This document shows positions 1 to 64,000 of a stretch of DNA of 64,000 nt, one piece after another. The notes under the pieces are model-generated. The model had not been told where the DNA came from, searched no databases, and saw only the letters and a list, made by a program, of their open reading frames with translations. Made by a program: the position numbers and the translations under genes. Each line of letters begins with the position of its first letter. Position 1 is the first letter of the stretch. This DNA is from Pseudomonas citri (GTDB lineage: Bacteria > Pseudomonadota > Gammaproteobacteria > Pseudomonadales > Pseudomonadaceae). The stretch is from positions 62,001 through 126,000 of the forward strand of contig NZ_JAODAB010000013.1 in NCBI RefSeq assembly GCF_025336485.1, in the 5' to 3' direction.

Positions 1-864
1 GGATCTAAGGCAAACACCGTGCGTACTCCTTGCCCGTTATCGATTCAGCCCGGCACGACGGCCATTGGCCTGCGTCGGGCACAGGCTTTCAGCATACCCG
101 CGAATGGCTGAACGTTCACTGCCCAGCGCAGGATCGATCCGTCGTAGGTTTCTTTCAAGCCCGCACCAGTACCGTGCAACGAGCCTGGAAAAAGGACACC
201 CAGACCGCCGTTCGACCACACAGCTGTATGATTTTCGTACACCGTGAAGATTTTTTGCACCAAAACCGCACAATGCGTCTACGCTCTATGCTCGAAGCAT
301 CCGCGATTTACTCACCTGTAGGGTGAACCGGTAACGTTTTTGGTTGTCCGGCGAGTTTTTCGGACTGCAAACATAAGATCTGCGTAGCAGTCAACCCCGT
401 TTAAAACAAGGCCTTTGGAGCCCGGTTTCATGAGGTTTCACCGCAACCGCAGCTAAAATGTGAAAAAAATGTAAAGAAAAATGGGATTTGTGCATGCTTG
501 TTGCATTCATCCCCACATCGTCTACAGGACCCCGCCGGAAGCGGTGCCCTGGTGACCTACTAATGACAGTGGCAAGGCTGCCCTCAGGAGCTTCAAAGGT
601 AGTAACAATGGACTCTTTACGCCGATGTCGGATTAAAAAACAACATTAAAGTTGTCAATCCAATTACCTCGGAAACAGCTGAAATACGACATGGATCTAG
701 CCATTGGCGACAGGGTCGTAAAGAAGCTGAAAGGTTGAATGGGCAAGTATCGCCAATAGGGTCGGCGTGATATAAGTTTGCGCCGGCACAAAAAGAAAGA
801 GCCGCCCAGATAAAAAAACAGGTGGGACGGCAGTACTCTTCTAAAACCAAAGGAGCAAATCACG
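1..864. other. Long non-coding leader region upstream of porin
   Basis: No convincing gene is visible. Short ORFs occur on both strands but none has a good ribosome-binding site or a recognisable protein. From about 460 the DNA becomes A-rich and looks like regulatory leader. A good ribosome-binding site (AAAGGAGC, near 848-856) serves the porin ATG at 865. A-rich CA motifs such as AAAAACAACA near 635-645 resemble Hfq/Crc target sequences, as expected for a catabolite-controlled porin, but this is inference. A 14-bp sequence at 617-630 is repeated at 2300-2313. Confidence 0.5.
617..630. repeat. 14-bp direct repeat, left copy (TTACGCCGATGTCG)
   Basis: This 14-mer is identical to 2300-2313, where it forms the last codons and stop of the mscS-like gene read on the minus strand. 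Allowing one inserted G, the match extends through ATT. The two copies bracket the porin gene, so this copy looks like a remnant of an mscS 3' end or a target duplication. Confidence 0.6.
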
Positions 865-2193
865 ATGCGCGTGATGAAGTGGAGCATGATCGCACTGGCC
901 GTTGCAGCAGCAGCCAGTACTCAAATGGCTACGGCCGCACCTTTTGTAAGTGACCAGTCTGAAGCCAAGGGCTTTGTTGAAGATGCCAGCGCTAAACTGC
1001 TGCTGCGCAACTACTACTTCAACCGTGACCGCAAAGACGGCGCTACCGACCAGAAAGACTGGACCCAGGGTATCTGGGGCAACTTCAACTCCGGTTTCAC
1101 CCAAGGTACTGTTGGCGTCGGCGTTGATGCATTCGGTTACCTGGCCGTCAAACTGGACGGCGGCGACGGCACTGGCGGCACCGGCAACATGAGCCGCGAC
1201 GCCGATGGCGACGTCAACGACAGCCAAGGCAAAGCTGGCGCAGCCGTCAAGTTCCGCGTCTCCAAGACACAACTGAAAATCGGCGACCAGCAGCCAAGCA
1301 CTGCTCCAGTGTTCGCTGTCGGTGGTTCCCGCGTCCTGCCACAAACTGCCAGCGGTTTTGAACTGCAGAGCAGCGAAATCAAAGACCTGGACCTCGAAGC
1401 CGGTCACTTCTACTCGGGTACCAGCCAGGACCGTAACGCCCGTGACGGCGGCATCTTCGCAACCTACGCTGGCGTTGAAGCCAACAGCATCGACTACGCT
1501 GGCGGCAAATATGCCATCACCGACAACCTGAGCGCATCGATCTACGGCGCCCAGCTGGAAGACATCTGGAACCAGTACTACGGTAACCTGAACTACACCA
1601 TCCCAATGGGTGGCGATCAGTCGCTGAACCTGGACGGTAACATCTACCGCACCACCGACACTGGCAGCTCCAAGGCCGGTGACATCAGCAACACCGCGTT
1701 CTCCCTGGCAGCGGCTTTCTCCTTCCTGAAAGCGCACACCATCACCGTGGCCTTCCAGAAGATCAACGGTGACACGCCGTTCGACTACATCGGTATCGGC
1801 AAGAACAACCGCGGTGGCGACTCGATCTTCCTGGCCAACTCCATCCAGTACTCTGACTTCAACGCACCTAACGAGAAGTCCGCCCAGATCCGTTACGATC
1901 TGAAAATGGCTGAGTACGGCGTTCCAGGCCTGAGCTTCATGACCCGTTACGTCAAAGGTTGGGACATCGACGGCACCAACACTCCAGCAGGCAGCCCTTA
2001 CGCTGGTCTGTACGGTGAAGATGGCAAGCACAACGAAACCAACTTCGAAGCCAAGTACGTTGTTCAGTCTGGCCCGGCCAAAGATCTTTCCTTCCGTGTT
2101 CGTCAAGCCTGGCACTACGCTAACGCTGACGAAGGCGAAGGCGATATCAAAGAGTTCCGCCTGATCGTCGACTACCCGATTTCGGTTCTGTAA
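865..2193 (+). CDS. OprD-family outer membrane porin
   Basis: Encodes 442 residues that form a substrate-selective 16-18-stranded beta-barrel in the outer membrane, the usual route for basic amino acids, small peptides or carboxylates in pseudomonads. Residues 1-25 are a signal peptide (MKWSMIALAVAAAASTQMATA, cleavage before APF). The mature start FVSDQSEAKGFVEDA and the motif LLLRNYYFNRD are typical of the OprD/OprE/OprQ family, as are the alternating strands and the C-terminal RLIVDYPISVL. Length fits the family (420-450). ATG 865 has AAAGGAGC about 10 bases upstream; ATG 874 is an alternative. The gene is monocistronic and followed by a strong terminator. Which OprD paralogue it is, and its substrate, cannot be told from sequence alone. 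It is bracketed by a 14-bp direct repeat. Confidence 0.9.
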   Translation: MRVMKWSMIALAVAAAASTQMATAAPFVSDQSEAKGFVEDASAKLLLRNYYFNRDRKDGATDQKDWTQGIWGNFNSGFTQGTVGVGVDAFGYLAVKLDGGDGTGGTGNMSRDADGDVNDSQGKAGAAVKFRVSKTQLKIGDQQPSTAPVFAVGGSRVLPQTASGFELQSSEIKDLDLEAGHFYSGTSQDRNARDGGIFATYAGVEANSIDYAGGKYAITDNLSASIYGAQLEDIWNQYYGNLNYTIPMGGDQSLNLDGNIYRTTDTGSSKAGDISNTAFSLAAAFSFLKAHTITVAFQKINGDTPFDYIGIGKNNRGGDSIFLANSIQYSDFNAPNEKSAQIRYDLKMAEYGVPGLSFMTRYVKGWDIDGTNTPAGSPYAGLYGEDGKHNETNFEAKYVVQSGPAKDLSFRVRQAWHYANADEGEGDIKEFRLIVDYPISVL

Positions 2194-2222
2194 TTGCCGA
2201 AAGTCTGTTTGCGGTAATCAAG

Positions 2223-2253
2223 AAAAAGGCCCATCTTCGGATGGGCCTTTTTT
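2223..2253 (+). terminator. Rho-independent terminator of the porin gene
   Basis: Perfect stem AAAGGCCCATC / GATGGGCCTTT with a TTCG tetraloop followed by a T run, 30 bases after the porin stop codon. Confidence 0.9.
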
Positions 2254-2299
2254 GTTGCTCGATACTTTTACGCAAGGTCTGGGCAGAACCGATCGATCA

Positions 2300-2313
2300 T
2301 TACGCCGATGTCG
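2300..2313. repeat. 14-bp direct repeat, right copy
   Basis: Identical to 617-630. Here the sequence is the reverse complement of the final codons and stop codon of the mscS-like gene. Confidence 0.6.
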
Positions 2314-3142
2314 ATTCCTGAACCACTCGAATCACTCGCTGCGGGAACGGAATATCAATGCCCGCCTCTTTCAAACGATCCCGCGCATGCTCATTGAGCA
2401 TGAACATCACGTTCCAATAGTCCGCCGTCTTGACCCAGATACGCAAAGACACCGTGATAGCACTGTCACCCAGGGTGGAAATAACCGCTTCAGGCGCAGG
2501 GTCGGTCAATACGCGTTCATCCTTGGCCAATTCCAGCAACACTTGCCGGGCCTTTTGTAGATCGGCCTGGTAATCCACACCGACATCGAACACCACCTTG
2601 CGGGTGGGCTGGCGATTGGTATTGGTGATGATGCCGTTCGACAGATTGCCGTTGGGCACGATGACGGTCTTGTTGTCGCCGGTGCGCAACACCGTGTGAA
2701 AGATCTGGATGCTGTCGACCGTACCGGCCACACCTTGGGCTTCGATCCAGTCACCGATGCGGAACGGGCGGAACAGCAGGATCAGCACGCCACCGGCGAA
2801 GTTCGCCAGGCTGCCCTGCAACGCCAGACCAATCGCCAGGCCGGCCGCGCCGATGGCCGCGACGAAGGACGTGGTCTCCACACCGATCATCGACGCGACA
2901 CTGACGATCAGCAGGATCTTCAGGATGATGTTCGCCAGGGTACTGATAAACCCTTGCAGTGCCAGGTCGGCATTACGCAGGGCCAGCAAAGCCCCCAGTT
3001 TCTGTGTCACCTTGTTGATCAGCCACCAGCCGATGGCCAGGGTGATGACCGCCAGCAGCACACGGCTGCCGTACTCCATGACCAGAGGGATCCACGTCTG
3101 GGACACCTTGACCAGGTTGTCCACTTCAGCGTTCAAGTCCAT
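2300..3142 (-). CDS. MscS-family small-conductance mechanosensitive channel
   Basis: Encodes a 280-residue inner-membrane channel that opens under hypo-osmotic stress. Three N-terminal membrane helices lie at about 20-120. They are followed by the Gly/Ala-rich pore helix GLAIGLALQGSLANFAGG and the hallmark LLFRPFRIGDWIE, then the beta domain with VIVPNGNLSN, and a C-terminal alpha/beta domain. Length is standard for MscS (about 280). ATG 3142 is preceded by AGGAGAAAACG; the longer frame upstream has no support. It follows yajQ on the same strand but is separated from it by a hairpin. The layout corresponds to PA4394-PA4395 of P. aeruginosa. The last codons coincide with one copy of a 14-bp repeat also present at 617. 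Confidence 0.93.
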   Translation of the reverse strand: MDLNAEVDNLVKVSQTWIPLVMEYGSRVLLAVITLAIGWWLINKVTQKLGALLALRNADLALQGFISTLANIILKILLIVSVASMIGVETTSFVAAIGAAGLAIGLALQGSLANFAGGVLILLFRPFRIGDWIEAQGVAGTVDSIQIFHTVLRTGDNKTVIVPNGNLSNGIITNTNRQPTRKVVFDVGVDYQADLQKARQVLLELAKDERVLTDPAPEAVISTLGDSAITVSLRIWVKTADYWNVMFMLNEHARDRLKEAGIDIPFPQRVIRVVQESTSA

Positions 3143-3188
3143 CGTTTTCTCCTTATTCCTGTTACCGCGAAAAGGCCAATCGGAACAT

Positions 3189-3223
3189 ACTGTGGCGAGA
3201 GGATTTATACCCCTCGCCACAGT
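3189..3223. repeat. Hairpin repeat between yajQ and mscS
   Basis: Perfect 11-bp arms ACTGTGGCGAG / CTCGCCACAGT around AGGATTTATACCC. The same core (GTGGCGAG...CTCGCCAC) recurs at 63080-63209, so this is a short interspersed repeat that can act as a terminator or mRNA-stabilising hairpin for yajQ. Confidence 0.7.
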
Positions 3224-3241
3224 CGTGCAAACAACCGAGGG

Positions 3242-3727
3242 TCAGTCGCGGAAGTTGTTGAACTGCAGCGGCATGCCGAATTCCTTGGCACGCAGGGCCG
3301 CGATGGCTTCCTGCAAGTCGTCACGCTTCTTGCCGGTCACGCGCACCTGCTCACCCTGGATGGCAGCCTGGACCTTGAGCTTGGCCTCCTTGATGTGAGC
3401 GACGATCTTCTTCGCCAGCTCCTTGTCGATACCTTCCTTGAGCACGGCTTCCTGCTTCATCAGCTTGCCCGAGGCATAGGCGTCCTTGACCTCGAGGCAC
3501 TGCACGTCGATCTTGCGCTTGGTCAGCGCCAGCTTGAGGATCTCGATCATCGCTTCGAGCTGGAACTCGGCCTCGGCGGTCAGGTTGACGGTAAGGTCCT
3601 TTTCCTTGAACTCGAAACTGCCCTTACCCTTGAGGTCATAACGACGGTCGAGTTCCTTGACGGCGTTTTCAACGGCGTTGGTGACTTCGTGCTTGTCCAG
3701 TTCGGATACCACGTCGAATGACGGCAT
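3242..3727 (-). CDS. yajQ: YajQ family nucleotide-binding protein
   Basis: 161-residue cytoplasmic protein beginning [15 protein letters not shown], the family signature. It contains duplicated ferredoxin-like folds and ends with [15 protein letters not shown], which is also diagnostic. YajQ-type proteins bind nucleic acid or GTP/ATP, and the Xanthomonas/Pseudomonas members are reported c-di-GMP receptors that act with transcription factors. The ATG at 3727 is chosen because the protein then starts exactly as in homologues and has the usual length. The longer frame to 4036 would overlap the divergent ketopantoate reductase gene. Confidence 0.95.
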
Positions 3728-3789
3728 GTAGTGTTCTCCAAATAAAAAGGCGCGCCGGTAACGAAGGCGCGCGCTTGGCTTGTGGTTAA

Positions 3790-4788
<999 letters not shown>

Positions 4789-4834
4789 GCAGCGGCTACG
4801 CTGGCCCTCGTGTTCCTTTTTTGTGACGAGTCTG

Positions 4835-6871
4835 ATGCCATTGCGCCAGCGCCTTGAGAACCTTCCGGTCGGCCAGAAACTGCTGGCTGCCCTGCTGGTG
4901 TTATTGACCACTGTCCTGCTGGTGGCGAACCTGACCTTTATCAGCGCCGCCTACTACATCTCCCAGGAAAGCATGGCGCCCCAGGCATTGCAGACCATTG
5001 GCCGGCTGGTGGCCAACCCGAGCCTGATCTCCGATGCCCTGCAATCGCCGCAAAGCGCCCAACGCCTGCTCGATGAACTCAACAGCTACACACCATTGCG
5101 GGCAGGTGCGCTGTATGACAGCCAGGGCCAACGCCTGGCGCAATTGCAACAAGGCGACAAACTCAAGCTGCCGGAACATTTCCGGCAAATGCAGGCCTGG
5201 CGCCAGGGTGAATTTCGCAGCAACCAGGTCATTGCCCTGCCCCGCCCAGGCAGCACGCCGGGGCATCTGCTGCTGGTGGCCAGCAGCGAACTGCCGACCG
5301 CGTTCTACACCGGGACCTTGACCGCGAGCCTGGGCATCCTGATTTTCAGCGTGCTGCTGTGGCTGATCATCGCCCAACAGATCAAGCGCCTGATCACCCA
5401 ACCGATCCATCAGCTCGAAGAGCTGTCGCGCCAGGTGACCCGCGAAGAGAACTACGCCCTGCGCGCCGCCCGCGGCAACCATGACGAGATCGGCAGCCTG
5501 GCCGAAGCGTTCAACACCATGCTGTCGCGCATCGAAGCCCGGGAACAGCAACTCAAGCGCGCCCGAGACGACTCCCAGGCGGCCTACGACCAGGCCCAGG
5601 GCCTGGCGGAAGAAACCCGCCACACCAACCGCAAGCTGGAACTGGAAGTCCAGGTGCGCAGCAAGATCGAGAAGAAGCTCACCGGCTTCCAGAACTACCT
5701 CAACAGCATCATCGACTCCATGCCCTCGGCGCTGATCGCCCTCGACGAACAGCTCTACGTCACCCAATGGAACCAGGAGGCCAGCGCCCTTTCCGGCACA
5801 CGCCTGGACGAGGCCCTGAACCAACCGATCTTCCTCGCCTTCGAACCGCTCAAGCCGTACTTGCCGCAACTCAAGCAGACGGTCGAGCAACACACGGTGG
5901 CCAAGATCGAACGCGTCACCTGGACCAAGGACGACGAGGCCCGGCACTACGCCTTGACCTTCTATCCCTTGATGGGCGGCGCCGGGCGCGGCGTGGTGAT
6001 CCGCATCGACGACATCACCCAGCGCCTGTCCCTGGAAGAAATGATGGTGCAATCGGAAAAAATGCTCTCGGTCGGTGGCCTGGCAGCGGGCATGGCCCAT
6101 GAGATCAACAACCCTCTGGGCGCGATCCTGCACAACGTACAGAACATCCGCCGACGCCTGTCGCCGGATCTGCCCAAGAACCTTGAACAGGCCGAACAAT
6201 TGGGGATCCCACTGGAAACGGTGAATCTTTACTTGCAGGGCCGGGAAATCCCGCAGTTGCTCGACGGCATCCAGCAGGCCGGCGCCCGGGCGGCAAAAAT
6301 CGTCACCCACATGCTCAGCTTCAGCCGACGCAGCACCCGCCAGATGGCGCCGTGCGACCTGCCAGCGCTGATCGACCAGGCGGTGGAAATCGCTGGCAAC
6401 GACTTCGACCTGGCCATCGGTTTCGACTTCAAGGGCCAGGCCATCATCCGTCAGTTCGATCCGAACCTGGGCCCGGTGCCCGGGACGGCCAACGAACTGG
6501 AGCAAGTGTTGCTCAACCTGCTGAAGAACGCCGCCCAGGCGATCCATCAGCGCCAGGACGACAGCGAACCGGGGCGCATCATCCTGCGCACCCGGCTGAA
6601 TCCGCCGTGGGCGGAGATCCAGGTCGAGGACAACGGCATTGGCATGAGCGAGAACGTGCGCAAACGCACGTTCGAGCCGTTCTTCACCACCAAGGAAATC
6701 GGCCAAGGCACGGGGCTAGGGCTTTCGGTGTCGTATTTCATCATCACCAACAACCACAAGGGCCAGATGGAAGTGCAGTCGGCACCCGGCCAAGGCACCT
6801 GCTTCACCTTGCGCCTGCCACTGGCGAGTGTTTCCACCCTCCCCCAGGAAAACAAGCAACTGGAGCGTTGA
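4835..6871 (+). CDS. Membrane sensor histidine kinase (periplasmic sensor, HAMP, PAS)
   Basis: About 678 residues. An N-terminal membrane helix (about 15-37) is followed by a periplasmic sensory stretch resembling CHASE8 (about 40-155) and a second helix (about 160-180). Then come HAMP (LITQPIHQLEELSRQV...), a coiled coil, a PAS-like domain (about 285-400) and HisKA with GMAHEINNPLGAI (His422). The HATPase domain has LLNLLKNAAQAI, VEDNGIGM, FEPFFTTK and GTGLGLSVS. No receiver domain is present and no cognate regulator is adjacent, so this is an orphan kinase. It corresponds to PA4398 by position. A GTG at 4823 is an alternative start; ATG 4835 is chosen because MPLRQRLENLPVGQK is a typical N-terminus. 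The next gene starts 2 bases after the stop. Confidence 0.88.
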   Translation: MPLRQRLENLPVGQKLLAALLVLLTTVLLVANLTFISAAYYISQESMAPQALQTIGRLVANPSLISDALQSPQSAQRLLDELNSYTPLRAGALYDSQGQRLAQLQQGDKLKLPEHFRQMQAWRQGEFRSNQVIALPRPGSTPGHLLLVASSELPTAFYTGTLTASLGILIFSVLLWLIIAQQIKRLITQPIHQLEELSRQVTREENYALRAARGNHDEIGSLAEAFNTMLSRIEAREQQLKRARDDSQAAYDQAQGLAEETRHTNRKLELEVQVRSKIEKKLTGFQNYLNSIIDSMPSALIALDEQLYVTQWNQEASALSGTRLDEALNQPIFLAFEPLKPYLPQLKQTVEQHTVAKIERVTWTKDDEARHYALTFYPLMGGAGRGVVIRIDDITQRLSLEEMMVQSEKMLSVGGLAAGMAHEINNPLGAILHNVQNIRRRLSPDLPKNLEQAEQLGIPLETVNLYLQGREIPQLLDGIQQAGARAAKIVTHMLSFSRRSTRQMAPCDLPALIDQAVEIAGNDFDLAIGFDFKGQAIIRQFDPNLGPVPGTANELEQVLLNLLKNAAQAIHQRQDDSEPGRIILRTRLNPPWAEIQVEDNGIGMSENVRKRTFEPFFTTKEIGQGTGLGLSVSYFIITNNHKGQMEVQSAPGQGTCFTLRLPLASVSTLPQENKQLER

Positions 6872-6873
6872 GC

Positions 6874-7458
6874 ATGGGCTTTCGCCTGTCAAAAATTTAC
6901 ACCCGCACCGGAGATCAAGGTGAAACCGGACTGGGAGACGGCCGCCGCGTCCCCAAGGACCACCCACGGGTCGAGGCCATTGGCGAAGTGGACACGCTCA
7001 ATAGCCAACTGGGCTTGTTGCTGGCCGGACTCGCCGCCGAAGTGAGCCGATTCCCGGCGCTCGGGGAGGTCATCGAGGTGCTGAAACCTTGCCAGCATCG
7101 CCTGTTCGACCTGGGCGGCGAGCTGGCGATGCCGGCCTACCAGGCCTTGAACATGACGGAAATCGAGCGGCTGGAGGCGGCGATCGATGTGTGGAACGAG
7201 GAATTGGGCCCCCTGGAGAATTTCATCCTGCCTGGAGGCTCGATGCTGATCGCCCAGGCCCACGTCTGCCGCAGCCTGGCCCGCAGTGCCGAACGGCGTT
7301 GCCAGCAATTGAATGCCATGGAGCCGCTGGCCGGGCCGGGATTGGCCTACATCAACCGGTTGTCGGACTTGTTGTTCGTCGCGGCGCGGATCATTGCCCG
7401 CCGGCAGGGGGTGGCAGAGGTGCTTTGGGAAGCGGCGGCCAAGCCTGGCGTTGAATGA
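6874..7458 (+). CDS. PduO-type cob(I)alamin adenosyltransferase
   Basis: 194 residues. Transfers the adenosyl group of ATP to cob(I)alamin, giving adenosylcobalamin. The N-terminal ATP-binding motif KIYTRTGDQGETGLGDG is diagnostic of the PduO/EutT-like family. The later motif FILPGGS...AHVCRSLARSAERR and the C-terminal YINRLSDLLFVAAR complete the five-helix bundle. It sits 2 bases after the upstream kinase and probably shares its transcript. The ribosome-binding site GGAG overlaps the kinase stop. In P. aeruginosa the same slot holds PA4399-like genes. Confidence 0.92.
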   Translation: MGFRLSKIYTRTGDQGETGLGDGRRVPKDHPRVEAIGEVDTLNSQLGLLLAGLAAEVSRFPALGEVIEVLKPCQHRLFDLGGELAMPAYQALNMTEIERLEAAIDVWNEELGPLENFILPGGSMLIAQAHVCRSLARSAERRCQQLNAMEPLAGPGLAYINRLSDLLFVAARIIARRQGVAEVLWEAAAKPGVE

Positions 7459-7500
7459 GTCGCGTGCCAGGAGGCTATCGCGAACACATTCACCCTTGAA

Positions 7501-8445
7501 TCAAACCCCAGGCCAGAACGCCCGGATCCCCGCCACTCCCTGCGCCCCGACCGCCCAGGCTTGTTGCCGCTCGGCCGGCCCGACTCCACCCAACAGATAG
7601 ACGGGTTTGTCGAAGCCGTCGATCAAGCGCGTCGCCTCGTCCCAACCCAACGGCTGGGCCTCGGGGTGGGTCTGGGTCGGCTGTACCGGCGAGAGCGTCA
7701 CGAAATCGACGTCCATCTGCTGCGCCAGGGACAGCTCTTCGGCGTTATGACAGGACGCTGCCAGCCAGCGCTCTTTGCCGAACGGCCGCCCCGCCGCCGC
7801 ATGCTTGCGCAGTTGCGCGGCGGTGACGTGCCAGCCAGCGGAGGGAAAATCCCCCAACCATTCGAAGGGCCCCTTGAGCATCAATTGCGCCTTGCCGGCA
7901 CACAAGCCCACCGCATCCACCGCCAGGTCGCGGTATTGCGGGTCGTAGCCATTGGGCGCACGCAATTGCAGCAGCTTGATCCCGCCGGCAATCGCCTTCT
8001 GCATGCCGCGCAGCAAGGTCGGCGTCTCGAGGCCTTCCGGGGTGATCAGGTATTCGCCCGGCAAACGGGCCGCCGCGACGATCGGCTGGTTGGCGGCCGG
8101 AAATTCGTAGTTCACCAAGTCGCGAGCCGCCACCCAGGCCAACGGCTGCCCTTCGGCGCCATGGGGTTGGCCGGTGAACGCCGAGACTTCCCAGACATCC
8201 AGCAACACCTGCTTGTCCGGGTAGTCGTGACGTACCTTGATCAATGGCCGGGCAGCGCTGACCACAATCCCCAGTTCCTCATGAAGCTCCCGGGCCAGGG
8301 CCGTCTCGACGGACTCATCCGCCTCGACCTTGCCGCCGGGAAACTCCCACAGGCCGCCCTGGTGCTGGGTGTCGGCACGCCGGGCGATGAGGATTTTACC
8401 GGCGACGTCGCGAATGACCGCCGCCGCCACATGGATTCGTTTCAC
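7501..8445 (-). CDS. mutT: Nudix hydrolase fused to ThiE-like domain
   Basis: 314 residues with two domains. Residues 1-130 are a Nudix/MutT domain that sanitises oxidised nucleotides such as 8-oxo-dGTP; the Nudix box GGKVEADESVETALARELHEELGI fits GX5EX7REUXEEXGU. Residues about 135-314 resemble thiamine-phosphate synthase (TIM barrel; LLQLRAPN, WHVTAAQLRKH, DFVTLSPVQPTQTH, PVYLLGGVGP). The start is GTG 8445, with GGAGGAAACT upstream, overlapping the gst stop by four bases (GTGA), so the two are co-translated. The ThiE-like half probably does not make thiamine phosphate alone; its role is unknown. This fusion is usual in Pseudomonas (PA4400). Confidence 0.9.
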   Translation of the reverse strand: MKRIHVAAAVIRDVAGKILIARRADTQHQGGLWEFPGGKVEADESVETALARELHEELGIVVSAARPLIKVRHDYPDKQVLLDVWEVSAFTGQPHGAEGQPLAWVAARDLVNYEFPAANQPIVAAARLPGEYLITPEGLETPTLLRGMQKAIAGGIKLLQLRAPNGYDPQYRDLAVDAVGLCAGKAQLMLKGPFEWLGDFPSAGWHVTAAQLRKHAAAGRPFGKERWLAASCHNAEELSLAQQMDVDFVTLSPVQPTQTHPEAQPLGWDEATRLIDGFDKPVYLLGGVGPAERQQAWAVGAQGVAGIRAFWPGV

Positions 8446-9074
8446 CGCGCAGTTTCCTCCAGGCCAGCCTGTTGCCAGGCCTTGAACGCTGGCCATTGAT
8501 AAAGGGTTTCGACATAGGCCGCATCGACTTCGGGCAACTGCACCTGATAGGTGCGCAGGCGTACGGCGATCGGTGCGAAAAACGCGTCGGCCAGGCTCAA
8601 GGCGCCAAACAGGTAAGGACCGGTTTCGGTGGCCGCCGCTCGACATTCCGCCCACAACGCCAGCATCCGCTCGATCTCCGCCTGCACGTCGGCCGGCATC
8701 GGCGACAGCGGTGCATCGCGGGTCAGCTCGAAGGGCATGTTGCTGCGGAGGGCAAAGAAACCGCTGTGCATTTGTGCACAGGCCGAACGCGCCTGGGCCC
8801 GAGCGCTCACATCCTTGGGCCAGAGACCGGCGTGGGGAAAGCGTTCGGCCAGGTATTCGGCAATCGCCAGGGAATCGGCGATCACGCCGAACTCGGTCTT
8901 GAGCAGCGGGACCTTGGCCGTGGCCGAGTACTTGAGCAGTTTCTCGCGGGTGTCGGGCTGGTTGAGCCTGACCAGCTCTTCGGTGTACTTCTCGCCGGTC
9001 AATGCCAGGGCCAGCGCGCCGCGCAAGGACCAGGAAGAGAGGTTCTTGTCGCCGATGATCAGGTGCAGGCTCAT
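8442..9074 (-). CDS. Glutathione S-transferase family protein
   Basis: 210 residues. The N-terminal thioredoxin-like domain reads MSLHLIIGDKNLSSWSLRG, where the serine pair is the likely glutathione-activating site. It contains VPLLKTEFGVIADSLAIAEYLAERFP, the usual cis-Pro and gamma-glutamyl-binding (DS) motif. The C-terminal helical domain has FGALSLADAFFAPI. It probably conjugates or reduces electrophiles in the cytoplasm; the substrate is unknown. It is the first gene of a two-gene unit with the Nudix fusion (GTGA overlap). ATG 9074 has AGGAAT upstream. Confidence 0.9.
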   Translation of the reverse strand: MSLHLIIGDKNLSSWSLRGALALALTGEKYTEELVRLNQPDTREKLLKYSATAKVPLLKTEFGVIADSLAIAEYLAERFPHAGLWPKDVSARAQARSACAQMHSGFFALRSNMPFELTRDAPLSPMPADVQAEIERMLALWAECRAAATETGPYLFGALSLADAFFAPIAVRLRTYQVQLPEVDAAYVETLYQWPAFKAWQQAGLEETAR

Positions 9075-9130
9075 GTCTGGATTCCTTTCTTGTAGGTCAA
9101 TCAGAGATTTTCGAAGTCTGTACTGCCGTC

Positions 9131-9225
9131 ATCGCGAGCAAGCTTTGCTCCCACAGAGAAACGGTGGTGTGGACATCATCGATGCCACCCAACAACTCCC
9201 TGCAGGAGCGAGCTTGCTCGCGACT
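9131..9225. repeat. REP pair (inverted) between argJ and gst
   Basis: Two REP motifs, CGCGAGCAAGCTTTGCTCCCACAG and GGAGCGAGCTTGCTCGCGA, lie about 50 bases apart in opposite orientation, the arrangement of a BIME. Confidence 0.85.
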
Positions 9226-9248
9226 GGAACAACTCGCCCCCGAAGCTG

Positions 9249-10466
9249 TCAGGTCCGATATTCAGCGTTGATCTTGACGTATTCGTGGGACAGGTCGGTG
9301 GTCCAGATGGTTTCGCTGCAATCCCCACGCCCCAGCTCGATGCGGATGGTGATTTCTTCCTGCTGCATCACCGCCGCGCCCTGGGCTTCGGTATAGGTGG
9401 TCGCGCGCGCGCCTTGGCTGGCGATGCAGACTTCGCCAAGGAACACGTCGATCTTGCTCACGTCCAGCGCCGGCACACCCGCCCGGCCGACGGCAGCGAG
9501 GATCCGGCCCCAGTTCGGGTCGGAGGCGAACAGCGCGGTCTTGATCAATGGCGAATGCGCCACGGTGTAGCCGACGTCCAGGCATTCCTGGTGATTGCCA
9601 CCGCCGTTGACCTGCACGGTCACGAACTTGGTCGCACCTTCGCCGTCACGGACGATGGCCTGGGCCACTTCCATGCACACTTCAAGCACCGCCTGCTTCA
9701 GAGCCGCGAACAGCGGGCCGCTGGCTTCGGTGATTTCAGGCAGGCTGGCCTTGCCGGTGGCGATCAGCATGCAGCAGTCGTTGGTGGAGGTGTCACCGTC
9801 GATGGTGATGCGGTTGAACGACTTGTTGGCACCGTCGAGCATCAGGTCTTGCAGCACCTGGCGCGAGACTTTGGCGTCAGTGGCGATGTAGCCGAGCATG
9901 GTCGCCATGTTCGGACGGATCATCCCGGCGCCCTTGCTGATGCCGGTCACGGTCACGGTCACACCGTCATGCTGGAACTGGCGGCTGGCGCCCTTGGGCA
10001 GGGTGTCGGTGGTCATGATGCCGGTGGCGGCCGCGGCCCAGTTGTTTTCCGACAGGTCATCGAGGGCGGCCTGCAAGGCGCCCTCGATCTTCTCGACCGG
10101 CAATGGCTCGCCGATCACACCGGTGGAGTACGGCAGCACCTGGCTGGCGTCGACGCCGGTCAGCTCGGCCAGCTTGGCGCAAGTGCGCTCGGCGGCGGCC
10201 AGGCCCGGCGCGCCGGTGCCGGCGTTGGCATTGCCGGTGTTGGTCAGCAGGTAACGCACCGGCCCTTGGACGCGTTGCTTGGCCAGGATCACCGGTGCGG
10301 CGCAAAAGGCATTGAGGGTGAACACGCCGGCCACCGTCGAGCCTTCGGCGCAACGCATGACGACGACGTCCTTGCGCCCCGGGCGCTTGATGCCCGCCGA
10401 GGCGATACCGAGTTCAAAACCGGCAACCGGGTGCAACGTTGGCAACGGACCAAGACCAACAGCCAT
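9249..10466 (-). CDS. argJ: Bifunctional ornithine acetyltransferase / N-acetylglutamate synthase
   Basis: 405 residues. Transfers acetyl from N-acetylornithine to glutamate in the cyclic arginine pathway. The self-cleavage motif [10 protein letters not shown] is present; the Thr after Ala/Met-Thr becomes the N-terminal nucleophile of the beta chain. Other family motifs are [48 protein letters not shown], and the C-terminal [18 protein letters not shown] 10466 has AGGAGCGCATTC upstream. It lies downstream of secA on the same strand, after secA's terminator (PA4402-PA4403 order). Confidence 0.97.
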
Positions 10467-10527
10467 GAATGCGCTCCTTAACAGATGTATGTCGGTGCCG
10501 TCGCTTCGGGACGGCAGAACAAATGGC

Positions 10528-10561
10528 AAAACGCCGCGACAGAACGTGACCTGTCGCGGCG
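10528..10561 (-). terminator. secA terminator
   Basis: On the minus strand, CGCCGCGACAG / CTGTCGCGGCG pair around GTCACGTT and are followed by TTTT, 26 bases after the secA stop. Confidence 0.85.
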
Positions 10562-10586
10562 CAAAGGGTTCAGCGTTGCAACGGGG

Positions 10587-13328
<2,742 letters not shown>

Positions 13329-13636
13329 ATCGGCAGGATCTTCCACACTAAAGGGATGGAGGGCGGGCCCCGTGGGTCGCCCGTGCAGCCCTCATGGCCG
13401 CATGCGAACGAGCATTCTACCCGGAAACGATGGAGAGGAAAGTGGCGTTATTCCACGATGCTGGCACAGCGCTGTGACGGGACCTGCTTAAAGTAAGGTC
13501 TTTTGTGCGAGTTTCAACCCACAAAACGCAGAAGTTAACCGTTGATTGTCCAGGTAAAACGCCTCGGACCACCGGGCCGAGGCACCTGCGGTGCTTTCTG
13601 CTACCATGGCGCCTCTGTCACTTGCGGTATCAGTTC
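13329..13636. promoter_or_regulatory. Divergent promoter region of secA and DUF721 gene
   Basis: The 308-base gap between two divergent start codons must hold both promoters. I see no clear operator, hairpin or small ORF with a ribosome-binding site, and no SecM-like arrest peptide upstream of secA. Confidence 0.4.
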
Positions 13637-14092
13637 ATGGCCTTCCGCCCTCTCACCGCCAAGGTGCCCGCCGTCCTGCTGCGCGAAGCCAAGCCGCTGA
13701 AAGCCATCTTCGGTCACGCCCGGCGCCTGGGTCACCTGCAGCGCTTGCTGGACAGCCAGTTGCAACCTGCCGCCCGCGAGCACTGCCACGTGGCGTCCTG
13801 GCGCGAAGGCTGCCTGCTGTTGATCGTCACCGACGGCCACTGGGCCACGCGCCTGCGCTACCAGCAAAATCGCCTGGTGCGTCAATTGCAGGTATTCGAA
13901 GAATTCGCCGGCCTGACGCGGATCCTGTTCAAGGTGCAGCCGCCCACGGTCCACGTAGGCGCCCGCGGGCATACGCTGGATTTGTCCACCGACGCCGCCG
14001 CGACCATCCAGGCCACCGCCGACGGCATCAGCGACCCCAACCTGCGGGCGGCGCTGGAGCGCCTGGCGGCGCACGGCAAGCCCAAGGGTTGA
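13637..14092 (+). CDS. DUF721 / DciA-like protein
   Basis: 151 residues, starting MAFRPLTAKVPAVLLREAKPLKAIF. The DUF721 core shows an N-terminal KH-like fold (HLQRLLDSQLQPAAREHCHVASWREGCLLLIVTDGHWATRLRY) and a disordered C-terminus. The family includes DciA, the loader of the replicative helicase DnaB in bacteria without DnaC, and the slot next to secA is that of P. aeruginosa PA4404. ATG 13637 is chosen because the domain begins there; longer frames upstream look non-coding. Function by family only. Confidence 0.82.
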   Translation: MAFRPLTAKVPAVLLREAKPLKAIFGHARRLGHLQRLLDSQLQPAAREHCHVASWREGCLLLIVTDGHWATRLRYQQNRLVRQLQVFEEFAGLTRILFKVQPPTVHVGARGHTLDLSTDAAATIQATADGISDPNLRAALERLAAHGKPKG

Positions 14093-14101
14093 AATTTTCG
14101 A

Positions 14102-15589
14102 CTACCGCCGCTTGCTCCCCCCCAGCAACGACCCCATCAACCCGCGCACCAACTGCCGCCCCAGTTGATTGGCCGCCTGGCGCATCGCCGACTTCAAGGC
14201 CTGGCCGGCCGCCGTGCCGAGGAACTCGCCGGCCTTTTCGGTGAAACTCGGTTCTTCGGCCGCCGGCTTGTCCGGTGCGGCTTCGGCCTGCGGCTCCAGC
14301 CCCTTGCGCCCCATCAGCACTTCATAGGCCGACTCACGATCGATGGGCTTGTCGTAACGCCCTTGCAGCGGCGAACCGGCGATGAGCCCGGCGCGTTCGG
14401 CCTCGGTCAGCGGGCCGATGCGCGATTGCGGCGGCGCCACCAGCACGCGCTGGACCATTTCCGGCGTGCCCTTTTCCTGCAAGGTGCCCACCAAGGCTTC
14501 ACCGATGCCCAGTTCGGTCAGTACCGCCAGCGTGTCGAACTGCGGGTTCGGCCGGAAACCGTCGGCCACCGCCCGCAAGGACTTCTGCTCCTTGGCGGTA
14601 AAGGCGCGCAAACCATGCTGGATACGCAACCCCAATTGCGCCAGCACATCGTCGGGCAAGTCCCCCGGCGACTGGGTCACGAAATACACCCCGACGCCCT
14701 TGGAGCGAATCAACCGCACCACCTGCTCCAGACGCTCTTGCAAGGCCTTCGGCGTACCGGCAAAAAGCAGGTGCGCCTCGTCGAAAAACAGCGCCAACAG
14801 GGGTTTGTCCGCATCGCCGCGCTCGGGCAGTTGCTCGAACAGTTCGGCCAGCAGCCACAACAGGAACGTCGCATAGACCTTCGGCGCCTCATGGACCAGG
14901 CGGCTGGCGTCGAGCAAATGGATACGGCCACGACCGTCGCTGGCCGGTTGCAGGATGTCTTCGAGTTGCAAGGCCGGTTCGCCAAACAACGCGTCCGCGC
15001 CCTGCTGCTCCAGGGTGGACAGTCGACGCAGCAACGCCTGGCTGGAACCGGTGGTCATCAGGGCGGCGTCGTCGCCCAGCAACTCGGGGTTGTCCTTGAG
15101 GTGATTGAGCAGCGCCTTGAGGTCCTTGAGGTCCAGCAACAACAGGCCTTCGCGGTCGGCCACCTTGAATGCGGCGTACAACGCCGATTGCTGGCTGTCG
15201 GTCAGTTCCAGCAGGCTGCCGATCAACAACGGGCCCATTTCGCTCAAGGTGGTGCGCAGCGGATGCCCGGACTGGCCGTGGATATCCCATAGGCTCACCG
15301 GATAAGCCTGGGGCTGATGGTCGAGCCAGGGCATGCCGGCGATGCGCTCGGCGATCTTGCCTTGGGGATTGCCGGCAGCACCGAGACCGCACAGGTCACC
15401 CTTGATGTCCGCGGCGAACACCGCCACGCCGGCATCGCTGAACATTTCAGCCAGGCGCTGCAAGGTCACGGTCTTGCCGGTGCCGGTGGCGCCCGCCACC
15501 AGGCCATGTCGGTTCGCCAGGCGCATGGCCTGGGCAATGGGCTGGCCGCTCAGGTCGGCCCCGATCACCAATTGCGATGAATCATGCAT
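14102..15589 (-). CDS. HerA/YjgR-like DUF853 ATPase
   Basis: About 495 residues. P-loop ATPase of the HerA-FtsK superfamily: Walker A GATGTGKTVTLQRL (about 32-45), Walker B region LLALFFDEAHLLF, sensor YFVTQSPGDLPDDVLAQLG, and the FTAKEQKSLRAVADGF motif typical of DUF853. The C-terminus (ANQLGRQLVRGLMGSLLGGSKRR) is basic and Gly-rich. ATG 15589 (MHDSSQLVIGADLSG) is preferred to the longer frame. It is convergent with the DUF721 gene, 9 bases apart. The cellular role of YjgR proteins is not established; DNA translocation or repair is a guess from the family. Confidence 0.88.
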   Translation of the reverse strand: MHDSSQLVIGADLSGQPIAQAMRLANRHGLVAGATGTGKTVTLQRLAEMFSDAGVAVFAADIKGDLCGLGAAGNPQGKIAERIAGMPWLDHQPQAYPVSLWDIHGQSGHPLRTTLSEMGPLLIGSLLELTDSQQSALYAAFKVADREGLLLLDLKDLKALLNHLKDNPELLGDDAALMTTGSSQALLRRLSTLEQQGADALFGEPALQLEDILQPASDGRGRIHLLDASRLVHEAPKVYATFLLWLLAELFEQLPERGDADKPLLALFFDEAHLLFAGTPKALQERLEQVVRLIRSKGVGVYFVTQSPGDLPDDVLAQLGLRIQHGLRAFTAKEQKSLRAVADGFRPNPQFDTLAVLTELGIGEALVGTLQEKGTPEMVQRVLVAPPQSRIGPLTEAERAGLIAGSPLQGRYDKPIDRESAYEVLMGRKGLEPQAEAAPDKPAAEEPSFTEKAGEFLGTAAGQALKSAMRQAANQLGRQLVRGLMGSLLGGSKRR

Positions 15590-15857
15590 TTTGTCACCTG
15601 CGGTTAATCTGTGGTTTGCATGGCCATATATGAAGCGACAGATCCTGCTGAACACAAGGCCGGGGACTCCCCTCAAGGAAAGATATAAATATCAGCTTTT
15701 TTGAATCTGACACCATTTTGCGTGCCCATCCCTGAAAGCACGTCCACAGCATCAAGCCCTCACCCTTTGACCGACTCCCTGCCCCAGCAACCCAACCGAA
15801 CATCTATTATTCATAAAGGTCAACACAGGAGATACACAGACCAGAGGGATGTTCATC

Positions 15858-16964
15858 GTGCATATCGCGGACATAACCATGTTCTACGCCCCCGCCAGCG
15901 GCGGCGTGCGTACTTATCTGGATGCCAAGCACCGGCGGCTGGGGGATCGGCCCGGTATTCGCCACAGTTTGCTGGTCCCCGGCGCGCATTTGAGCGAGCA
16001 GGATGGGGTCTACAAGGTTCCGGCCCCTCCCCTGCCGTTCGGCAAGGGCTATCGCTTCCCCCTTCGCCTGGCGCCCTGGCGCAATGCCCTGCGTGATTTG
16101 CAACCGGACCTGATCGAGGTCGGCGACCCCTATCTCACGGCCTGGGCCGCCCTGGATGCCCGGCGACAACTCGACGTGCCGGTGATCGGCTTCTATCACT
16201 CCGACCTGCCATTGCTGGTGAGCAACCGCATGGGCAACTGGTTCACGCCCAACATCGAAGCCTACGTCAGAAAGTTATACGGCAATTTCGACCGGGTCCT
16301 GGCGCCGAGCCAGGTCATGGCCGACAAGTTGACCGGCCTGGGCGTGCAAAATGTCTACGTGCAGCCCTTGGGCGTGGACCTGCACACCTTCAACCCCGCC
16401 GCCCGCGACTCGGAACTGCGGGCCGAACTGGGCATCGCCGAGGACGCGCGCCTGCTGGTGTTCGCCGGCCGCGGCTCAAAGGAAAAAAACCTGCCGGTGC
16501 TGCTCAAGTGCATGAAACGCCTGGGCCAGCGCTACCACTTGTTGCTGGTCGGCTCGTCGATGCCCGCCGTGGTGCAGAACAACGTCACCGTGGTCGACGA
16601 GTTCTGCCCGGCGCCACAGGTCGCCCGACTGATGGCCAGCGCCGATGCCCTGCTCCATGCCGGGGACCAGGAGACCTTCGGCCTGGTGATCCTCGAAGCC
16701 ATGGCCTGCGGCATCCCGGTGGTAGCGGTGGCAGCCGGCGCCTTCACTGAAATCGTCGACGAAGACTGCGGCCTGCTGTGTACCCCCAACAACCCACAGG
16801 CCATGGCCAACGCCGTGCGCCAGCTGTTCAGCGAAGGCTGCCAACGCCGCGGCGTGCTGGCGCGGCAGCATGTTGAACGTCATTACGCCTGGGATTCGGT
16901 GGTCAATAGCCTACTGGGCCATTACTACGCCGTGCTCGGCGCCCAGATACCGATGTTGGCTTGA
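15858..16964 (+). CDS. GT4-family glycosyltransferase
   Basis: 368 residues, GT-B fold. The N-terminal half has MFYAPASGGVRTYLDAK (acceptor side). The C-terminal half has FAGRGSKEKNLPVLL and the donor motif HAGDQETFGLVILEAMACGIPVVAV, in which the E(x7)E pair is conserved. It is likely cytoplasmic-face and transfers a hexose from a nucleotide sugar to a lipid or glycan. GTG 15858 is preferred because AGAGGG lies 9 bases upstream; ATG 15849 directly abuts that site. It heads an operon with a DUF2334 deacetylase-fold gene and a YbhN-like membrane protein, which suggests synthesis and movement of a glycolipid. Substrate unknown. Confidence 0.88.
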   Translation: MHIADITMFYAPASGGVRTYLDAKHRRLGDRPGIRHSLLVPGAHLSEQDGVYKVPAPPLPFGKGYRFPLRLAPWRNALRDLQPDLIEVGDPYLTAWAALDARRQLDVPVIGFYHSDLPLLVSNRMGNWFTPNIEAYVRKLYGNFDRVLAPSQVMADKLTGLGVQNVYVQPLGVDLHTFNPAARDSELRAELGIAEDARLLVFAGRGSKEKNLPVLLKCMKRLGQRYHLLLVGSSMPAVVQNNVTVVDEFCPAPQVARLMASADALLHAGDQETFGLVILEAMACGIPVVAVAAGAFTEIVDEDCGLLCTPNNPQAMANAVRQLFSEGCQRRGVLARQHVERHYAWDSVVNSLLGHYYAVLGAQIPMLA

Positions 16965-16979
16965 GCGAGGTGCGCAGCG

Positions 16980-17747
16980 ATGAATCCACCATCCAGCGTA
17001 TTGCTGGTGTTACATGACGTAGCCCCGCAAACCTGGCCTGACTACCAGCCCTTTGTCGAAGCCGTCGACGCCCTTGGCCACGTGCCGATGACATGGCTGG
17101 TGGTGCCGGACTTTCACCACGGCAATGGGCTGGAGCATTTTCCGAGCATGCGTCGCCTGCTCGATCGCCGGGTCGCGCGGGGCGACGAACTGGTCTTGCA
17201 CGGCTATTACCATTGCGACGAGGGGAAGACACCACGCTCGCCCAGGGACTGGTTCATGCGCCGGGTCTACACCCATGAAGGCGAGTTCTACGCCTTGTCC
17301 GAGGCCGAGGCCCTCCGGCGCCTGCGTGCGGGCATTGACCTGTTCCAGCGCTACCAGTGGCCGCTGGAGGGGTTCGTCGCGCCGGCCTGGCTGATGAGCG
17401 AAGGTACACGCCAGGCCTTGCGCCAACTGCCCCTGCGCTATACCAGCGATCCCCGGCATTTGTATCGCCTGCCAGACTTTACCCCCGTCGACGCCCCGGG
17501 GCTGGTCTGGAGCGCCCGGAGTGCCTGGCGCCGTGGCTTGTCGAAAGTCATCAGCGACCGGCGTGAACAGCGCTGGCGCCAGGCCCCCGTGATTCGCATG
17601 GGACTGCACCCGGAGGACATGCGCCACCGGTTTTCCCGGGACTACTGGCTACGCACCCTCGAACGGCTGCTTGAGGATGGACGCGTGCCGCTGACCAAGG
17701 CCCGCTGGCTAGCGACCCGCGAACTCAAGATCGGCAGCGCCGCATGA
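16980..17747 (+). CDS. DUF2334 polysaccharide deacetylase-fold protein
   Basis: 255 residues. Begins SVLLVLHDVAPQTWPDYQPFV, with the HD pair of carbohydrate-esterase-4-like folds (LHDV), followed by WLVVPDFHHG, GDELVLHGYYHCDE (metal-binding HGYYH), and EGFVAPAWLMSEGT. Near the end is IRMGLHPEDMRH, giving another His. It is predicted to remove an acyl group from a sugar, probably one added by the upstream glycosyltransferase. It lacks an obvious signal peptide. The stop overlaps the next start by four bases (ATGA), indicating translational coupling. Confidence 0.85.
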   Translation: MNPPSSVLLVLHDVAPQTWPDYQPFVEAVDALGHVPMTWLVVPDFHHGNGLEHFPSMRRLLDRRVARGDELVLHGYYHCDEGKTPRSPRDWFMRRVYTHEGEFYALSEAEALRRLRAGIDLFQRYQWPLEGFVAPAWLMSEGTRQALRQLPLRYTSDPRHLYRLPDFTPVDAPGLVWSARSAWRRGLSKVISDRREQRWRQAPVIRMGLHPEDMRHRFSRDYWLRTLERLLEDGRVPLTKARWLATRELKIGSAA

Positions 17748-18739
17748 AGCGAATGGTCTGGCTGGCCCTCGCGCTGCTCACGGCGTGGCTGGTCCCGTTG
17801 CTGGTGGGTGGTGGGGAGATGTGGTCGCGGGTGCAGCGTTTTCCCTTGTCGTTGCTGCTGGTCATGTTGTGCATGATCTTGCTCTGCTGGGGCCTGAACT
17901 CCGTGCGCCTGCGCCTGCTGCTGGGCGAACACCGTGGGCAGCTCGGCGGACTGAAAAGCCTCGGCGTGGTGATGTCCACCGAGTTCGCCATGTGCGCGAC
18001 GCCAGGCGGCAGCGGCGGACCGCTGACGCTGATGGCTCTGCTCTCGCGCAACGGCGTGCGCCCGGCCCACGGCAGCGCGGTGTTTGCCATGGACCAACTG
18101 AGCGACCTGCTGTTCTTTCTCTGCGCGCTGGTGGGCATCCTGCTGTACGCGCTGTTCCAGAACCTCAGCCAGCGCCTGGAATGGATGTTGGCCTTGAGCG
18201 CCGTGTCATTGTTTGGCGGCTTGTTCGGTTGTGCGCTCGCGGCCCGCTATCACCGTCGGCTGATCCTGCTAGGGGCCCGGTTGCTGGGCCATCTGCGGGT
18301 CAGGGATAGCACCCGTCGACGCTGGGGGCGCAAGATCCTGCACTTTCTGGCGGCGTTCACCGACACCCTGAAACTGCCACGGCGGACGTTGTTCCAGGTT
18401 TTCGGCCTGACGTGCCTGCACTGGGCGTTGCGCTACAGCGTGTTGTACCTGGCACTCAGAGGCCTGGGCGCGGATTTGCAGTGGGCCTGGAGCTTCCTGA
18501 TCCAGATGCTCTCCTTGAGCGCAGGACAGTTCAGCCTGCTGCCGGGCGGTGCCGGTGCGGCGGAAGTGACATCGGCGGCGTTGCTGGCGCCCATGGTGGG
18601 TAAATCCACCGCAGCGGCGGCCATCCTGATCTGGCGGGCGGTGACCTACTACTTCTACCTGCTGGCCGGCGGGCCGGTGTTCTTCCTGATGGTCGGGCGA
18701 CCGTTGCTCAAGAAGTTGATGCGGTTCAGGCAGGCATGA
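17744..18739 (+). CDS. YbhN/UPF0104 lysylphosphatidylglycerol-synthase-like membrane protein
   Basis: 331 residues, strongly hydrophobic with about eight membrane helices. It matches the membrane half of the LPG synthase/flippase-like family: MSTEFAMCATPGGSGGPLTLMALLSRNGV, FAMDQLSDLLFFL, and SLSAGQFSLLPGGAGAAEVTSAALL are its conserved loops. There is no soluble tRNA-dependent aminoacyl-transfer domain, so it probably moves a lipid rather than modifying it. Third gene of the glycosyltransferase operon. Confidence 0.83.
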   Translation: MKRMVWLALALLTAWLVPLLVGGGEMWSRVQRFPLSLLLVMLCMILLCWGLNSVRLRLLLGEHRGQLGGLKSLGVVMSTEFAMCATPGGSGGPLTLMALLSRNGVRPAHGSAVFAMDQLSDLLFFLCALVGILLYALFQNLSQRLEWMLALSAVSLFGGLFGCALAARYHRRLILLGARLLGHLRVRDSTRRRWGRKILHFLAAFTDTLKLPRRTLFQVFGLTCLHWALRYSVLYLALRGLGADLQWAWSFLIQMLSLSAGQFSLLPGGAGAAEVTSAALLAPMVGKSTAAAAILIWRAVTYYFYLLAGGPVFFLMVGRPLLKKLMRFRQA

Positions 18740-18776
18740 AAAAGGCCTGGCGATTTGCTCGTCCAGGCCCTTCTTT
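18739..18776. terminator. Bidirectional terminator between the glycolipid operon and purU
   Basis: AAAAGGCCTGG ... CCAGGCCCTTCTTT forms a stem with A/T flanks, lying between convergent stop codons at 18739 and 18779. Confidence 0.8.
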
Positions 18777-18778
18777 GA

Positions 18779-19627
<849 letters not shown>

Positions 19628-19934
19628 TAGGGGAAACTCCAGAACTTCGCAAAGGCGGCCATTCTAGCCATTGCGCAACAAAACTGCAGTATTGATGATT
19701 GGCCGCCGCCCACGGCGGACAGCGGTGGATAGCCAAGCGCCTGGCCCGCGCAGGGATGCTATATGTGTGAACAGATGTGAAGAAACTGTTGGAATTTAAC
19801 TGCAACACGGTTTTTGGCGGGGCAGCACTAATTAATTAAATAAAACACCGGCTAAATGTTTACTTGATGAAACTGTCTGATTACTATTGCCGCACTGTGT
19901 CCTTACCACCCGTCTCCTACATAAGGTAGTCCCC
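19628..19934. promoter_or_regulatory. AT-rich divergent region of purU and mvaT
   Basis: The 307-base gap becomes AT-rich toward mvaT (TAATTAATTAAATAAAAC near 19829-19846), unlike the GC-rich surroundings. MvaT binds flexible AT-rich DNA with TpA steps, so autoregulation is plausible by inference. No ORF with a ribosome-binding site is seen. Confidence 0.5.
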
Positions 19935-20312
19935 ATGTCCTTGATCAATGAATACCGCGCCACAGAAGAAGCCATCAAAGAACTGCAAGCGCGCCTGAAA
20001 AACCTGTCGCAAGACGACAAGCTGCAAAAAGAACTGGAATTCGAAGGCAAACTGCGCACGCTGATGGGCGAATACTCCAAGTCCCTGCGCGACATCATTG
20101 CCCTGCTGGATCCAGAAGCCAAATCGAGCAAAGCCCCACGTGGCGCCGTGAAAACTACCGGCACCAAACGCGCTCGCAAAGTTAAGCAATACAAAAACCC
20201 GCACAACGGCGAAGTCATCGAAACCAAAGGTGGCAACCACAAGACTCTGAAAGAGTGGAAAGCCAAGTGGGGCGGTGACGTGGTTGAAGGCTGGGCAACC
20301 CTGCTGGGTTAA
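19935..20312 (+). CDS. mvaT: H-NS-family xenogeneic silencer MvaT
   Basis: 125 residues. Binds AT-rich DNA and silences foreign genes in Pseudomonas. The N-terminal coiled-coil oligomerisation region is MSLINEYRATEEAIKELQARL. A basic linker (KTTGTKRARKVKQY) leads to the C-terminal DNA-binding domain with KNPHNGEVIETKGGNHKTLKEWKAKWG, in which the RGN/GGN-type loop (GGNHK) enters the minor groove. ATG 19935 is the conserved start; upstream in-frame codons are non-homologous. It is followed by a strong terminator. Confidence 0.98.
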   Translation: MSLINEYRATEEAIKELQARLKNLSQDDKLQKELEFEGKLRTLMGEYSKSLRDIIALLDPEAKSSKAPRGAVKTTGTKRARKVKQYKNPHNGEVIETKGGNHKTLKEWKAKWGGDVVEGWATLLG

Positions 20313-20320
20313 GCCTCACC

Positions 20321-20348
20321 GGTTCGCACCATTGGGTTCGCACCATTG
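20321..20348. repeat. Tandem 14-bp duplication after mvaT
   Basis: GGTTCGCACCATTG occurs twice head-to-tail between the mvaT stop and its terminator. Probably a slip duplication. Confidence 0.8.
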
Positions 20349-20357
20349 TTTGCGAAC

Positions 20358-20388
20358 AAAAAACGCCAGCATTCGCTGGCGTTTTTTT
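20358..20388 (+). terminator. mvaT terminator
   Basis: AAAAACGCCAGC / GCTGGCGTTTTTT stem with a short loop and T run. It may also serve sbcB from the other strand. Confidence 0.92.
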
Positions 20389-20408
20389 ATCCCTGTCATC
20401 TTTTCAAC

Positions 20409-21845
20409 TCACCATGACCCAAGGCTTAAACGGTTGCGCAGTTGCTCGCTGTATCCCTGCCATTGCAGGAGTATTTCTCGCTGCAATGGCGTTGCAACAG
20501 GCATCCATTGCGCCATCGCCTTATCAAAACTTTCCAGCGTATTAGGCGCGCCCCACTCCGGGGATGACAGGCGTTGTTGACAGAAAAGTCTCCAACGCTC
20601 GTGCTCTTGCTCATTCAACGTGTCAGGAAAGTTACGGGCGCGATATCGGAACAATAACTCCGGCAAACGCTCATCATCGAAAGGCCAGCGCTCCCGGGTC
20701 AATTGAGCCGGATCCGCCAGTCGGACTTGCTCACATAAACGCCGATCGCGATCACCGAGGAAACCTGCGTACAACTGTTGTTCGGGATCTTCGCTGGCGG
20801 TGAAATCCTCGCCCCCATAAATAGCCTGGAGTTTGTCCTGCCAAACTTTCTGTGCGGCAGTTAGCCGCAACGCCCGCTGCTGATAACCCTCCATATCCAG
20901 TTGCAGTCGCTGCCGATCCTCCGCCCGCAGTACCGAGAGCGGCGCAACCACCGGGCATTTGTTGATATGGATGAGCTTGAGCGGCACGGGCAACTCACCT
21001 TCGAGCAATTCCTCGCGACGGGTATACAGGCGTTGGCGCAACGTGTCGGCGTCGTTATCGAGCAGGCCCTGGGGATCCAGGTGCAGGTCGCAGACAATCA
21101 GGGCATTGCGGTTCTTCGGATGCCAGGCCAGCGGCAGGACCACGCCGAGATAATTGCGCTCGCCGGAAAAACGCCCGGAAACATGCACCAAGGGTTGCAG
21201 CAGGCGGATCTGCTCCATCACGTTCTGTTTGCTGCGCAACTGGAACAGCCAGTCGTAGAGCCGGGGTTGCTTGTGCCGGATCAGGCGCGCCAGGGCGATG
21301 GTCGCGCGCACGTCCGACAACGCATCGTGGGCCTGGCCATGATCAATACCGTTGGCGGCCGTCAGGCGCTCCAGCTTGAGGGTGACGCGGCCCTCTTCTT
21401 GCGGCCAGCTAATGCCTTGCGGGCGCAGCGCGTAGGCCGCGCGCACCAGGTCGATCAGATCCCATCGGCTGTTGCCGCCTTGCCACTCGCGTGCGTACGG
21501 GTCGAAGAAATTCCGATACAGGCTGTAGCGAGTCATTTCATCGTCGAAGCGCAGGGTGTTGTAGCCGGCGCCGCACGTCCCGGGGGCGGCCAGTTGTGCA
21601 TGGACACGGGTCATGAAATCGGCTTCGCTCAAACCCTTTTCCGCCAGGCATGCCGGGGTGATGCCGGTGATCGCACAGGCCGCCGGATGGGGCAGGATGT
21701 CGTCACTGGGACGGCAATACAGGTTCACCGGCTCATCGATCTCATTGAGCTGGAAATCGGTACGGATACCCGCCACCTGCAAGGGCCGGTCGCAACGCGG
21801 ATTGATGCCGGTGGTTTCGTAGTCGTACCAGAAAATGGAAGTCAC
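20409..21845 (-). CDS. sbcB: Exodeoxyribonuclease I
   Basis: About 478 residues. 3'-5' single-strand DNA exonuclease in repair and recombination. The DEDD-type active site is seen in IFWYDYETTGINPRCDRPLQVAG (Asp/Glu pair of Exo I), NTLRFDDEMTRYSLYRN, and the HDALSDVRATIALARLI motif. C-terminal SH3-like and helical domains follow. GTG 21845 is chosen: AGGA lies 9-10 bases upstream and the protein then begins directly at the exonuclease fold. The frame upstream to 22007 has no homology. Same order as PA4316. Confidence 0.95.
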   Translation of the reverse strand: MTSIFWYDYETTGINPRCDRPLQVAGIRTDFQLNEIDEPVNLYCRPSDDILPHPAACAITGITPACLAEKGLSEADFMTRVHAQLAAPGTCGAGYNTLRFDDEMTRYSLYRNFFDPYAREWQGGNSRWDLIDLVRAAYALRPQGISWPQEEGRVTLKLERLTAANGIDHGQAHDALSDVRATIALARLIRHKQPRLYDWLFQLRSKQNVMEQIRLLQPLVHVSGRFSGERNYLGVVLPLAWHPKNRNALIVCDLHLDPQGLLDNDADTLRQRLYTRREELLEGELPVPLKLIHINKCPVVAPLSVLRAEDRQRLQLDMEGYQQRALRLTAAQKVWQDKLQAIYGGEDFTASEDPEQQLYAGFLGDRDRRLCEQVRLADPAQLTRERWPFDDERLPELLFRYRARNFPDTLNEQEHERWRLFCQQRLSSPEWGAPNTLESFDKAMAQWMPVATPLQREILLQWQGYSEQLRNRLSLGSW

Positions 21846-22093
21846 GGGCTGTTCCTGAACTGAAGACTGGCAAAGTCTAGGCGCTCGAACCCAGCGACGG
21901 CCAGCGGTCGTGTAACTTTTGAATGCCAAGTACTTATCGCAGCCCCGCGGAATCAACCCACAATGGATCCGCGGCCGGGTCGTATTGGGCAATCCGTGAA
22001 ATGACACACACAGCCATATCGTCCGCCCGCACGAAGACTGCTAGCATCGGGGCCGAGATAACTCTTCGACCCGGCCCATCATTCAGGTTGCCC

Positions 22094-22819
22094 ATGCTCG
22101 AAAAATCAGCACTGCAAAGGAACGCGACGCTGCCTGCGCCATTGGACACGCGGTATCAGGTCGAGACGCCCGAAGGCATCGACCTGCCGCTGCGCCCGGC
22201 GGGGTTGATGCCCCGTGCACTCGCCTTCACCCTCGACCTGGCCATACGCGGACTGATCCTGGGCCTGCTCTTCATCATCCTGGCGTTTTTCGGCGAAGTG
22301 GGGATCGGCCTGGGCTCTATCCTGCTGTTCGTCATCAGTTGGTGGTACATGGTGCTGTTCGAGGTATTGAACCAGGGCCGCTCCCCCGGCAAGCAGGTCA
22401 TGGGCTTGCGCGTGGTCCAGGACGATGGCCGGCCCGTGAGCTGGTCGGCCTCGCTGATTCGCAACCTGTTGCGTTTCGTCGACATGCTGCCCTTCGGCTA
22501 TACCTTCGGCGCGATCAGTTGCCTGCAACATCCGGCATTCAAACGCCTGGGAGATCTCGCGGCGGGCACCCTGGTGGTGTATCGCGAACAGCCGGTCAAG
22601 CGCCCCACCCTGCCCATGGCACACCCCATACGGTTGCCCTTCACCCTGAGCTTGAGCGAGCAACGCGCCGTACTCGGTTTCGCCGAGCGCCAGGCGGAAC
22701 TCTCCCCCGCGCGGGTCAACGAACTGGCTGGCATCCTGGCCGCGCCCTTGAACGTCCAGCCGCCCCAAGCCGCGACACAGCTCAATGGCATCGCCCGCGG
22801 CCTGCTGGGGTCAACATGA
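22094..22819 (+). CDS. RDD-family membrane protein
   Basis: 241 residues. The RDD domain (about 25-160) begins LPLRPAGLMPRALAFTLDLAIRG, with the Arg-Asp pair in helix 1, and two or three membrane helices follow. FEVLNQGRSPGKQVMGLRVVQDDGRPVSW is the conserved loop. The soluble C-terminus is about 75 residues. It is the first gene of an operon RDD-SpoIIM-DUF4129-DUF4350-(fic)-MoxR-DUF58, which is conserved in many proteobacteria and thought to build or regulate a cell-envelope complex. It overlaps the next gene by four bases (ATGA). Confidence 0.88.
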   Translation: MLEKSALQRNATLPAPLDTRYQVETPEGIDLPLRPAGLMPRALAFTLDLAIRGLILGLLFIILAFFGEVGIGLGSILLFVISWWYMVLFEVLNQGRSPGKQVMGLRVVQDDGRPVSWSASLIRNLLRFVDMLPFGYTFGAISCLQHPAFKRLGDLAAGTLVVYREQPVKRPTLPMAHPIRLPFTLSLSEQRAVLGFAERQAELSPARVNELAGILAAPLNVQPPQAATQLNGIARGLLGST

Positions 22820-23790
22820 AGCAGAGCCTGTTCGAAAGCCGCCATCAAACGGAGTGGGACCAACTGGCCCGGCAGCTCGATCAATTGGAGCGCAGTCGCA
22901 ATGCGCTCCAGGACGGCGACTTCCCCGCTGCCTACCGACGGCTTTGCCATCACCTGGCACTGGCCCAGGCCCGCGGCTACAGCAGCCTGCTGGTCGACAC
23001 CCTGCAACAACTGGCACTGCGTGGCCACCAGCAACTCTATCGGGAGCGCAGCCGGCTTTCGCTCAGCCTCTCGGCCTTTATCCTGGCCGGGTTTCCCCGA
23101 CTGGTCCGTGAACAATGGCGGTTCGTGCTGGCCGCCGCCGCAATGTTCCTCGGCAGCCTGGCCGGCATCGCGCTGCTGGTCTATTGGTATCCGGATTTGG
23201 TCTACAGCGTGCTGAGTGTCGACGAGGTAAGCCAGATCCGCAGCATGTACGACCCGGCTTCCGGGCATCTGGGGCGCGCCGTCGAACGGGCCGCCAGCGA
23301 AGATTGGGTCATGTTCGGCTACTACATCATGCACAACATCGGCATCGCTTTTCAGACCTTTGCCAGTGGCTTGATGTTTGGCCTGGGGAGCGCGTTCTTC
23401 CTGTTTTTCAACGGCCTGACCATCGGCGCCGTGGCCGGCCACCTGACCCAGGTCGGGTCCGCCACGACGTTCTGGTCGTTCGTGATCGGCCATGGTGCCT
23501 TCGAACTGACCGCCATTGTCCTGGCCGGTGCCGCCGGCCTGCAACTGGGCTGGGCATTGATCGCGCCGGGGCGACTCACCCGGGGCGAAGCCCTGCGGCT
23601 CGCAGCAGGCAAAAGCGTGCTTTTGATCGGCGGCATCGTCCTGTTGCTGCTGATCGCCGCCTTCATCGAGGCGTACTGGTCCTCCAGCGCCGTGACGCCC
23701 GCCACCAAATACACGGTCGGCGCCTTGTTATGGTTGCTGGTGATCAGCTACCTCTCGTTTGCCGGACGGAGCCGTCATGCGCCTGAGTGA
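22816..23790 (+). CDS. SpoIIM/DUF95-family membrane protein
   Basis: 324 residues. The N-terminal helical cytosolic part (1-95) contains FESRHQTEWDQLARQLDQLE. It is followed by the stage II sporulation M-like membrane region with six or so helices; conserved are MYDPASGHLGR, MFGYYIMHNIGIAFQTFASGLMFGLG and IGHGAFELTAIVLAGAAG. The organism is not a spore-former, so the name only reflects the fold. It shares start/stop overlaps with both neighbours, so the operon is tightly coupled. Confidence 0.88.
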   Translation: MKQSLFESRHQTEWDQLARQLDQLERSRNALQDGDFPAAYRRLCHHLALAQARGYSSLLVDTLQQLALRGHQQLYRERSRLSLSLSAFILAGFPRLVREQWRFVLAAAAMFLGSLAGIALLVYWYPDLVYSVLSVDEVSQIRSMYDPASGHLGRAVERAASEDWVMFGYYIMHNIGIAFQTFASGLMFGLGSAFFLFFNGLTIGAVAGHLTQVGSATTFWSFVIGHGAFELTAIVLAGAAGLQLGWALIAPGRLTRGEALRLAAGKSVLLIGGIVLLLLIAAFIEAYWSSSAVTPATKYTVGALLWLLVISYLSFAGRSRHAPE

Positions 23791-25315
23791 TGCCACGGTC
23801 GTCATCCGCCCGCGTACCGCCTGGGAAGCCATGGACCTCGGCGTACTGATGAGCCAGCAACACCGACGCCTGTTGATGACCAGTTGGGCCATCGTCACCC
23901 TGCCGGTGTATGCGTTGTTGACGGTGTTGCTGTGGGAGTGGCCGTCCCTGGTCGTGATCCTGTTCTGGTGGTTGAAGCCGGCCTTCGATCGCTTGCCCCT
24001 GTACATCCTGTCCAAGGCACTGTTTGGCGAAACCCCGACCTTGAAACAGGCCTTGCGCCAATGGCCGGCGCTGCTCAAGCCCCAGTTGTTGGCGAGCCTG
24101 ACCTGGCGCAGGCTGAGCCTGAGCCGCAGCTTCCTGATGCCCGTGGTGCAACTCGAAGGGCTGGCCGGCGCGGCGCGGGAACAACGCCTGCGGGTCTTGC
24201 TGCAACGCAACGGTGGCGCGGCGCAGTGGCTGACAGTCATTGGCGTGCACCTGGAAAGCGCCCTATGGTTCGGCCTGATGGCGCTGTTCTATCTGTTCGT
24301 TCCACAACAGGTCGAACTGGAATGGGATTGGCAGATGCTGATCGCAACGAGCGAGCACACCGTGCTGAGGTTCGAGCACCTGGTCAACTTCCTCTACCCC
24401 TTGCTGCTGATCGTCTGGGAGCCGATCTACGTCGCCGCGGGCTTCAGCCTCTACCTGAACCGGCGCACGATCCTCGAAGCCTGGGACATCGAACTGGTGT
24501 TCCGGCGCCTGCGCCAGCGCTTGAGCGGCGTGGCCCCGGCGCTGCTCCTGCTGGCCGTGCTGCTGCCCGTCCTGGTGCCCCCGGCGTGGGCCGACGAGGA
24601 CAGCAGCACCCCCGAAAGCCCACGGCTGCTCAACCAACCGCTGACCAGCGAGGCGTCGCGCGACAGCATCAAGGCGATCCTGCAAGTCCCGCCGTTCAAG
24701 AACCCAGAGACAATCACCCGCTATCGTTTTGGCAAAGAAAGCACCGAATCCCCCGAGACCGAGCCCGCCCCGGGCTGGCTCAAGGCGTTGTTCAACTGGA
24801 TCGGCAGCCAACGCTTCGACGCCGCCGCCACGCTGATCCAGGTCATCCTCTGGGCCTGCCTGGCCGGCGCGATCGCCTGGCTGGCCTGGCGCTATCGTGA
24901 GCAGGCCCAAGCCCTGGTGCCCCGCCGGTCGACGCGATTGCCAGCCGTCGAACAACCGGCACCGGCGCGGATGTTCGGCCTGGACATACGCCAGGAAAGC
25001 CTGCCGGAGGACGTTGCCGCCAGTGTCGAACAACTCTGGGCCACTCACCCCCGTGACGCCCTCGGCCTGCTCTACCGCGCCCTGCTCAGCCGCTTGCATC
25101 ATGATTTCAACATGCCCTTGAAACCGGCTGACACCGAAGGCCAGGTGCTGCAACGCGTCGAACGACTTCAGCAACAGGACTTGCTGGTGTTCAGCAAAGA
25201 CCTGACGCTGCATTGGCAGAACATCGCTTACGGGCATCGCCCACCGCCGGCCCATCTGCAACGAGAACTGTGCGATGGCTGGCGTGGGCTGTTCGGGTCG
25301 GGAGCGTCCCGATGA
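23777..25315 (+). CDS. DUF4129 multi-pass membrane protein
   Basis: 512 residues. N-terminal hydrophobic helices (about 40-75, 155-185, 200-225, 255-270) are followed by a long loop containing PPAWADEDSSTPESPR, another helix around 360, and a C-terminal DUF4129 segment (SVEQLWATHPRDALGLLYRALLSRLHHD). DUF4129 occurs in transglutaminase/MoxR-linked operons. ATG 23777 lies inside the spoIIM gene (14-base overlap). Biochemical role unknown. Confidence 0.82.
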   Translation: MRLSDATVVIRPRTAWEAMDLGVLMSQQHRRLLMTSWAIVTLPVYALLTVLLWEWPSLVVILFWWLKPAFDRLPLYILSKALFGETPTLKQALRQWPALLKPQLLASLTWRRLSLSRSFLMPVVQLEGLAGAAREQRLRVLLQRNGGAAQWLTVIGVHLESALWFGLMALFYLFVPQQVELEWDWQMLIATSEHTVLRFEHLVNFLYPLLLIVWEPIYVAAGFSLYLNRRTILEAWDIELVFRRLRQRLSGVAPALLLLAVLLPVLVPPAWADEDSSTPESPRLLNQPLTSEASRDSIKAILQVPPFKNPETITRYRFGKESTESPETEPAPGWLKALFNWIGSQRFDAAATLIQVILWACLAGAIAWLAWRYREQAQALVPRRSTRLPAVEQPAPARMFGLDIRQESLPEDVAASVEQLWATHPRDALGLLYRALLSRLHHDFNMPLKPADTEGQVLQRVERLQQQDLLVFSKDLTLHWQNIAYGHRPPPAHLQRELCDGWRGLFGSGASR

Positions 25316-26478
25316 GACCGCGCCCGGGATGGCTGGTGGGGGCCGTCGTGGCCGTGGTGCTGTGCGGGCTGGCCGCTTACCTCGTCTATACGAAGGCGGT
25401 GCCCTACCAGGAAACCATCGACCATGGCCCCTCGCCGCAAGCCCAGGCCAACCCCTACCTGGCGGCCGAGTATTTCCTGGGCCAGCAGGGCATCAAGGTC
25501 GAGCACGCCAATAGCCTCGACGTCCTCCCCACCCTGGAGCCCCGCCAGCGCACCCTGCTGTTGCTGGGCGAGCGAAGCAACATGACGCCACGGGACGTCG
25601 AGCAGTTGCTGAACTGGACCCGGGCCGGCGGGCGCCTGCTGTTTGTCGCCGAGGCCCTGTGGGACGAGAGCACCGACAGCAGCGACGATTTGCTGCTGGA
25701 CCGCGTACTCCTGCGGCAGATGCTCAGCAAGGACCTCAAGGAGCCGGCGCCGGAGCTCATCAAGGATCGCTACCCCGAACTGACCAAGCTGTACCTGGAA
25801 GACGAAGAAGCGCCAGCGTATGTCGACTTCGACACCGACTACCACCTCGAAGACCCGCACAACCTGGCCCAGGCCTGGGCCAACAGCGCGTCGTCGACCC
25901 ACATGATGCAACTGAACCTCGGCCTGGGTTCGATCATCGTGATCACCGACGCCGAGCTGTGGAAGAACGAGCACATCGACCACTACGACAACGCCTGGCT
26001 GCTTTGGTACTTGAGCGCCGACACCGACGTCACGCTGCTGTTCAACACCGATCACGACAACCTGCTGGGCCTGCTGCTGCGCTATTTCCCCCAGGCATTG
26101 CTCGCCCTGCTGGCGCTGATCGGCCTGTGGCTGTGGCGCGCAGCGGCGCGCCTGGGTCCCTTGCAACAACCGGCTCCCAAGGCACGGCGCCAGTTGGAAG
26201 AGCATTTGCAGGCCAGCGCCGGCTTCCACCTGCGCCACAACGGCCAGCAACAGCTGTTGCACACCTTGCAGCAGGACGTACTGCGCCGCGCCCGCCATCT
26301 GCACCCCGGCTTCGAACAACTGGCCGTCGCTGAACAATGGCAGGTCCTCGCCCGCCTCACGCGCCAACCCACACGAGCCATCAGCCAGGCCCTAAGCCCC
26401 CGACCGAAACAGCGCCTGTCCAGCGCTGAGTTCTGCCGCCTGGTCGCCCATTTGCAAAACCTCAGGAATGCCTTATAG
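25312..26478 (+). CDS. DUF4350-domain membrane protein
   Basis: 388 residues. One N-terminal helix (about 5-25) is followed by a large DUF4350 domain related to ABC-associated GldG-like and alpha/beta folds (NPYLAAEYFLGQQGIKVEHANSLDVLP; LLNWTRAGGRLLFVAE). A second helix lies near 265 (LLALLALIGLWLWRAAARLGP), with a helical C-terminus. ATGA overlap with the upstream gene. Its stop (26478) would normally be followed closely by the MoxR gene; here fic intervenes. Confidence 0.83.
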   Translation: MRPRPGWLVGAVVAVVLCGLAAYLVYTKAVPYQETIDHGPSPQAQANPYLAAEYFLGQQGIKVEHANSLDVLPTLEPRQRTLLLLGERSNMTPRDVEQLLNWTRAGGRLLFVAEALWDESTDSSDDLLLDRVLLRQMLSKDLKEPAPELIKDRYPELTKLYLEDEEAPAYVDFDTDYHLEDPHNLAQAWANSASSTHMMQLNLGLGSIIVITDAELWKNEHIDHYDNAWLLWYLSADTDVTLLFNTDHDNLLGLLLRYFPQALLALLALIGLWLWRAAARLGPLQQPAPKARRQLEEHLQASAGFHLRHNGQQQLLHTLQQDVLRRARHLHPGFEQLAVAEQWQVLARLTRQPTRAISQALSPRPKQRLSSAEFCRLVAHLQNLRNAL

Positions 26479-26589
26479 ATTTACGCAGAAAAATCCGCAA
26501 ATACATGGGTGGTAATCTATCGCGCGGCATCGTCTAACCTTGTCATAACGGGCCTTATAGACCATTTATTTTCCGCATAAATTTCCGCA
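26470..26589. repeat. Imperfect direct repeats at the left edge of the fic insertion
   Basis: GCCTTATAGA occurs at 26470-26479, including the DUF4350 stop, and again at about 26560-26569. Each copy is followed by a CGCA-N6-TCCGCA pair (26484-26499 and 26574-26589). The matched spacing suggests either a duplicated operator or a duplication created when fic was inserted. Confidence 0.55.
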
Positions 26590-26634
26590 GATATTGCGTA
26601 AGAACAGCCGTTCCTTTTCGTTGGAAGCAACACG

Positions 26635-27822
26635 ATGATCACCTCGAAGACGTACCTCGACCCAGTGCTGCCAGAACATCTGCCCGACTCGCTCATTCAG
26701 GCTGCGGATCAATTGCCGCGCAAGGCAGAATTTCTTGCTGGACGGCTCGCCGACGAGACATCGAAGCAACTGGCAGGGCTGTTGCGCATCACCAATACCT
26801 ACTATTCGAATCTGATCGAAGGGCATCGAACCGAAATAGCCGACCTGCAGGCTGCTCGCACGACCCCGAAACGGGAGAGAAAGGAGCTCAAGGAGCTCGC
26901 CGTGCAGCACATGACGCAGCAAGAGGTGATGGAGCGCTTGTTTCGCATGCGGCCAGCGGACAGTTTCTCTACCATGTTCGACCCCAAGTTGATCGCTACC
27001 CTTCATCGTCGACTGTTCAAGGACGCTTCCCGGCAGGAACTGACGCTAGGTGACGGTCGCATGATGGAGCCTGGCAGGCTGCGTACGGAAGAGAATGAAC
27101 AGGTCCAGGTCGGCACACATGTCGCTCCCTCGGCTACCGCTGTCTTGCCCATGCTTGAGCATCTGCAATTGCACTATGGACGAATAAAGGATCCGCGGCG
27201 CCAACTGATCGCGGCCCTGGCAAGTCATCATCGAGTAGCGCTTGTCCACCCTTTCCTTGATGGCAATGGTCGAGTGACTCGGATGCTCACCCACCTGCAA
27301 CTTGTTCACCTCGGGCTGAAACCTTTCCTATGGTCACTGTCCCGTGGACTGGCTCGCAGGCAAGATGAGTATTATCGCTTCCTGGCTTTGGCTGATCGCC
27401 CTCGTGAAGGTGACTATGACGGGCGAGGACAACTCTCACAGCATCACTATTTCAACTTCATCGAATTCATGCTCGATGTCTGCCACGACCAGATCGAGTA
27501 CATGACGACCTCGCTCAACCCTGCCAAGCTGCGCGAGCAGGTCGTTCATGTGTTCTCGACGGATCCTGAGCTTCGCCGCGCCGGCATCAGGCCCACCAGT
27601 GCGGCAGCTGTGTTGGCGCTACTTACCCAAGGTGCGATGCCTCGCGCGGAATTCAAGGTGTTCACCGGCTTGAAGGATCGGCTTGCAACGGAAGAACTGA
27701 GTCGCTTGATCGAAGCGGGGATCGTGGTCAGCAGCACCCCACGGTCCCGCACGGTGAAAGCGGGTTTGCCCGCACGCTTCGCCGGATTGATCTTTGCGAA
27801 CCTGCATTTCCATATGGGCTAA
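26635..27822 (+). CDS. fic: Fic-domain protein with winged-helix C-terminus
   Basis: 395 residues. Fic enzymes transfer AMP (or another nucleotide moiety) to target hydroxyls. The full active-site motif HPFLDGNGRVTR lies at 205-216, with catalytic His205. An N-terminal inhibitory helix motif [S/T]xxxE[G/N] is seen as SNLIEG (58-63), so the enzyme carries its own class II-type antitoxin helix and need not have a partner. The flap TEENEQVQVG precedes the core. The C-terminal ~75 residues (TSAAAVLALL...LSRLIEAGIVVSS) look like a winged helix-turn-helix. The gene is visibly less GC-rich than its neighbours and splits a conserved operon, suggesting horizontal acquisition. Confidence 0.92.
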   Translation: MITSKTYLDPVLPEHLPDSLIQAADQLPRKAEFLAGRLADETSKQLAGLLRITNTYYSNLIEGHRTEIADLQAARTTPKRERKELKELAVQHMTQQEVMERLFRMRPADSFSTMFDPKLIATLHRRLFKDASRQELTLGDGRMMEPGRLRTEENEQVQVGTHVAPSATAVLPMLEHLQLHYGRIKDPRRQLIAALASHHRVALVHPFLDGNGRVTRMLTHLQLVHLGLKPFLWSLSRGLARRQDEYYRFLALADRPREGDYDGRGQLSQHHYFNFIEFMLDVCHDQIEYMTTSLNPAKLREQVVHVFSTDPELRRAGIRPTSAAAVLALLTQGAMPRAEFKVFTGLKDRLATEELSRLIEAGIVVSSTPRSRTVKAGLPARFAGLIFANLHFHMG

Positions 27823-27870
27823 GTTGTGTCAGCGACATAGGATCTAACCATCAGGAGAACGCCAGAATTG

Positions 27871-28875
<1,005 letters not shown>

Positions 28876-28936
28876 GCCAGACCAGGGTGATGACACATTG
28901 ATTGTGGAAAAGGACATTGCTGTGGCGAGGGAGACT

Positions 28937-29028
28937 CATGTGGGAGCAAGGCTTGCCCGCGATGGAAACGACGCGGTCGCTCAGAAATCGAGTCGCCTAT
29001 TTCGCGAGCAAGCTTTGCTCCCACAGGA
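28937..29028. repeat. REP pair inside the MoxR-DUF58 operon
   Basis: TGTGGGAGCAAGGCTTGCCCGCGATGG and, inverted, TCGCGAGCAAGCTTTGCTCCCACAG, about 40 bases apart. It lies between two genes usually adjacent in this operon and could tune relative mRNA levels. Confidence 0.85.
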
Positions 29029-29079
29029 AGCCCCCTGCCAAAAGGCTCGCTCAGCATTTCACCCAAAGGCACTGTATAG

Positions 29080-30411
29080 ATGAAACCCTCCCGCCTGCTG
29101 CTGACCTGGCTCGCCGTATTGCTGGCCGTGAGTATCGTGCTGGGCGCGTTGCGGGCGTTGGGCATGGCAGTGCCATCGACGCTGCTGTCGATCAACTGGG
29201 GCTTGCTGCTGGCGCTGCTGGCCTTGGCAACCCTCGACGCCGTGCGCCTCAAGCGCCTACCCTCGCCCCAGGTACAACGACAGATGCCGGGGAGCCTGGC
29301 GCTGGGTCGATGGAGTGAGGTACGCCTGCAAGTCAGCCATGATTTCCAGCGACCGCTGAACGTACAGGTCTTCGATCACGTCGCCGACGGGCTGGATTTC
29401 GAGAACCTGCCATTGTCCGTCGAACTGCAACCCGGCCAGCACAGCCAGGTCGGCTATCGCCTGCGTCCGCTCAAGCGCGGGCACTTCAGCTTCGAACACT
29501 GCGAGACCCACCTGCCGAGCCCGTTGGGCCTGTGGACCGACAAACGCCTGCTGGATGCCGCCGACGAGACCCGCGTCTACCCCGACTTCGCCAGGCTTTA
29601 CGAGGGCCAGCTATTGGCCGTGGACAACTGGCTCAGTCATCTGGGCATTCGCCAACATCAACGACGCGGCCAGGGTCAGGAATTCCATCAACTACGCGAG
29701 TTTCGCGAAGGCGACAGCCTGCGCCAGATCGATTGGAAAGCCACCGCACGCCACCGCACGCCGATTGCCCGGGAGTACGAAGACGAACGCGACCAACAGA
29801 TTATCTTCCTGCTCGATTGCGGTCGGCGCATGCGCAGCCAGGACGGCGAGCTGGCCCATTTCGACCACGCCCTCAACGCCTGCCTGCTGCTCAGCTACAC
29901 CGCCTTGCGCCAGGGCGACGCCGTGGGCCTGGGCACTTTCGCCACCGAACAGCCCCGCTACCTCGCACCGGTCAAGGGCAGCGGCCAGCTCAACGTATTG
30001 CTCAACGCCGTCTACGACCTCGACAGCAGCCAACGCCCCGCCGATTACCAGGCAGCCGTGACCCAATTGCTGGCCCGGCAGAAACGCCGGGCCCTGGTGG
30101 TGCTGGTGACCAACCTGCGGGATGAAGACGATGAAGAGCTGCTGGCAGCCCTCAAACGGCTGGGCCAACAGCATCGGGTCCTGCTGGCCAGCCTGCGGGA
30201 AGAGGCGCTCGATCGCTTGCGCCAGGTACCCGTGCAAACCCTGCCCGAGGCCTTGGCTTATTGCGGGACGGTGGACTATCTGAATACGCGGGCCGAGCTG
30301 CACAAGCGACTGGGCGCCCATGCCATCCCGGTGCTAGATTCACGCCCTAGTGAATTGGGGGCGCAATTGGTGACGCAATACCTAGCCTGGAAAAAGGCCG
30401 GGACCGCGTAG
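29080..30411 (+). CDS. DUF58-domain protein (MoxR partner)
   Basis: 443 residues. Two N-terminal membrane helices (about 7-27 and 33-52), then a beta-rich region (LQVSHDFQRPLNVQVFDHV), then the DUF58 core with GQGQEFHQLREFREGDSLRQIDWKATARH (the diagnostic motif). A von Willebrand A-like segment starts QQIIFLLDCGRRMRSQ. The MIDAS-like Asp is present but DxSxS is replaced by DCGRR, so metal binding may be weak. Last gene of the operon. Confidence 0.9.
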   Translation: MKPSRLLLTWLAVLLAVSIVLGALRALGMAVPSTLLSINWGLLLALLALATLDAVRLKRLPSPQVQRQMPGSLALGRWSEVRLQVSHDFQRPLNVQVFDHVADGLDFENLPLSVELQPGQHSQVGYRLRPLKRGHFSFEHCETHLPSPLGLWTDKRLLDAADETRVYPDFARLYEGQLLAVDNWLSHLGIRQHQRRGQGQEFHQLREFREGDSLRQIDWKATARHRTPIAREYEDERDQQIIFLLDCGRRMRSQDGELAHFDHALNACLLLSYTALRQGDAVGLGTFATEQPRYLAPVKGSGQLNVLLNAVYDLDSSQRPADYQAAVTQLLARQKRRALVVLVTNLRDEDDEELLAALKRLGQQHRVLLASLREEALDRLRQVPVQTLPEALAYCGTVDYLNTRAELHKRLGAHAIPVLDSRPSELGAQLVTQYLAWKKAGTA

Positions 30412-30416
30412 CAGCC

Positions 30417-30779
30417 TCAAGCCGACGCTGGCAACGGGTGAAAACTGAAATACTGCTGCAAGTCGCTGACCAACTGCCCGTATTCCGGCGCAACGGCTCC
30501 GCGCAGTTTGAAACCGGCATCGAAATGCTGTGGTGTGACATCTTCACGGCACCACAAGCAATTGGCCTTTATCTGGATGATTTGCTGCCCGCCGTCGTCG
30601 GTGGGAATTTTCAGGCGCAGATCGAAGTCTGCACCGACCAACAACGGCAAATGGCTGATGAGCATCAGGCCATCTTCCGAAACATTACCCAAAAAGCCGA
30701 TGGGCCTGTCGTTGACGCCATTAAACACTTTCAGGAAATACGGCAGTTGCTGCCGCTCAATTCGCCGATTCTTGTACAT
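30417..30779 (-). CDS. PilZ-domain protein, predicted c-di-GMP receptor
   Basis: 120 residues, a stand-alone PilZ domain. The c-di-GMP-binding motifs are RRIER (RxxxR, residues 5-9) and NVSEDG ([D/N]xSxxG, about 32-37). It probably reads the second messenger and binds a partner in motility or envelope control. By context it corresponds to PA4324. ATG 30779 (MYKNRRIERQQLPYF) gives the usual short N-terminus. Convergent with the DUF58 gene, 5 bases apart. Confidence 0.9.
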   Translation of the reverse strand: MYKNRRIERQQLPYFLKVFNGVNDRPIGFLGNVSEDGLMLISHLPLLVGADFDLRLKIPTDDGGQQIIQIKANCLWCREDVTPQHFDAGFKLRGAVAPEYGQLVSDLQQYFSFHPLPASA

Positions 30780-30970
30780 GGCTTGTATCGCTTTTTGAAC
30801 GACCCCGAACAGGGGCTACCGAATATTTCGGAACGAGCACACGCCAGCCCGCTCTCCCCGATCCCGGTGCCAGACGCCTATTACGCCATGGCCAGAATTG
30901 ATGCCGGTCACAGGTGCCCCTTGAATCTAGAGATCTAGCTCTAATACGACTTGTACAATATAGCTCATGA

Positions 30971-31019
30971 TTGCAGGGCGGCCAGTCTATAAACAACCGT
31001 TAATCAAACCGCCCTGCAA
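30971..31019. terminator. Inverted repeat downstream of the lipoprotein gene
   Basis: Perfect 11-bp arms TTGCAGGGCGG / CCGCCCTGCAA separated by 27 bases, 33 bases after the lipoprotein stop. No T run follows, so it may be a terminator variant or a protein-binding site. Confidence 0.5.
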
Positions 31020-31051
31020 TGGGCGCTGAAGCGCTGTGGCTGCGGGATGTC

Positions 31052-31423
31052 TCAGGATGCAGGACGGATCGCCGAGGCGCTGCGGGTCGGGTAATGGCCC
31101 AGGCTCTGCAGGGTCTCGAGCCGCGCGCGAGCGCGGAAGGCGTATTCGCTCTCGGGGTATTGCGTGATGATGAACTGATAGGTCTGCGCCGCATCGATGA
31201 ACAGCTTCTGCCGCTCCAGGCACTGGCCGCGCATCATCGAGACCTCCGGCTGCATGTAGCGCCGGGCGCGGCTGTCGCGGTCGACCTGGGACAGTTCGAG
31301 CATCACCTGTTCGCAATTGCCGCGCTCATAGGCCTTGTAGGCCAGGTTCATGTGATGGTTCATCGACCACCGGGTGCAGCCCGTGATGCTCAGGGCCAGG
31401 GCAATAAAAAGCACGAATCGCAT
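31052..31423 (-). CDS. Small TPR-like lipoprotein
   Basis: 123 residues. Starts MRFVLFIALALSITGCTRW, a lipobox (S-I-T-G-C) with Cys16 as the acylated residue. The residue after Cys is Thr, so sorting to the outer membrane is expected. The remainder is helical with tetratricopeptide-like spacing (AYKAYERGNCEQVMLELSQV; AAQTYQFIITQYPESEYAFRARARLETL). ATG 31423 with AGGAGAACCTTCC upstream. Function unknown. Confidence 0.82.
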   Translation of the reverse strand: MRFVLFIALALSITGCTRWSMNHHMNLAYKAYERGNCEQVMLELSQVDRDSRARRYMQPEVSMMRGQCLERQKLFIDAAQTYQFIITQYPESEYAFRARARLETLQSLGHYPTRSASAIRPAS

Positions 31424-31787
31424 GGGAAGGTTCTCCTGTCTTGAGCGCTGTATCGGCCTGGGCAAGAAATTCTTCAGCCTAAAATGGAACCGGGCGTTGT
31501 CCTTCTGGTAGACGGATGATCAGCCAGGGGGCACAGGAATGTGAATGAGGCCCTGCGGGAGCAAGGCTTGCCCGCGATGACACACCCAAGATCGCCATCG
31601 CGAGCAAGCTGTGCTCCCACAGGGTCACTCCACCGCCCGACAAGCTGTACTCGAAGCTCGTCCAAGGTGCACAAATTTTCAGGAATGTTCATTTCGAAAA
31701 ACAAACGAAAAAGTAGTGCAGATGAACAATGACTACACCCAAAGAGCATAGTAGCCTTCGCTGGCGCTTGAACCTGAGGAGTCTTGC
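31424..31787. other. Divergent intergenic region upstream of pykA, with REP pair
   Basis: No gene is seen. A REP pair lies at 31553-31622 and AT-rich DNA follows at about 31670-31740, likely holding the pykA promoter. The gene's ribosome-binding site is GAGGAG near 31776. Confidence 0.5.
31553..31622. repeat. REP pair
   Basis: CGGGAGCAAGGCTTGCCCGCGATGA and, inverted, CATCGCGAGCAAGCTGTGCTCCCAC. Confidence 0.85.
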
Positions 31788-33239
31788 ATGTCCGTCCGTC
31801 GCACCAAAATCGTTGCTACCCTTGGCCCGGCCAGTCATTCGCCGGAAGTTCTCGAACAGCTGATCCTGGCTGGCCTGGACGTCGCCCGCCTGAACTTTTC
31901 CCATGGCACCCCCGACGAGCACAAGGCTCGTGCCAAGCTGGTGCGCGACCTGGCCGCCAAGCACGGCCGCTTCGTCGCCCTGCTGGGTGACCTGCAAGGC
32001 CCGAAGATCCGTATCGCCAAATTCGCCAACAAGCGCATCGAACTGAAGATCGGTGACACCTTCACCTTCTCCACCAGCCATCCGCTGACCGAAGGCAACC
32101 AGCAAGTGGTCGGCATCGACTACCCGGACCTGGTCAAGGATTGCGGCGTGGGCGACGAGCTGCTGCTCGACGACGGTCGCGTAGTGATGCGCGTCGAGAC
32201 CGCCACCGCCACCGAACTGAACTGCGTGGTGACCATCGGCGGCCCGCTGTCGGACCATAAAGGCATCAACCGTCGTGGCGGCGGCCTGACGGCCCCGGCC
32301 TTGACCGACAAAGACAAGGCCGACATCAAGCTGGCCGCGGAAATGGAAGTCGACTACCTGGCCGTGTCCTTCCCACGCGACGCTGCCGACATGGAGTACG
32401 CCCGTCAACTGCGCGACGAAGCCGGCGGCACCGCCTGGCTGGTGGCCAAGATCGAACGCGCCGAAGCCGTGGCCGACGACGAAACCCTCGATGGCCTGAT
32501 CAAGGCCTCCGACGCCGTGATGGTGGCCCGTGGCGACCTGGGCGTGGAAATCGGCGACGCCGAGTTGGTGGGCATCCAGAAGAAGATCATCCTGCACGCC
32601 CGCCGCCACAACAAAGCGGTGATCGTCGCGACCCAGATGATGGAGTCGATGATCCAGAACCCGATGCCGACCCGCGCCGAAGTGTCCGACGTAGCCAACG
32701 CCGTGCTGGACTACACCGACGCCGTAATGCTCTCGGCCGAAAGCGCCGCCGGCCTCTACCCGCTCGAAGCGGTGCAAGCCATGGCGCGCATCTGCCTGGG
32801 CGCGGAAAAGCACCCGACCAGCAAGACCTCCAGCCACCGCATCGGCAAGACGTTCGAGCGCTGCGACGAAAGCATCGCCCTGGCGACCATGTACACCGCC
32901 AACCACTTCCCCGGCGTGAAGGCGATCATCGCCCTGACCGAAAGTGGCTACACCCCGTTGATCATGTCGCGCATCCGCTCCTCGGTGCCGATCTACGCGT
33001 TCTCCCCGCACCGCGAAACCCAGGCCCGCGCGGCACTGTTCCGTGGCGTCTACACCGTGCCGTTCGACCCGGCCGCCCTGCAACCGGGCGAAGTCAGCCA
33101 GGCGGCGGTGGACGAACTGGTCAAGCGCGGCGTGGTGCAGACCGGTGACTGGGTGATCCTGACCAAAGGCGACAGTTACCACACCATCGGTGGCACCAAC
33201 GGGATGAAGATCCTGCACGTTGGCGACCCGATGGTCTGA
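31788..33239 (+). CDS. pykA: Pyruvate kinase
   Basis: 483 residues. Converts phosphoenolpyruvate and ADP to pyruvate and ATP. Motifs: RRTKIVATLGPAS (N-terminus), LNFSHG, GDLQGPKIRIAKF, and the active-site signature region VAKIERAEAV with the catalytic Lys. MVARGDLGVEIG, IVATQMMESMIQNPMPTRAEVSDVANAVLD and a C-terminal allosteric domain follow. Length and N-terminus fit the PykA/type II enzyme, PA4329 equivalent. ATG 31788 after GAGGAGTCTTGC. Confidence 0.97.
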   Translation: MSVRRTKIVATLGPASHSPEVLEQLILAGLDVARLNFSHGTPDEHKARAKLVRDLAAKHGRFVALLGDLQGPKIRIAKFANKRIELKIGDTFTFSTSHPLTEGNQQVVGIDYPDLVKDCGVGDELLLDDGRVVMRVETATATELNCVVTIGGPLSDHKGINRRGGGLTAPALTDKDKADIKLAAEMEVDYLAVSFPRDAADMEYARQLRDEAGGTAWLVAKIERAEAVADDETLDGLIKASDAVMVARGDLGVEIGDAELVGIQKKIILHARRHNKAVIVATQMMESMIQNPMPTRAEVSDVANAVLDYTDAVMLSAESAAGLYPLEAVQAMARICLGAEKHPTSKTSSHRIGKTFERCDESIALATMYTANHFPGVKAIIALTESGYTPLIMSRIRSSVPIYAFSPHRETQARAALFRGVYTVPFDPAALQPGEVSQAAVDELVKRGVVQTGDWVILTKGDSYHTIGGTNGMKILHVGDPMV

Positions 33240-33254
33240 GTGACCGAGCGCTGG

Positions 33255-33300
33255 AAAACCAAAGCCCTGCCATGTAGATGGCGGGGCTTTTTTGGTTTTT
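33255..33300 (+). terminator. pykA terminator
   Basis: AAAACCAAAGCCCTGCCAT / ATGGCGGGGCTTTTTTGGTTTT, a long stem with one mismatch and a T run, 15 bases after the stop. Confidence 0.9.
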
Positions 33301-33322
33301 GAGGTGTATTGCCTGGGCTGAC

Positions 33323-33352
33323 GCTATCGCGAGCAAGCTTTGCTCCCACAGC
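33323..33352. repeat. REP element
   Basis: TATCGCGAGCAAGCTTTGCTCCCACAG, a single full copy between pykA and the convergent ferredoxin reductase gene. Confidence 0.85.
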
Positions 33353-33384
33353 AAGCGTTGCTCTCACAGGCCCGCCCTGACAGG

Positions 33385-34323
33385 TCAGCTCGTCCGAGTC
33401 AGGAAAACATCCGAAAACAGCTGATTGCGCGGCAAGCCAGCCAGGTACAAGCACTTGGCGAAGGCTTCGACCCGGTCGGGATGGCCGCACAGCAACGCCT
33501 GGGTTTGCCGGGAAGCCAGGCGCAGTTGTCCCAGCGCCAGCGCGGCCTCGGCCGAGGTCAGCAGTTCGACGCTGAGGTTGGGATGCTTGGCCGCCAGCGC
33601 CGCCAATGGCTTGGCCAGGTAATGTCCGGCCGCATCGTGGGCCACATGGATGAGCCGGATCGGCCCCTGATGACGTTGGCGCAGGGCTTCCCGCAGGATC
33701 CCGAACAGCGGCGCCAGGCCGGTGCCGGCGGCCAGCAGCCACAAGGGTTTGTCGTGCCAGTCGGGGTTGTAATGCAAGGCCCCACCGCGCAGTTCGCCCA
33801 GGCGGATCGGCTCGCCTGCTTTCATCTGCCTGGCCGCATCGCTGAAGCGGCCGGGCTCGCGGCAATCGAGGTGAAACTCCAAAAAGCGGTCTTCCTCGGG
33901 CAGGCTCGCCAGGGAGTACGGCCTGGCCACGCCAGCGGCCCACAGCACCAGATGCTGCCCGGCCTGGTAACGCAGCCCCCGTTCAGGCGTGACGCGCAGG
34001 CGCAGCACATCGGAGCCCAGCCAATCCACCGCTGCCACGCGGGCCGCCTGGCCGTCGCGCTGCGGGTCGAAGGCATGGACCTGGACATCCTCGACCACCT
34101 GGCATTGGCAGGCCAGGCGCCAGCCTTGATCGCGCTGCGCCGGGCTCAGCGCGTCGGGCCGGCTGTCGCGCACGTCACCGTCCACACATTGCACCAGGCA
34201 CGCATGGCAACTGCCCGCCCGACAACTGTAGGGCACCGGCACACCGGACTGATTCAAGGCGTCCAGCAGGTTGCTGCCCGCCGCCACCGTCCATTGCCGT
34301 TCGCCGACCGTCAACTCAGGCAT
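33385..34323 (-). CDS. 2Fe-2S ferredoxin-linked FAD/NAD(P) oxidoreductase
   Basis: 312 residues. The N-terminal plant-type ferredoxin domain has YSCRAGSCHACLVQCVDGDV (C-x4-C-x2-C) plus the distal CQC in RLACQCQV. The middle FAD-binding domain shows RPYSLAS (RxYS) and the C-terminal NAD-binding domain shows LLAAGTGLAPLFGI. It is a class IB-like reductase feeding electrons to an unidentified partner; no oxygenase is nearby. The start overlaps the end of sadC by 8 bases (34316-34323), so it is translationally linked to the diguanylate cyclase, as in PA4331-PA4332. Confidence 0.92.
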   Translation of the reverse strand: MPELTVGERQWTVAAGSNLLDALNQSGVPVPYSCRAGSCHACLVQCVDGDVRDSRPDALSPAQRDQGWRLACQCQVVEDVQVHAFDPQRDGQAARVAAVDWLGSDVLRLRVTPERGLRYQAGQHLVLWAAGVARPYSLASLPEEDRFLEFHLDCREPGRFSDAARQMKAGEPIRLGELRGGALHYNPDWHDKPLWLLAAGTGLAPLFGILREALRQRHQGPIRLIHVAHDAAGHYLAKPLAALAAKHPNLSVELLTSAEAALALGQLRLASRQTQALLCGHPDRVEAFAKCLYLAGLPRNQLFSDVFLTRTS

Positions 34324-35437
34324 CGACGTTCTCCCAGGCGGCGGCGCAGCGATTACGACCGTCTCGCTTGGCGCGGTACAAGGCCTGGTCGGCGCGCTGC
34401 AAGGCGTTGTCCAGATCATCGTTCATTTCCAGCATCGTCATGCCCGCCGACAGGCTGAGGGCTCCGACCTGCAGGCCGATCAGCTCGACCTCGGTGAACG
34501 CCAGCCGCAGTCGCTCGCAACAGGCCGTCAGGCGCGAGGGATCGCAATCGGGCAACAGCATCACGAACTCTTCGCCACCATAACGCGCCAGCACGTCGCC
34601 TTCGCGCAGACAAGCCGTGGCGACACCGGCGAACGCCTGGAGCACCTGGTCGCCGGCGGCGTGGCCGTGCAGGTCGTTGATCCGCTTGAAGTGGTCAAGG
34701 TCGATCAAGGCCAGGCCATGGGCGACGTCGGGCCGCAGGGTGTTGAGCTCCCGGGAGGCCAGGCGCAGGAAGTGACGGCGGTTGAACAGCCCGGTCAGTT
34801 CGTCGGTAGCCACCAGGTCTTCGAGCTGGCGCATCATGCCGCGCAAGGTGTCCTGGTGCGCCTGCAAGGCAAACCGTCGCTGGCGCATACGTTGGCGTGA
34901 GGTCTGGACATAGCGGGCGTAGAACACCAGCCACACCAGCACCATGAACAGCACGCACACCTGCAACCCGGCCAGTGTGGGATCGGGGAGCTGGAAGAAA
35001 TAGCCGTCCCACAGAGTGATGCCGGTGAAACTGATGAACACCAGCATCGCGCAGCGCACGAAGGCCCGTCGGGACAAGTGGAACAGGCCGAACAGCAGGA
35101 TCAGCACATAGAACACCAGGAACACGCCACGGGCCTGGTCCAGGTGCGCCATCATCCAGGTCTGCCAGCCCAGGCCGATCAAGACCTGCATCTCGGTGAG
35201 GCTGGGGTCTTCGAACCGCAGGTTGCGGCCGGTGATAAACAGCGCGAACAGCCCGGCCTGGCACAACACCACCAACCCGCTGCCGATGATGACGCCGCGC
35301 AACGAGTCGAGGTAATGGCCACTGAAAAATGCCAGCCACAGCAACACCAGCGCCAGCGCGTAGGTCACGGCCGCCAAAGCGAAGCGTTTCAGCAAAAGAC
35401 GTTGAATGGCGTTTTGGGTCAATCGTTGACTCACCAT
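34316..35437 (-). CDS. sadC: Membrane-bound diguanylate cyclase SadC
   Basis: 373 residues. Six or so membrane helices (about 20-195) form the sensory part. The GGDEF domain carries the active GGEEF variant, with the I-site RxxD exactly five residues upstream (REGD-VLARY-GGEEF) for product inhibition. LIDLDHFKRINDLHGH is the conserved metal-binding strand. Makes c-di-GMP and promotes surface attachment over swimming; known as SadC (PA4332) in pseudomonads. ATG 35437 (MVSQRLTQNAIQ) is chosen over the longer frame. First gene of a pair with the ferredoxin reductase. Confidence 0.92.
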   Translation of the reverse strand: MVSQRLTQNAIQRLLLKRFALAAVTYALALVLLWLAFFSGHYLDSLRGVIIGSGLVVLCQAGLFALFITGRNLRFEDPSLTEMQVLIGLGWQTWMMAHLDQARGVFLVFYVLILLFGLFHLSRRAFVRCAMLVFISFTGITLWDGYFFQLPDPTLAGLQVCVLFMVLVWLVFYARYVQTSRQRMRQRRFALQAHQDTLRGMMRQLEDLVATDELTGLFNRRHFLRLASRELNTLRPDVAHGLALIDLDHFKRINDLHGHAAGDQVLQAFAGVATACLREGDVLARYGGEEFVMLLPDCDPSRLTACCERLRLAFTEVELIGLQVGALSLSAGMTMLEMNDDLDNALQRADQALYRAKRDGRNRCAAAWENVDA

Positions 35438-35874
35438 GGAAAAGGAAAACTGACAGAGGCGTCCAACGCTACAGGCCAGCCGCCACTTTAGTGGCGTGTA
35501 GGACAAATGACCATTCAATTCTGGAGCAGAAAAATGGCGTCAAAGCAATGGCCCAGATTGACGCAGTGGTTTAACGCCTGACACCGAATCTGTGCACCGC
35601 CCTGTCGGGCTGTGGGAGCAAAGCTTGCTCGCGATGCAGACGCCTCGACTCTCTGGGAGATTGCATGATCTTCATCGTGGGCAAGCCTTGAACCCACATC
35701 ACTATCACGAACAAGCTCGCTCCCACAGGGTCCCCGCCTGCGATATACTGCCGCGCCTTTTTAACGTCGCGCCAACATGCCCGGCGTGTCTTGAGAGGTT
35801 CCGTCCGTCGACCGATGCACCCAAACGGGCGGTGCCTTATTGAATGTTCCCGTCTTTAGAGAGGAGCGCGACTC
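35438..35874. other. Divergent region sadC/fumarase with REP pair
   Basis: No gene visible. Holds two REP copies (35611-35730). A TATACT at about 35744-35749 could be the -10 of the fumarase promoter, though no clear -35 is seen. The fumarase ribosome-binding site is GAGGAG at 35861-35866. Confidence 0.5.
35611..35730. repeat. REP pair
   Basis: TGTGGGAGCAAAGCTTGCTCGCGAT and, inverted, CACGAACAAGCTCGCTCCCACAG, with a degenerate third copy (GTGGGCAAGCCTTGAACCCAC) between them. Confidence 0.8.
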
Positions 35875-37398
35875 GTGACCGTGATCAAGCAAGATGACCT
35901 GATACAAAGCGTTGCCGACGCCTTGCAGTTCATTTCCTACTACCACCCCGTGGATTTCATCCAGGCGATGCACGAGGCCTACCTGCGCGAAGAATCGCCA
36001 GCGGCCCGTGACTCCATGGCGCAGATCCTGATCAACTCGCGCATGTGCGCCACCGGCCATCGGCCGATCTGCCAGGACACCGGCATCGTGACCGTGTTCG
36101 TACGCGTGGGCATGGACGTGCGTTGGGACGGCGCGACCATGAGCCTGGACGACATGATCAACGAGGGCGTGCGTCGCGCCTACAACCTGCCGGAAAACGT
36201 CCTGCGTGCATCCATCCTCGCCGACCCGGCAGGCGCGCGTAAGAACACCAAGGACAACACCCCTGCGGTGATCCACTACTCCATCGTCCCGGGCAACACC
36301 GTGGAAGTGGACGTGGCGGCCAAGGGCGGCGGCTCCGAGAACAAGTCGAAGATGGCGATGCTCAACCCGTCCGACTCCATCGTCGACTGGGTCCTGAAAA
36401 CCGTTCCGACCATGGGCGCCGGCTGGTGCCCGCCGGGCATGCTCGGCATCGGCATCGGCGGCACCGCCGAGAAAGCCGCGGTCATGGCCAAGGAAGTGTT
36501 GATGGAATCCATCGACATCCATGAGCTGAAGGCTCGCGGCCCGCAGAACCGCATCGAAGAAATGCGCCTGGAGCTGTTCGAGAAGGTCAACCAACTGGGC
36601 ATCGGCGCCCAGGGCCTGGGTGGCCTGACCACCGTGCTCGACGTGAAGATCATGGATTACCCGACCCACGCCGCCTCCCTGCCGGTGTGCATGATCCCGA
36701 ACTGCGCCGCCACCCGTCACGCGCACTTCGTGCTCGACGGTTCCGGCCCTGCCGCCCTGGAAGCGCCACCGCTGGACGCCTACCCGGAAATCGTCTGGGA
36801 AGCCGGCCCATCGGCCCGTCGCGTGAACCTCGACACCCTGACCCCGGAAGAAGTGCAGAGCTGGAAGCCGGGCGAAACCGTCCTGCTCAACGGCAAGATG
36901 CTCACCGGTCGCGACGCGGCGCACAAGCGCATGGTCGAGATGCTGAACAAGGGCGAGACCCTGCCGGTGGACCTGAAAGGTCGCTTCATCTACTACGTCG
37001 GCCCGGTCGACCCGGTGGGCGACGAAGTGGTAGGCCCGGCCGGCCCGACCACCGCCACGCGGATGGACAAGTTCACCCGCCAGATCCTCGAGCAGACCGG
37101 CCTGCTGGGCATGATTGGCAAATCCGAGCGCGGCCCGACCGCCATCGACGCGATCAAGGACAGCAAGGCGGTCTACCTGATGGCCGTCGGCGGTGCGGCT
37201 TACCTGGTTGCCCAGGCGATCAAGAAGTCCAAGGTCCTGGCCTTCGCCGAACTGGGCATGGAAGCGATCTACGAGTTCGAGGTCAAGGACATGCCTGTGA
37301 CCGTCGCGGTCGACAGCAAGGGCGAGTCGGTGCACATCACCGGCCCCGCCATCTGGCAGAAAAAGATCAGCGACAGCCTGGCGGTGGAAGTGCAGTAA
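35875..37398 (+). CDS. fumA: Class I (4Fe-4S) fumarate hydratase
   Basis: 507 residues. Hydrates fumarate to malate in the TCA cycle with an oxygen-sensitive 4Fe-4S cluster. Cluster cysteines are in MCATGHRPICQDTG, MGAGWCPPGMLGIG and MIPNCAATRHAHF. Conserved GGSENKSKMAMLNPSDSIVDWVL and GPTTATRMDKF occur. The start is GTG 35875 with GAGGAG 9 bases upstream. Corresponds to PA4333. Strong terminator downstream. Confidence 0.96.
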   Translation: MTVIKQDDLIQSVADALQFISYYHPVDFIQAMHEAYLREESPAARDSMAQILINSRMCATGHRPICQDTGIVTVFVRVGMDVRWDGATMSLDDMINEGVRRAYNLPENVLRASILADPAGARKNTKDNTPAVIHYSIVPGNTVEVDVAAKGGGSENKSKMAMLNPSDSIVDWVLKTVPTMGAGWCPPGMLGIGIGGTAEKAAVMAKEVLMESIDIHELKARGPQNRIEEMRLELFEKVNQLGIGAQGLGGLTTVLDVKIMDYPTHAASLPVCMIPNCAATRHAHFVLDGSGPAALEAPPLDAYPEIVWEAGPSARRVNLDTLTPEEVQSWKPGETVLLNGKMLTGRDAAHKRMVEMLNKGETLPVDLKGRFIYYVGPVDPVGDEVVGPAGPTTATRMDKFTRQILEQTGLLGMIGKSERGPTAIDAIKDSKAVYLMAVGGAAYLVAQAIKKSKVLAFAELGMEAIYEFEVKDMPVTVAVDSKGESVHITGPAIWQKKISDSLAVEVQ

Positions 37399-37417
37399 CA
37401 CGCACGTTGCCGCTGTG

Positions 37418-37456
37418 AAAAAGGCCGGTGGGGCAACATGCCCACCGGCCTTTTTT
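37418..37456 (+). terminator. Fumarase gene terminator
   Basis: AAAGGCCGGTGGG / CCCACCGGCCTTTTTT stem with an 8-base loop, then T run. Confidence 0.95.
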
Positions 37457-37590
37457 GTTCATTTAAGAACACCACAATTGTTCACACGGAACTCAAGTGA
37501 ACTGCCTTGCCCGTAACGGCAATAGCGCAGGCCCCAAGACGTCCCGCCATGCTATCGTGCCCGCCCGACCTGCCACTGGTCTACGCCAGC

Positions 37591-39357
37591 ATGTTGCCGA
37601 CCACCCGTACCTTGCGCCTGTCGTTGTACACCTTGCTGATCCTGGCCGGGGCCGTCGTGGCCGCCACGCTGGCGGTACGCCACGCCGAACGCGCGGCCTT
37701 GCAGGAGGACGCCAACCGGGCAAACCAGCAGTTGGCGCTGTACGCCAATTCATTGCACACCCTGATCGAACGCTACCGCACCCTCCCCGCCGTGCTGGCG
37801 CTGGACCCCGAGTTGCGCTCAGCCCTCAAGGGATCGGTCAGCGCGACGCAACAGGACGCACTGAACCGCAAGCTCGAACACATCAACGGCGCCGCCCAGT
37901 CCTCGACCCTGGAGCTGCTCGACCGCACGGGCCTGGCCGTCGCCGCCAGCAACTGGCGCCTGCCCAGCAGCTACGTGGGCCACAACTATGGTTTTCGCCC
38001 CTATTTCATCCAGACCCGCACCCAGGGCACCGGGCGCTTTTATGCCGTGGGGGTGACCAGCGGCATTCCGGGCTACTTCCTTTCCAGCGCGGTGAGCGAC
38101 GAGAACGGCCAGTTCCTTGGCGCGATGGTGGTCAAGCTGGAGTTTCCGGACCTGGAGCGCGAATGGCGCCAAGGCAGCGACACCCTGTTGGTCAGCGATG
38201 CCCGGGGCATCATTTTCATCGCCAATCGCGATGGCTGGCGCTATCGCCACTTGAAGCCGTTGAGCGACAGCGACCGCGCCGAACTCAAGGCCACCCGCCA
38301 GTACGACAAGCAACCGCTGCAACCCTTGGCCTATGAAGCGCTGCGGCGCTTTGACGACAACAGCCACCTCGCCCGGGTCGAGACTCCCGCAGGCCCGGCG
38401 GATTATTTGTGGGAATCGCTGCCGCTGAACGCCGAAGGTTGGACACTGCACTTGCTGCGCCAGCCGCAGATCGCCTTCGAAGACCGCCGCAACGCCGGGC
38501 TCGCCGCCGCCGGGCTGTGGCTGGCGCTGGTGTTCCTGCTGCTGTTTCTCAACCAGCGTTGGCGCCTGGCAAAGCTGCGCCAGCGCAGTCGCCAGGAACT
38601 TGAACGGTTGGTGGAGGAGCGCACCCGGGACCTGCGCACGGCCCAGGACGGCCTGGTGCAATCGGCCAAGCTGGCAGCCCTGGGGCAGATGTCGGCGGCG
38701 CTGGCCCATGAAATCAACCAGCCGCTGACCGCCCAGCGCATGCAACTGGCGACCCTGCGCCTGCTGCTCGATCACGGCCGGGTCGACGATGCCTACAAGG
38801 CCCTCAAACCGGTGGACGACATGCTGACCCGCATGGCCGCCCTCACCGGCCACCTGAAGACCTTCGCCCGCAAAAGCCCCAGCGGCCTGCGCGAACGCCT
38901 GGACCTGGCGGCGGTGGTGGACCAGGCCTTGCAACTGCTGGACACCCGGCTACGGGACGAGAACGTCAGCACCGTGCTGCACCTGACCCGCCCGGCGTGG
39001 GTGCGGGGCGACGCGATCCGCCTCGAACAGGTGCTGATCAACCTGCTGCGCAACGCCCTCGACGCCATGGCCGACCAGCCCCTCAAGCGCCTGGAAATTC
39101 GCCTGGAGGCCGATGAACAGTTGTGGTGCCTGACCGTCAGCGACAGTGGCAGCGGGATCGCCGACGAGCACCTGGCCCAAGTCTTCGACCCATTCTTCAC
39201 CACCAAGGCCGTGGGCGATGGCCTGGGCTTGGGCCTGGCGGTTTCGTTTGCGATCATTCACGAGTCCGGCGGGCGGTTGACCGCCGGCAATCATGAAAAC
39301 GGCGCGGTGTTCTGCGTGACCTTGCCCATCGATCAGGAGGCACCGCTGCATGCCTAG
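37591..39357 (+). CDS. mifS: DctB/MifS-like membrane sensor histidine kinase
   Basis: 588 residues. Membrane helices at about 9-30 and 310-330 enclose a periplasmic tandem-PAS (dCache/PDC) region, with [26 protein letters not shown] typical of C4/C5-dicarboxylate sensors. HisKA has [13 protein letters not shown] (His373), and HATPase has [28 protein letters not shown] and GLGLGLAVS. Its partner regulator overlaps by 8 bases and a dicarboxylate carrier follows, so it most likely senses alpha-ketoglutarate or a related acid, as MifS does. The start is uncertain: ATG 37549 and a TTG at 37507 also lie in frame. Confidence 0.85.
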
Positions 39358-40699
39358 CCATTGCACCTTGAAAAACGTCCTGGTCGTCGATGACGAAAGC
39401 AGCATCCGCAGCGCCGTCGAGCAGTGGTTGAGCCTGTCCGGGTTCGAGGTGCAGTTGTTCAGCCGCGCCGAAGAATGCCTGGCGCAACTCCCGGCGCATT
39501 TCCCGGGGGTAATCCTGAGCGACGTGCGCATGCCCGGGCTCAGCGGCCTGGAATTGCTCGCCGAAGTACGCCGTCGCGATCCGGACCTGCCGGTGATTTT
39601 GCTGACCGGCCACGGCGACGTGCCGATGGCCGTCGAAGCCATGCGCGACGGCGCCTACGACTTCCTGGAGAAGCCCTTCAGTCCCGAAGCCCTGCTTGGC
39701 AGCCTGCGCCGGGCCCTGGACAAGCGGTTCCTGGTACTGGAGAACCGCCGCCTGCATGAACAGGCCGACGCTCGGGCCCGGCTCGATGGGACGCTGCTGG
39801 GGGTTTCCCGTGCGCTGCAAAACCTGCGACGCCAGGTGTTGGACCTGGCGGCGTTGCCGGTCAACGTGTTGATCCGTGGCGAAACCGGCAGCGGCAAGGA
39901 ACTGGTCGCCCGCTGCCTGCATGACTTCGGCCCGAGGGCGAGCAAGCCCTTCGTGGCGTTGAACTGCGCGGCCATTCCCGAACCGTTGTTCGAGGCCGAA
40001 TTGTTCGGCCACGAAAGCGGCGCCTTCACCGGCGCCCAGGGCAAGCGCATCGGCAAGCTCGAATACGCCCACGGCGGGACGCTGTTTCTCGATGAAATCG
40101 AGAGCATGCCCCTGGCCCAGCAGGTCAAGCTGCTGCGCGTGTTGCAGGAACAGAAGCTCGAACGCCTGGGCTCCAACCAGAGCATCGCGGTGGACATTCG
40201 CATCGTCGCCGCCACCAAGCCCGACCTGCTGGACGAAGCCCGGGCAGGGCGCTTTCGCGAAGACCTGGCCTATCGCCTGAACATCGCCGAACTGCGCCTG
40301 CCGCCGCTGCGTGAACGGCGCGAGGATATTCCCCTGCTGTTCGAACACTTCACCCACCACGCAGCCGAGCGCCTGGGCCGCACCGCCGCGCCATTGAGCG
40401 CTGCGCAACTGAACCACCTGCTCAGCCATGACTGGCCGGGCAACGTGCGGGAGCTGGCCAACGTCGCCGAACGCCAGGTGTTGGGGTTGGACCAGTCCAT
40501 CGGGCCCGACCTGGAACCCGGCCAATCCCTCGCTGCCCAGCAGGAAGCCTTCGAAGCCCAATGCCTGCGCGCCGCCCTGATGCGGCACAAGGGCGATGTG
40601 AAAGCAGTGCTCGAAGAACTGCAACTGCCGCGCCGCACCTTCAATGAAAAGATGCAGCGGCATGGGTTGAGTCGGGAGATGTTCCTGCAAGATAGCTGA
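39350..40699 (+). CDS. mifR: NtrC-type sigma54-dependent response regulator (MifR/DctD-like)
   Basis: 449 residues. REC domain (1-120; VLVVDDESSIRS, phospho-Asp in ILSDVRMPG), AAA+ domain (Walker A GETGSGKE, sigma54-contact loop GAFTGA, Walker B GTLFLDEIESM), and a C-terminal Fis-type HTH (KGDVKAVLEELQLPRRTFNEKMQRH). Predicted to bind the palindromes at 40767-40778 and 40796-40815 and activate the downstream carrier gene. AGGAGG lies 9 bases before ATG 39350. Confidence 0.93.
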   Translation: MPSHCTLKNVLVVDDESSIRSAVEQWLSLSGFEVQLFSRAEECLAQLPAHFPGVILSDVRMPGLSGLELLAEVRRRDPDLPVILLTGHGDVPMAVEAMRDGAYDFLEKPFSPEALLGSLRRALDKRFLVLENRRLHEQADARARLDGTLLGVSRALQNLRRQVLDLAALPVNVLIRGETGSGKELVARCLHDFGPRASKPFVALNCAAIPEPLFEAELFGHESGAFTGAQGKRIGKLEYAHGGTLFLDEIESMPLAQQVKLLRVLQEQKLERLGSNQSIAVDIRIVAATKPDLLDEARAGRFREDLAYRLNIAELRLPPLRERREDIPLLFEHFTHHAAERLGRTAAPLSAAQLNHLLSHDWPGNVRELANVAERQVLGLDQSIGPDLEPGQSLAAQQEAFEAQCLRAALMRHKGDVKAVLEELQLPRRTFNEKMQRHGLSREMFLQDS

Positions 40700-40711
40700 T
40701 TGTGCAGTGAC

Positions 40712-40737
40712 CTTATCGCGAGCAGGCTTGCGATAAG
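40712..40737 (+). terminator. Hairpin after the mifR-like gene (REP-derived)
   Basis: CTTATCGC / GCGATAAG perfect arms around GAGCAGGCTT, 12 bases after the stop; a shortened REP that could act as a weak terminator. Confidence 0.5.
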
Positions 40738-40766
40738 ACGGCACACTTGTTCATTGCTCCGCATAA

Positions 40767-40815
40767 GCGGATTTCCGCCCACACCCCCAACAGAAATGAG
40801 CGGATTTCCGCTCAT
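40767..40815 (+). promoter_or_regulatory. Two palindromic activator sites (UAS) upstream of the carrier gene
   Basis: GCGGATTTCCGC (40767-40778) and ATGAGCGGATTTCCGCTCAT (40796-40815; 9-bp perfect arms, TT centre). Their centres are 33 bases apart, about three helical turns, and they sit just upstream of a sigma54 promoter. That is the classical layout for a dimeric NtrC-family activator, and the mifR-like gene next door is the obvious candidate. Confidence 0.85.
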
Positions 40816-40853
40816 TCAGCGCTCGCGCCCCCTCTAGACCGGCCTTCCGGCAC

Positions 40854-40871
40854 CTGGCACAGCTCCTGCTA
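40854..40871 (+). promoter_or_regulatory. Sigma54 (RpoN) promoter
   Basis: TGGCACAGCTCCTGCT contains the invariant GG (40856-40857) and GC (40868-40869) separated by exactly 10 bases, close to the consensus TGGCACG-N4-TTGCW. It lies about 60 bases before the carrier start codon. Confidence 0.88.
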
Positions 40872-40932
40872 TAGCCCTGGCAGGCTGCGTTCCCACGCGC
40901 TCCACAACAACAATTAAACGAAGGATCCTTCA

Positions 40933-42252
40933 ATGGATAACTCCAACGCCCTGCCCATCGGGTCGGCCGCCGTACCCGCCCGTGAAAGAACCACCGCCAG
41001 CCGGATCAAATCGATCTTCAGCGGTTCGGTCGGCAATATGGTCGAGTGGTATGACTGGTACGTCTACGCCGCGTTCTCGTTGTACTTCGCCAAAGTCTTC
41101 TTCCCCAAGGGCGACACCACCGCCCAGTTGCTCAACACCGCTGCGATCTTCGCCGTGGGCTTTTTGATGCGCCCGATCGGCGGCTGGTTGATGGGGCTGT
41201 ACGCCGACCGCGCCGGTCGTAAACGCGCGCTGATGGCCTCGGTCTACCTGATGTGCTTCGGCTCGCTGATCATCGCCCTGAGCCCGGGCTATGAAACCAT
41301 CGGCGTCGGCGCACCGATCCTGCTGGTGTTCGCCCGCCTGCTCCAGGGCCTGTCGGTGGGTGGCGAATACGGCACCTCGGCGACCTACCTGAGCGAGATG
41401 GCGACCAAGGAACGTCGCGGTTTCTTCTCCAGCTTCCAGTACGTGACCCTGATCTCCGGCCAGCTCATCGCCCTCGGCGTGCTGATCGTGCTGCAACAGT
41501 TCCTCACCAGCGAACAGCTGTACGCCTGGGGCTGGCGCATTCCGTTCGCCATCGGCGCCCTGTGCGCGATCGTGGCGCTGTACCTGCGACGCGGCATGGA
41601 AGAAACCGAATCGTTCACCAAGAAAGCGAAAGCCAAGGAAAGCACCATGCGCACCTTGCTGCGCCATCCGAAGGAACTGATGACCGTGGTCGGCCTGACC
41701 ATGGGCGGCACCCTGGCCTTCTACACCTACACCACCTACATGCAGAAATACCTGGTGAACACCGTCGGCATGAGCATTTCCGACTCCACCACCATTTCCG
41801 CTGCCACATTGTTCCTGTTCATGTGCCTGCAACCGGTGATCGGCGGGCTGTCGGACAAGATCGGGCGGCGGCCGATCCTGATTGCCTTCGGCATCCTCGG
41901 CACGCTGTTCACCGTACCGATCCTCACCACCCTGCACACCATCCAGACCTGGTGGGGCGCGTTTTTCCTGATCATGGCCGCGCTGATCATCGTCAGCGGC
42001 TACACCTCGATCAACGCCGTGGTGAAAGCCGAGCTGTTCCCCACCGAAATCCGCGCCCTGGGCGTCGGCCTGCCGTACGCGCTGACCGTGTCGATCTTCG
42101 GCGGCACCGCGGAATACATCGCCCTGTGGTTCAAGAGCATCGGAATGGAAACCGGCTACTACTGGTACGTGACGGCGTGCATCGCGGTATCGCTGCTGGT
42201 GTACATCACCATGAAAGACACCCGCAAGCATTCGCGGATCGTGACGGACTGA
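40933..42252 (+). CDS. MFS dicarboxylate / alpha-ketoglutarate permease
   Basis: 439 residues, twelve membrane helices, metabolite:H+ symporter (MHS) family. The signature loops are SGSVGNMVEWYDWYVYAAFSLYF, MRPIGGWLMGLYADRAGRKRAL and LLQGLSVGGEYGTSATYLSEMA. The nearest known role is KgtP/PA5530-type uptake of alpha-ketoglutarate. Placement behind a MifS/MifR-like pair and a sigma54 promoter supports substrate-induced expression. ATG 40933 with AAGGATCC upstream. Confidence 0.92.
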   Translation: MDNSNALPIGSAAVPARERTTASRIKSIFSGSVGNMVEWYDWYVYAAFSLYFAKVFFPKGDTTAQLLNTAAIFAVGFLMRPIGGWLMGLYADRAGRKRALMASVYLMCFGSLIIALSPGYETIGVGAPILLVFARLLQGLSVGGEYGTSATYLSEMATKERRGFFSSFQYVTLISGQLIALGVLIVLQQFLTSEQLYAWGWRIPFAIGALCAIVALYLRRGMEETESFTKKAKAKESTMRTLLRHPKELMTVVGLTMGGTLAFYTYTTYMQKYLVNTVGMSISDSTTISAATLFLFMCLQPVIGGLSDKIGRRPILIAFGILGTLFTVPILTTLHTIQTWWGAFFLIMAALIIVSGYTSINAVVKAELFPTEIRALGVGLPYALTVSIFGGTAEYIALWFKSIGMETGYYWYVTACIAVSLLVYITMKDTRKHSRIVTD

Positions 42253-42290
42253 CTGGGTTCGGCGGTCATTGTGCAGTGACTGCCGCGCCG

Positions 42291-42362
42291 CTATCGCGAG
42301 CTAGCTTTGCTCCCACAGAGTGTTGAGCTGAACCTGTGGAAGCTGAGCCTGCTCGCGACAGG
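42291..42362. repeat. REP pair (one degenerate)
   Basis: CTATCGCGAGCTAGCTTTGCTCCCACAG, then an inverted degenerate copy GGAAGCTGAGCCTGCTCGCGACAG, between convergent genes. Confidence 0.75.
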
Positions 42363-42374
42363 GGCTACGCGGTC

Positions 42375-43130
42375 TCAAGTCAACTCGGCAGCCTCTCGGT
42401 TGCCATTGCGGTTTTGCGCATACGCCGCCCCGGCGATCATCACCAGCAGGATCCCCGCCAGCACCGCCGATGAACCGAGGGTGCCAAAGTCCAGGCCCCC
42501 CTTCTCATGGGACTTGGTCATCAAGTCACCCAGCGTCGCCCCCAGCGGACGGGTCAGTACGAACGCGATCCAAAACAACACCACCGACGAAATTTTTGTG
42601 AAGTACTTGAGCAGCACGACCACGGCAATGGTCGAGCCGATCAGCAATGCACCACCGGCGAATCCCAAGCCCGAATCATCGGCCAGGTAGTCACCGAGCG
42701 CAGTGCCCAGGGTGTTGGAAAACAGAATCGCCATCCAATAGAACATCTCGCCGCGAAAGGTTTGCACCTTGGTCACGTTGAGCGAATCACCGCTCAGGCG
42801 CCAAGCGGCGAAGATCGCCAGCAAAATCGCTATCAGGATCATTGACCCGGTGGCGTAGCCCAGTTCGAGGGTGCGATCCATGAAATCGGACATCGTGGTG
42901 CCCGCAGTGCTGGTGGACAGGATAACGATCCAATACAGGGCGGGCTTGTAGGTCTTGGACATCAACTGCATAACCAGGGTCAGGACGAAGACACTGATCA
43001 AAATCAGCGAACTGACGGCGTAACCGATATCCAGGGTCATCGACAGCAAATCCCCCGCTGTTTCGCCCAGGGTCGTCGCGCAGATTTTCATGACCCAGAA
43101 GGCCAGGGTGATTTGAGGCAGTTTGTTCAT
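42375..43130 (-). CDS. COG4705-type multi-pass membrane protein
   Basis: 251 residues with about eight hydrophobic helices. It has internal repeats of the motif TLGETAGDLLSMTLDIGY / TSTAGTTMSDFMDRTLELGYATG / TLGTALGDYLADDSGLGFAGG / PLGATLGDLMTKSHEKGGLDFG, each a helix followed by GD-x-L and an aromatic-Gly turn. That gives four structural repeats. Proteins of this family are of unknown function, often annotated as membrane-anchored. ATG 43130 (MNKLPQITLAFWVMK) is chosen; upstream codons are not conserved-looking. Confidence 0.8.
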   Translation of the reverse strand: MNKLPQITLAFWVMKICATTLGETAGDLLSMTLDIGYAVSSLILISVFVLTLVMQLMSKTYKPALYWIVILSTSTAGTTMSDFMDRTLELGYATGSMILIAILLAIFAAWRLSGDSLNVTKVQTFRGEMFYWMAILFSNTLGTALGDYLADDSGLGFAGGALLIGSTIAVVVLLKYFTKISSVVLFWIAFVLTRPLGATLGDLMTKSHEKGGLDFGTLGSSAVLAGILLVMIAGAAYAQNRNGNREAAELT

Positions 43131-43471
43131 CGCAGGGCAAGGCTCCAGTGTGTGGCGTGCGGCGTTTGTTTTTTGCCGTGGGCAGACTGGCGTTGCAGCG
43201 GTGAAAAACAGGTCGCGAATGCATGAAAAATCTGTCACTCACGTCTGAACAGCGATTAATCGCGAATTAATGCTGGAACTGCATCCTGCCCCCACCTGAT
43301 CGATGACCTGCGCGACGTTCGCTCCAAGGCTGAAAGCGAATTGAATACGTCGCCCTTAATATCTATTTAATCGATTGGTTCTAGCATTATTTTGCGCTTT
43401 TTAATCAATTTAATAGGCGTAGCATTCAACCCATGCAAGACACATCGCCAACGAACCTGGAGTTTACGACC
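43131..43471. other. Intergenic region upstream of repeat protein
   Basis: 341 bases without a supported gene. AT-rich from about 43355 to 43425 (for example TTAATCGATTGG, ATTATTTTGCGCTTTTTAATC), likely promoters for the divergent genes. No hairpin or clear operator. Confidence 0.4.
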
Positions 43472-43957
43472 ATGAAAACCAAACTGATCCTCGCCCTGAC
43501 CTTGTCCGTATTGGCCGCCAATACCTTCGCTGCCGATGGCTTCGACAAGACCGGTGCCGCCTCTTCCGGCGCTAGCGCCAACGCTGCCATCGAACGCAAC
43601 CACTCGGGCAGCTACGCCGCCGATGGTTTCGACAAGACCGGCACCGCCGATGCCATTGCCGCCGACGGCTTCGACAAGACCGGCACCGCCGACGCCATTG
43701 CCGCCGACGGCTTCGACAAGACCGGCACCGCCGACGCCATTGCCGCCGACGGCTTCGACAAGACCGGCACCGCCGACGCCATTGCCGCCGACGGCTTCGA
43801 CAAGACCGGCACTGCCGACGCCATTGCCGCCGACGGCTTCGACAAGACCGGCACTGCCGACGCCATTGCCGCCGACGGCTTCGACAAGACCGGCACTGCC
43901 GACGCCATTGCCGCCGACGACTTCGACAAGACCGGCACCGCCGGCGTGATTGGTTGA
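43472..43957 (+). CDS. Secreted protein with eight 14-residue repeats
   Basis: 161 residues. Signal peptide MKTKLILALTLSVLAANTFA, then a divergent first copy (ADGFDKTGAASSG) and a linker with SGASANAAIERNHSGSY. Eight tandem 14-residue units of consensus ADGFDKTGTADAIA follow (43619-43954), the last one varied (ADDFDKTGTAGVIG). The mature protein is small, acidic and probably periplasmic or extracellular. Similar short repeat proteins in Pseudomonas are sometimes labelled phage infection protein, which I cannot confirm. ATG 43472 follows GGAGTTTACGACC. Function unknown. Confidence 0.82.
   Translation: MKTKLILALTLSVLAANTFAADGFDKTGAASSGASANAAIERNHSGSYAADGFDKTGTADAIAADGFDKTGTADAIAADGFDKTGTADAIAADGFDKTGTADAIAADGFDKTGTADAIAADGFDKTGTADAIAADGFDKTGTADAIAADDFDKTGTAGVIG
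43619..43954. repeat. 42-bp in-frame tandem repeat (8 copies)
   Basis: Eight units of 42 bp; the central ones are nearly identical at the DNA level, differing mainly at GGCACC/GGCACT. High identity implies recent expansion, so copy number may vary among strains. Confidence 0.95.
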
Positions 43958-43966
43958 TGGTCGAAA

Positions 43967-44042
43967 CAAAAGATCGCAGCCTTCGGCCGCTCCTGCAGAG
44001 CGTGTTCAACTCGTAGGAGCTGCCGCAGGCTGCGATCTTTTT
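43967..44042. repeat. Interspersed hairpin repeat / terminator
   Basis: AAAAGATCGCAGCCT ... AGGCTGCGATCTTTTT pair over 14 bases with an inner GGAGC/GCTCC-type match. This sequence type recurs between Pseudomonas genes; the T run makes it a likely terminator for the repeat-protein gene. Confidence 0.8.
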
Positions 44043-44120
44043 GCACCCAGCAGATCTGGAAATAAAAGGCCCGGCCTTGCACTATTGCCGCCTCCGAACA
44101 CCTTCCAGGAACGTCCCGCC

Positions 44121-44741
44121 ATGCCCGATGACATCCACTTCTACGAACCCGCCAACGGTCACGGCCTGCCTCACGACCCGTTCAATGCCATCGTCGGCCC
44201 GCGTCCCATTGGTTGGATCTCGTCCCAGGATGGCGAAGGCCGCTTGAACCTGGCGCCCTACAGTTTTTTCAATGCGTTCAACTACATTCCGCCGATCATT
44301 GGTTTTTCCAGCGTCGGGCGCAAAGACAGCCTGAACAACATCGAACAGACCGGTGAATTCGCCTGGAACCTGGCCACCCGTCCGCTGGCCGAGCAGATGA
44401 ACCAGAGCTGCGCGATGGTCGCGCCCGAGGTCAATGAGTTCGAATTGGCGGGTTTGACGACAGCGCCGTCACGGGTCATCCAGGTGCCGCGCATCGCCGA
44501 GAGCCCGGTGTCCTTCGAATGCAAGGTCACCCAGATCATTCAGTTGCAACGGGCGGACAAAGAGCGGGTGCCAAGCTGGCTGGTCCTCGGCGAAGTGGTC
44601 GCCGTGCATATCGCCAAGTGGCTGTTGAAGGATGGGGTCTACGACACCGCGGCAGCCGAACCGATCCTGCGCGGCGGTGGGCCGGCGGATTATTTCCAGC
44701 TGGGGCCGGAGGCGTTGTTCAAGATGCATCGGCCTCGATAA
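44121..44741 (+). CDS. Flavin reductase-like FMN-binding protein
   Basis: 206 residues. Split-barrel FMN-binding fold: NAIVGPRPIGWISSQDGEGRLNLAPYSFFNAF, PPIIGFSSVGRKDSLNNIEQTGEFAWNLA, then VSFECKVTQIIQLQ and LVLGEVVAVHI. It is the RutF/flavin-reductase-like group, binding FMN and reducing it or acting as an oxidoreductase; substrate unknown. ATG 44121 after CCAGGAACGTCCCGCC. Not obviously in an operon. Confidence 0.88.
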   Translation: MPDDIHFYEPANGHGLPHDPFNAIVGPRPIGWISSQDGEGRLNLAPYSFFNAFNYIPPIIGFSSVGRKDSLNNIEQTGEFAWNLATRPLAEQMNQSCAMVAPEVNEFELAGLTTAPSRVIQVPRIAESPVSFECKVTQIIQLQRADKERVPSWLVLGEVVAVHIAKWLLKDGVYDTAAAEPILRGGGPADYFQLGPEALFKMHRPR

Positions 44742-44783
44742 AGGCTGCACTTGGATAAAAAGGCTATCTGTGGGAGCGGTGTC

Positions 44784-44808
44784 TGTGGGAGCAAGGCTTG
44801 CTCCCACA
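44784..44808. repeat. REP element
   Basis: TGTGGGAGCAAGGCTTGCTCCCACA, a near-perfect palindrome, preceded by a REP fragment (CTGTGGGAGCGGTG). Confidence 0.8.
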
Positions 44809-44851
44809 CTGAGTACCTACAGCCTTGCTTGCACTGGGTTAACTCCACTGA

Positions 44852-45085
44852 TTACCAGACCAACCCACCCTCCTCGCTCACTCCCTTGAGATGGGTCAGT
44901 TGCACCGCTGCCGCTTCATCGGCTTTGGTGGCCGTCTCGAAAGTCTGTCCTTCAAGCACCTTGTTAAAACGCGGAGCCCCCAAGCCACCAATGGCCTTGG
45001 TGGCAATCGCGGCGAAGTAGCCGCCGCCCTCCCGGGGAACGACTGCAGAAACAGCTTCAAAGGTTTCAAAGGCTTTACGTGCCAT
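44852..45085 (-). CDS. Small conserved-looking protein (77 residues)
   Basis: Begins MARKAFETFEAVSAVVPREGGGYFAAIATKAIGGLGAPRFNKVLEGQTFETATKADE and ends EEGGLVW. Composition is protein-like, with alternating beta strands and a Gly-rich turn. It starts 44 bases after the antibiotic-monooxygenase-like gene on the same strand, so the two form an operon. No domain recognised; function unknown. Confidence 0.6.
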   Translation of the reverse strand: MARKAFETFEAVSAVVPREGGGYFAAIATKAIGGLGAPRFNKVLEGQTFETATKADEAAAVQLTHLKGVSEEGGLVW

Positions 45086-45129
45086 GTTTGCGCATCCTGG
45101 CGGTGTGGAAAATGACCGTCATTAAACCT

Positions 45130-45483
45130 TCAACCGGCCAGTTTGTGCACCTTCGCCACGCCACCTTCGGTCGCCTGGGCGACAGACACATCCTTGAAAG
45201 TATGAAAATCCAGGCTGCTGACCACCAGGTCTTGCACCAGCTCGGAGAAAATCGCCATGGCCGGGGAATTGAAATAGGCTTCCATCGCCGACTGGCTGGC
45301 CCAGAGTCCGGAAAGCAGCCACAGGTCGGCGTCGCATTGCGATTGCTGCAAGGCAAAGTGCAGGCAGCCGGGGGTTTGGCGCGAGGGCGTGATCAGCGTA
45401 CTCAGGCGTGCACCCAACTGCCTGGAGCAACCGACGCGGGCCCTCACAAACGCCATGTGGCTGACGGGAATCTGTGTAGACAT
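45130..45483 (-). CDS. ABM-domain (antibiotic biosynthesis monooxygenase-like) protein
   Basis: 117 residues. Dimeric ferredoxin-like alpha/beta-barrel: SHMAFVRARVGCSRQLGARLSTLITPSRQTPGCLHFALQQS, then DLWLLSGLWASQSAMEAYFNSPAM. The pattern of His/Cys near strand 2 and WxSxxAMxAYF fits the ABM/YgiN group, enzymes acting on quinones or simply stress-related proteins. ATG 45483 has GGGAGG 6-7 bases upstream; TTG 45489 is less likely. Confidence 0.8.
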   Translation of the reverse strand: MSTQIPVSHMAFVRARVGCSRQLGARLSTLITPSRQTPGCLHFALQQSQCDADLWLLSGLWASQSAMEAYFNSPAMAIFSELVQDLVVSSLDFHTFKDVSVAQATEGGVAKVHKLAG

Positions 45484-45809
45484 GTTCAACCTCCCAGGTC
45501 ATCCGTCGTGCAGCCGGGGACCGGCTGCTACAGGATCAAAGGTTAAATGCCCGCCGCCCCTGCGGGTTAGTCGGATCCTGCCGACCCATTGCACAATCCT
45601 GCCCGCCGACACACCAACAGCCGCCACCCATCGCCTGGAAACCCGGGGAGTTGAAACAAAAGGTTTCAAGCAAGTTTCATAGGCATTGCCAGGCGATGTC
45701 TCCGTATGCCGTGCAGGATCAGGCAAGCTTTCAAGAGAATGTGACTAACGCCCGGCCTTGCACAAACTTAAGCTGTGTCCATTGAGCCTTATCATTCGAG
45801 GATTCCGGC
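45484..45809. other. Intergenic region between ABM gene and araC-type gene
   Basis: 326 bases between divergent genes, with no supported ORF. Probably contains both promoters. A regulatory role of the AraC protein on the divergent ABM operon is possible by position only. Confidence 0.4.
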
Positions 45810-46739
45810 ATGTCACCACTCGATCACGCCCCCCTCCCGCTGGACACATACCTGGAACAACAGCGCGCCGAACTGGCGTCGATCATCGACCACAACACCA
45901 GCGAAGACGGCAGCTATGCCACGGCTATCGGCTCGCTGCACCTGTCACGCTACAGCCAACCCCATGATTTCGCCCCGGTGCTGGCGCAACCGGCGCTGTG
46001 CATCATGGCCCAGGGCAGCAAACAGGTGCGCCTGGCGGACGAGTTGTTCAACTACGACCCGCTCCACTACCTGGTGGTCTCGGTGTCGATGCCCTTGAGC
46101 GGTTGCATCGCCGATGTGTCGCCCGAGCAACCGATCCTGGCCCTGCGCCTGGACATCGACCCGGCGGAAATCACCGCGTTGATCGCCGACGCCGGCCCGT
46201 TGGGCGTGCCGACCCGCCTCGCCGGGCGCGGTCTGTATATTGAACGCCTGGACACGCCGATGCTCGATGCCGTGCTGCGCCTGACGCGGTTGCTCGACAC
46301 CCCGAAAGACATCGCCATGCTCGCGCCCCTGGTGCGCCGGGAGATCCTCTACCGCCTGCTACGCAGTCCCCAGGGTTATCGGTTGTACGAAATCGCCATT
46401 GCCAACAGTCAGAGCCATCGCATCAGCCAGGCGATCAAATGGCTCAACGGTCATTTCGAACAACCGCTGCGCATCGATGAGCTGGCGCGGGAAGTGAATC
46501 TAAGTGTTTCCACGCTACATCACCGCTTCAAGGCCATGACCGCCATGAGCCCGCTGCAATACCAGAAGCAACTGCGCTTGCAGGAAGCCCGGCGGCTGAT
46601 GCTGGCCGAAGGGTTGGAGGCTTCCGCGGCGGGGTATCGGGTGGGTTACGAAAGCCCTTCGCAATTCAGCCGCGAGTACAGCCGGTTGTTCGGCGCCCCG
46701 CCGTTGCGAGACTTGGCACGGTTGCGGCTGTCGGTTTGA
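45810..46739 (+). CDS. AraC-family transcriptional regulator (AraC_N + HTH)
   Basis: 309 residues. The N-terminal AraC_N (cupin-like) domain spans about 20-175 ([56 protein letters not shown]). The C-terminal two-HTH domain spans about 210-305 ([49 protein letters not shown] and [26 protein letters not shown]). Ligand and targets unknown; the divergent ABM operon is the nearest candidate. ATG 45810 after GAGGATTCCGGC. Confidence 0.92.
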
Positions 46740-46743
46740 TCCA

Positions 46744-47763
46744 CTAGAGCAGGTTCGGCGCCTGGACCGGTTCGATCTGTGCCCAATGGGACGTGTCTTC
46801 GCGGTGCTGCTGCAAGTAGGGCAACACCGCCCCCAGCAGCGGCGCCTTGAAGGCGTCCTGGAAACGATGGGCCAGGCCGGGGATCAACTTCAGCTGGCTG
46901 CCGCGGATGTGCGCGGCCAGATGCACGCCGTGCATGACCGGCAACAGCGGGTCGGCGGTGCCGTGGACCACCAGGGTCGGCACCTGCAATTGATTGAGCA
47001 ACGCGACCCGGCTCGGCTCGGCCATGATCGCCATGATCTGCCGTTGCACGCCTTCGGGGTTGAAGGCGCGGTCATAGGACACGGCGGCCTGATGCAGCAA
47101 CGCCTGGCGGTCATCGACCACCAGGGGGCTGCCCAGCGCGGCCAACAGATCGGCCTGTTGCTCCAGCGCCACTTCGCGATTCGGCGCGCTGCGCCGCGAC
47201 AGCAACTGCACCAGCGCGGCATTCGGTGGCGGCAACCCTTCGGCCCCGGAACTGCTCATGATCAGCGTCAGGCTTTCGACCCGCTGCGGCGCCATGGCGG
47301 CCATGTGCTGGGCGATCATGCCGCCCATGCTCGCGCCCAACAGGTGGAAGCGTTGCACCTGCAAGGCATCCATCAGCCCCAGCCCGTCGTTGGCCATGTC
47401 GGTCAAGGTGTAAGGCGCGGCCACGGGCAAACCGAGCTTGTAGCGCAAGGCTTCGAACGTCAGGTTGGCACTGCCGGGGGCCTGGCGCCAGGTAGACAGG
47501 CCCACGTCCCGGTTGTCGTAGCGGATCACCCGGAACCCCTGCTCACACAGGGCCACCACCACCTCGTCCGGCCAGTGGATCAACTGCCCACCCAGCCCCA
47601 TCACCAGCAGCAAGGCCGGATCCGAGGCACGGCCAACGCTCTGGTACGCCAGGCTTACCTGGTCCAGGTCGACCCGTTGGGTCGCGACATTGACATCACA
47701 ACGAGACGCCGCCAGAGACGGCAGGCCGAATAACAACGCGGCCAGGAAAATGAATGCACGCAT
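46744..47763 (-). CDS. Secreted alpha/beta-hydrolase
   Basis: 339 residues. Signal peptide [20 protein letters not shown]. The alpha/beta-hydrolase core has the oxyanion region [14 protein letters not shown], the nucleophile elbow [15 protein letters not shown] (Ser), an Asp region [15 protein letters not shown] and the catalytic His in [12 protein letters not shown]. Likely periplasmic esterase or lipase-like. Convergent with the araC-type gene, 4 bases apart. ATG 47763 preferred over the TTG two codons upstream. Confidence 0.85.
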
Positions 47764-47906
47764 GAACAAACACCGAAACGCAGAACCCCAGTAGAGCGCG
47801 AGTCTGATGAAGTTTGTTCAAGCGCGCTGCCACAAATGCGTGACAGTTTGATGAAGATTGCCGTGTGGTTGCCTGCACGAAGGATATATCTGTGGGAAAG
47901 GATGTA

Positions 47907-47997
47907 TCTGTGGGAGCAAAGCTTGCTCGCGATACAGGCACCTCGATTCCAGAGAAATCGCGTTGGCTTCATCGCGAGCAAGCTTTGCTCCCACAGG
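47907..47997. repeat. REP pair plus upstream fragments between metE and hydrolase gene
   Basis: TGTGGGAGCAAAGCTTGCTCGCGAT and, inverted, ATCGCGAGCAAGCTTTGCTCCCACA. Just before them, a short direct repeat of AGGATRTATCTGTGGGA at about 47881-47911 shows one partial REP duplicated. Confidence 0.85.
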
Positions 47998-48018
47998 CAC
48001 CCGCTCAAGGCGTCGGCG

Positions 48019-50331
48019 TCAAGCCAACTGGCTACGCAACTGCCGCGCCGCCGCCACCATATTCACCAAGGCCGCTTCCGTCTCCGACCAGCCCCGGGTC
48101 TTCAACCCGCAATCGGGGTTGACCCACAGCCGTTCAGGCGCGATCCGCTTCACCGCCTTGCTCATCAATGCCACCATCTCGGCGGTGTCCGGCACACGCG
48201 GCGAGTGGATGTCATAGACGCCCGGGCCGATGTCGTTGGGGTAGTCGAACGCCTCGAACGCGTCCAACAGTTCCATGTCCGAGCGCGACGTTTCGATGGT
48301 GATGACATCGGCATCCATGGCCGCGATAGCCTCGATCACGTCATTGAATTCGCTGTAGCACATGTGGGTGTGGATCTGGGTTTCGTCAGCCACGCCCGAG
48401 GCGCACAGGCGGAAGGCCTCCACCGCCCAATCCAGGTAGGCCTGCCATTCGGCACGGCGCAGCGGCAAGCCTTCGCGGAAAGCGGCCTCGTCGATCTGTA
48501 CGATCCTGATCCCGGCCTTCTCCAGGTCCACCACTTCATCGCGCAGGGCCAGGGCCAGTTGCTGCGCCTGGACCCGGCGCGACACGTCTTCGCGCGGAAA
48601 CGACCACATCAGCATGGTCACAGGACCGGTGAGCATGCCTTTCACGACTTTGTCGGTCAGGCTCTGGGCATAGCGGATCCACTCGACCGTCATGGCCTTC
48701 GGTCGGCTGATGTCGCCGTAGATGATCGCCGGCTTCACACAACGTGAACCGTAGCTCTGCACCCAGCCGAAGCGGGTGAAGGCGTAACCGTCCAATTGCT
48801 CGGCGAAGTATTCCACCATGTCGTTGCGTTCCGCCTCACCGTGCACCAGCACATCCAGGCCCAGGCGCTCCTGGATCTGCACGGCATGGCGGATCTCGGA
48901 GTGCATGGCGTCCTGATAGTCATTGGCCGACAGCTTGCCTTGCTTGTAAGCCTGGCGTGCCAGGCGAATCGCCGATGTCTGTGGGAAAGAGCCAATGCTG
49001 GTCGTTGGAAATGCCGGTAGATTCAGCCCGGCGCGTTGTCGTTCGATGCGCTTGGCAAACGGTGAGTGCCGCTGGCTGTCCTGGGGCCCGATCGCCGCCA
49101 GACGTGCCTGGACCACGGGTTTGTGAATACGTGCCGAACGGGCGCGACTGGCTTGCACGTCACGGCTGTCGGCCAGGGCGCGCTGTACATCCGGCGCCTG
49201 CGGATCGTTAAGCGCATCGCGCAATACCGCGACTTCACCGCACTTCTGCACCGCAAAGGCCAACCAGCTCTTGAGTTCGGGGTCGAGCCGGTCTTCACGC
49301 TCTAGGTCTACCGGGCTGTGCAGCAACGAACACGAGGTGCTGACCCAGAGGTTGTCGCCAAAGCGCTCCAGGGCCGGTTGCAATTGCGCCAGTGCCTGTT
49401 CCAGTTCGCAGCGCCAGACGTTGCGGCCATTGACCAGGCCCACCGAGAGGATCTTGTAGGTGGGCAGGCGGTCGAGCACCTGGCCCAATTGGTCCGGCGC
49501 ACGCACGGCGTCGATGTGCAAACCGTCCACCGGCAGGCTGACCGCCAGGCCGAGGTTGTCTTCCAGGCCACCGAAGTAAGTCGCCACGAGTTTTTTCAGC
49601 GGCGAATACTGGAGGATGTGATAGGCCCGCTCGAAGGCGTTTTTCCAGGCCTGTGGCAGGTCAAGGGTGAGGATCGGCTCGTCGATCTGCACCCATTCCA
49701 CGCCTTGGGCCTTGAGACGGTTGAGGATTTCACCGTAGACCGGCAGCAGGCGTTCGAGCAGGTCGAGCTTGTCGAAGTCTTCACCTTTAGCCTTGCCCAG
49801 CCACAGATAGGTCAGCGGACCGATGATCACCGGCTTGACCGGATAACCCAGGGCCTGGGCCTCGCTCACTTCGTCGAACAGCTGTTGCCAGCTCAGGGCG
49901 AATGTCTGGTCAGCAGTGAACTCCGGGACCAGGTAGTGGTAGTTGGTATCGAACCACTTGGTCAATTCCTGGGCATGCTGGGGCTGGCCGTGATCGGCAC
50001 CGCAGCAAGGCGCCGTGGCGCCACGGGCCATGGCGAACAAGGTGTCCAGGGTCGGCAGGCCCTGCGCATCCAGCGTACCGTGGAAGCGTGGCGGAACGGC
50101 GCCGAGGGTCAAGGTGTGGCTGAGCACCTGGTCGTACCAGGCGAAATCGCCCACGGGCAACAGGTCGACGCCGGCATCTTTCTGAATTTGCCAGTGCCGC
50201 GCCCGCAACTGGCGCCCGACGGTTTGCAGCTCGGACAGGGCCAGGTCGCCCTTCCAATAGGCTTCGAGGGCTTTCTTCAGTTCGCGGTCTGCGCCGATGC
50301 GGGGAAAACCTAGGGTGTGGGCCAGGGCCAT
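48019..50331 (-). CDS. metE: Cobalamin-independent methionine synthase
   Basis: 770 residues. Methylates homocysteine with 5-methyltetrahydropteroyltriglutamate. Two (beta/alpha)8 barrels; the N-terminal half begins [27 protein letters not shown]. Zinc/substrate ligands are in the C-terminal half: [13 protein letters not shown] (His-x-Cys) and the final Cys in [26 protein letters not shown] marks the second barrel. ATG 50331 is chosen because AGGAGG lies 9 bases upstream, whereas it directly abuts the ATG at 50340. Divergent from metR. Confidence 0.98.
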
Positions 50332-50383
50332 GGTATGCATCCTCCTCTATAAGATGTCGCCATTGTCGACAGCCGGACCCACA

Positions 50384-50396
50384 TGAGACAAACTCA
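50384..50396. promoter_or_regulatory. Candidate MetR operator in the metE-metR gap
   Basis: TGAGACAAACTCA, an inverted TGAG-N5-CTCA close to the MetR consensus TGAA-N5-TTCA, lies between the divergent starts (50331 and 50427). Homocysteine-bound MetR activates metE in enterics; the same role here is inferred. Confidence 0.6.
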
Positions 50397-50426
50397 ACAT
50401 TTTCGTGTTGATCACAAGTTTCATTC

Positions 50427-51356
50427 ATGGAGCCCACCTTGCTCGAACTCCGACACCTCAAGACCCTGCATGCCCTGCGCGAAGCCGACAGCCTGGTGGA
50501 AGCCGCCGAACGCCTGCACCTGACCCAATCCGCCCTCTCCCACCAGTTCAAAGAGCTGGAAGAGCGCCTGGGCATGCCGTTGTTCGTGCGCAAGACCAAA
50601 CCCGTGCGCTTCACCAGCGCCGGCCTGCGCTTGTTGCAACTGGCCGACGCCACCCTGCCGTTGCTGCGCAGCGCCGAGCGGGACATCGCCCGCCTGGCCG
50701 GCGGCACGGCGGGACGCCTGCACATGGCCATCGAATGCCACAGCTGCTTCCAGTGGCTGATGCCCACCATCGACCAGTTCCGCGATGCCTGGCCGGAAGT
50801 CGAGCTGGACCTGGCCTCGGGCTTCGCCTTCGCCCCGCTGCCGGCCCTGGCTCGCGGCGACCTGGACCTGGTGGTGACCTCCGACCCATTGGAACTGGCG
50901 GGTATCACCTATGTGCCGCTGTTCACCTACGAGGCGATGCTCGCCGTGGCCAACCAGCATCGGCTGGCGAGCAAACCGTACATCGTGCCCGAAGACCTGA
51001 TCAGCGAAACCCTGATCACCTACCCGGTGGAACGGGATCGGCTGGACATCTTCACCCGCTTCCTGGAACCGGCCGACATCGAGCCCGCCCAGGTGCGCAC
51101 GTCCGAACTGACGGTGATGATGATGCAACTGGTGGCCAGCGGCCGAGGCGTGTGCGGCATGCCGCACTGGGCGCTGCATGAATACAGCTCACGCGGCTAC
51201 GTGAAGGCCAAGCGGCTGGGGGAGAAAGGCTTGTTCGCCACACTGTACGCGGCGGTGCGCACCGACATGCTCGATGCGCCGTACATGCGCGACTTCTTGC
51301 TGACGGCCAAGGACACGTCGTTTTCCACACTCGATGGGGTCAGTGCGGTGCGATGA
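50427..51356 (+). CDS. metR: LysR-type regulator MetR
   Basis: 309 residues. N-terminal winged HTH (LELRHLKTLHALREADSLVEAAERLHLTQSALSHQFKELEERLGMPLFVRK), followed by the periplasmic-binding-like effector domain, which in MetR binds homocysteine (GRLHMAIECHSCFQWLMPTIDQF; VTSDPLELAGITYVPLFTYEAMLAVA). Divergent partner of metE with a candidate operator between. ATG 50427 follows ATCACAAGTTTCATTC; the ribosome-binding site is weak. Confidence 0.95.
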   Translation: MEPTLLELRHLKTLHALREADSLVEAAERLHLTQSALSHQFKELEERLGMPLFVRKTKPVRFTSAGLRLLQLADATLPLLRSAERDIARLAGGTAGRLHMAIECHSCFQWLMPTIDQFRDAWPEVELDLASGFAFAPLPALARGDLDLVVTSDPLELAGITYVPLFTYEAMLAVANQHRLASKPYIVPEDLISETLITYPVERDRLDIFTRFLEPADIEPAQVRTSELTVMMMQLVASGRGVCGMPHWALHEYSSRGYVKAKRLGEKGLFATLYAAVRTDMLDAPYMRDFLLTAKDTSFSTLDGVSAVR

Positions 51357-51361
51357 AACGC

Positions 51362-51388
51362 CATCGCGGGCAAGCCTTGCTCCCACAA
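51362..51388. repeat. REP element
   Basis: CCATCGCGGGCAAGCCTTGCTCCCACA, single copy between convergent metR and the GNAT gene. Confidence 0.8.
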
Positions 51389-51408
51389 AAAACCTGGATG
51401 GCTGTGAG

Positions 51409-51906
51409 TCAGAGCTCCAGCCACATATGGATCTTGTCGAGGTATTCGTCACCCATGCGGATCGCCATCGGTTCGAGGCCATACAGGGCGAAACCGCAGC
51501 GCTGGTAAAGCCTGATCGCCGGCTCGTTGCCGGCAGTGACGGTCAGTTGCACCAGGCGCAGGAACGGATGGCGGCGGGCCTCCTCGAGGGCCGCTTGCAG
51601 CAGTTGGTAGCCAAGCCCATGGCGGAGGTGGGCCTCATCGACGTACATGCCGAACAGCAAGGCCTTGTGCCGGGCCTTTTCCCGAGGTTCCAGGGCTAGG
51701 CCGACAATACCGACCAACGCTTGATCGACAAACGCGCCCAGCAGCACATCGAGTCGGCTGCCCAGGCGCGACTCCCACCAATTGATGGGCAACGCCGCCC
51801 GCTCGTTGACGCTGGAGGTGAAGGCCTGCGGATGCCGTGCATACGCCTTGAGCATCAGCTCGCGATACGCCGGGGCATCGCCGGCCCGCAACCGCCGGAT
51901 GTTCAC
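51409..51906 (-). CDS. GNAT-family N-acetyltransferase
   Basis: 165 residues. GNAT fold with acetyl-CoA-binding motif A, LLFGMYVDEAHLRHGLGYQLLQAALEEA (Q/R-x-x-G-x-G/A-like H-G-L-G-Y), and motif B with AIRLYQRCGFALYG. Probably acetylates a small-molecule amine; substrate unknown. GTG start at 51906 overlaps the stop of the LysE-family gene (GTGA), so it is co-translated with it. Confidence 0.9.
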   Translation of the reverse strand: MNIRRLRAGDAPAYRELMLKAYARHPQAFTSSVNERAALPINWWESRLGSRLDVLLGAFVDQALVGIVGLALEPREKARHKALLFGMYVDEAHLRHGLGYQLLQAALEEARRHPFLRLVQLTVTAGNEPAIRLYQRCGFALYGLEPMAIRMGDEYLDKIHMWLEL

Positions 51907-52541
51907 GCCGAGCGCCGTTGCTCAAGCATCAGCCGCAGCGCCAATCCACCGAGGACAAAGCCCATGAAATAGCGCTGCGCAGCCAGCCAGGTCGGGTTGT
52001 GCACGAACCAGGAAGCGATGCCGGCGGCGAACAGGGCAATCAGCAGGTTGACGCTGAAACTGACGGTGATCTGGGTCAGCCCCAGGAGGATGCTCTGGGT
52101 GAACAGCGAACCGTGTTCCGGGCTGATGAATTGCGGGAATACCGAAAGATAGAACACCGCGATCTTCGGATTCAGCGCGCTGGTCAGAAACCCCATGGTG
52201 ATCAGCTTGCGCGTCGAGTCCGCCGGCAATGGCTGGGCCTCGAAGGGCGAGCGCGCCCCCGGCTTCACCGCCTGCCAGGCCATCCACAGCAAATACAGCG
52301 CACCGGCCCATTTCAACGCCTCGTACGCCATGGGCACCGCCAGGAACACCGCGGTCAGCCCTGCGGCGGCGGCAAACACGTGCACGAAGAAGCCTGCCAC
52401 TACCCCCAGCAACGAAGTGACCCCGGCCTTGCGGCCCTGGCAGATCGAACGGGAAATCAGGTAGATCATGTTCGGGCCGGGCGTCAGCACCATCAGCAGC
52501 GCGGCAGCGGCGAAAATCAACAGGTCCGGCAATGGAATCAT
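51903..52541 (-). CDS. LysE/RhtB-family exporter
   Basis: 212 residues with five or six membrane helices. Signature LLMVLTPGPNMIYLISRSICQGRKAGVTSLLGV near the N-terminus and FLTSALNPKIAVFYLSVFPQFI are diagnostic for the RhtB/LysE family of amino-acid exporters. Operon with a Nudix gene (17 bases upstream) and a GNAT gene (overlap). Exported compound unknown. Confidence 0.92.
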   Translation of the reverse strand: MIPLPDLLIFAAAALLMVLTPGPNMIYLISRSICQGRKAGVTSLLGVVAGFFVHVFAAAAGLTAVFLAVPMAYEALKWAGALYLLWMAWQAVKPGARSPFEAQPLPADSTRKLITMGFLTSALNPKIAVFYLSVFPQFISPEHGSLFTQSILLGLTQITVSFSVNLLIALFAAGIASWFVHNPTWLAAQRYFMGFVLGGLALRLMLEQRRSA

Positions 52542-52558
52542 GAGTATCAGTCCTTGAA

Positions 52559-52975
52559 TCAGCAGGTGGTCAAATGTCTGGCCCGATAAAACGGCAGGAT
52601 CACTTCGCCTGTCAACGGTGCCAGGAACAGATCGCCGTCGGCGGCCGGGTCGATCCAGCGGATTTCTTCAATTTCGGCGGCAGGAGAAACCGCGGTATCG
52701 ATGTTCAGCAGGAACACCTCGGCCTGCACGGTAAACCCCGGCTCGTTGGCCGCCGGAGCGCTGAACAGGCCCAGGTGGCGGGCCTGCGTAGAATCAATGA
52801 CCAGCCCGAGTTCTTCCTCCAGCTCTCGGGCCAGCGCCTGCACCGGTTGTTCATGGGGCTCGATCTTGCCACCCGGCTGCATGAAGGCTCGGGTGCCGCG
52901 CTTGCGCACCAATAGCGTCCGGCCGTCTGCGCCGATCAACAGGGCAGCGGCGATGCGGATGAGGGAAGTGGTCAT
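52559..52975 (-). CDS. Nudix hydrolase
   Basis: 138 residues. Nudix box GGKIEPHEQPVQALARELEEELGL matches GX5EX7REUXEEXGU. N-terminal RIAAALLIGADGRTLLVRKRGTRAFMQPGG and C-terminal VQAEVFLLNIDTAVSPAAEIEEIRWI complete the fold. Probably hydrolyses a nucleoside diphosphate derivative. First gene of the Nudix-LysE-GNAT operon. Confidence 0.92.
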   Translation of the reverse strand: MTTSLIRIAAALLIGADGRTLLVRKRGTRAFMQPGGKIEPHEQPVQALARELEEELGLVIDSTQARHLGLFSAPAANEPGFTVQAEVFLLNIDTAVSPAAEIEEIRWIDPAADGDLFLAPLTGEVILPFYRARHLTTC

Positions 52976-53052
52976 GGGATCCTGGCCTTGGAGGAGAAAG
53001 TGCCGGGGAGATTACAGCGTGGGGCGAGGGGGAGCCACCTTCAAATCAGCAC

Positions 53053-53092
53053 ATCCCCTGTGGGAGCGAGGCGGCTCGCTCCCACAGGGGAT
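53053..53092. repeat. Perfect 18-bp-arm hairpin (REP-type) downstream of the YN-GYP gene
   Basis: ATCCCCTGTGGGAGCGAG / CTCGCTCCCACAGGGGAT with loop GCGG. An unusually perfect REP palindrome 6 bases after the YN-GYP gene's stop, probably acting as its terminator. Confidence 0.9.
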
Positions 53093-53097
53093 CCTAG

Positions 53098-54462
53098 TCA
53101 CCCCAACATCGGCTTGGGCACCGACGGATCTTCCTCTTCGGGAATCTTGACGAACACGCTGTACCGCGCCCCTTCCATCGCTTCGAAGGCGATGAGCTTG
53201 TCGATCAGCGGCCCGCTCATCACTTTGCCGGCGTTGAGCAGCAACATGCCGTTGTCGGCGTTGAGGTTGCGCGCCAAAACCATGCCGGGTGCCAGTTCGC
53301 GGGTGGTCATGACCTTGACCGTCGGGTCGGACAACGTCACGTCTTCCAGGTATTCGGCACAGGCCTTGATGAAGTCCTCGATCATGTCCGGGTCGTAGAG
53401 CTTGCCGGCGTACTTGCGGATGTAGACCAGCGCTTCATCGCTGTTCATCTGCCGCTCCAGGATCAACCCGCGCTGCAACTCGATGAAATCCACCGCCAGT
53501 TTCAACAGCCGCGAACCGAACGGAATGGCCTCGCCCTTGAGGTGGTCGGGAAAACCGCTGCCATCCCAACGCTCCTGGTGATGGAGAATGATGCGCGCCG
53601 CGTCCTTCATCGGGTCCAGGGTCATCAGCAGCGACTCGCTCTGCTTCGGATAGGCCCGGTACAACTCCAACTCGTTGTGGTGCAGCATGTCGGCGGGCGT
53701 GATCATCATGTTGTCGGTCCAGCTCAACTTGCCGATGTTGTACAACGCCGCGGCCATGGTCAGGTCGCGGTCGGTGGACTCATCCAGGAAATGCAGGCGG
53801 CTGTAGACCCTGATCAACTCGATGATCTGCCGGTTGGTCTGCTTGGCCTTGGGCAGACGCAGGTTGGCGATCAGCGAAAACACTTCGGTACCGGTCACGT
53901 AGCTGCGCTTGAGCTCTTCATAGGCCAGGTCGAGCATGTCGGCGGTCTGCTGCAACTCGGAGGTACGCGACGCCACGCGTTTTTCCAGGGTGGTGTTGAG
54001 GGTCTTGAGTTGCTGGTTCTGCTCGCGGGTCAACGCTTCGAGGCGCTGGCGCTCGCTTTCGGAATGCTGGTGGGCCAGGGCCTGGCGCAAGGCCTGCACC
54101 AGCTCATCATCGTTCCAGGGCTTGCTGAGATAACGATAAAGCCCCCCTTCGTTGATGGCCTTGGTCATCATGTCGACGTCGGCGTAACCGGTCAGCAGAA
54201 TGCGCAGCGTCGAAGGGTATAGCTTGCGAACCTGTGCCAACAGCGTCGCGCCGTCCATGTTGGGCATGCGCGCATCGGTCATCACCAGGTCGACCGGCCG
54301 CTCCTTGAGGATTTCCAGGGCCTTGGCGCCGCTGTCGGCGACGAGGAGTTCATACGGCTGGCTGCGCAATAATCGACGCAGGCTATTGAGAATCGGCTCT
54401 TCATCATCGACCAACAGTACCGTCGGCTTCTTGACCGGAACGTCCGGCGATAGATCTTCCAT
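53098..54462 (-). CDS. Response regulator with degenerate HD-GYP (YN-GYP) domain
   Basis: 454 residues. REC domain 1-125 with VLLVDDEE, phospho-Asp63 (MTDARMP) and the conserved Lys in YLSKPW. A coiled coil (about 130-185) leads to an HD-GYP-fold domain. The signature HD is replaced by YN (AALYNIGKLSW, 241-242) and the GYP motif by GFP in HHQERWDGSGFP (294-305). Canonical HD-GYP enzymes hydrolyse c-di-GMP to pGpG/GMP; without the HD metal ligands this one probably does not. P. aeruginosa PA2572 carries such a YN-GYP variant, a non-enzymatic regulator. Divergent from the GGDEF-EAL operon. Confidence 0.9.
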   Translation of the reverse strand: MEDLSPDVPVKKPTVLLVDDEEPILNSLRRLLRSQPYELLVADSGAKALEILKERPVDLVMTDARMPNMDGATLLAQVRKLYPSTLRILLTGYADVDMMTKAINEGGLYRYLSKPWNDDELVQALRQALAHQHSESERQRLEALTREQNQQLKTLNTTLEKRVASRTSELQQTADMLDLAYEELKRSYVTGTEVFSLIANLRLPKAKQTNRQIIELIRVYSRLHFLDESTDRDLTMAAALYNIGKLSWTDNMMITPADMLHHNELELYRAYPKQSESLLMTLDPMKDAARIILHHQERWDGSGFPDHLKGEAIPFGSRLLKLAVDFIELQRGLILERQMNSDEALVYIRKYAGKLYDPDMIEDFIKACAEYLEDVTLSDPTVKVMTTRELAPGMVLARNLNADNGMLLLNAGKVMSGPLIDKLIAFEAMEGARYSVFVKIPEEEDPSVPKPMLG

Positions 54463-54690
54463 TACAACCCCCTCCTGTTCACGACAACCGTTCTACCCTA
54501 CCCCCAAATGACAGGCTAGTAGATTGGGGAAATTTAGATACGATTTGCCATCATCGGCCGAGCGTATCCCGATGAGACGACTATGCTGTACCCCATGAAG
54601 GGCCAAGTACAGGCCAGAATACTCATGCCAGCGAAAGGGATATCAGATGTTTCCAGGGTTCTATAGTCAGCATCCCGACGGTGCACGGCC
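54463..54690. promoter_or_regulatory. Divergent promoter region of the c-di-GMP island
   Basis: 228 bases between the YN-GYP gene and the GGDEF-EAL operon. No clear palindrome or sigma54 site. The first operon gene lacks a strong ribosome-binding site (GTGCACGGCC before ATG 54691). Confidence 0.4.
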
Positions 54691-56982
54691 ATGAGCCTGC
54701 CGATGGAAAAAACCAATCGGCGGATCCTGATCGTCGACGACACCCAGACGATTCATGACGATTTTCGCAAGATCCTCAGCCCCCAGACCGTCTCGGAAGA
54801 CAGCCTGAGCAGCGCCGAAGAGGCCCTGTTCGGCGCGCCGGTGGCGGTCGCCACCCAGAGCTTCGCGCTCGATTCGGCCTTCCAGGGCATGGAAGCGCTG
54901 AACAAGGTCGAAACGGCGCTGGCCCAGGGGCAACCCTACGCCATGGCGTTCATCGACATGCGCATGCCGCCGGGCTGGGATGGCCTGGAAACCATCGAGC
55001 GGCTGTGGCGCGTCGACCCCAAGCTGCAAGTGGCCTTGTGCACCGCCTATTCGGATTATTCCTGGGAAGACATTTCCGAGCGCCTCGATCTGGGCGATCG
55101 CCTGCTCATCCTGAAAAAACCCTTCGATGCCATCGAGATCCGCCAGATGGCGAGCGCCCTGACGGTCAAATGGCAGATGACCGAGGACGCGGCGCTGAAG
55201 ATGGACCAGCTCGAACGGGCCGTGGAGGAGCGCACCCGCGAGCTGGCCGACGCCAACATCATCGTGCAGAACAGCCCGACCATCCTCTATCGTCTGCGAG
55301 GCGAGCCACCGTTCGCCTTGATGTACATCTCCCACAACATCACCAAGTTCGGCCATGTCGCGGCGCAACTGATCAGCTCGCCGGACTGGGCGCAGACCCT
55401 GATCCACCCCGACGACCAGGACAAGGTCCAGGAGGCCATGATCCGCGTGCTGGACCGCGACACGGCGGGCGCCTCCATCGAGTTCCGCATGCGCACCGGC
55501 GACGACACGTTCCGCTGGGTGGAAAACCGCTACATTCCGGTGCGCAACGAACAGGGCCTGTTGCTGGAAGTGGAAGGCATCATCCTGGACATCACCGAGC
55601 GCAAGCTGGCCGAAGAGAGAATCGCCCTGCTGGCCCGTACCGATGCCCTGACCGGCCTGGCCAACCGGGCCACGGTGATCGAACGCCTGCACCAGGCCTT
55701 CGCCGCCGCTCGCCGGGGGGCTACGCCGTTCGCGATGTTCTACTTGGACCTGGACCACTTCAAGCGGATCAACGACACCCTGGGCCATCCCATCGGCGAC
55801 CTGCTGTTGCAGGAAGTCGCCAGCCGCATCAAGTCCTGCACCCGGGAAAACGACGTGGTGGCGCGCCTGGGCGGCGACGAGTTCGCCATCCTGCAACTGG
55901 ACGTCCATGAAGCGACCCACTGTGCCGCGCTGGCGGCCAAGATCCGCGACGTCCTGGTGGCGCCCTACTCCCTGGACGGCAACGACGTACGCATCTCGGT
56001 CAGCATCGGCATCGCCTTGTACACCCCGCAGAGCCTGAGCGCGGACAGCCTGATGGCGCAATCGGACATGGCCCTGTACCGCTCCAAGGAAAAAGGCCGC
56101 AACCAGTACCACTTCCATAACGAGGAGATCAACCAGGAGGTCACCGACCGGGTCGCCCTGGCCAATGACCTGCGCCAGGCCATCGAGAACAACGAGCTGC
56201 AATTGCATTACCTGCCGGAAGTCGACCTGGGTACCGGCAAGATCCTCGGCATGGGCGTGCAGGTCCGCTGGAAGCACCCGCAGCGCGGTTGGCTGGAACC
56301 GTCGGTCTTCATGCCGACGGCAGAAAAGACCGGCATCATCATCGGTCTCGGCCATTGGGTGTTGGACCAGGCCTGCCAGCAGATGCGCCAGTGGCGCGAC
56401 CAGGGCATGGCGCCGCCGGTGATTGCCATCGACCTGTCCCTGACCCAGCTCAAGACCGGCCCGGAACTGATCTACGATGTGCTGCGCACCACCGCCCGCT
56501 GGGAACTGGCGCCCTGGGACCTGCGCTTCGACGTGACCGAAGCCACCCTGGCGCAGACCAAATGGACCCACAACGACGTGCTGCCGCGCCTCTGTGAACT
56601 GGGCGTGCAGATCGCCATCGACGATTTCGGCACCGAGTACTCCTCGTTCGATTACCTCAAGACCTATCGGGTCAATCACCTCAAGCTCGCGCAACGGTTC
56701 CTCGACAGCGCCAACGCCGACCCCGAGAACGCCACGACCTTGCGGGCCATCATCAATTTCGCCCGGGACGTGGGCATCGGCATCATTGCCGAGGGCGTCG
56801 AGACCCAGGAACAGCGCACCACGCTGATGTCCAGCGGCGGACCGATGCTGGCCCAGGGGCATTACTTCAGCACCGTGGTCGACAGTGGCCAGGCCGCCGA
56901 GCTGCTCAAGGCCGGCACCATCGTTCCCGTGGCCAACCACTGGACCAGGCCTGCGGGCGAGCTATCGGAGAGCAACCCATGA
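54691..56982 (+). CDS. REC-PAS-GGDEF-EAL protein with intact GGDEF and degenerate EAL
   Basis: 763 residues. An atypical REC domain (1-160; RRILIVDDTQTIHDDF, phospho-Asp89, [17 protein letters not shown]) contains an extra insertion of about 35 residues between strands 1 and 2. A coiled linker and a PAS/PAC domain (about 190-310) follow. GGDEF is intact (394-398) and carries an I-site RxxD five residues upstream (REND-VVARL-GGDEF), so it is an active, product-inhibited cyclase. The EAL domain has lost key residues: EAL is GVQ (522-524, in GMGVQVRW), and NISA-type Asn is Asp in DLSLTQ. The Asp of LKID is replaced (LKLAQRF). DDFGT and AEGVET remain. It should therefore make, not degrade, c-di-GMP. 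ATGA overlap with the next gene. Confidence 0.9.
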   Translation: MSLPMEKTNRRILIVDDTQTIHDDFRKILSPQTVSEDSLSSAEEALFGAPVAVATQSFALDSAFQGMEALNKVETALAQGQPYAMAFIDMRMPPGWDGLETIERLWRVDPKLQVALCTAYSDYSWEDISERLDLGDRLLILKKPFDAIEIRQMASALTVKWQMTEDAALKMDQLERAVEERTRELADANIIVQNSPTILYRLRGEPPFALMYISHNITKFGHVAAQLISSPDWAQTLIHPDDQDKVQEAMIRVLDRDTAGASIEFRMRTGDDTFRWVENRYIPVRNEQGLLLEVEGIILDITERKLAEERIALLARTDALTGLANRATVIERLHQAFAAARRGATPFAMFYLDLDHFKRINDTLGHPIGDLLLQEVASRIKSCTRENDVVARLGGDEFAILQLDVHEATHCAALAAKIRDVLVAPYSLDGNDVRISVSIGIALYTPQSLSADSLMAQSDMALYRSKEKGRNQYHFHNEEINQEVTDRVALANDLRQAIENNELQLHYLPEVDLGTGKILGMGVQVRWKHPQRGWLEPSVFMPTAEKTGIIIGLGHWVLDQACQQMRQWRDQGMAPPVIAIDLSLTQLKTGPELIYDVLRTTARWELAPWDLRFDVTEATLAQTKWTHNDVLPRLCELGVQIAIDDFGTEYSSFDYLKTYRVNHLKLAQRFLDSANADPENATTLRAIINFARDVGIGIIAEGVETQEQRTTLMSSGGPMLAQGHYFSTVVDSGQAAELLKAGTIVPVANHWTRPAGELSESNP

Positions 56983-58853
56983 ACCCCATGTCGGTACCTG
57001 CCAACCGGCGCATCCTGGTGGTGGACGACACGCCCGCTATCCACCAGGACTTTCGCAAGATCCTCAGCCCCAGCGCCGGCAGCGACGATTCGCTGGACGA
57101 CACCGAAAGCCTGCTGTTCGGCACCCCGCAGGTCAACCGGTTGCAATTCCAGATCGACTCGGCCTACCAAGGTGAAGAGGCGCTGGAGCTGGTCAAGCGC
57201 GCCCAGGCCGAGGGCCAGCCCTACGCCCTGGTGTTCGCCGACATGCGCATGCCCCCGGGCTGGGACGGCCTGCAAACCATCGAGCAGTTATGGAAGGTCG
57301 ACCCGCGGCTGCAAATCGCGTTGTGCACGGCGTTTTCCGATTACACCTGGGAAACCATGTCCGAACGGATCGAGTTCGACGATCAGTTGCTGATCCTCAA
57401 GAAACCCTTCGACACCCTGGAAATCCGCCAGATGGCCAGCGCCATGACCTGGAAATGGCAACTGGCCCAGGATGCGGCGAGAAAAATGCGCAGCCTGGAG
57501 CGCACCATCGAAGAACGCGTCCAGGAATTGCTCAAGGTCTCTCATCTGCTGCAATACGATGTGCTCACCGAGCTGCCCAACAGCATGTTGCTCGGCGATC
57601 GCCTGACCCAGGCCATGGCCCAGTGCCGTCGGCATGACCGGCAACTGGCGGTGATGTTCATCGGCCTGGACCGGTTCAAGCGTATCAATAACGGGCTGGG
57701 CCATCCGGTGGGCGACGAAATGCTCAAGCGCGTGGCGCGGGCCTTGGCCGGCGTGGTGCGCGAGTCCGACTCGGTGTTTCGCTACGGCTCCGATGAGTTC
57801 GTGGTGCTGATGGGGGACGTCAGCGACCCGCAGCAGACCAAGGGCGTGGCGGAAAAACTGCTGGCGGCCATCAGCACGCCCCAGCCCATCGAGGGCCACG
57901 ACCTGACCATCACGGCGAGCCTGGGCATCAGTGTGTACCCCACCGACGGTTTCGATGCCGTGGCGCTGATCAAGAAAGCCGAGACGGCGATGCGCAACGT
58001 CAAGGACACCGGGCCCAACGACTACCGTTTCTTCACCGAGGACATGAACCGCCGGGCCCGCCAGCAGCAGACCATCGAATCCGGCCTGCGCCTGGCCCTG
58101 CAACGCAAGGAGTTCGTGCTGCACTACCAGCCCAAGCTGGACCTGACGAGCGGCCGGGTGGTCGGCGTCGAGGCCCTGGTGCGCTGGAACCGGCCGGATT
58201 ACGGCCTGGTCTACCCCTCCGATTTCATCCCCGTGGCCGAAGACAGCGGGCTGATCGTGCCCTTGAGCCAATGGGTGCTCCAAGAGGCCTGCCAACAGGC
58301 CTGCCGCTGGCAAGCCGAGGGAATGCGGCCGTTATACCTGTCGGTGAACATCTCGGCCATCGATTTTCGCCAGCGCGGTTTCGTCGAAGGTATTGCCCGC
58401 ACCCTCAAGGAAAGCGGATTCGATCCGACATTATTGGAACTGGAGATCACCGAAAGCGTGCTCATGCAGAACATCGACACCACCGTCGCCGTTCTCAAGG
58501 CCATCAAGCAACTGGGGATACGGCTGGCCATCGATGACTTCGGCACCGGCTATTCGAGCCTGAGCTACCTGCAGAAATTTCCCGTGGATGTGCTGAAGAT
58601 CGACCAGTCGTTCGTCGGTGACCTGAGCATCGACAGCAACGACGCCAAGCTGGTGAGCACCATCATCAGCCTGGGCAAGAGCCTGAACCTGCACATCATC
58701 GCCGAAGGCGTGGAAACCCCTGAACAACTGGAGTTCCTCAAGCTGCACCAGTGTGAAGAGGCCCAGGGGTATTACTTCAGCAAGGCGGTGGAAGCGCAGG
58801 CTTTCGTCCAATGGGTAACCGAGTGGGAACAACGCCAGTACCCGTTTGCGTGA
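56979..58853 (+). CDS. REC-GGDEF-EAL protein with altered GGDEF and intact EAL
   Basis: 624 residues. Same atypical REC as its upstream neighbour (RRILVVDDTPAIHQDFRKIL; phospho-Asp88; [17 protein letters not shown]). The GGDEF motif is GSDEF (270-274); the second Gly, which contacts substrate, is Ser, though the I-site RESD is kept. The EAL domain is complete: GVEALVRW (398-400), LSVNISAIDF, ITESVL, IDDFGTGYSSLSYL, LKIDQSFV and AEGVET. It is predicted to be a c-di-GMP phosphodiesterase, perhaps with a GTP- or c-di-GMP-sensing GGDEF. It has no PAS domain. Overlaps the upstream gene by four bases and is followed 45 bases later by the peroxidase gene. Confidence 0.9.
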   Translation: MNPMSVPANRRILVVDDTPAIHQDFRKILSPSAGSDDSLDDTESLLFGTPQVNRLQFQIDSAYQGEEALELVKRAQAEGQPYALVFADMRMPPGWDGLQTIEQLWKVDPRLQIALCTAFSDYTWETMSERIEFDDQLLILKKPFDTLEIRQMASAMTWKWQLAQDAARKMRSLERTIEERVQELLKVSHLLQYDVLTELPNSMLLGDRLTQAMAQCRRHDRQLAVMFIGLDRFKRINNGLGHPVGDEMLKRVARALAGVVRESDSVFRYGSDEFVVLMGDVSDPQQTKGVAEKLLAAISTPQPIEGHDLTITASLGISVYPTDGFDAVALIKKAETAMRNVKDTGPNDYRFFTEDMNRRARQQQTIESGLRLALQRKEFVLHYQPKLDLTSGRVVGVEALVRWNRPDYGLVYPSDFIPVAEDSGLIVPLSQWVLQEACQQACRWQAEGMRPLYLSVNISAIDFRQRGFVEGIARTLKESGFDPTLLELEITESVLMQNIDTTVAVLKAIKQLGIRLAIDDFGTGYSSLSYLQKFPVDVLKIDQSFVGDLSIDSNDAKLVSTIISLGKSLNLHIIAEGVETPEQLEFLKLHQCEEAQGYYFSKAVEAQAFVQWVTEWEQRQYPFA

Positions 58854-58898
58854 GCACCTGAGCGTCATCAACCAAACGTTTTTCAAGGAATGCACCCC

Positions 58899-59858
58899 AT
58901 GGCATCACATGGACTGATTCTGGCGCTCGGCCTGCTCCTGGGAACGAGCCTGGCCGCTCACGCCGCGCCACTGGACGAACCGCTCAAACCCTTGCCCCCC
59001 CTTCCGGCCCTGGACCCCAAACGGGTCCAGCTGGGGTTGCGGTTGTTCAATGACCCGCGGCTGTCGGTCAACAACACCTTGTCCTGCGCCAGTTGCCATC
59101 GACTGGACAAGGGGGGAGCGGACGATAAACAGTTTTCCCTTGGCTTCGACGGCAAGCCGCTGGCAGTCAATACCCCCACGGTGTTCAACGCCGGCCTGAA
59201 CTTCCACCAGTTCTGGGACGGGCGCGTCGACACCCTGGAAGAGCAGGTGCACGCGGTGGTGATCAGCCCCACTGAAATGGGCAACACCTGGGAGGCGGTG
59301 GTCAAGCGCATCGCCGATGACCCCGGCTACGCCAAGGATTTCAAGCAGGCGTACCCCGATGGCGTGACCCCGGCCAACATCCAGGGCGCGCTGGCCGACT
59401 ATGAACGGACCCTGCAAACCCCCAACTCGCGCTTCGACCAATACCTGCTGGGCAATACCGACATCCTGACGCCCAGGGAAAAATTCGGTTACCAGCGTTT
59501 CAAGGAGTACGGCTGCATCGCTTGCCACCAGGGCGTGAACATCGGCGGCAACATGTTCCAGAAGTTCGGCGTGATGGGCGACTACATCGCGGACCGGGGC
59601 AACCCTACCCAGGCCGACGAAGGACGCTTCAACGTCACCGGCGACGAAGCGGACCGCCAGGTGTTCAAGGTGCCCAGCCTGCGCAACGTCGCCGTCACCG
59701 CGCCGTATTTTCACGCCGGCTCCGCGCCGACCCTGGAGAAGGCAGTGGAGGTGATGTTCAAGTACCAGTTGGGGCGTGAACCCACCGGCCAGGACACGGA
59801 ACTGATCGTCGAATTCCTCAAGACCCTGACCGGCGAATCGGAGGGCAAGCCGCTATGA
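58899..59858 (+). CDS. Periplasmic di-haem cytochrome c peroxidase
   Basis: 319 residues. Signal peptide MASHGLILALGLLLGTSLAAHA. Two haem-c motifs CASCH (63-67) and CIACH (206-210), plus the di-haem peroxidase signatures LGLRLFNDPRLSVNNTLSCASCHRLDKGGADD, NTPTVFNAGLNFHQFWDGRVDTLEEQ, MGNTWEAVV and FKVPSLRNVAVTAPYFHAGSAPTLEKAV. Reduces hydrogen peroxide with electrons from c-type cytochromes or azurin; fits the CcpA/MauG superfamily. ATG 58899 is preferred (AAGGA 9 bases upstream) over ATG 58890. Its presence inside a phosphorelay operon suggests redox or peroxide sensing; stop overlaps the kinase start. Confidence 0.92.
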   Translation: MASHGLILALGLLLGTSLAAHAAPLDEPLKPLPPLPALDPKRVQLGLRLFNDPRLSVNNTLSCASCHRLDKGGADDKQFSLGFDGKPLAVNTPTVFNAGLNFHQFWDGRVDTLEEQVHAVVISPTEMGNTWEAVVKRIADDPGYAKDFKQAYPDGVTPANIQGALADYERTLQTPNSRFDQYLLGNTDILTPREKFGYQRFKEYGCIACHQGVNIGGNMFQKFGVMGDYIADRGNPTQADEGRFNVTGDEADRQVFKVPSLRNVAVTAPYFHAGSAPTLEKAVEVMFKYQLGREPTGQDTELIVEFLKTLTGESEGKPL

Positions 59859-61657
59859 CTCTCCTGCGCCGCCTCGGCCTGCTGTTCATCGGCGTATTGC
59901 TCGCTTCGGTGCTGCTGTTCATGTACATCAATTCCAGCGCGCAACAAGCCGCCTCGTACATCGAATCGCGAGACCTGGTGCGCCAGCTCAAACAGCAGGA
60001 CGCCATCTGGGACAACGAAGTCCTCAAGGCGCGCGTCGCCCTGAGCCACAATTACGACCCGCTGGTCTCGCCCCTGCACGAGATGGCGCGTCTCTGGCAG
60101 CGCCTGGACACCATTGAGTCGGAGCCAGGCCGCCACGCGCCCACCCTCTGGGATAGCCAGCGCGAGCAATACCTCAAGGCGGTCAAGGAAAAAACCCGCC
60201 TGGTGGAACAGTTCAAGTCCCATAACTCGATACTGCGCAATTCCCTGGCGTTCCTGCCCACGGCCGAGGACGACATCCAAGGCCAGTTCGCCCAACTCTC
60301 CGACGCGGACAAACTGGCACTGCAAAACGTTGCCATCGACACCTACGACCTGCTGCTCAGCAGCATGGAATACGCCCAACTCACCACACCAGACATCGCC
60401 GCCGAAGTGCTGCTGGGGTTGAATCGGCTCGACGTCAACAAGGAACGCCTGCCCCAGGGCTTACAGGGTTCCATCGGCATCTTGAGCAAACACATTGCCC
60501 TGGTGCTGCGCGAACAACCCCGGGTCAATGAGTTGTTGGTGGGCATCGAGACGGTGCCCCTGTCCGACCAACTGGACGCCATTTCCAAGCTGCTCGAGCA
60601 GGACCAGCAAAAAGCCGCCGCCAAGTACCAGCGCAACCACGTGCTCCTGCTGGTGTTCGCCACCTTCCTGGTGCTGATCCTGATCTGGCTGGCGATCCGG
60701 CTGCTGCGCAGTTTCGCCGAAATCAAACGGGTCAACAGCGCCCTGAAGACCGCCAACGATGAACTGGAACAACGGGTCGAAGAACGCACCCGCCAGCTCA
60801 AGGATACCCAGAGCGAGCTGATGGACACGGCCCGCCAGGCGGGCATGGCGGAAATCGCCACCAACGTGCTGCATAACGTCGGTAACGTGCTCAACAGCGT
60901 GAACATCTCCGCCGATCTGGTCAGCCGCAAGCTGCGCAGCAGCAAGGCCCTGGGGCTGGGCAAGGCGATGCAACTGATCAACGAACACCCCCATGACCTC
61001 GGGCATTTCCTCAGCGAGGACGAAAAAGGCAAGCTGCTACCGGGCTATCTCAACCAGTTGGTGGAAGCCATTGGCACCGAGCAGCAAAGCCTGATCGATG
61101 AGCTGGCGCAACTGAGCAAAAGCGTCGACCACATCAAGGACATCGTCTCCACCCAGCAGTCCTATGCCGGCGCCAACAGTCTGCTGGAACCGCTGGTGGT
61201 CAGCGAACTGCTCGAAGACGCCCTGCGCATGAATTCCGGGGCGCTGACCCGCCATCACGTCACGGTGATCAAGGAATACGGCGACGTACCGCGGATCATG
61301 GGGGACAAGCACCGCTTGCTGCTGATCCTGATCAACCTGATCAGCAACGCCAAGTACGCCATGGCGGGGGTTTCCAACGATGCGCGGAACATGACCCTCA
61401 AGGCCGCGGTCGTAGATGGCGAGACCCTGCAAATCAGCGTCAAGGACGAAGGCGAAGGCATCCCGCAGGAAAACATGACGCGCATCTTCGCCCACGGTTT
61501 TACCACCCGTAAGGACGGTCACGGGTTTGGCCTGCACAGCTGCGCACTGGCGGCCATTGAAATGAACGGCCAACTCACCGCCCACAGCGAAGGGCCAGGC
61601 AAAGGGGCGACGTTCCAATTGCAAGTGCCCCTGAAACTTGCAGAGGGTGAACCATGA
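59855..61657 (+). CDS. Membrane histidine kinase with non-standard H-box
   Basis: 600 residues. N-terminal membrane helix (about 7-25), an all-helical periplasmic region (about 30-260, beginning NSSAQQAASYIESRDLVRQLKQQDAIWDNEVLKAR), a second helix (about 265-290), a coiled coil, then MAEIATNVLHNVGNVLNSVN with His340. The H-box has HNVGN instead of HE-N/P, so phosphate acceptance may follow an alternative mechanism. The HATPase has LLILINLISNAKYAM, VKDEGEGIP, IFAHGFTTRKDGHGFGLHSC. The sensor region may be a DAHL-type domain, which I cannot confirm. Start overlaps the peroxidase stop (ATGA) and its own stop overlaps the next gene. Confidence 0.88.
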   Translation: MTLLRRLGLLFIGVLLASVLLFMYINSSAQQAASYIESRDLVRQLKQQDAIWDNEVLKARVALSHNYDPLVSPLHEMARLWQRLDTIESEPGRHAPTLWDSQREQYLKAVKEKTRLVEQFKSHNSILRNSLAFLPTAEDDIQGQFAQLSDADKLALQNVAIDTYDLLLSSMEYAQLTTPDIAAEVLLGLNRLDVNKERLPQGLQGSIGILSKHIALVLREQPRVNELLVGIETVPLSDQLDAISKLLEQDQQKAAAKYQRNHVLLLVFATFLVLILIWLAIRLLRSFAEIKRVNSALKTANDELEQRVEERTRQLKDTQSELMDTARQAGMAEIATNVLHNVGNVLNSVNISADLVSRKLRSSKALGLGKAMQLINEHPHDLGHFLSEDEKGKLLPGYLNQLVEAIGTEQQSLIDELAQLSKSVDHIKDIVSTQQSYAGANSLLEPLVVSELLEDALRMNSGALTRHHVTVIKEYGDVPRIMGDKHRLLLILINLISNAKYAMAGVSNDARNMTLKAAVVDGETLQISVKDEGEGIPQENMTRIFAHGFTTRKDGHGFGLHSCALAAIEMNGQLTAHSEGPGKGATFQLQVPLKLAEGEP

Positions 61658-63060
61658 ATAACCTGAGTAACCGCCGCATCCTGTTGATCGACGATACGCC
61701 CGCCATTCATGACGATTTCCGCAAGATCCTCACCCCGCAGGACGAGGGCAACGCCGATCTGCAAGACATGGAAAACGCGCTGTTCGGCGACGCGCCGAAA
61801 CCTGTCACCACCGTGTTCGAACTCGACTCGGCCTATGGCGGCCAGGAGGGCCTGAGCAAGTTGCTGGACGCCACGGCCAAGGAGCAGCCCTACGCCCTGG
61901 CCTTCGTCGACATGCGCATGCCCGAAGGCTGGGATGGTGCCAAGACCATCGAGGAGCTGTGGAAGCGCGACCCCCAATTGCAGGTGGTGGTCTGTACGGC
62001 GTACTCGGATTATTCGTGGGATGAATTGCTCGACCGCCTGAATGGCCACGACCGCCTGCTGATCCTGAAGAAGCCCTTCGACAACATCGAAGTCCAGCAG
62101 ATGGCCAACACCCTGACCACCAAGTGGGAAATGACCTCCCGCGCGCAGTTGAAAATGAACAAGCTCGAAGACCTGGTGGAACAACGGACCCAGGCGTTCA
62201 AGCAAGCCAGCGAACTGCTGCAGATGGAGATCGACGAACGCAAGATGCTCGAAACCCAACTGGTGCAATCGGAAAAACTCGCCTCGCTGGGTCAACTGGC
62301 GGCGGGGGTGGCCCATGAGATCAACAACCCGATCGGCTTCATCTCTTCCAACCTGGGGGCGCTGGACGGTTATTTCGGCAAGCTCCAGGAAATGCTCCAG
62401 GCCTATGACAGCGCCGAAGAGGCCATTGCCTCGGCCGAATTGGTGGTGCGCTTGAGAAAACTGCGCGAACAGGTGGAGCTGGATTTCCTGGTCGAGGACA
62501 TTCCGCTGCTGATCAAGGAGTCCAAGGACGGCATCGCCCGGGTCGGACAGATCGTCAAGGACCTGAAGGATTTCTCCCGCGTGGACTCCAATCAGGAATG
62601 GCAGATGGCCAATCTGCAACAGGGCATGGATTCGACGCTGAACATCGTCGCCAATGAAATCAAGTACAAGGCCGACGTGGTCAAGGAGTACACGCCGCTG
62701 CCGGAAGTGGAATGCCTGCCGTCGCAAATCAACCAGGTGATCATGAACCTGATCGTCAACGCCGCCCAGGCCATCGGCCCCGAGCGCGGCACCATCACCC
62801 TGCGCAACGGTATCGGCGACGAAACCGTGTGGATCGAAGTCGCCGACAACGGCTCGGGCATCCCACCGGAAACGCTGCAAAAGATCTTCGACCCGTTCTT
62901 CACCACCAAGCCCATCGGCCAAGGGACCGGGCTTGGGCTTTCGTTGTCCTATGGGATCGTGAAAAAGCATAACGGCGAAATCACCGTGCGCAGCGAAGTG
63001 GGCGTAGGGACGACGTTCCGTGTTGAGTTGCCAATTCGGCAGATGAAATTGGCGGGGTGA
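61654..63060 (+). CDS. REC-histidine kinase hybrid of the c-di-GMP island
   Basis: 468 residues, soluble. The atypical REC ([20 protein letters not shown], phospho-Asp86, [17 protein letters not shown]) is the sister of those in the two GGDEF-EAL proteins. A coiled coil (about 165-205) precedes HisKA with [13 protein letters not shown] (His221). HATPase has [41 protein letters not shown]. It can both receive phosphate at its REC and phosphorylate others, so it may relay from the membrane kinase to the two c-di-GMP proteins. Ends the operon; a large inverted repeat follows. Confidence 0.9.
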
Positions 63061-63079
63061 GCCCGGAAGGGGATCATCT

Positions 63080-63209
63080 GTGGCGAGGGGATTCATCCCC
63101 GCTGGGCTGCGCAGCAGCCCCATTGCCGCGGGTTCAATTTGCCTGACACACCCGGGTGGCAGATCTTAGGGCTGCTCGGCAGCCCAGCGGGGATAAATCC
63201 CCTCGCCAC
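63080..63209. repeat. Large imperfect inverted repeat (about 32-bp arms)
   Basis: GTGGCGAGGGGATTCATCCCC + GCTGGGCTGC on the left and GCAGCCCAGC + GGGGATAAATCCCCTCGCCAC on the right, with about 60 bases between. The core matches the hairpin at 3189-3223, so this is a bipartite interspersed element downstream of the operon. Confidence 0.85.
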
Positions 63210-63273
63210 GGGGTTGCCCAGCGTTTCGCCACCAGCGCAGAATGCCCCACCGCCCCCTTCCCAAGGAAACCGC

Positions 63274-63570
63274 ATGAGCCTGTCTCTGCTGAGCCGTTAC
63301 GCCTTCTTTGCCGGCTGTGTGCTGTTCACGCTCGCCAGCCTACCGTTCCTGGAGCATGACTGGCTCTGGCTGATCACGCTGGTGACCGGGCTCTTGAGTC
63401 TGCTGGGGCTGTTCGACCTGTTGCAAAGCCGCCATGCCGTACGGCGCAATTACCCGATCCTGGGCAATATCCGCTATCTGGTCGAAGGCATCCGTCCGGA
63501 ATTGCTCTCCATATCACTAACCATACTAACAACAGCAACACCCCAGACTGACGGCCACGGCGCTGCATAA
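63274..63570 (+). pseudogene. Truncated FMN-binding glutamate synthase-family gene
   Basis: 98-residue frame. Residues 1-76 (MSLSLLSRYAFFAGCVLFTL, two membrane helices, then GLFDLLQSRHAVRRNYPILGNIRYLVEGIRPE) are the N-terminus of the membrane-linked FMN glutamate-synthase-like family (about 500-540 residues). After Glu76, near 63501, the sequence turns into unrelated LLSISLTILTTATPQTDG and a stop. The rest of the gene is missing. The break coincides with a shift to AT-richer DNA, so the gene was probably cut by insertion of a mobile element. ATG 63274 has AAGGAAACCGC upstream. Confidence 0.78.
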
Positions 63571-63940
63571 AACGCTTAGTACACATACTAACGATTGGTA
63601 CTAAGCTGCGCGGCAAGCTAGTACGCTCAAACGCACAGGGCACACGGAAAAACCCCTCGGCCAGCTTTGAGATCAACCTCCCCAGACACCCATTACGCAG
63701 TGCCCCAGGAATGCCACTGACTCCCGAGCCCGCTCTGCTGTGAAAAATGTTATTGCCCACAACTCAAACACCTGCGTGAGCAGTTGGATGTAACGGCCAT
63801 TTGGCTAACAGCGTGTACTAGGCAGAAATCGGCCAGAATGAGGTAATCTCACGCGTAGCCAAGGCCCCACCGCCACCAAATCGCACATTGTTTTTCCGTG
63901 TTTGAGCCTAAGTGCTGATACCAAATGAATAAGGATAGTC
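63571..63940. other. Foreign-looking, AT-richer junction region
   Basis: 370 bases with no recognised gene. Contains a perfect 9-bp inverted repeat GCTTAGTAC ... GTACTAAGC at 63574-63606 (15-base centre) and several TACTAA/TAGTAC motifs (for example 63523-63530, 63586-63591, about 63617-63624, about 63814-63821). These may be recombinase sites at the end of a mobile island; no transposase is visible within the window. Confidence 0.55.
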
Positions 63941-64000
63941 ATGAATATCTGCAAATGTTTTCAATGCGACACATGCGGCACAAAAATCGATTGCAGAATT
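63941..64000 (+). CDS. 5' end of a Cys-rich ORF (partial)
   Basis: Starts ATG 63941 with AAGGAT 5-10 bases upstream: MNICKCFQCDTCGTKIDCRI, still open at the window end. Paired Cys suggest a small zinc-ribbon at the N-terminus. The real extent and function lie outside the window. It follows the junction region and probably belongs to the inserted island. Confidence 0.5.
   Translation, partial: MNICKCFQCDTCGTKIDCRI

Follow-up and report, generated by a model that had tools for sequence, protein, structure and literature searches.

How would two neighbouring genes that encode GGDEF-EAL proteins, each with the opposite half disabled, act together on c-di-GMP, and why would the dead halves be kept? 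We analysed such a pair in a 64,000-nucleotide stretch of Pseudomonas citri DNA (the window). P1 (54691..56982, + strand) is a REC-PAS-GGDEF-EAL response regulator, predicted from Pfam matches and residues to be a diguanylate cyclase with a disabled EAL domain. P2 (56979..58853, + strand) is a REC-GGDEF-EAL response regulator, predicted in the same way to be a c-di-GMP phosphodiesterase with a disabled GGDEF domain. The P1 stop and the P2 start overlap in ATGA (56979..56982), and the coordinates, domains and 4-base overlap of the two adjacent genes given by the sequence-only reading were confirmed with Pfam and the sequence. The genes are adjacent and co-oriented in the window and in relatives, and the overlap is 4 bases long in 78 of 79 relatives (ATGA in 70, GTGA in 8); the script picked the start codon closest to a 4-base overlap, and a recheck without that choice gave ATGA 70, GTGA 8 and ATAG 1. 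Structure models reached a mean pLDDT of 79.6 for P2 and 72.2 for P1, where the PAS domain (55324..55581, + strand, Pfam PAS_3) was modelled poorly, with low confidence, and the EAL end was weak. A promoter scan of 54300-63300 yielded no sigma-70-like site and was uninformative.

Catalytic residues were compared in a set of named relatives comprising 80 P1 and 79 usable P2 sequences; every locus showed a P2 match, that of L121 being too short for the filter. In the GGDEF domain of P1 (55636..56106, + strand), every checked catalytic and I-site residue is present in the window (D353, N361, D370, RxxD at 385-388 and GGDEF at 394-398), as had been claimed, and the cyclase residues (the metal Asp, N335, D344 and GG(D/E)EF) are complete in the window and in 80/80 named relatives. 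The P1 EAL domain (56164..56871, + strand) had been described as reading GVQ with the other ligands gone. This is correct for three of nine positions in the window, where Gly replaces E at 522, Asp replaces N at 581 and Ala replaces the metal-site-2 Asp at 667, but not for the remaining six, since E617, D644, D645, K665, E701 and Q722 survive. An Asp located 23 residues past the first Asp of DDFG is reported to coordinate metal 2 in PA3825 (excerpt of PMC5301497), and its spacing matches D302/K323/D325 of BlrP1 (excerpt of PMC3989770); D318 was rejected as the RocR site, since the one paper found with both D318 and RocR assigns this residue to another protein. The metal-2 Asp is absent from all 80 P1 relatives, none of which has a complete EAL ligand set, and Glu or Asp replaces the Gly of DFGTG in 79 of them. 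The other ligands differ by lineage, the EAL Glu being E, G, A, Q or S and the Asn being K, N, D, H, R or Q. Because most ligands are retained, weak activity or binding by the P1 EAL is possible in some species.

The EAL domain of P2 (58086..58784, + strand) is, as originally read, complete in the window (E398, N457, E492, D519, D520, K540, D542, E576 and Q596), and the ligand set is full in 78/79 relatives, the exception being truncated. For the P2 GGDEF domain (57552..58019, + strand, assigned from residues) the letters GSDEF had been read correctly, but Gly229 at the first metal Asp and the change of IND to INN had been overlooked. The cyclase metal Asp is Gly in 79/79 usable relatives, with the Asp present in none. 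P2 retains the equivalents of N335 and D344, with the guanine-contact N and D and the RxxD motif still in place. The solved sequences and folds closest to P2 are MorA (4rnh) and PA0575 (5m3c). P2 differs from these two proteins and from CC3396 in having a GGDEF domain that lacks the metal Asp. The N-terminal parts of MorA, PA0575 and CC3396 are different from that of P2.

The residue alignment showed that the opposite-halves asymmetry is conserved in the relatives; 0/80 P1 and 0/79 P2 sequences have every checked residue of the disabled half intact. The letters GVQ and GSDEF, however, do not define the defects: GVQ is found in 17 of the 80 P1 relatives and EAL in 13, and 2/79 P2 relatives read GGDEF. 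The constant defects are loss of the EAL metal-2 Asp in P1 and of the GGDEF metal Asp in P2. It could be argued that P1, P2 or both have remained bifunctional, with some phosphodiesterase activity of the P1 EAL where E and N are intact, or some cyclase activity of P2. The 13 P1 relatives that read EAL, the 13/80 that retain E, N, E, D, D, K, E and Q, the N335 and D344 equivalents of P2 and its two GGDEF-reading relatives would fit such a view. We nevertheless consider it very unlikely, given the invariable loss of the P1 metal-2 Asp, the acidic residue in DFGTG and the invariable loss in P2 of a metal Asp position that, together with N335 and D344, is reported as essential in PleD (D327; excerpt of PMC7288161).

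The disabled domains had also been described as decaying. Their dN/dS is, however, similar to that of live domains, with 0.173 for the P1 EAL vs 0.154 for the P1 GGDEF, and 0.166 for the P2 GGDEF vs 0.170 for the P2 EAL (from a sample of about one quarter of the pairs, restricted to 0.1 < pS < 0.6). Since the dead domains show no faster evolution than their live counterparts, 'decay' is a misnomer. Their core residues can be aligned in 80/80 P1 and 79/79 P2 sequences, and selection appears to be preserving the dead halves instead of letting them rot. The lineage-by-lineage variation of the P1 EAL ligands is what functionless relics decaying slowly might display; the dN/dS values and the aligned cores speak against relics, an explanation to which we give hardly any weight.

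The REC domains of P1 (54718..55170, + strand) and P2 (57000..57452, + strand) were assigned with Pfam and a REC tree. They are 66% identical in the window and, in agreement with the sequence-only reading, of the same type. The phospho-acceptor Asp is retained in 80/80 P1 and 79/79 P2 named relatives. A second set of relatives was collected by REC matches from 59 genomes besides the window's own, with stretches taken from 57 (G018 and G138 were left out); P1 or P2 rows below 60% identity or 60% coverage were excluded (P1 of L040 and the P2 pieces of L025), and a marker gene is missing in L019, L025, L038, L041 and L061. The counts from the two sets were not summed because the sets overlap. In this second set, the phospho-acceptor is Asn in one P1, the second copy in L025. 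The REC tree placed the P1 and P2 RECs in one group (98/95), separate from outgroups and from the REC of a nearby kinase described below. P1 and P2 RECs were 91% identical at the DNA level in lineage L041 vs 60-75% in 21 others, the measure being available for 22 loci, window included; we read this as REC gene conversion in this one lineage. The GGDEF-EAL parts share 36% identity between P1 and P2, which does not exceed their identity to other paralogues in the genome, and they are not sisters in the GGDEF-EAL tree, where the AU test (p 0.32) neither rejects nor shows sisterhood. Descent of both genes from one NarR-like gene is therefore unproven. Tandem duplication was likewise considered as the origin of the pair, and on the same values we claim neither view.

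Opposite halves could also arise by coincidence. We classified 18 other GGDEF-EAL proteins of the genome, finding both halves intact in 10, the EAL alone in 5 and the GGDEF alone in 3; with this split, a random pair would be opposite approximately one time in ten. The pair is lifted above chance by the common REC, the conserved overlap and the fixation of the asymmetry in every usable relative with both genes, with the qualification that the 80 relatives share ancestry and so are not 80 independent events. P2 occurs without P1 in 16/59 loci and P1 without P2 in 2/59, so the pairing is not essential. The proposal of a natural antagonistic writer/eraser pair stands in its asymmetry and its common REC input, with the enzyme activities and common phosphorylation as predictions; the antagonism is optional, because the predicted eraser often occurs without the writer. 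A division of labour without a mechanistic tie except one kinase would fit several of these observations: two half-live GGDEF-EAL proteins, of a sort common in Pseudomonas, would have been recruited independently and co-transcribed by chance, the common REC being a product of domain shuffling. Single-live-half proteins are frequent in this genome (8/18 classified paralogues), the catalytic parts of P1 and P2 are neither especially close nor sisters, and either gene can be lost. The 4-base overlap, the common REC type and the REC gene conversion argue against it, as does the finding that 8/8 outgroup regulators examined with this REC have both halves intact. We regard this explanation as doubtful, though worth keeping in view.

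The surrounding genes showed that the locus is not the closed two-protein pair originally described. Downstream lies a gene (58890..59858, + strand) for a di-heme cytochrome c peroxidase of the MauG/MbnH-like type (Pfam CCP_MauG), whose NCBIfam matches fall below the cut-off; judged by eye, it has a signal-like start and two CxxCH motifs, and the protein is probably exported. It is followed by a DAHL-domain sensor histidine kinase (59855..61657, + strand; Pfam DAHL and HATPase_c), whose H-box HNVGNVLNS is found in 58/58 rows. Kinase-REC adjacency elsewhere makes this protein the probable cognate kinase; a second DAHL kinase, encoded elsewhere in the genome, might instead be the actual kinase or act as an additional one. 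A literature search for the DAHL domain with histidine kinases found no paper. The next gene (61654..63060, + strand) encodes a REC-HisKA-HATPase protein whose REC is, by Pfam and the REC tree, of the same type as those of P1 and P2. On the other side, a divergent REC-HD-GYP response regulator (53098..54462, - strand; Pfam HD_5) is also part of the locus and matches the NCBIfam NosR family NF053512 with 585.5 bits vs a cut-off of 400. The canonical motif letters of HD-GYP domains are HD, HHE and GYP; in this regulator they read YN, HHQ and GFP. Among 74 relatives (6 loci gave no usable row), the metal ligand D is replaced by N in 74 and H by Y in 63.

By sequence, the REC and kinase of the window locus are assigned to the NahK/NarR kind. 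As in the NosP-NahK-NarR system of Legionella pneumophila, a REC of this type lies beside a kinase of this type, and P1 and NarR have the REC-PAS-GGDEF-EAL architecture in common. Two outgroup loci, L066 and L074, appear from gene order and domains to represent the NosP-NahK-NarR system, the H-box reading HNIGNVLNS in L066 and HNVGNVLNS in the window kinase. Outside Pseudomonas, 20 other class-level genomes have this REC; in 12 of them, 11/17 such kinases are found no more than 100 bases from such a REC (compared by hand) and 4/17 lie far from any; one of the 12 genomes has no such kinase at the threshold. NarR is a single bifunctional protein with both halves live, whereas the window locus has two proteins with one predicted live half each; its kinase, in addition, carries a DAHL domain, and there is no adjacent FIST gene. 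A FIST (NosP-like) gene lies upstream in 2/3 outgroup loci examined. The cluster has none, the genome's only FIST match being on contig C33, and an HNOB domain was not found. As the only NosP-like gene sits on another contig, the input may be something other than nitric oxide, which we do not claim as the known input.

We favour, with a probability of about 0.6, the interpretation that the locus encodes a two-component switch for c-di-GMP, of the NahK/NarR kind, with its output split over two proteins whose dead halves are kept. In the proposed mechanism, the presumably membrane-bound DAHL kinase, to which the probably exported peroxidase possibly feeds an input, would phosphorylate the similar RECs of P1, which probably makes c-di-GMP, of P2, which probably destroys it, and of the REC kinase. 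Because a single signal would reach both P1 and P2, it would control the balance between synthesis and breakdown and not one enzyme alone. NarR is bifunctional, and phosphorylation is reported to lower its cyclase activity (excerpt of PMC11237717). By analogy, phosphorylation would be expected to lower synthesis by P1 and leave hydrolysis by P2 unchanged or raise it. The disabled P1 EAL and P2 GGDEF would be kept as structural or regulatory parts. The P2 GGDEF could bind GTP or c-di-GMP and thereby tune the P2 EAL, which is conceivable because it still has its guanine-contact residues and RxxD I-site; the degenerate GGDEF of CC3396 is reported to bind GTP and activate its own EAL (excerpt of PMC7288161). 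For the P1 EAL, dimer geometry or contact with P2 would be the most likely role. A more speculative extension, which we hold to be unlikely, is that two half-dead regulators replaced a bifunctional NarR-like regulator in Pseudomonas, with gene conversion contributing to the likeness of their RECs and with the dead halves binding across the pair. In that case P1 and P2 would assemble into a mixed complex, where the dead P1 EAL and the dead P2 GGDEF would in trans complete a NarR-like machine; the HD-GYP regulator would be its third subunit, without an enzymatic role.

Elements of this arrangement occur in other systems. DgcO/PdeO (DosC/DosP) of Escherichia coli are, as proposed for P1/P2, an antagonistic writer and eraser from one operon with related input (excerpts of PMC5635695 and PMC8846402). 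They are heme sensors, whereas P1 and P2 have REC N-termini. To our knowledge, DgcO has no EAL domain. CfcR of Pseudomonas putida resembles P1 in its REC-PAS-GGDEF-EAL architecture with a live GGDEF and a degenerate EAL, and Rup4959, which we take to be CfcR, has the same architecture. A CfcR-like protein (L176) encoded elsewhere in the genome is 30% identical to P1, and its REC is different, not being among the three matches in the genome to the P1/P2-type REC. We know of no phosphodiesterase twin of CfcR. In the CfcR relative PFLU5698, the second domain is reported to be degenerate (excerpt of PMC6531821). HnoB/HnoD of Shewanella oneidensis, like the window locus, combine a phosphodiesterase regulator with a degenerate HD-GYP protein and shared kinases, and the ligand-poor HD-GYP regulator may resemble HnoD, a non-enzymatic phosphodiesterase inhibitor; no cyclase twin is described there (excerpt of PMC6335343), whereas the window locus has P1.

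Two consequences follow for this family of proteins. The letters GGDEF and EAL are an unsafe guide to activity, as the 13/80 P1 that read EAL and the 2/79 P2 that read GGDEF each lack a metal ligand. Reciprocally disabled halves, one type of input and natural losses of either partner make the contribution of dead domains testable across strains.

The P1 gene (REC-PAS-GGDEF-EAL, 54691-56982) and the P2 gene (REC-GGDEF-EAL, 56979-58853) overlap by ATGA in the window sequence and are followed on the same, plus strand by three more genes, which encode a di-heme peroxidase (58890-59858), a histidine kinase with a DAHL domain (59855-61657) and one with a REC domain (61654-63060); the divergent gene on the minus strand (53098-54462) encodes a REC-HD-GYP regulator. 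The nearest named records of P1 include P. thivervalensis, P. brassicacearum, P. kilonensis and P. corrugata (91-94%). Catalytic residues were equated with those of studied proteins by exact spacing, using reference positions from passages of the cited papers. The spacing of PleD D327, N335, D344 and G368 (+0, +8, +17, +41; PMC7911125) is reproduced by D353, N361, D370 and G394 of P1 and by G229, N237, D246 and G270 of P2. D302, D303, K323 and D325 of BlrP1 (PMC3989770) and D160, D161 and D183 of PA3825 (PMC5301497) match in spacing D519, D520, K540 and D542 of P2, and D644, D645, K665 and A667 of P1. D327, N335 and D344 are reported as essential in cyclases (PMC7288161), and in the magnesium complex of PA3825 the second metal is bound by D183 (PMC5301497). 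Thus, P1 has Ala in place of the second-metal Asp of the EAL domain, and P2 has Gly in place of the first metal Asp of the GGDEF domain.

Within a sample of 149 genomes of the genus, the receiver type common to P1, P2 and the REC kinase was found in 60, the window's own counted. A first set of 59 stretches was drawn from 57 of the 59 other genomes bearing it. By hand count, P1 and P2 were both present in 37 of the 59 stretches, P1 was accompanied by pieces of a P2-like gene in one and lacked P2 in two, P2 lacked P1 in 16 (one of them a second copy outside the cluster), and neither was present in three, where the peroxidase and the kinases were retained. These three loci (L058-L060) keep the MauG/MbnH-like peroxidase, an enzyme within a signalling operon. 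With the window's proteins added, the second-metal Asp was missing in 40/40 P1 (39 from the set) and the cyclase metal Asp in 54/54 P2 (53 from the set).

A second set, overlapping the first, consisted of the 80 best named P1 matches, 79 of them with a usable P2; the four-base overlap of the genes was present in 78 of the 79. The sequence-only reading had described an antagonistic writer/eraser pair with complementary domain decay, and the opposite disabled halves proved to be conserved: the second-metal Asp was present in 0/80 P1 (Ala in 75, Asn in 3, Thr in 2) and the metal Asp in 0/79 P2, all of which have Gly. All 18 classified paralogues from the same genome, used as a control, have the second-metal Asp. 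The checked GGDEF residues of P1 were intact in 80/80, and its EAL domain kept the Glu in 57/80, the Asn in 13/80 and the Gly of DFGTG in none. The GVQ of the window's P1 is common to 17 of the 80; since every P1 seen has lost the second-metal Asp, that loss is probably older. The P2 EAL ligand set was complete in 78/79, the remaining protein being truncated. In P2, IND is replaced by INN in 79/79, and the GGDEF motif reads GSDEF (63), RSDEF (7), GADEF (6), GGDEF (2) or GADKF (1). The phospho-acceptor Asp was present in 80/80 P1 and 79/79 P2. One of the two P2 reading GGDEF is from Marinobacterium rhizophilum, whose locus has P1 (71% identical), P2, the peroxidase and the DAHL kinase, which suggests transfer or a range wider than Pseudomonas. 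In another genus of the family (L077:2268-4630), a P1-type REC and a PAS-GGDEF-EAL part lie in separate reading frames, next to another kinase and away from P2.

Median dN/dS was 0.159 (REC), 0.164 (PAS), 0.154 (GGDEF) and 0.173 (EAL) in P1, and 0.195 (REC), 0.166 (GGDEF) and 0.170 (EAL) in P2; live and disabled domains are under similar constraint. In the second set, the P2 GGDEF domain retains the N335 and D344 equivalents (79/79), the RxxD I-site (78/79) and DEF (78/79) while the metal Asp is gone, a pattern that fits a nucleotide-binding role. In the P1 EAL domain of the first set with the window's protein added, E617, both Asp and the Lys are retained in nearly all rows, the Arg following the EAL motif, which in BlrP1 holds the substrate as Arg192 (PMC3989770), is retained in 22/40 and varies otherwise, and the Gln preceding the motif is also variable. 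A structural role would fit this pattern better than steady c-di-GMP binding.

In a tree of GGDEF-EAL parts (10 P1, 13 P2, 8 outgroup proteins and 18 paralogues), P1 and P2 each formed one group (both 100/100) and were not sisters; forcing them together cost 8.2 log units (p 0.32). In the REC tree, the receivers of P1 and P2 grouped against those of the REC kinase and the outgroups (98/95). The P2 receiver of one locus, L041, sits among P1 receivers, and at the DNA level it is 91% identical to the P1 receiver of its own locus, as against 60-75% in 21 other measured loci, which points to a gene conversion in this lineage that was limited to the input domain. On a marker tree of the peroxidase and both kinases (59 rows, root not inferred), P1 presence took 7 changes and P2 presence 4, a count that does not separate gain from loss on an unrooted tree; from these changes, loss appears recurrent.

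Beyond the genus, the receiver type was found at threshold in 21 of 369 class-level genomes, the window's own included, and in 22 of 398 phylum-level genomes. Of the 20 other class-level genomes bearing the receiver, 12 were searched for kinases like the DAHL kinase, and 11 had such kinases, 17 altogether; 11 of the 17 lie at most 100 bases from such a receiver, two more no farther than about 2.3 kb and four far off. Eight of the outgroup stretches encode a full-length REC-GGDEF-EAL protein; none of these proteins lacks a checked catalytic residue in either half, and two of the eight lack the I-site. Two loci (L066 and L074) encode, in this order, a FIST protein, a kinase and a REC-GGDEF-EAL regulator, the same genes as the nosP-nahK-narR operon, whose NarR is reported to be bifunctional with a cyclase activity that falls on phosphorylation (PMC11237717). 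A further locus, L071, encodes a hybrid kinase and showed no FIST-like gene of at least 200 codons just upstream in the ORF listing. Whereas the L066 and L074 clusters include a FIST gene, the single one in the window's genome is on another contig; a search of that genome for the HNOB domain found none.

The HD-GYP protein scored 585.5 bits (cut-off 400) against the NCBIfam model 'response regulator c-di-GMP phosphodiesterase, NosR family'. Read against the canonical letters HD and HHE, HD was YN or HN and HHE was HHQ (YHQ in one) in 74/74 relatives. The label says phosphodiesterase, yet the metal ligands are replaced throughout. HnoD, likewise a degenerate HD-GYP regulator, is described in a passage of PMC6335343 as suppressing the phosphodiesterase HnoB via direct contact, and by analogy the divergent protein may act in an HnoD-like role. 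The window's genome encodes a second DAHL-domain kinase (L186:4777-6564, contig C44; kinase part 71% identical); the neighbouring ORFs listed include no response regulator. This kinase may feed a second input into the receivers of the P1/P2 locus, as HnoS does beside HnoK. The HNVGNVLNS H-box recurs in a third kinase of this genome (L187:4952-6235, contig C61), whose gene lies upstream of one that looks like a chemotaxis receptor gene, and a CfcR-like REC-PAS-GGDEF-EAL protein of the genome (L176:691-2814) has Ser for the EAL Asn.

The c-di-GMP literature passages found did not describe the P1/P2 locus. F113 is among the relatives. Its c-di-GMP genes are covered by published work (PMC5792552), in which the locus may well appear without being studied. 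The arrangement is real, conserved and well defined, and is a variation on bifunctional NarR, antagonistic operon pairs (DgcO/PdeO) and degenerate GGDEF-EAL proteins, not a new class. Its value lies in reciprocally disabled halves, maintained by selection, under one REC type, at a locus that also shows natural single absences of P1 or P2.
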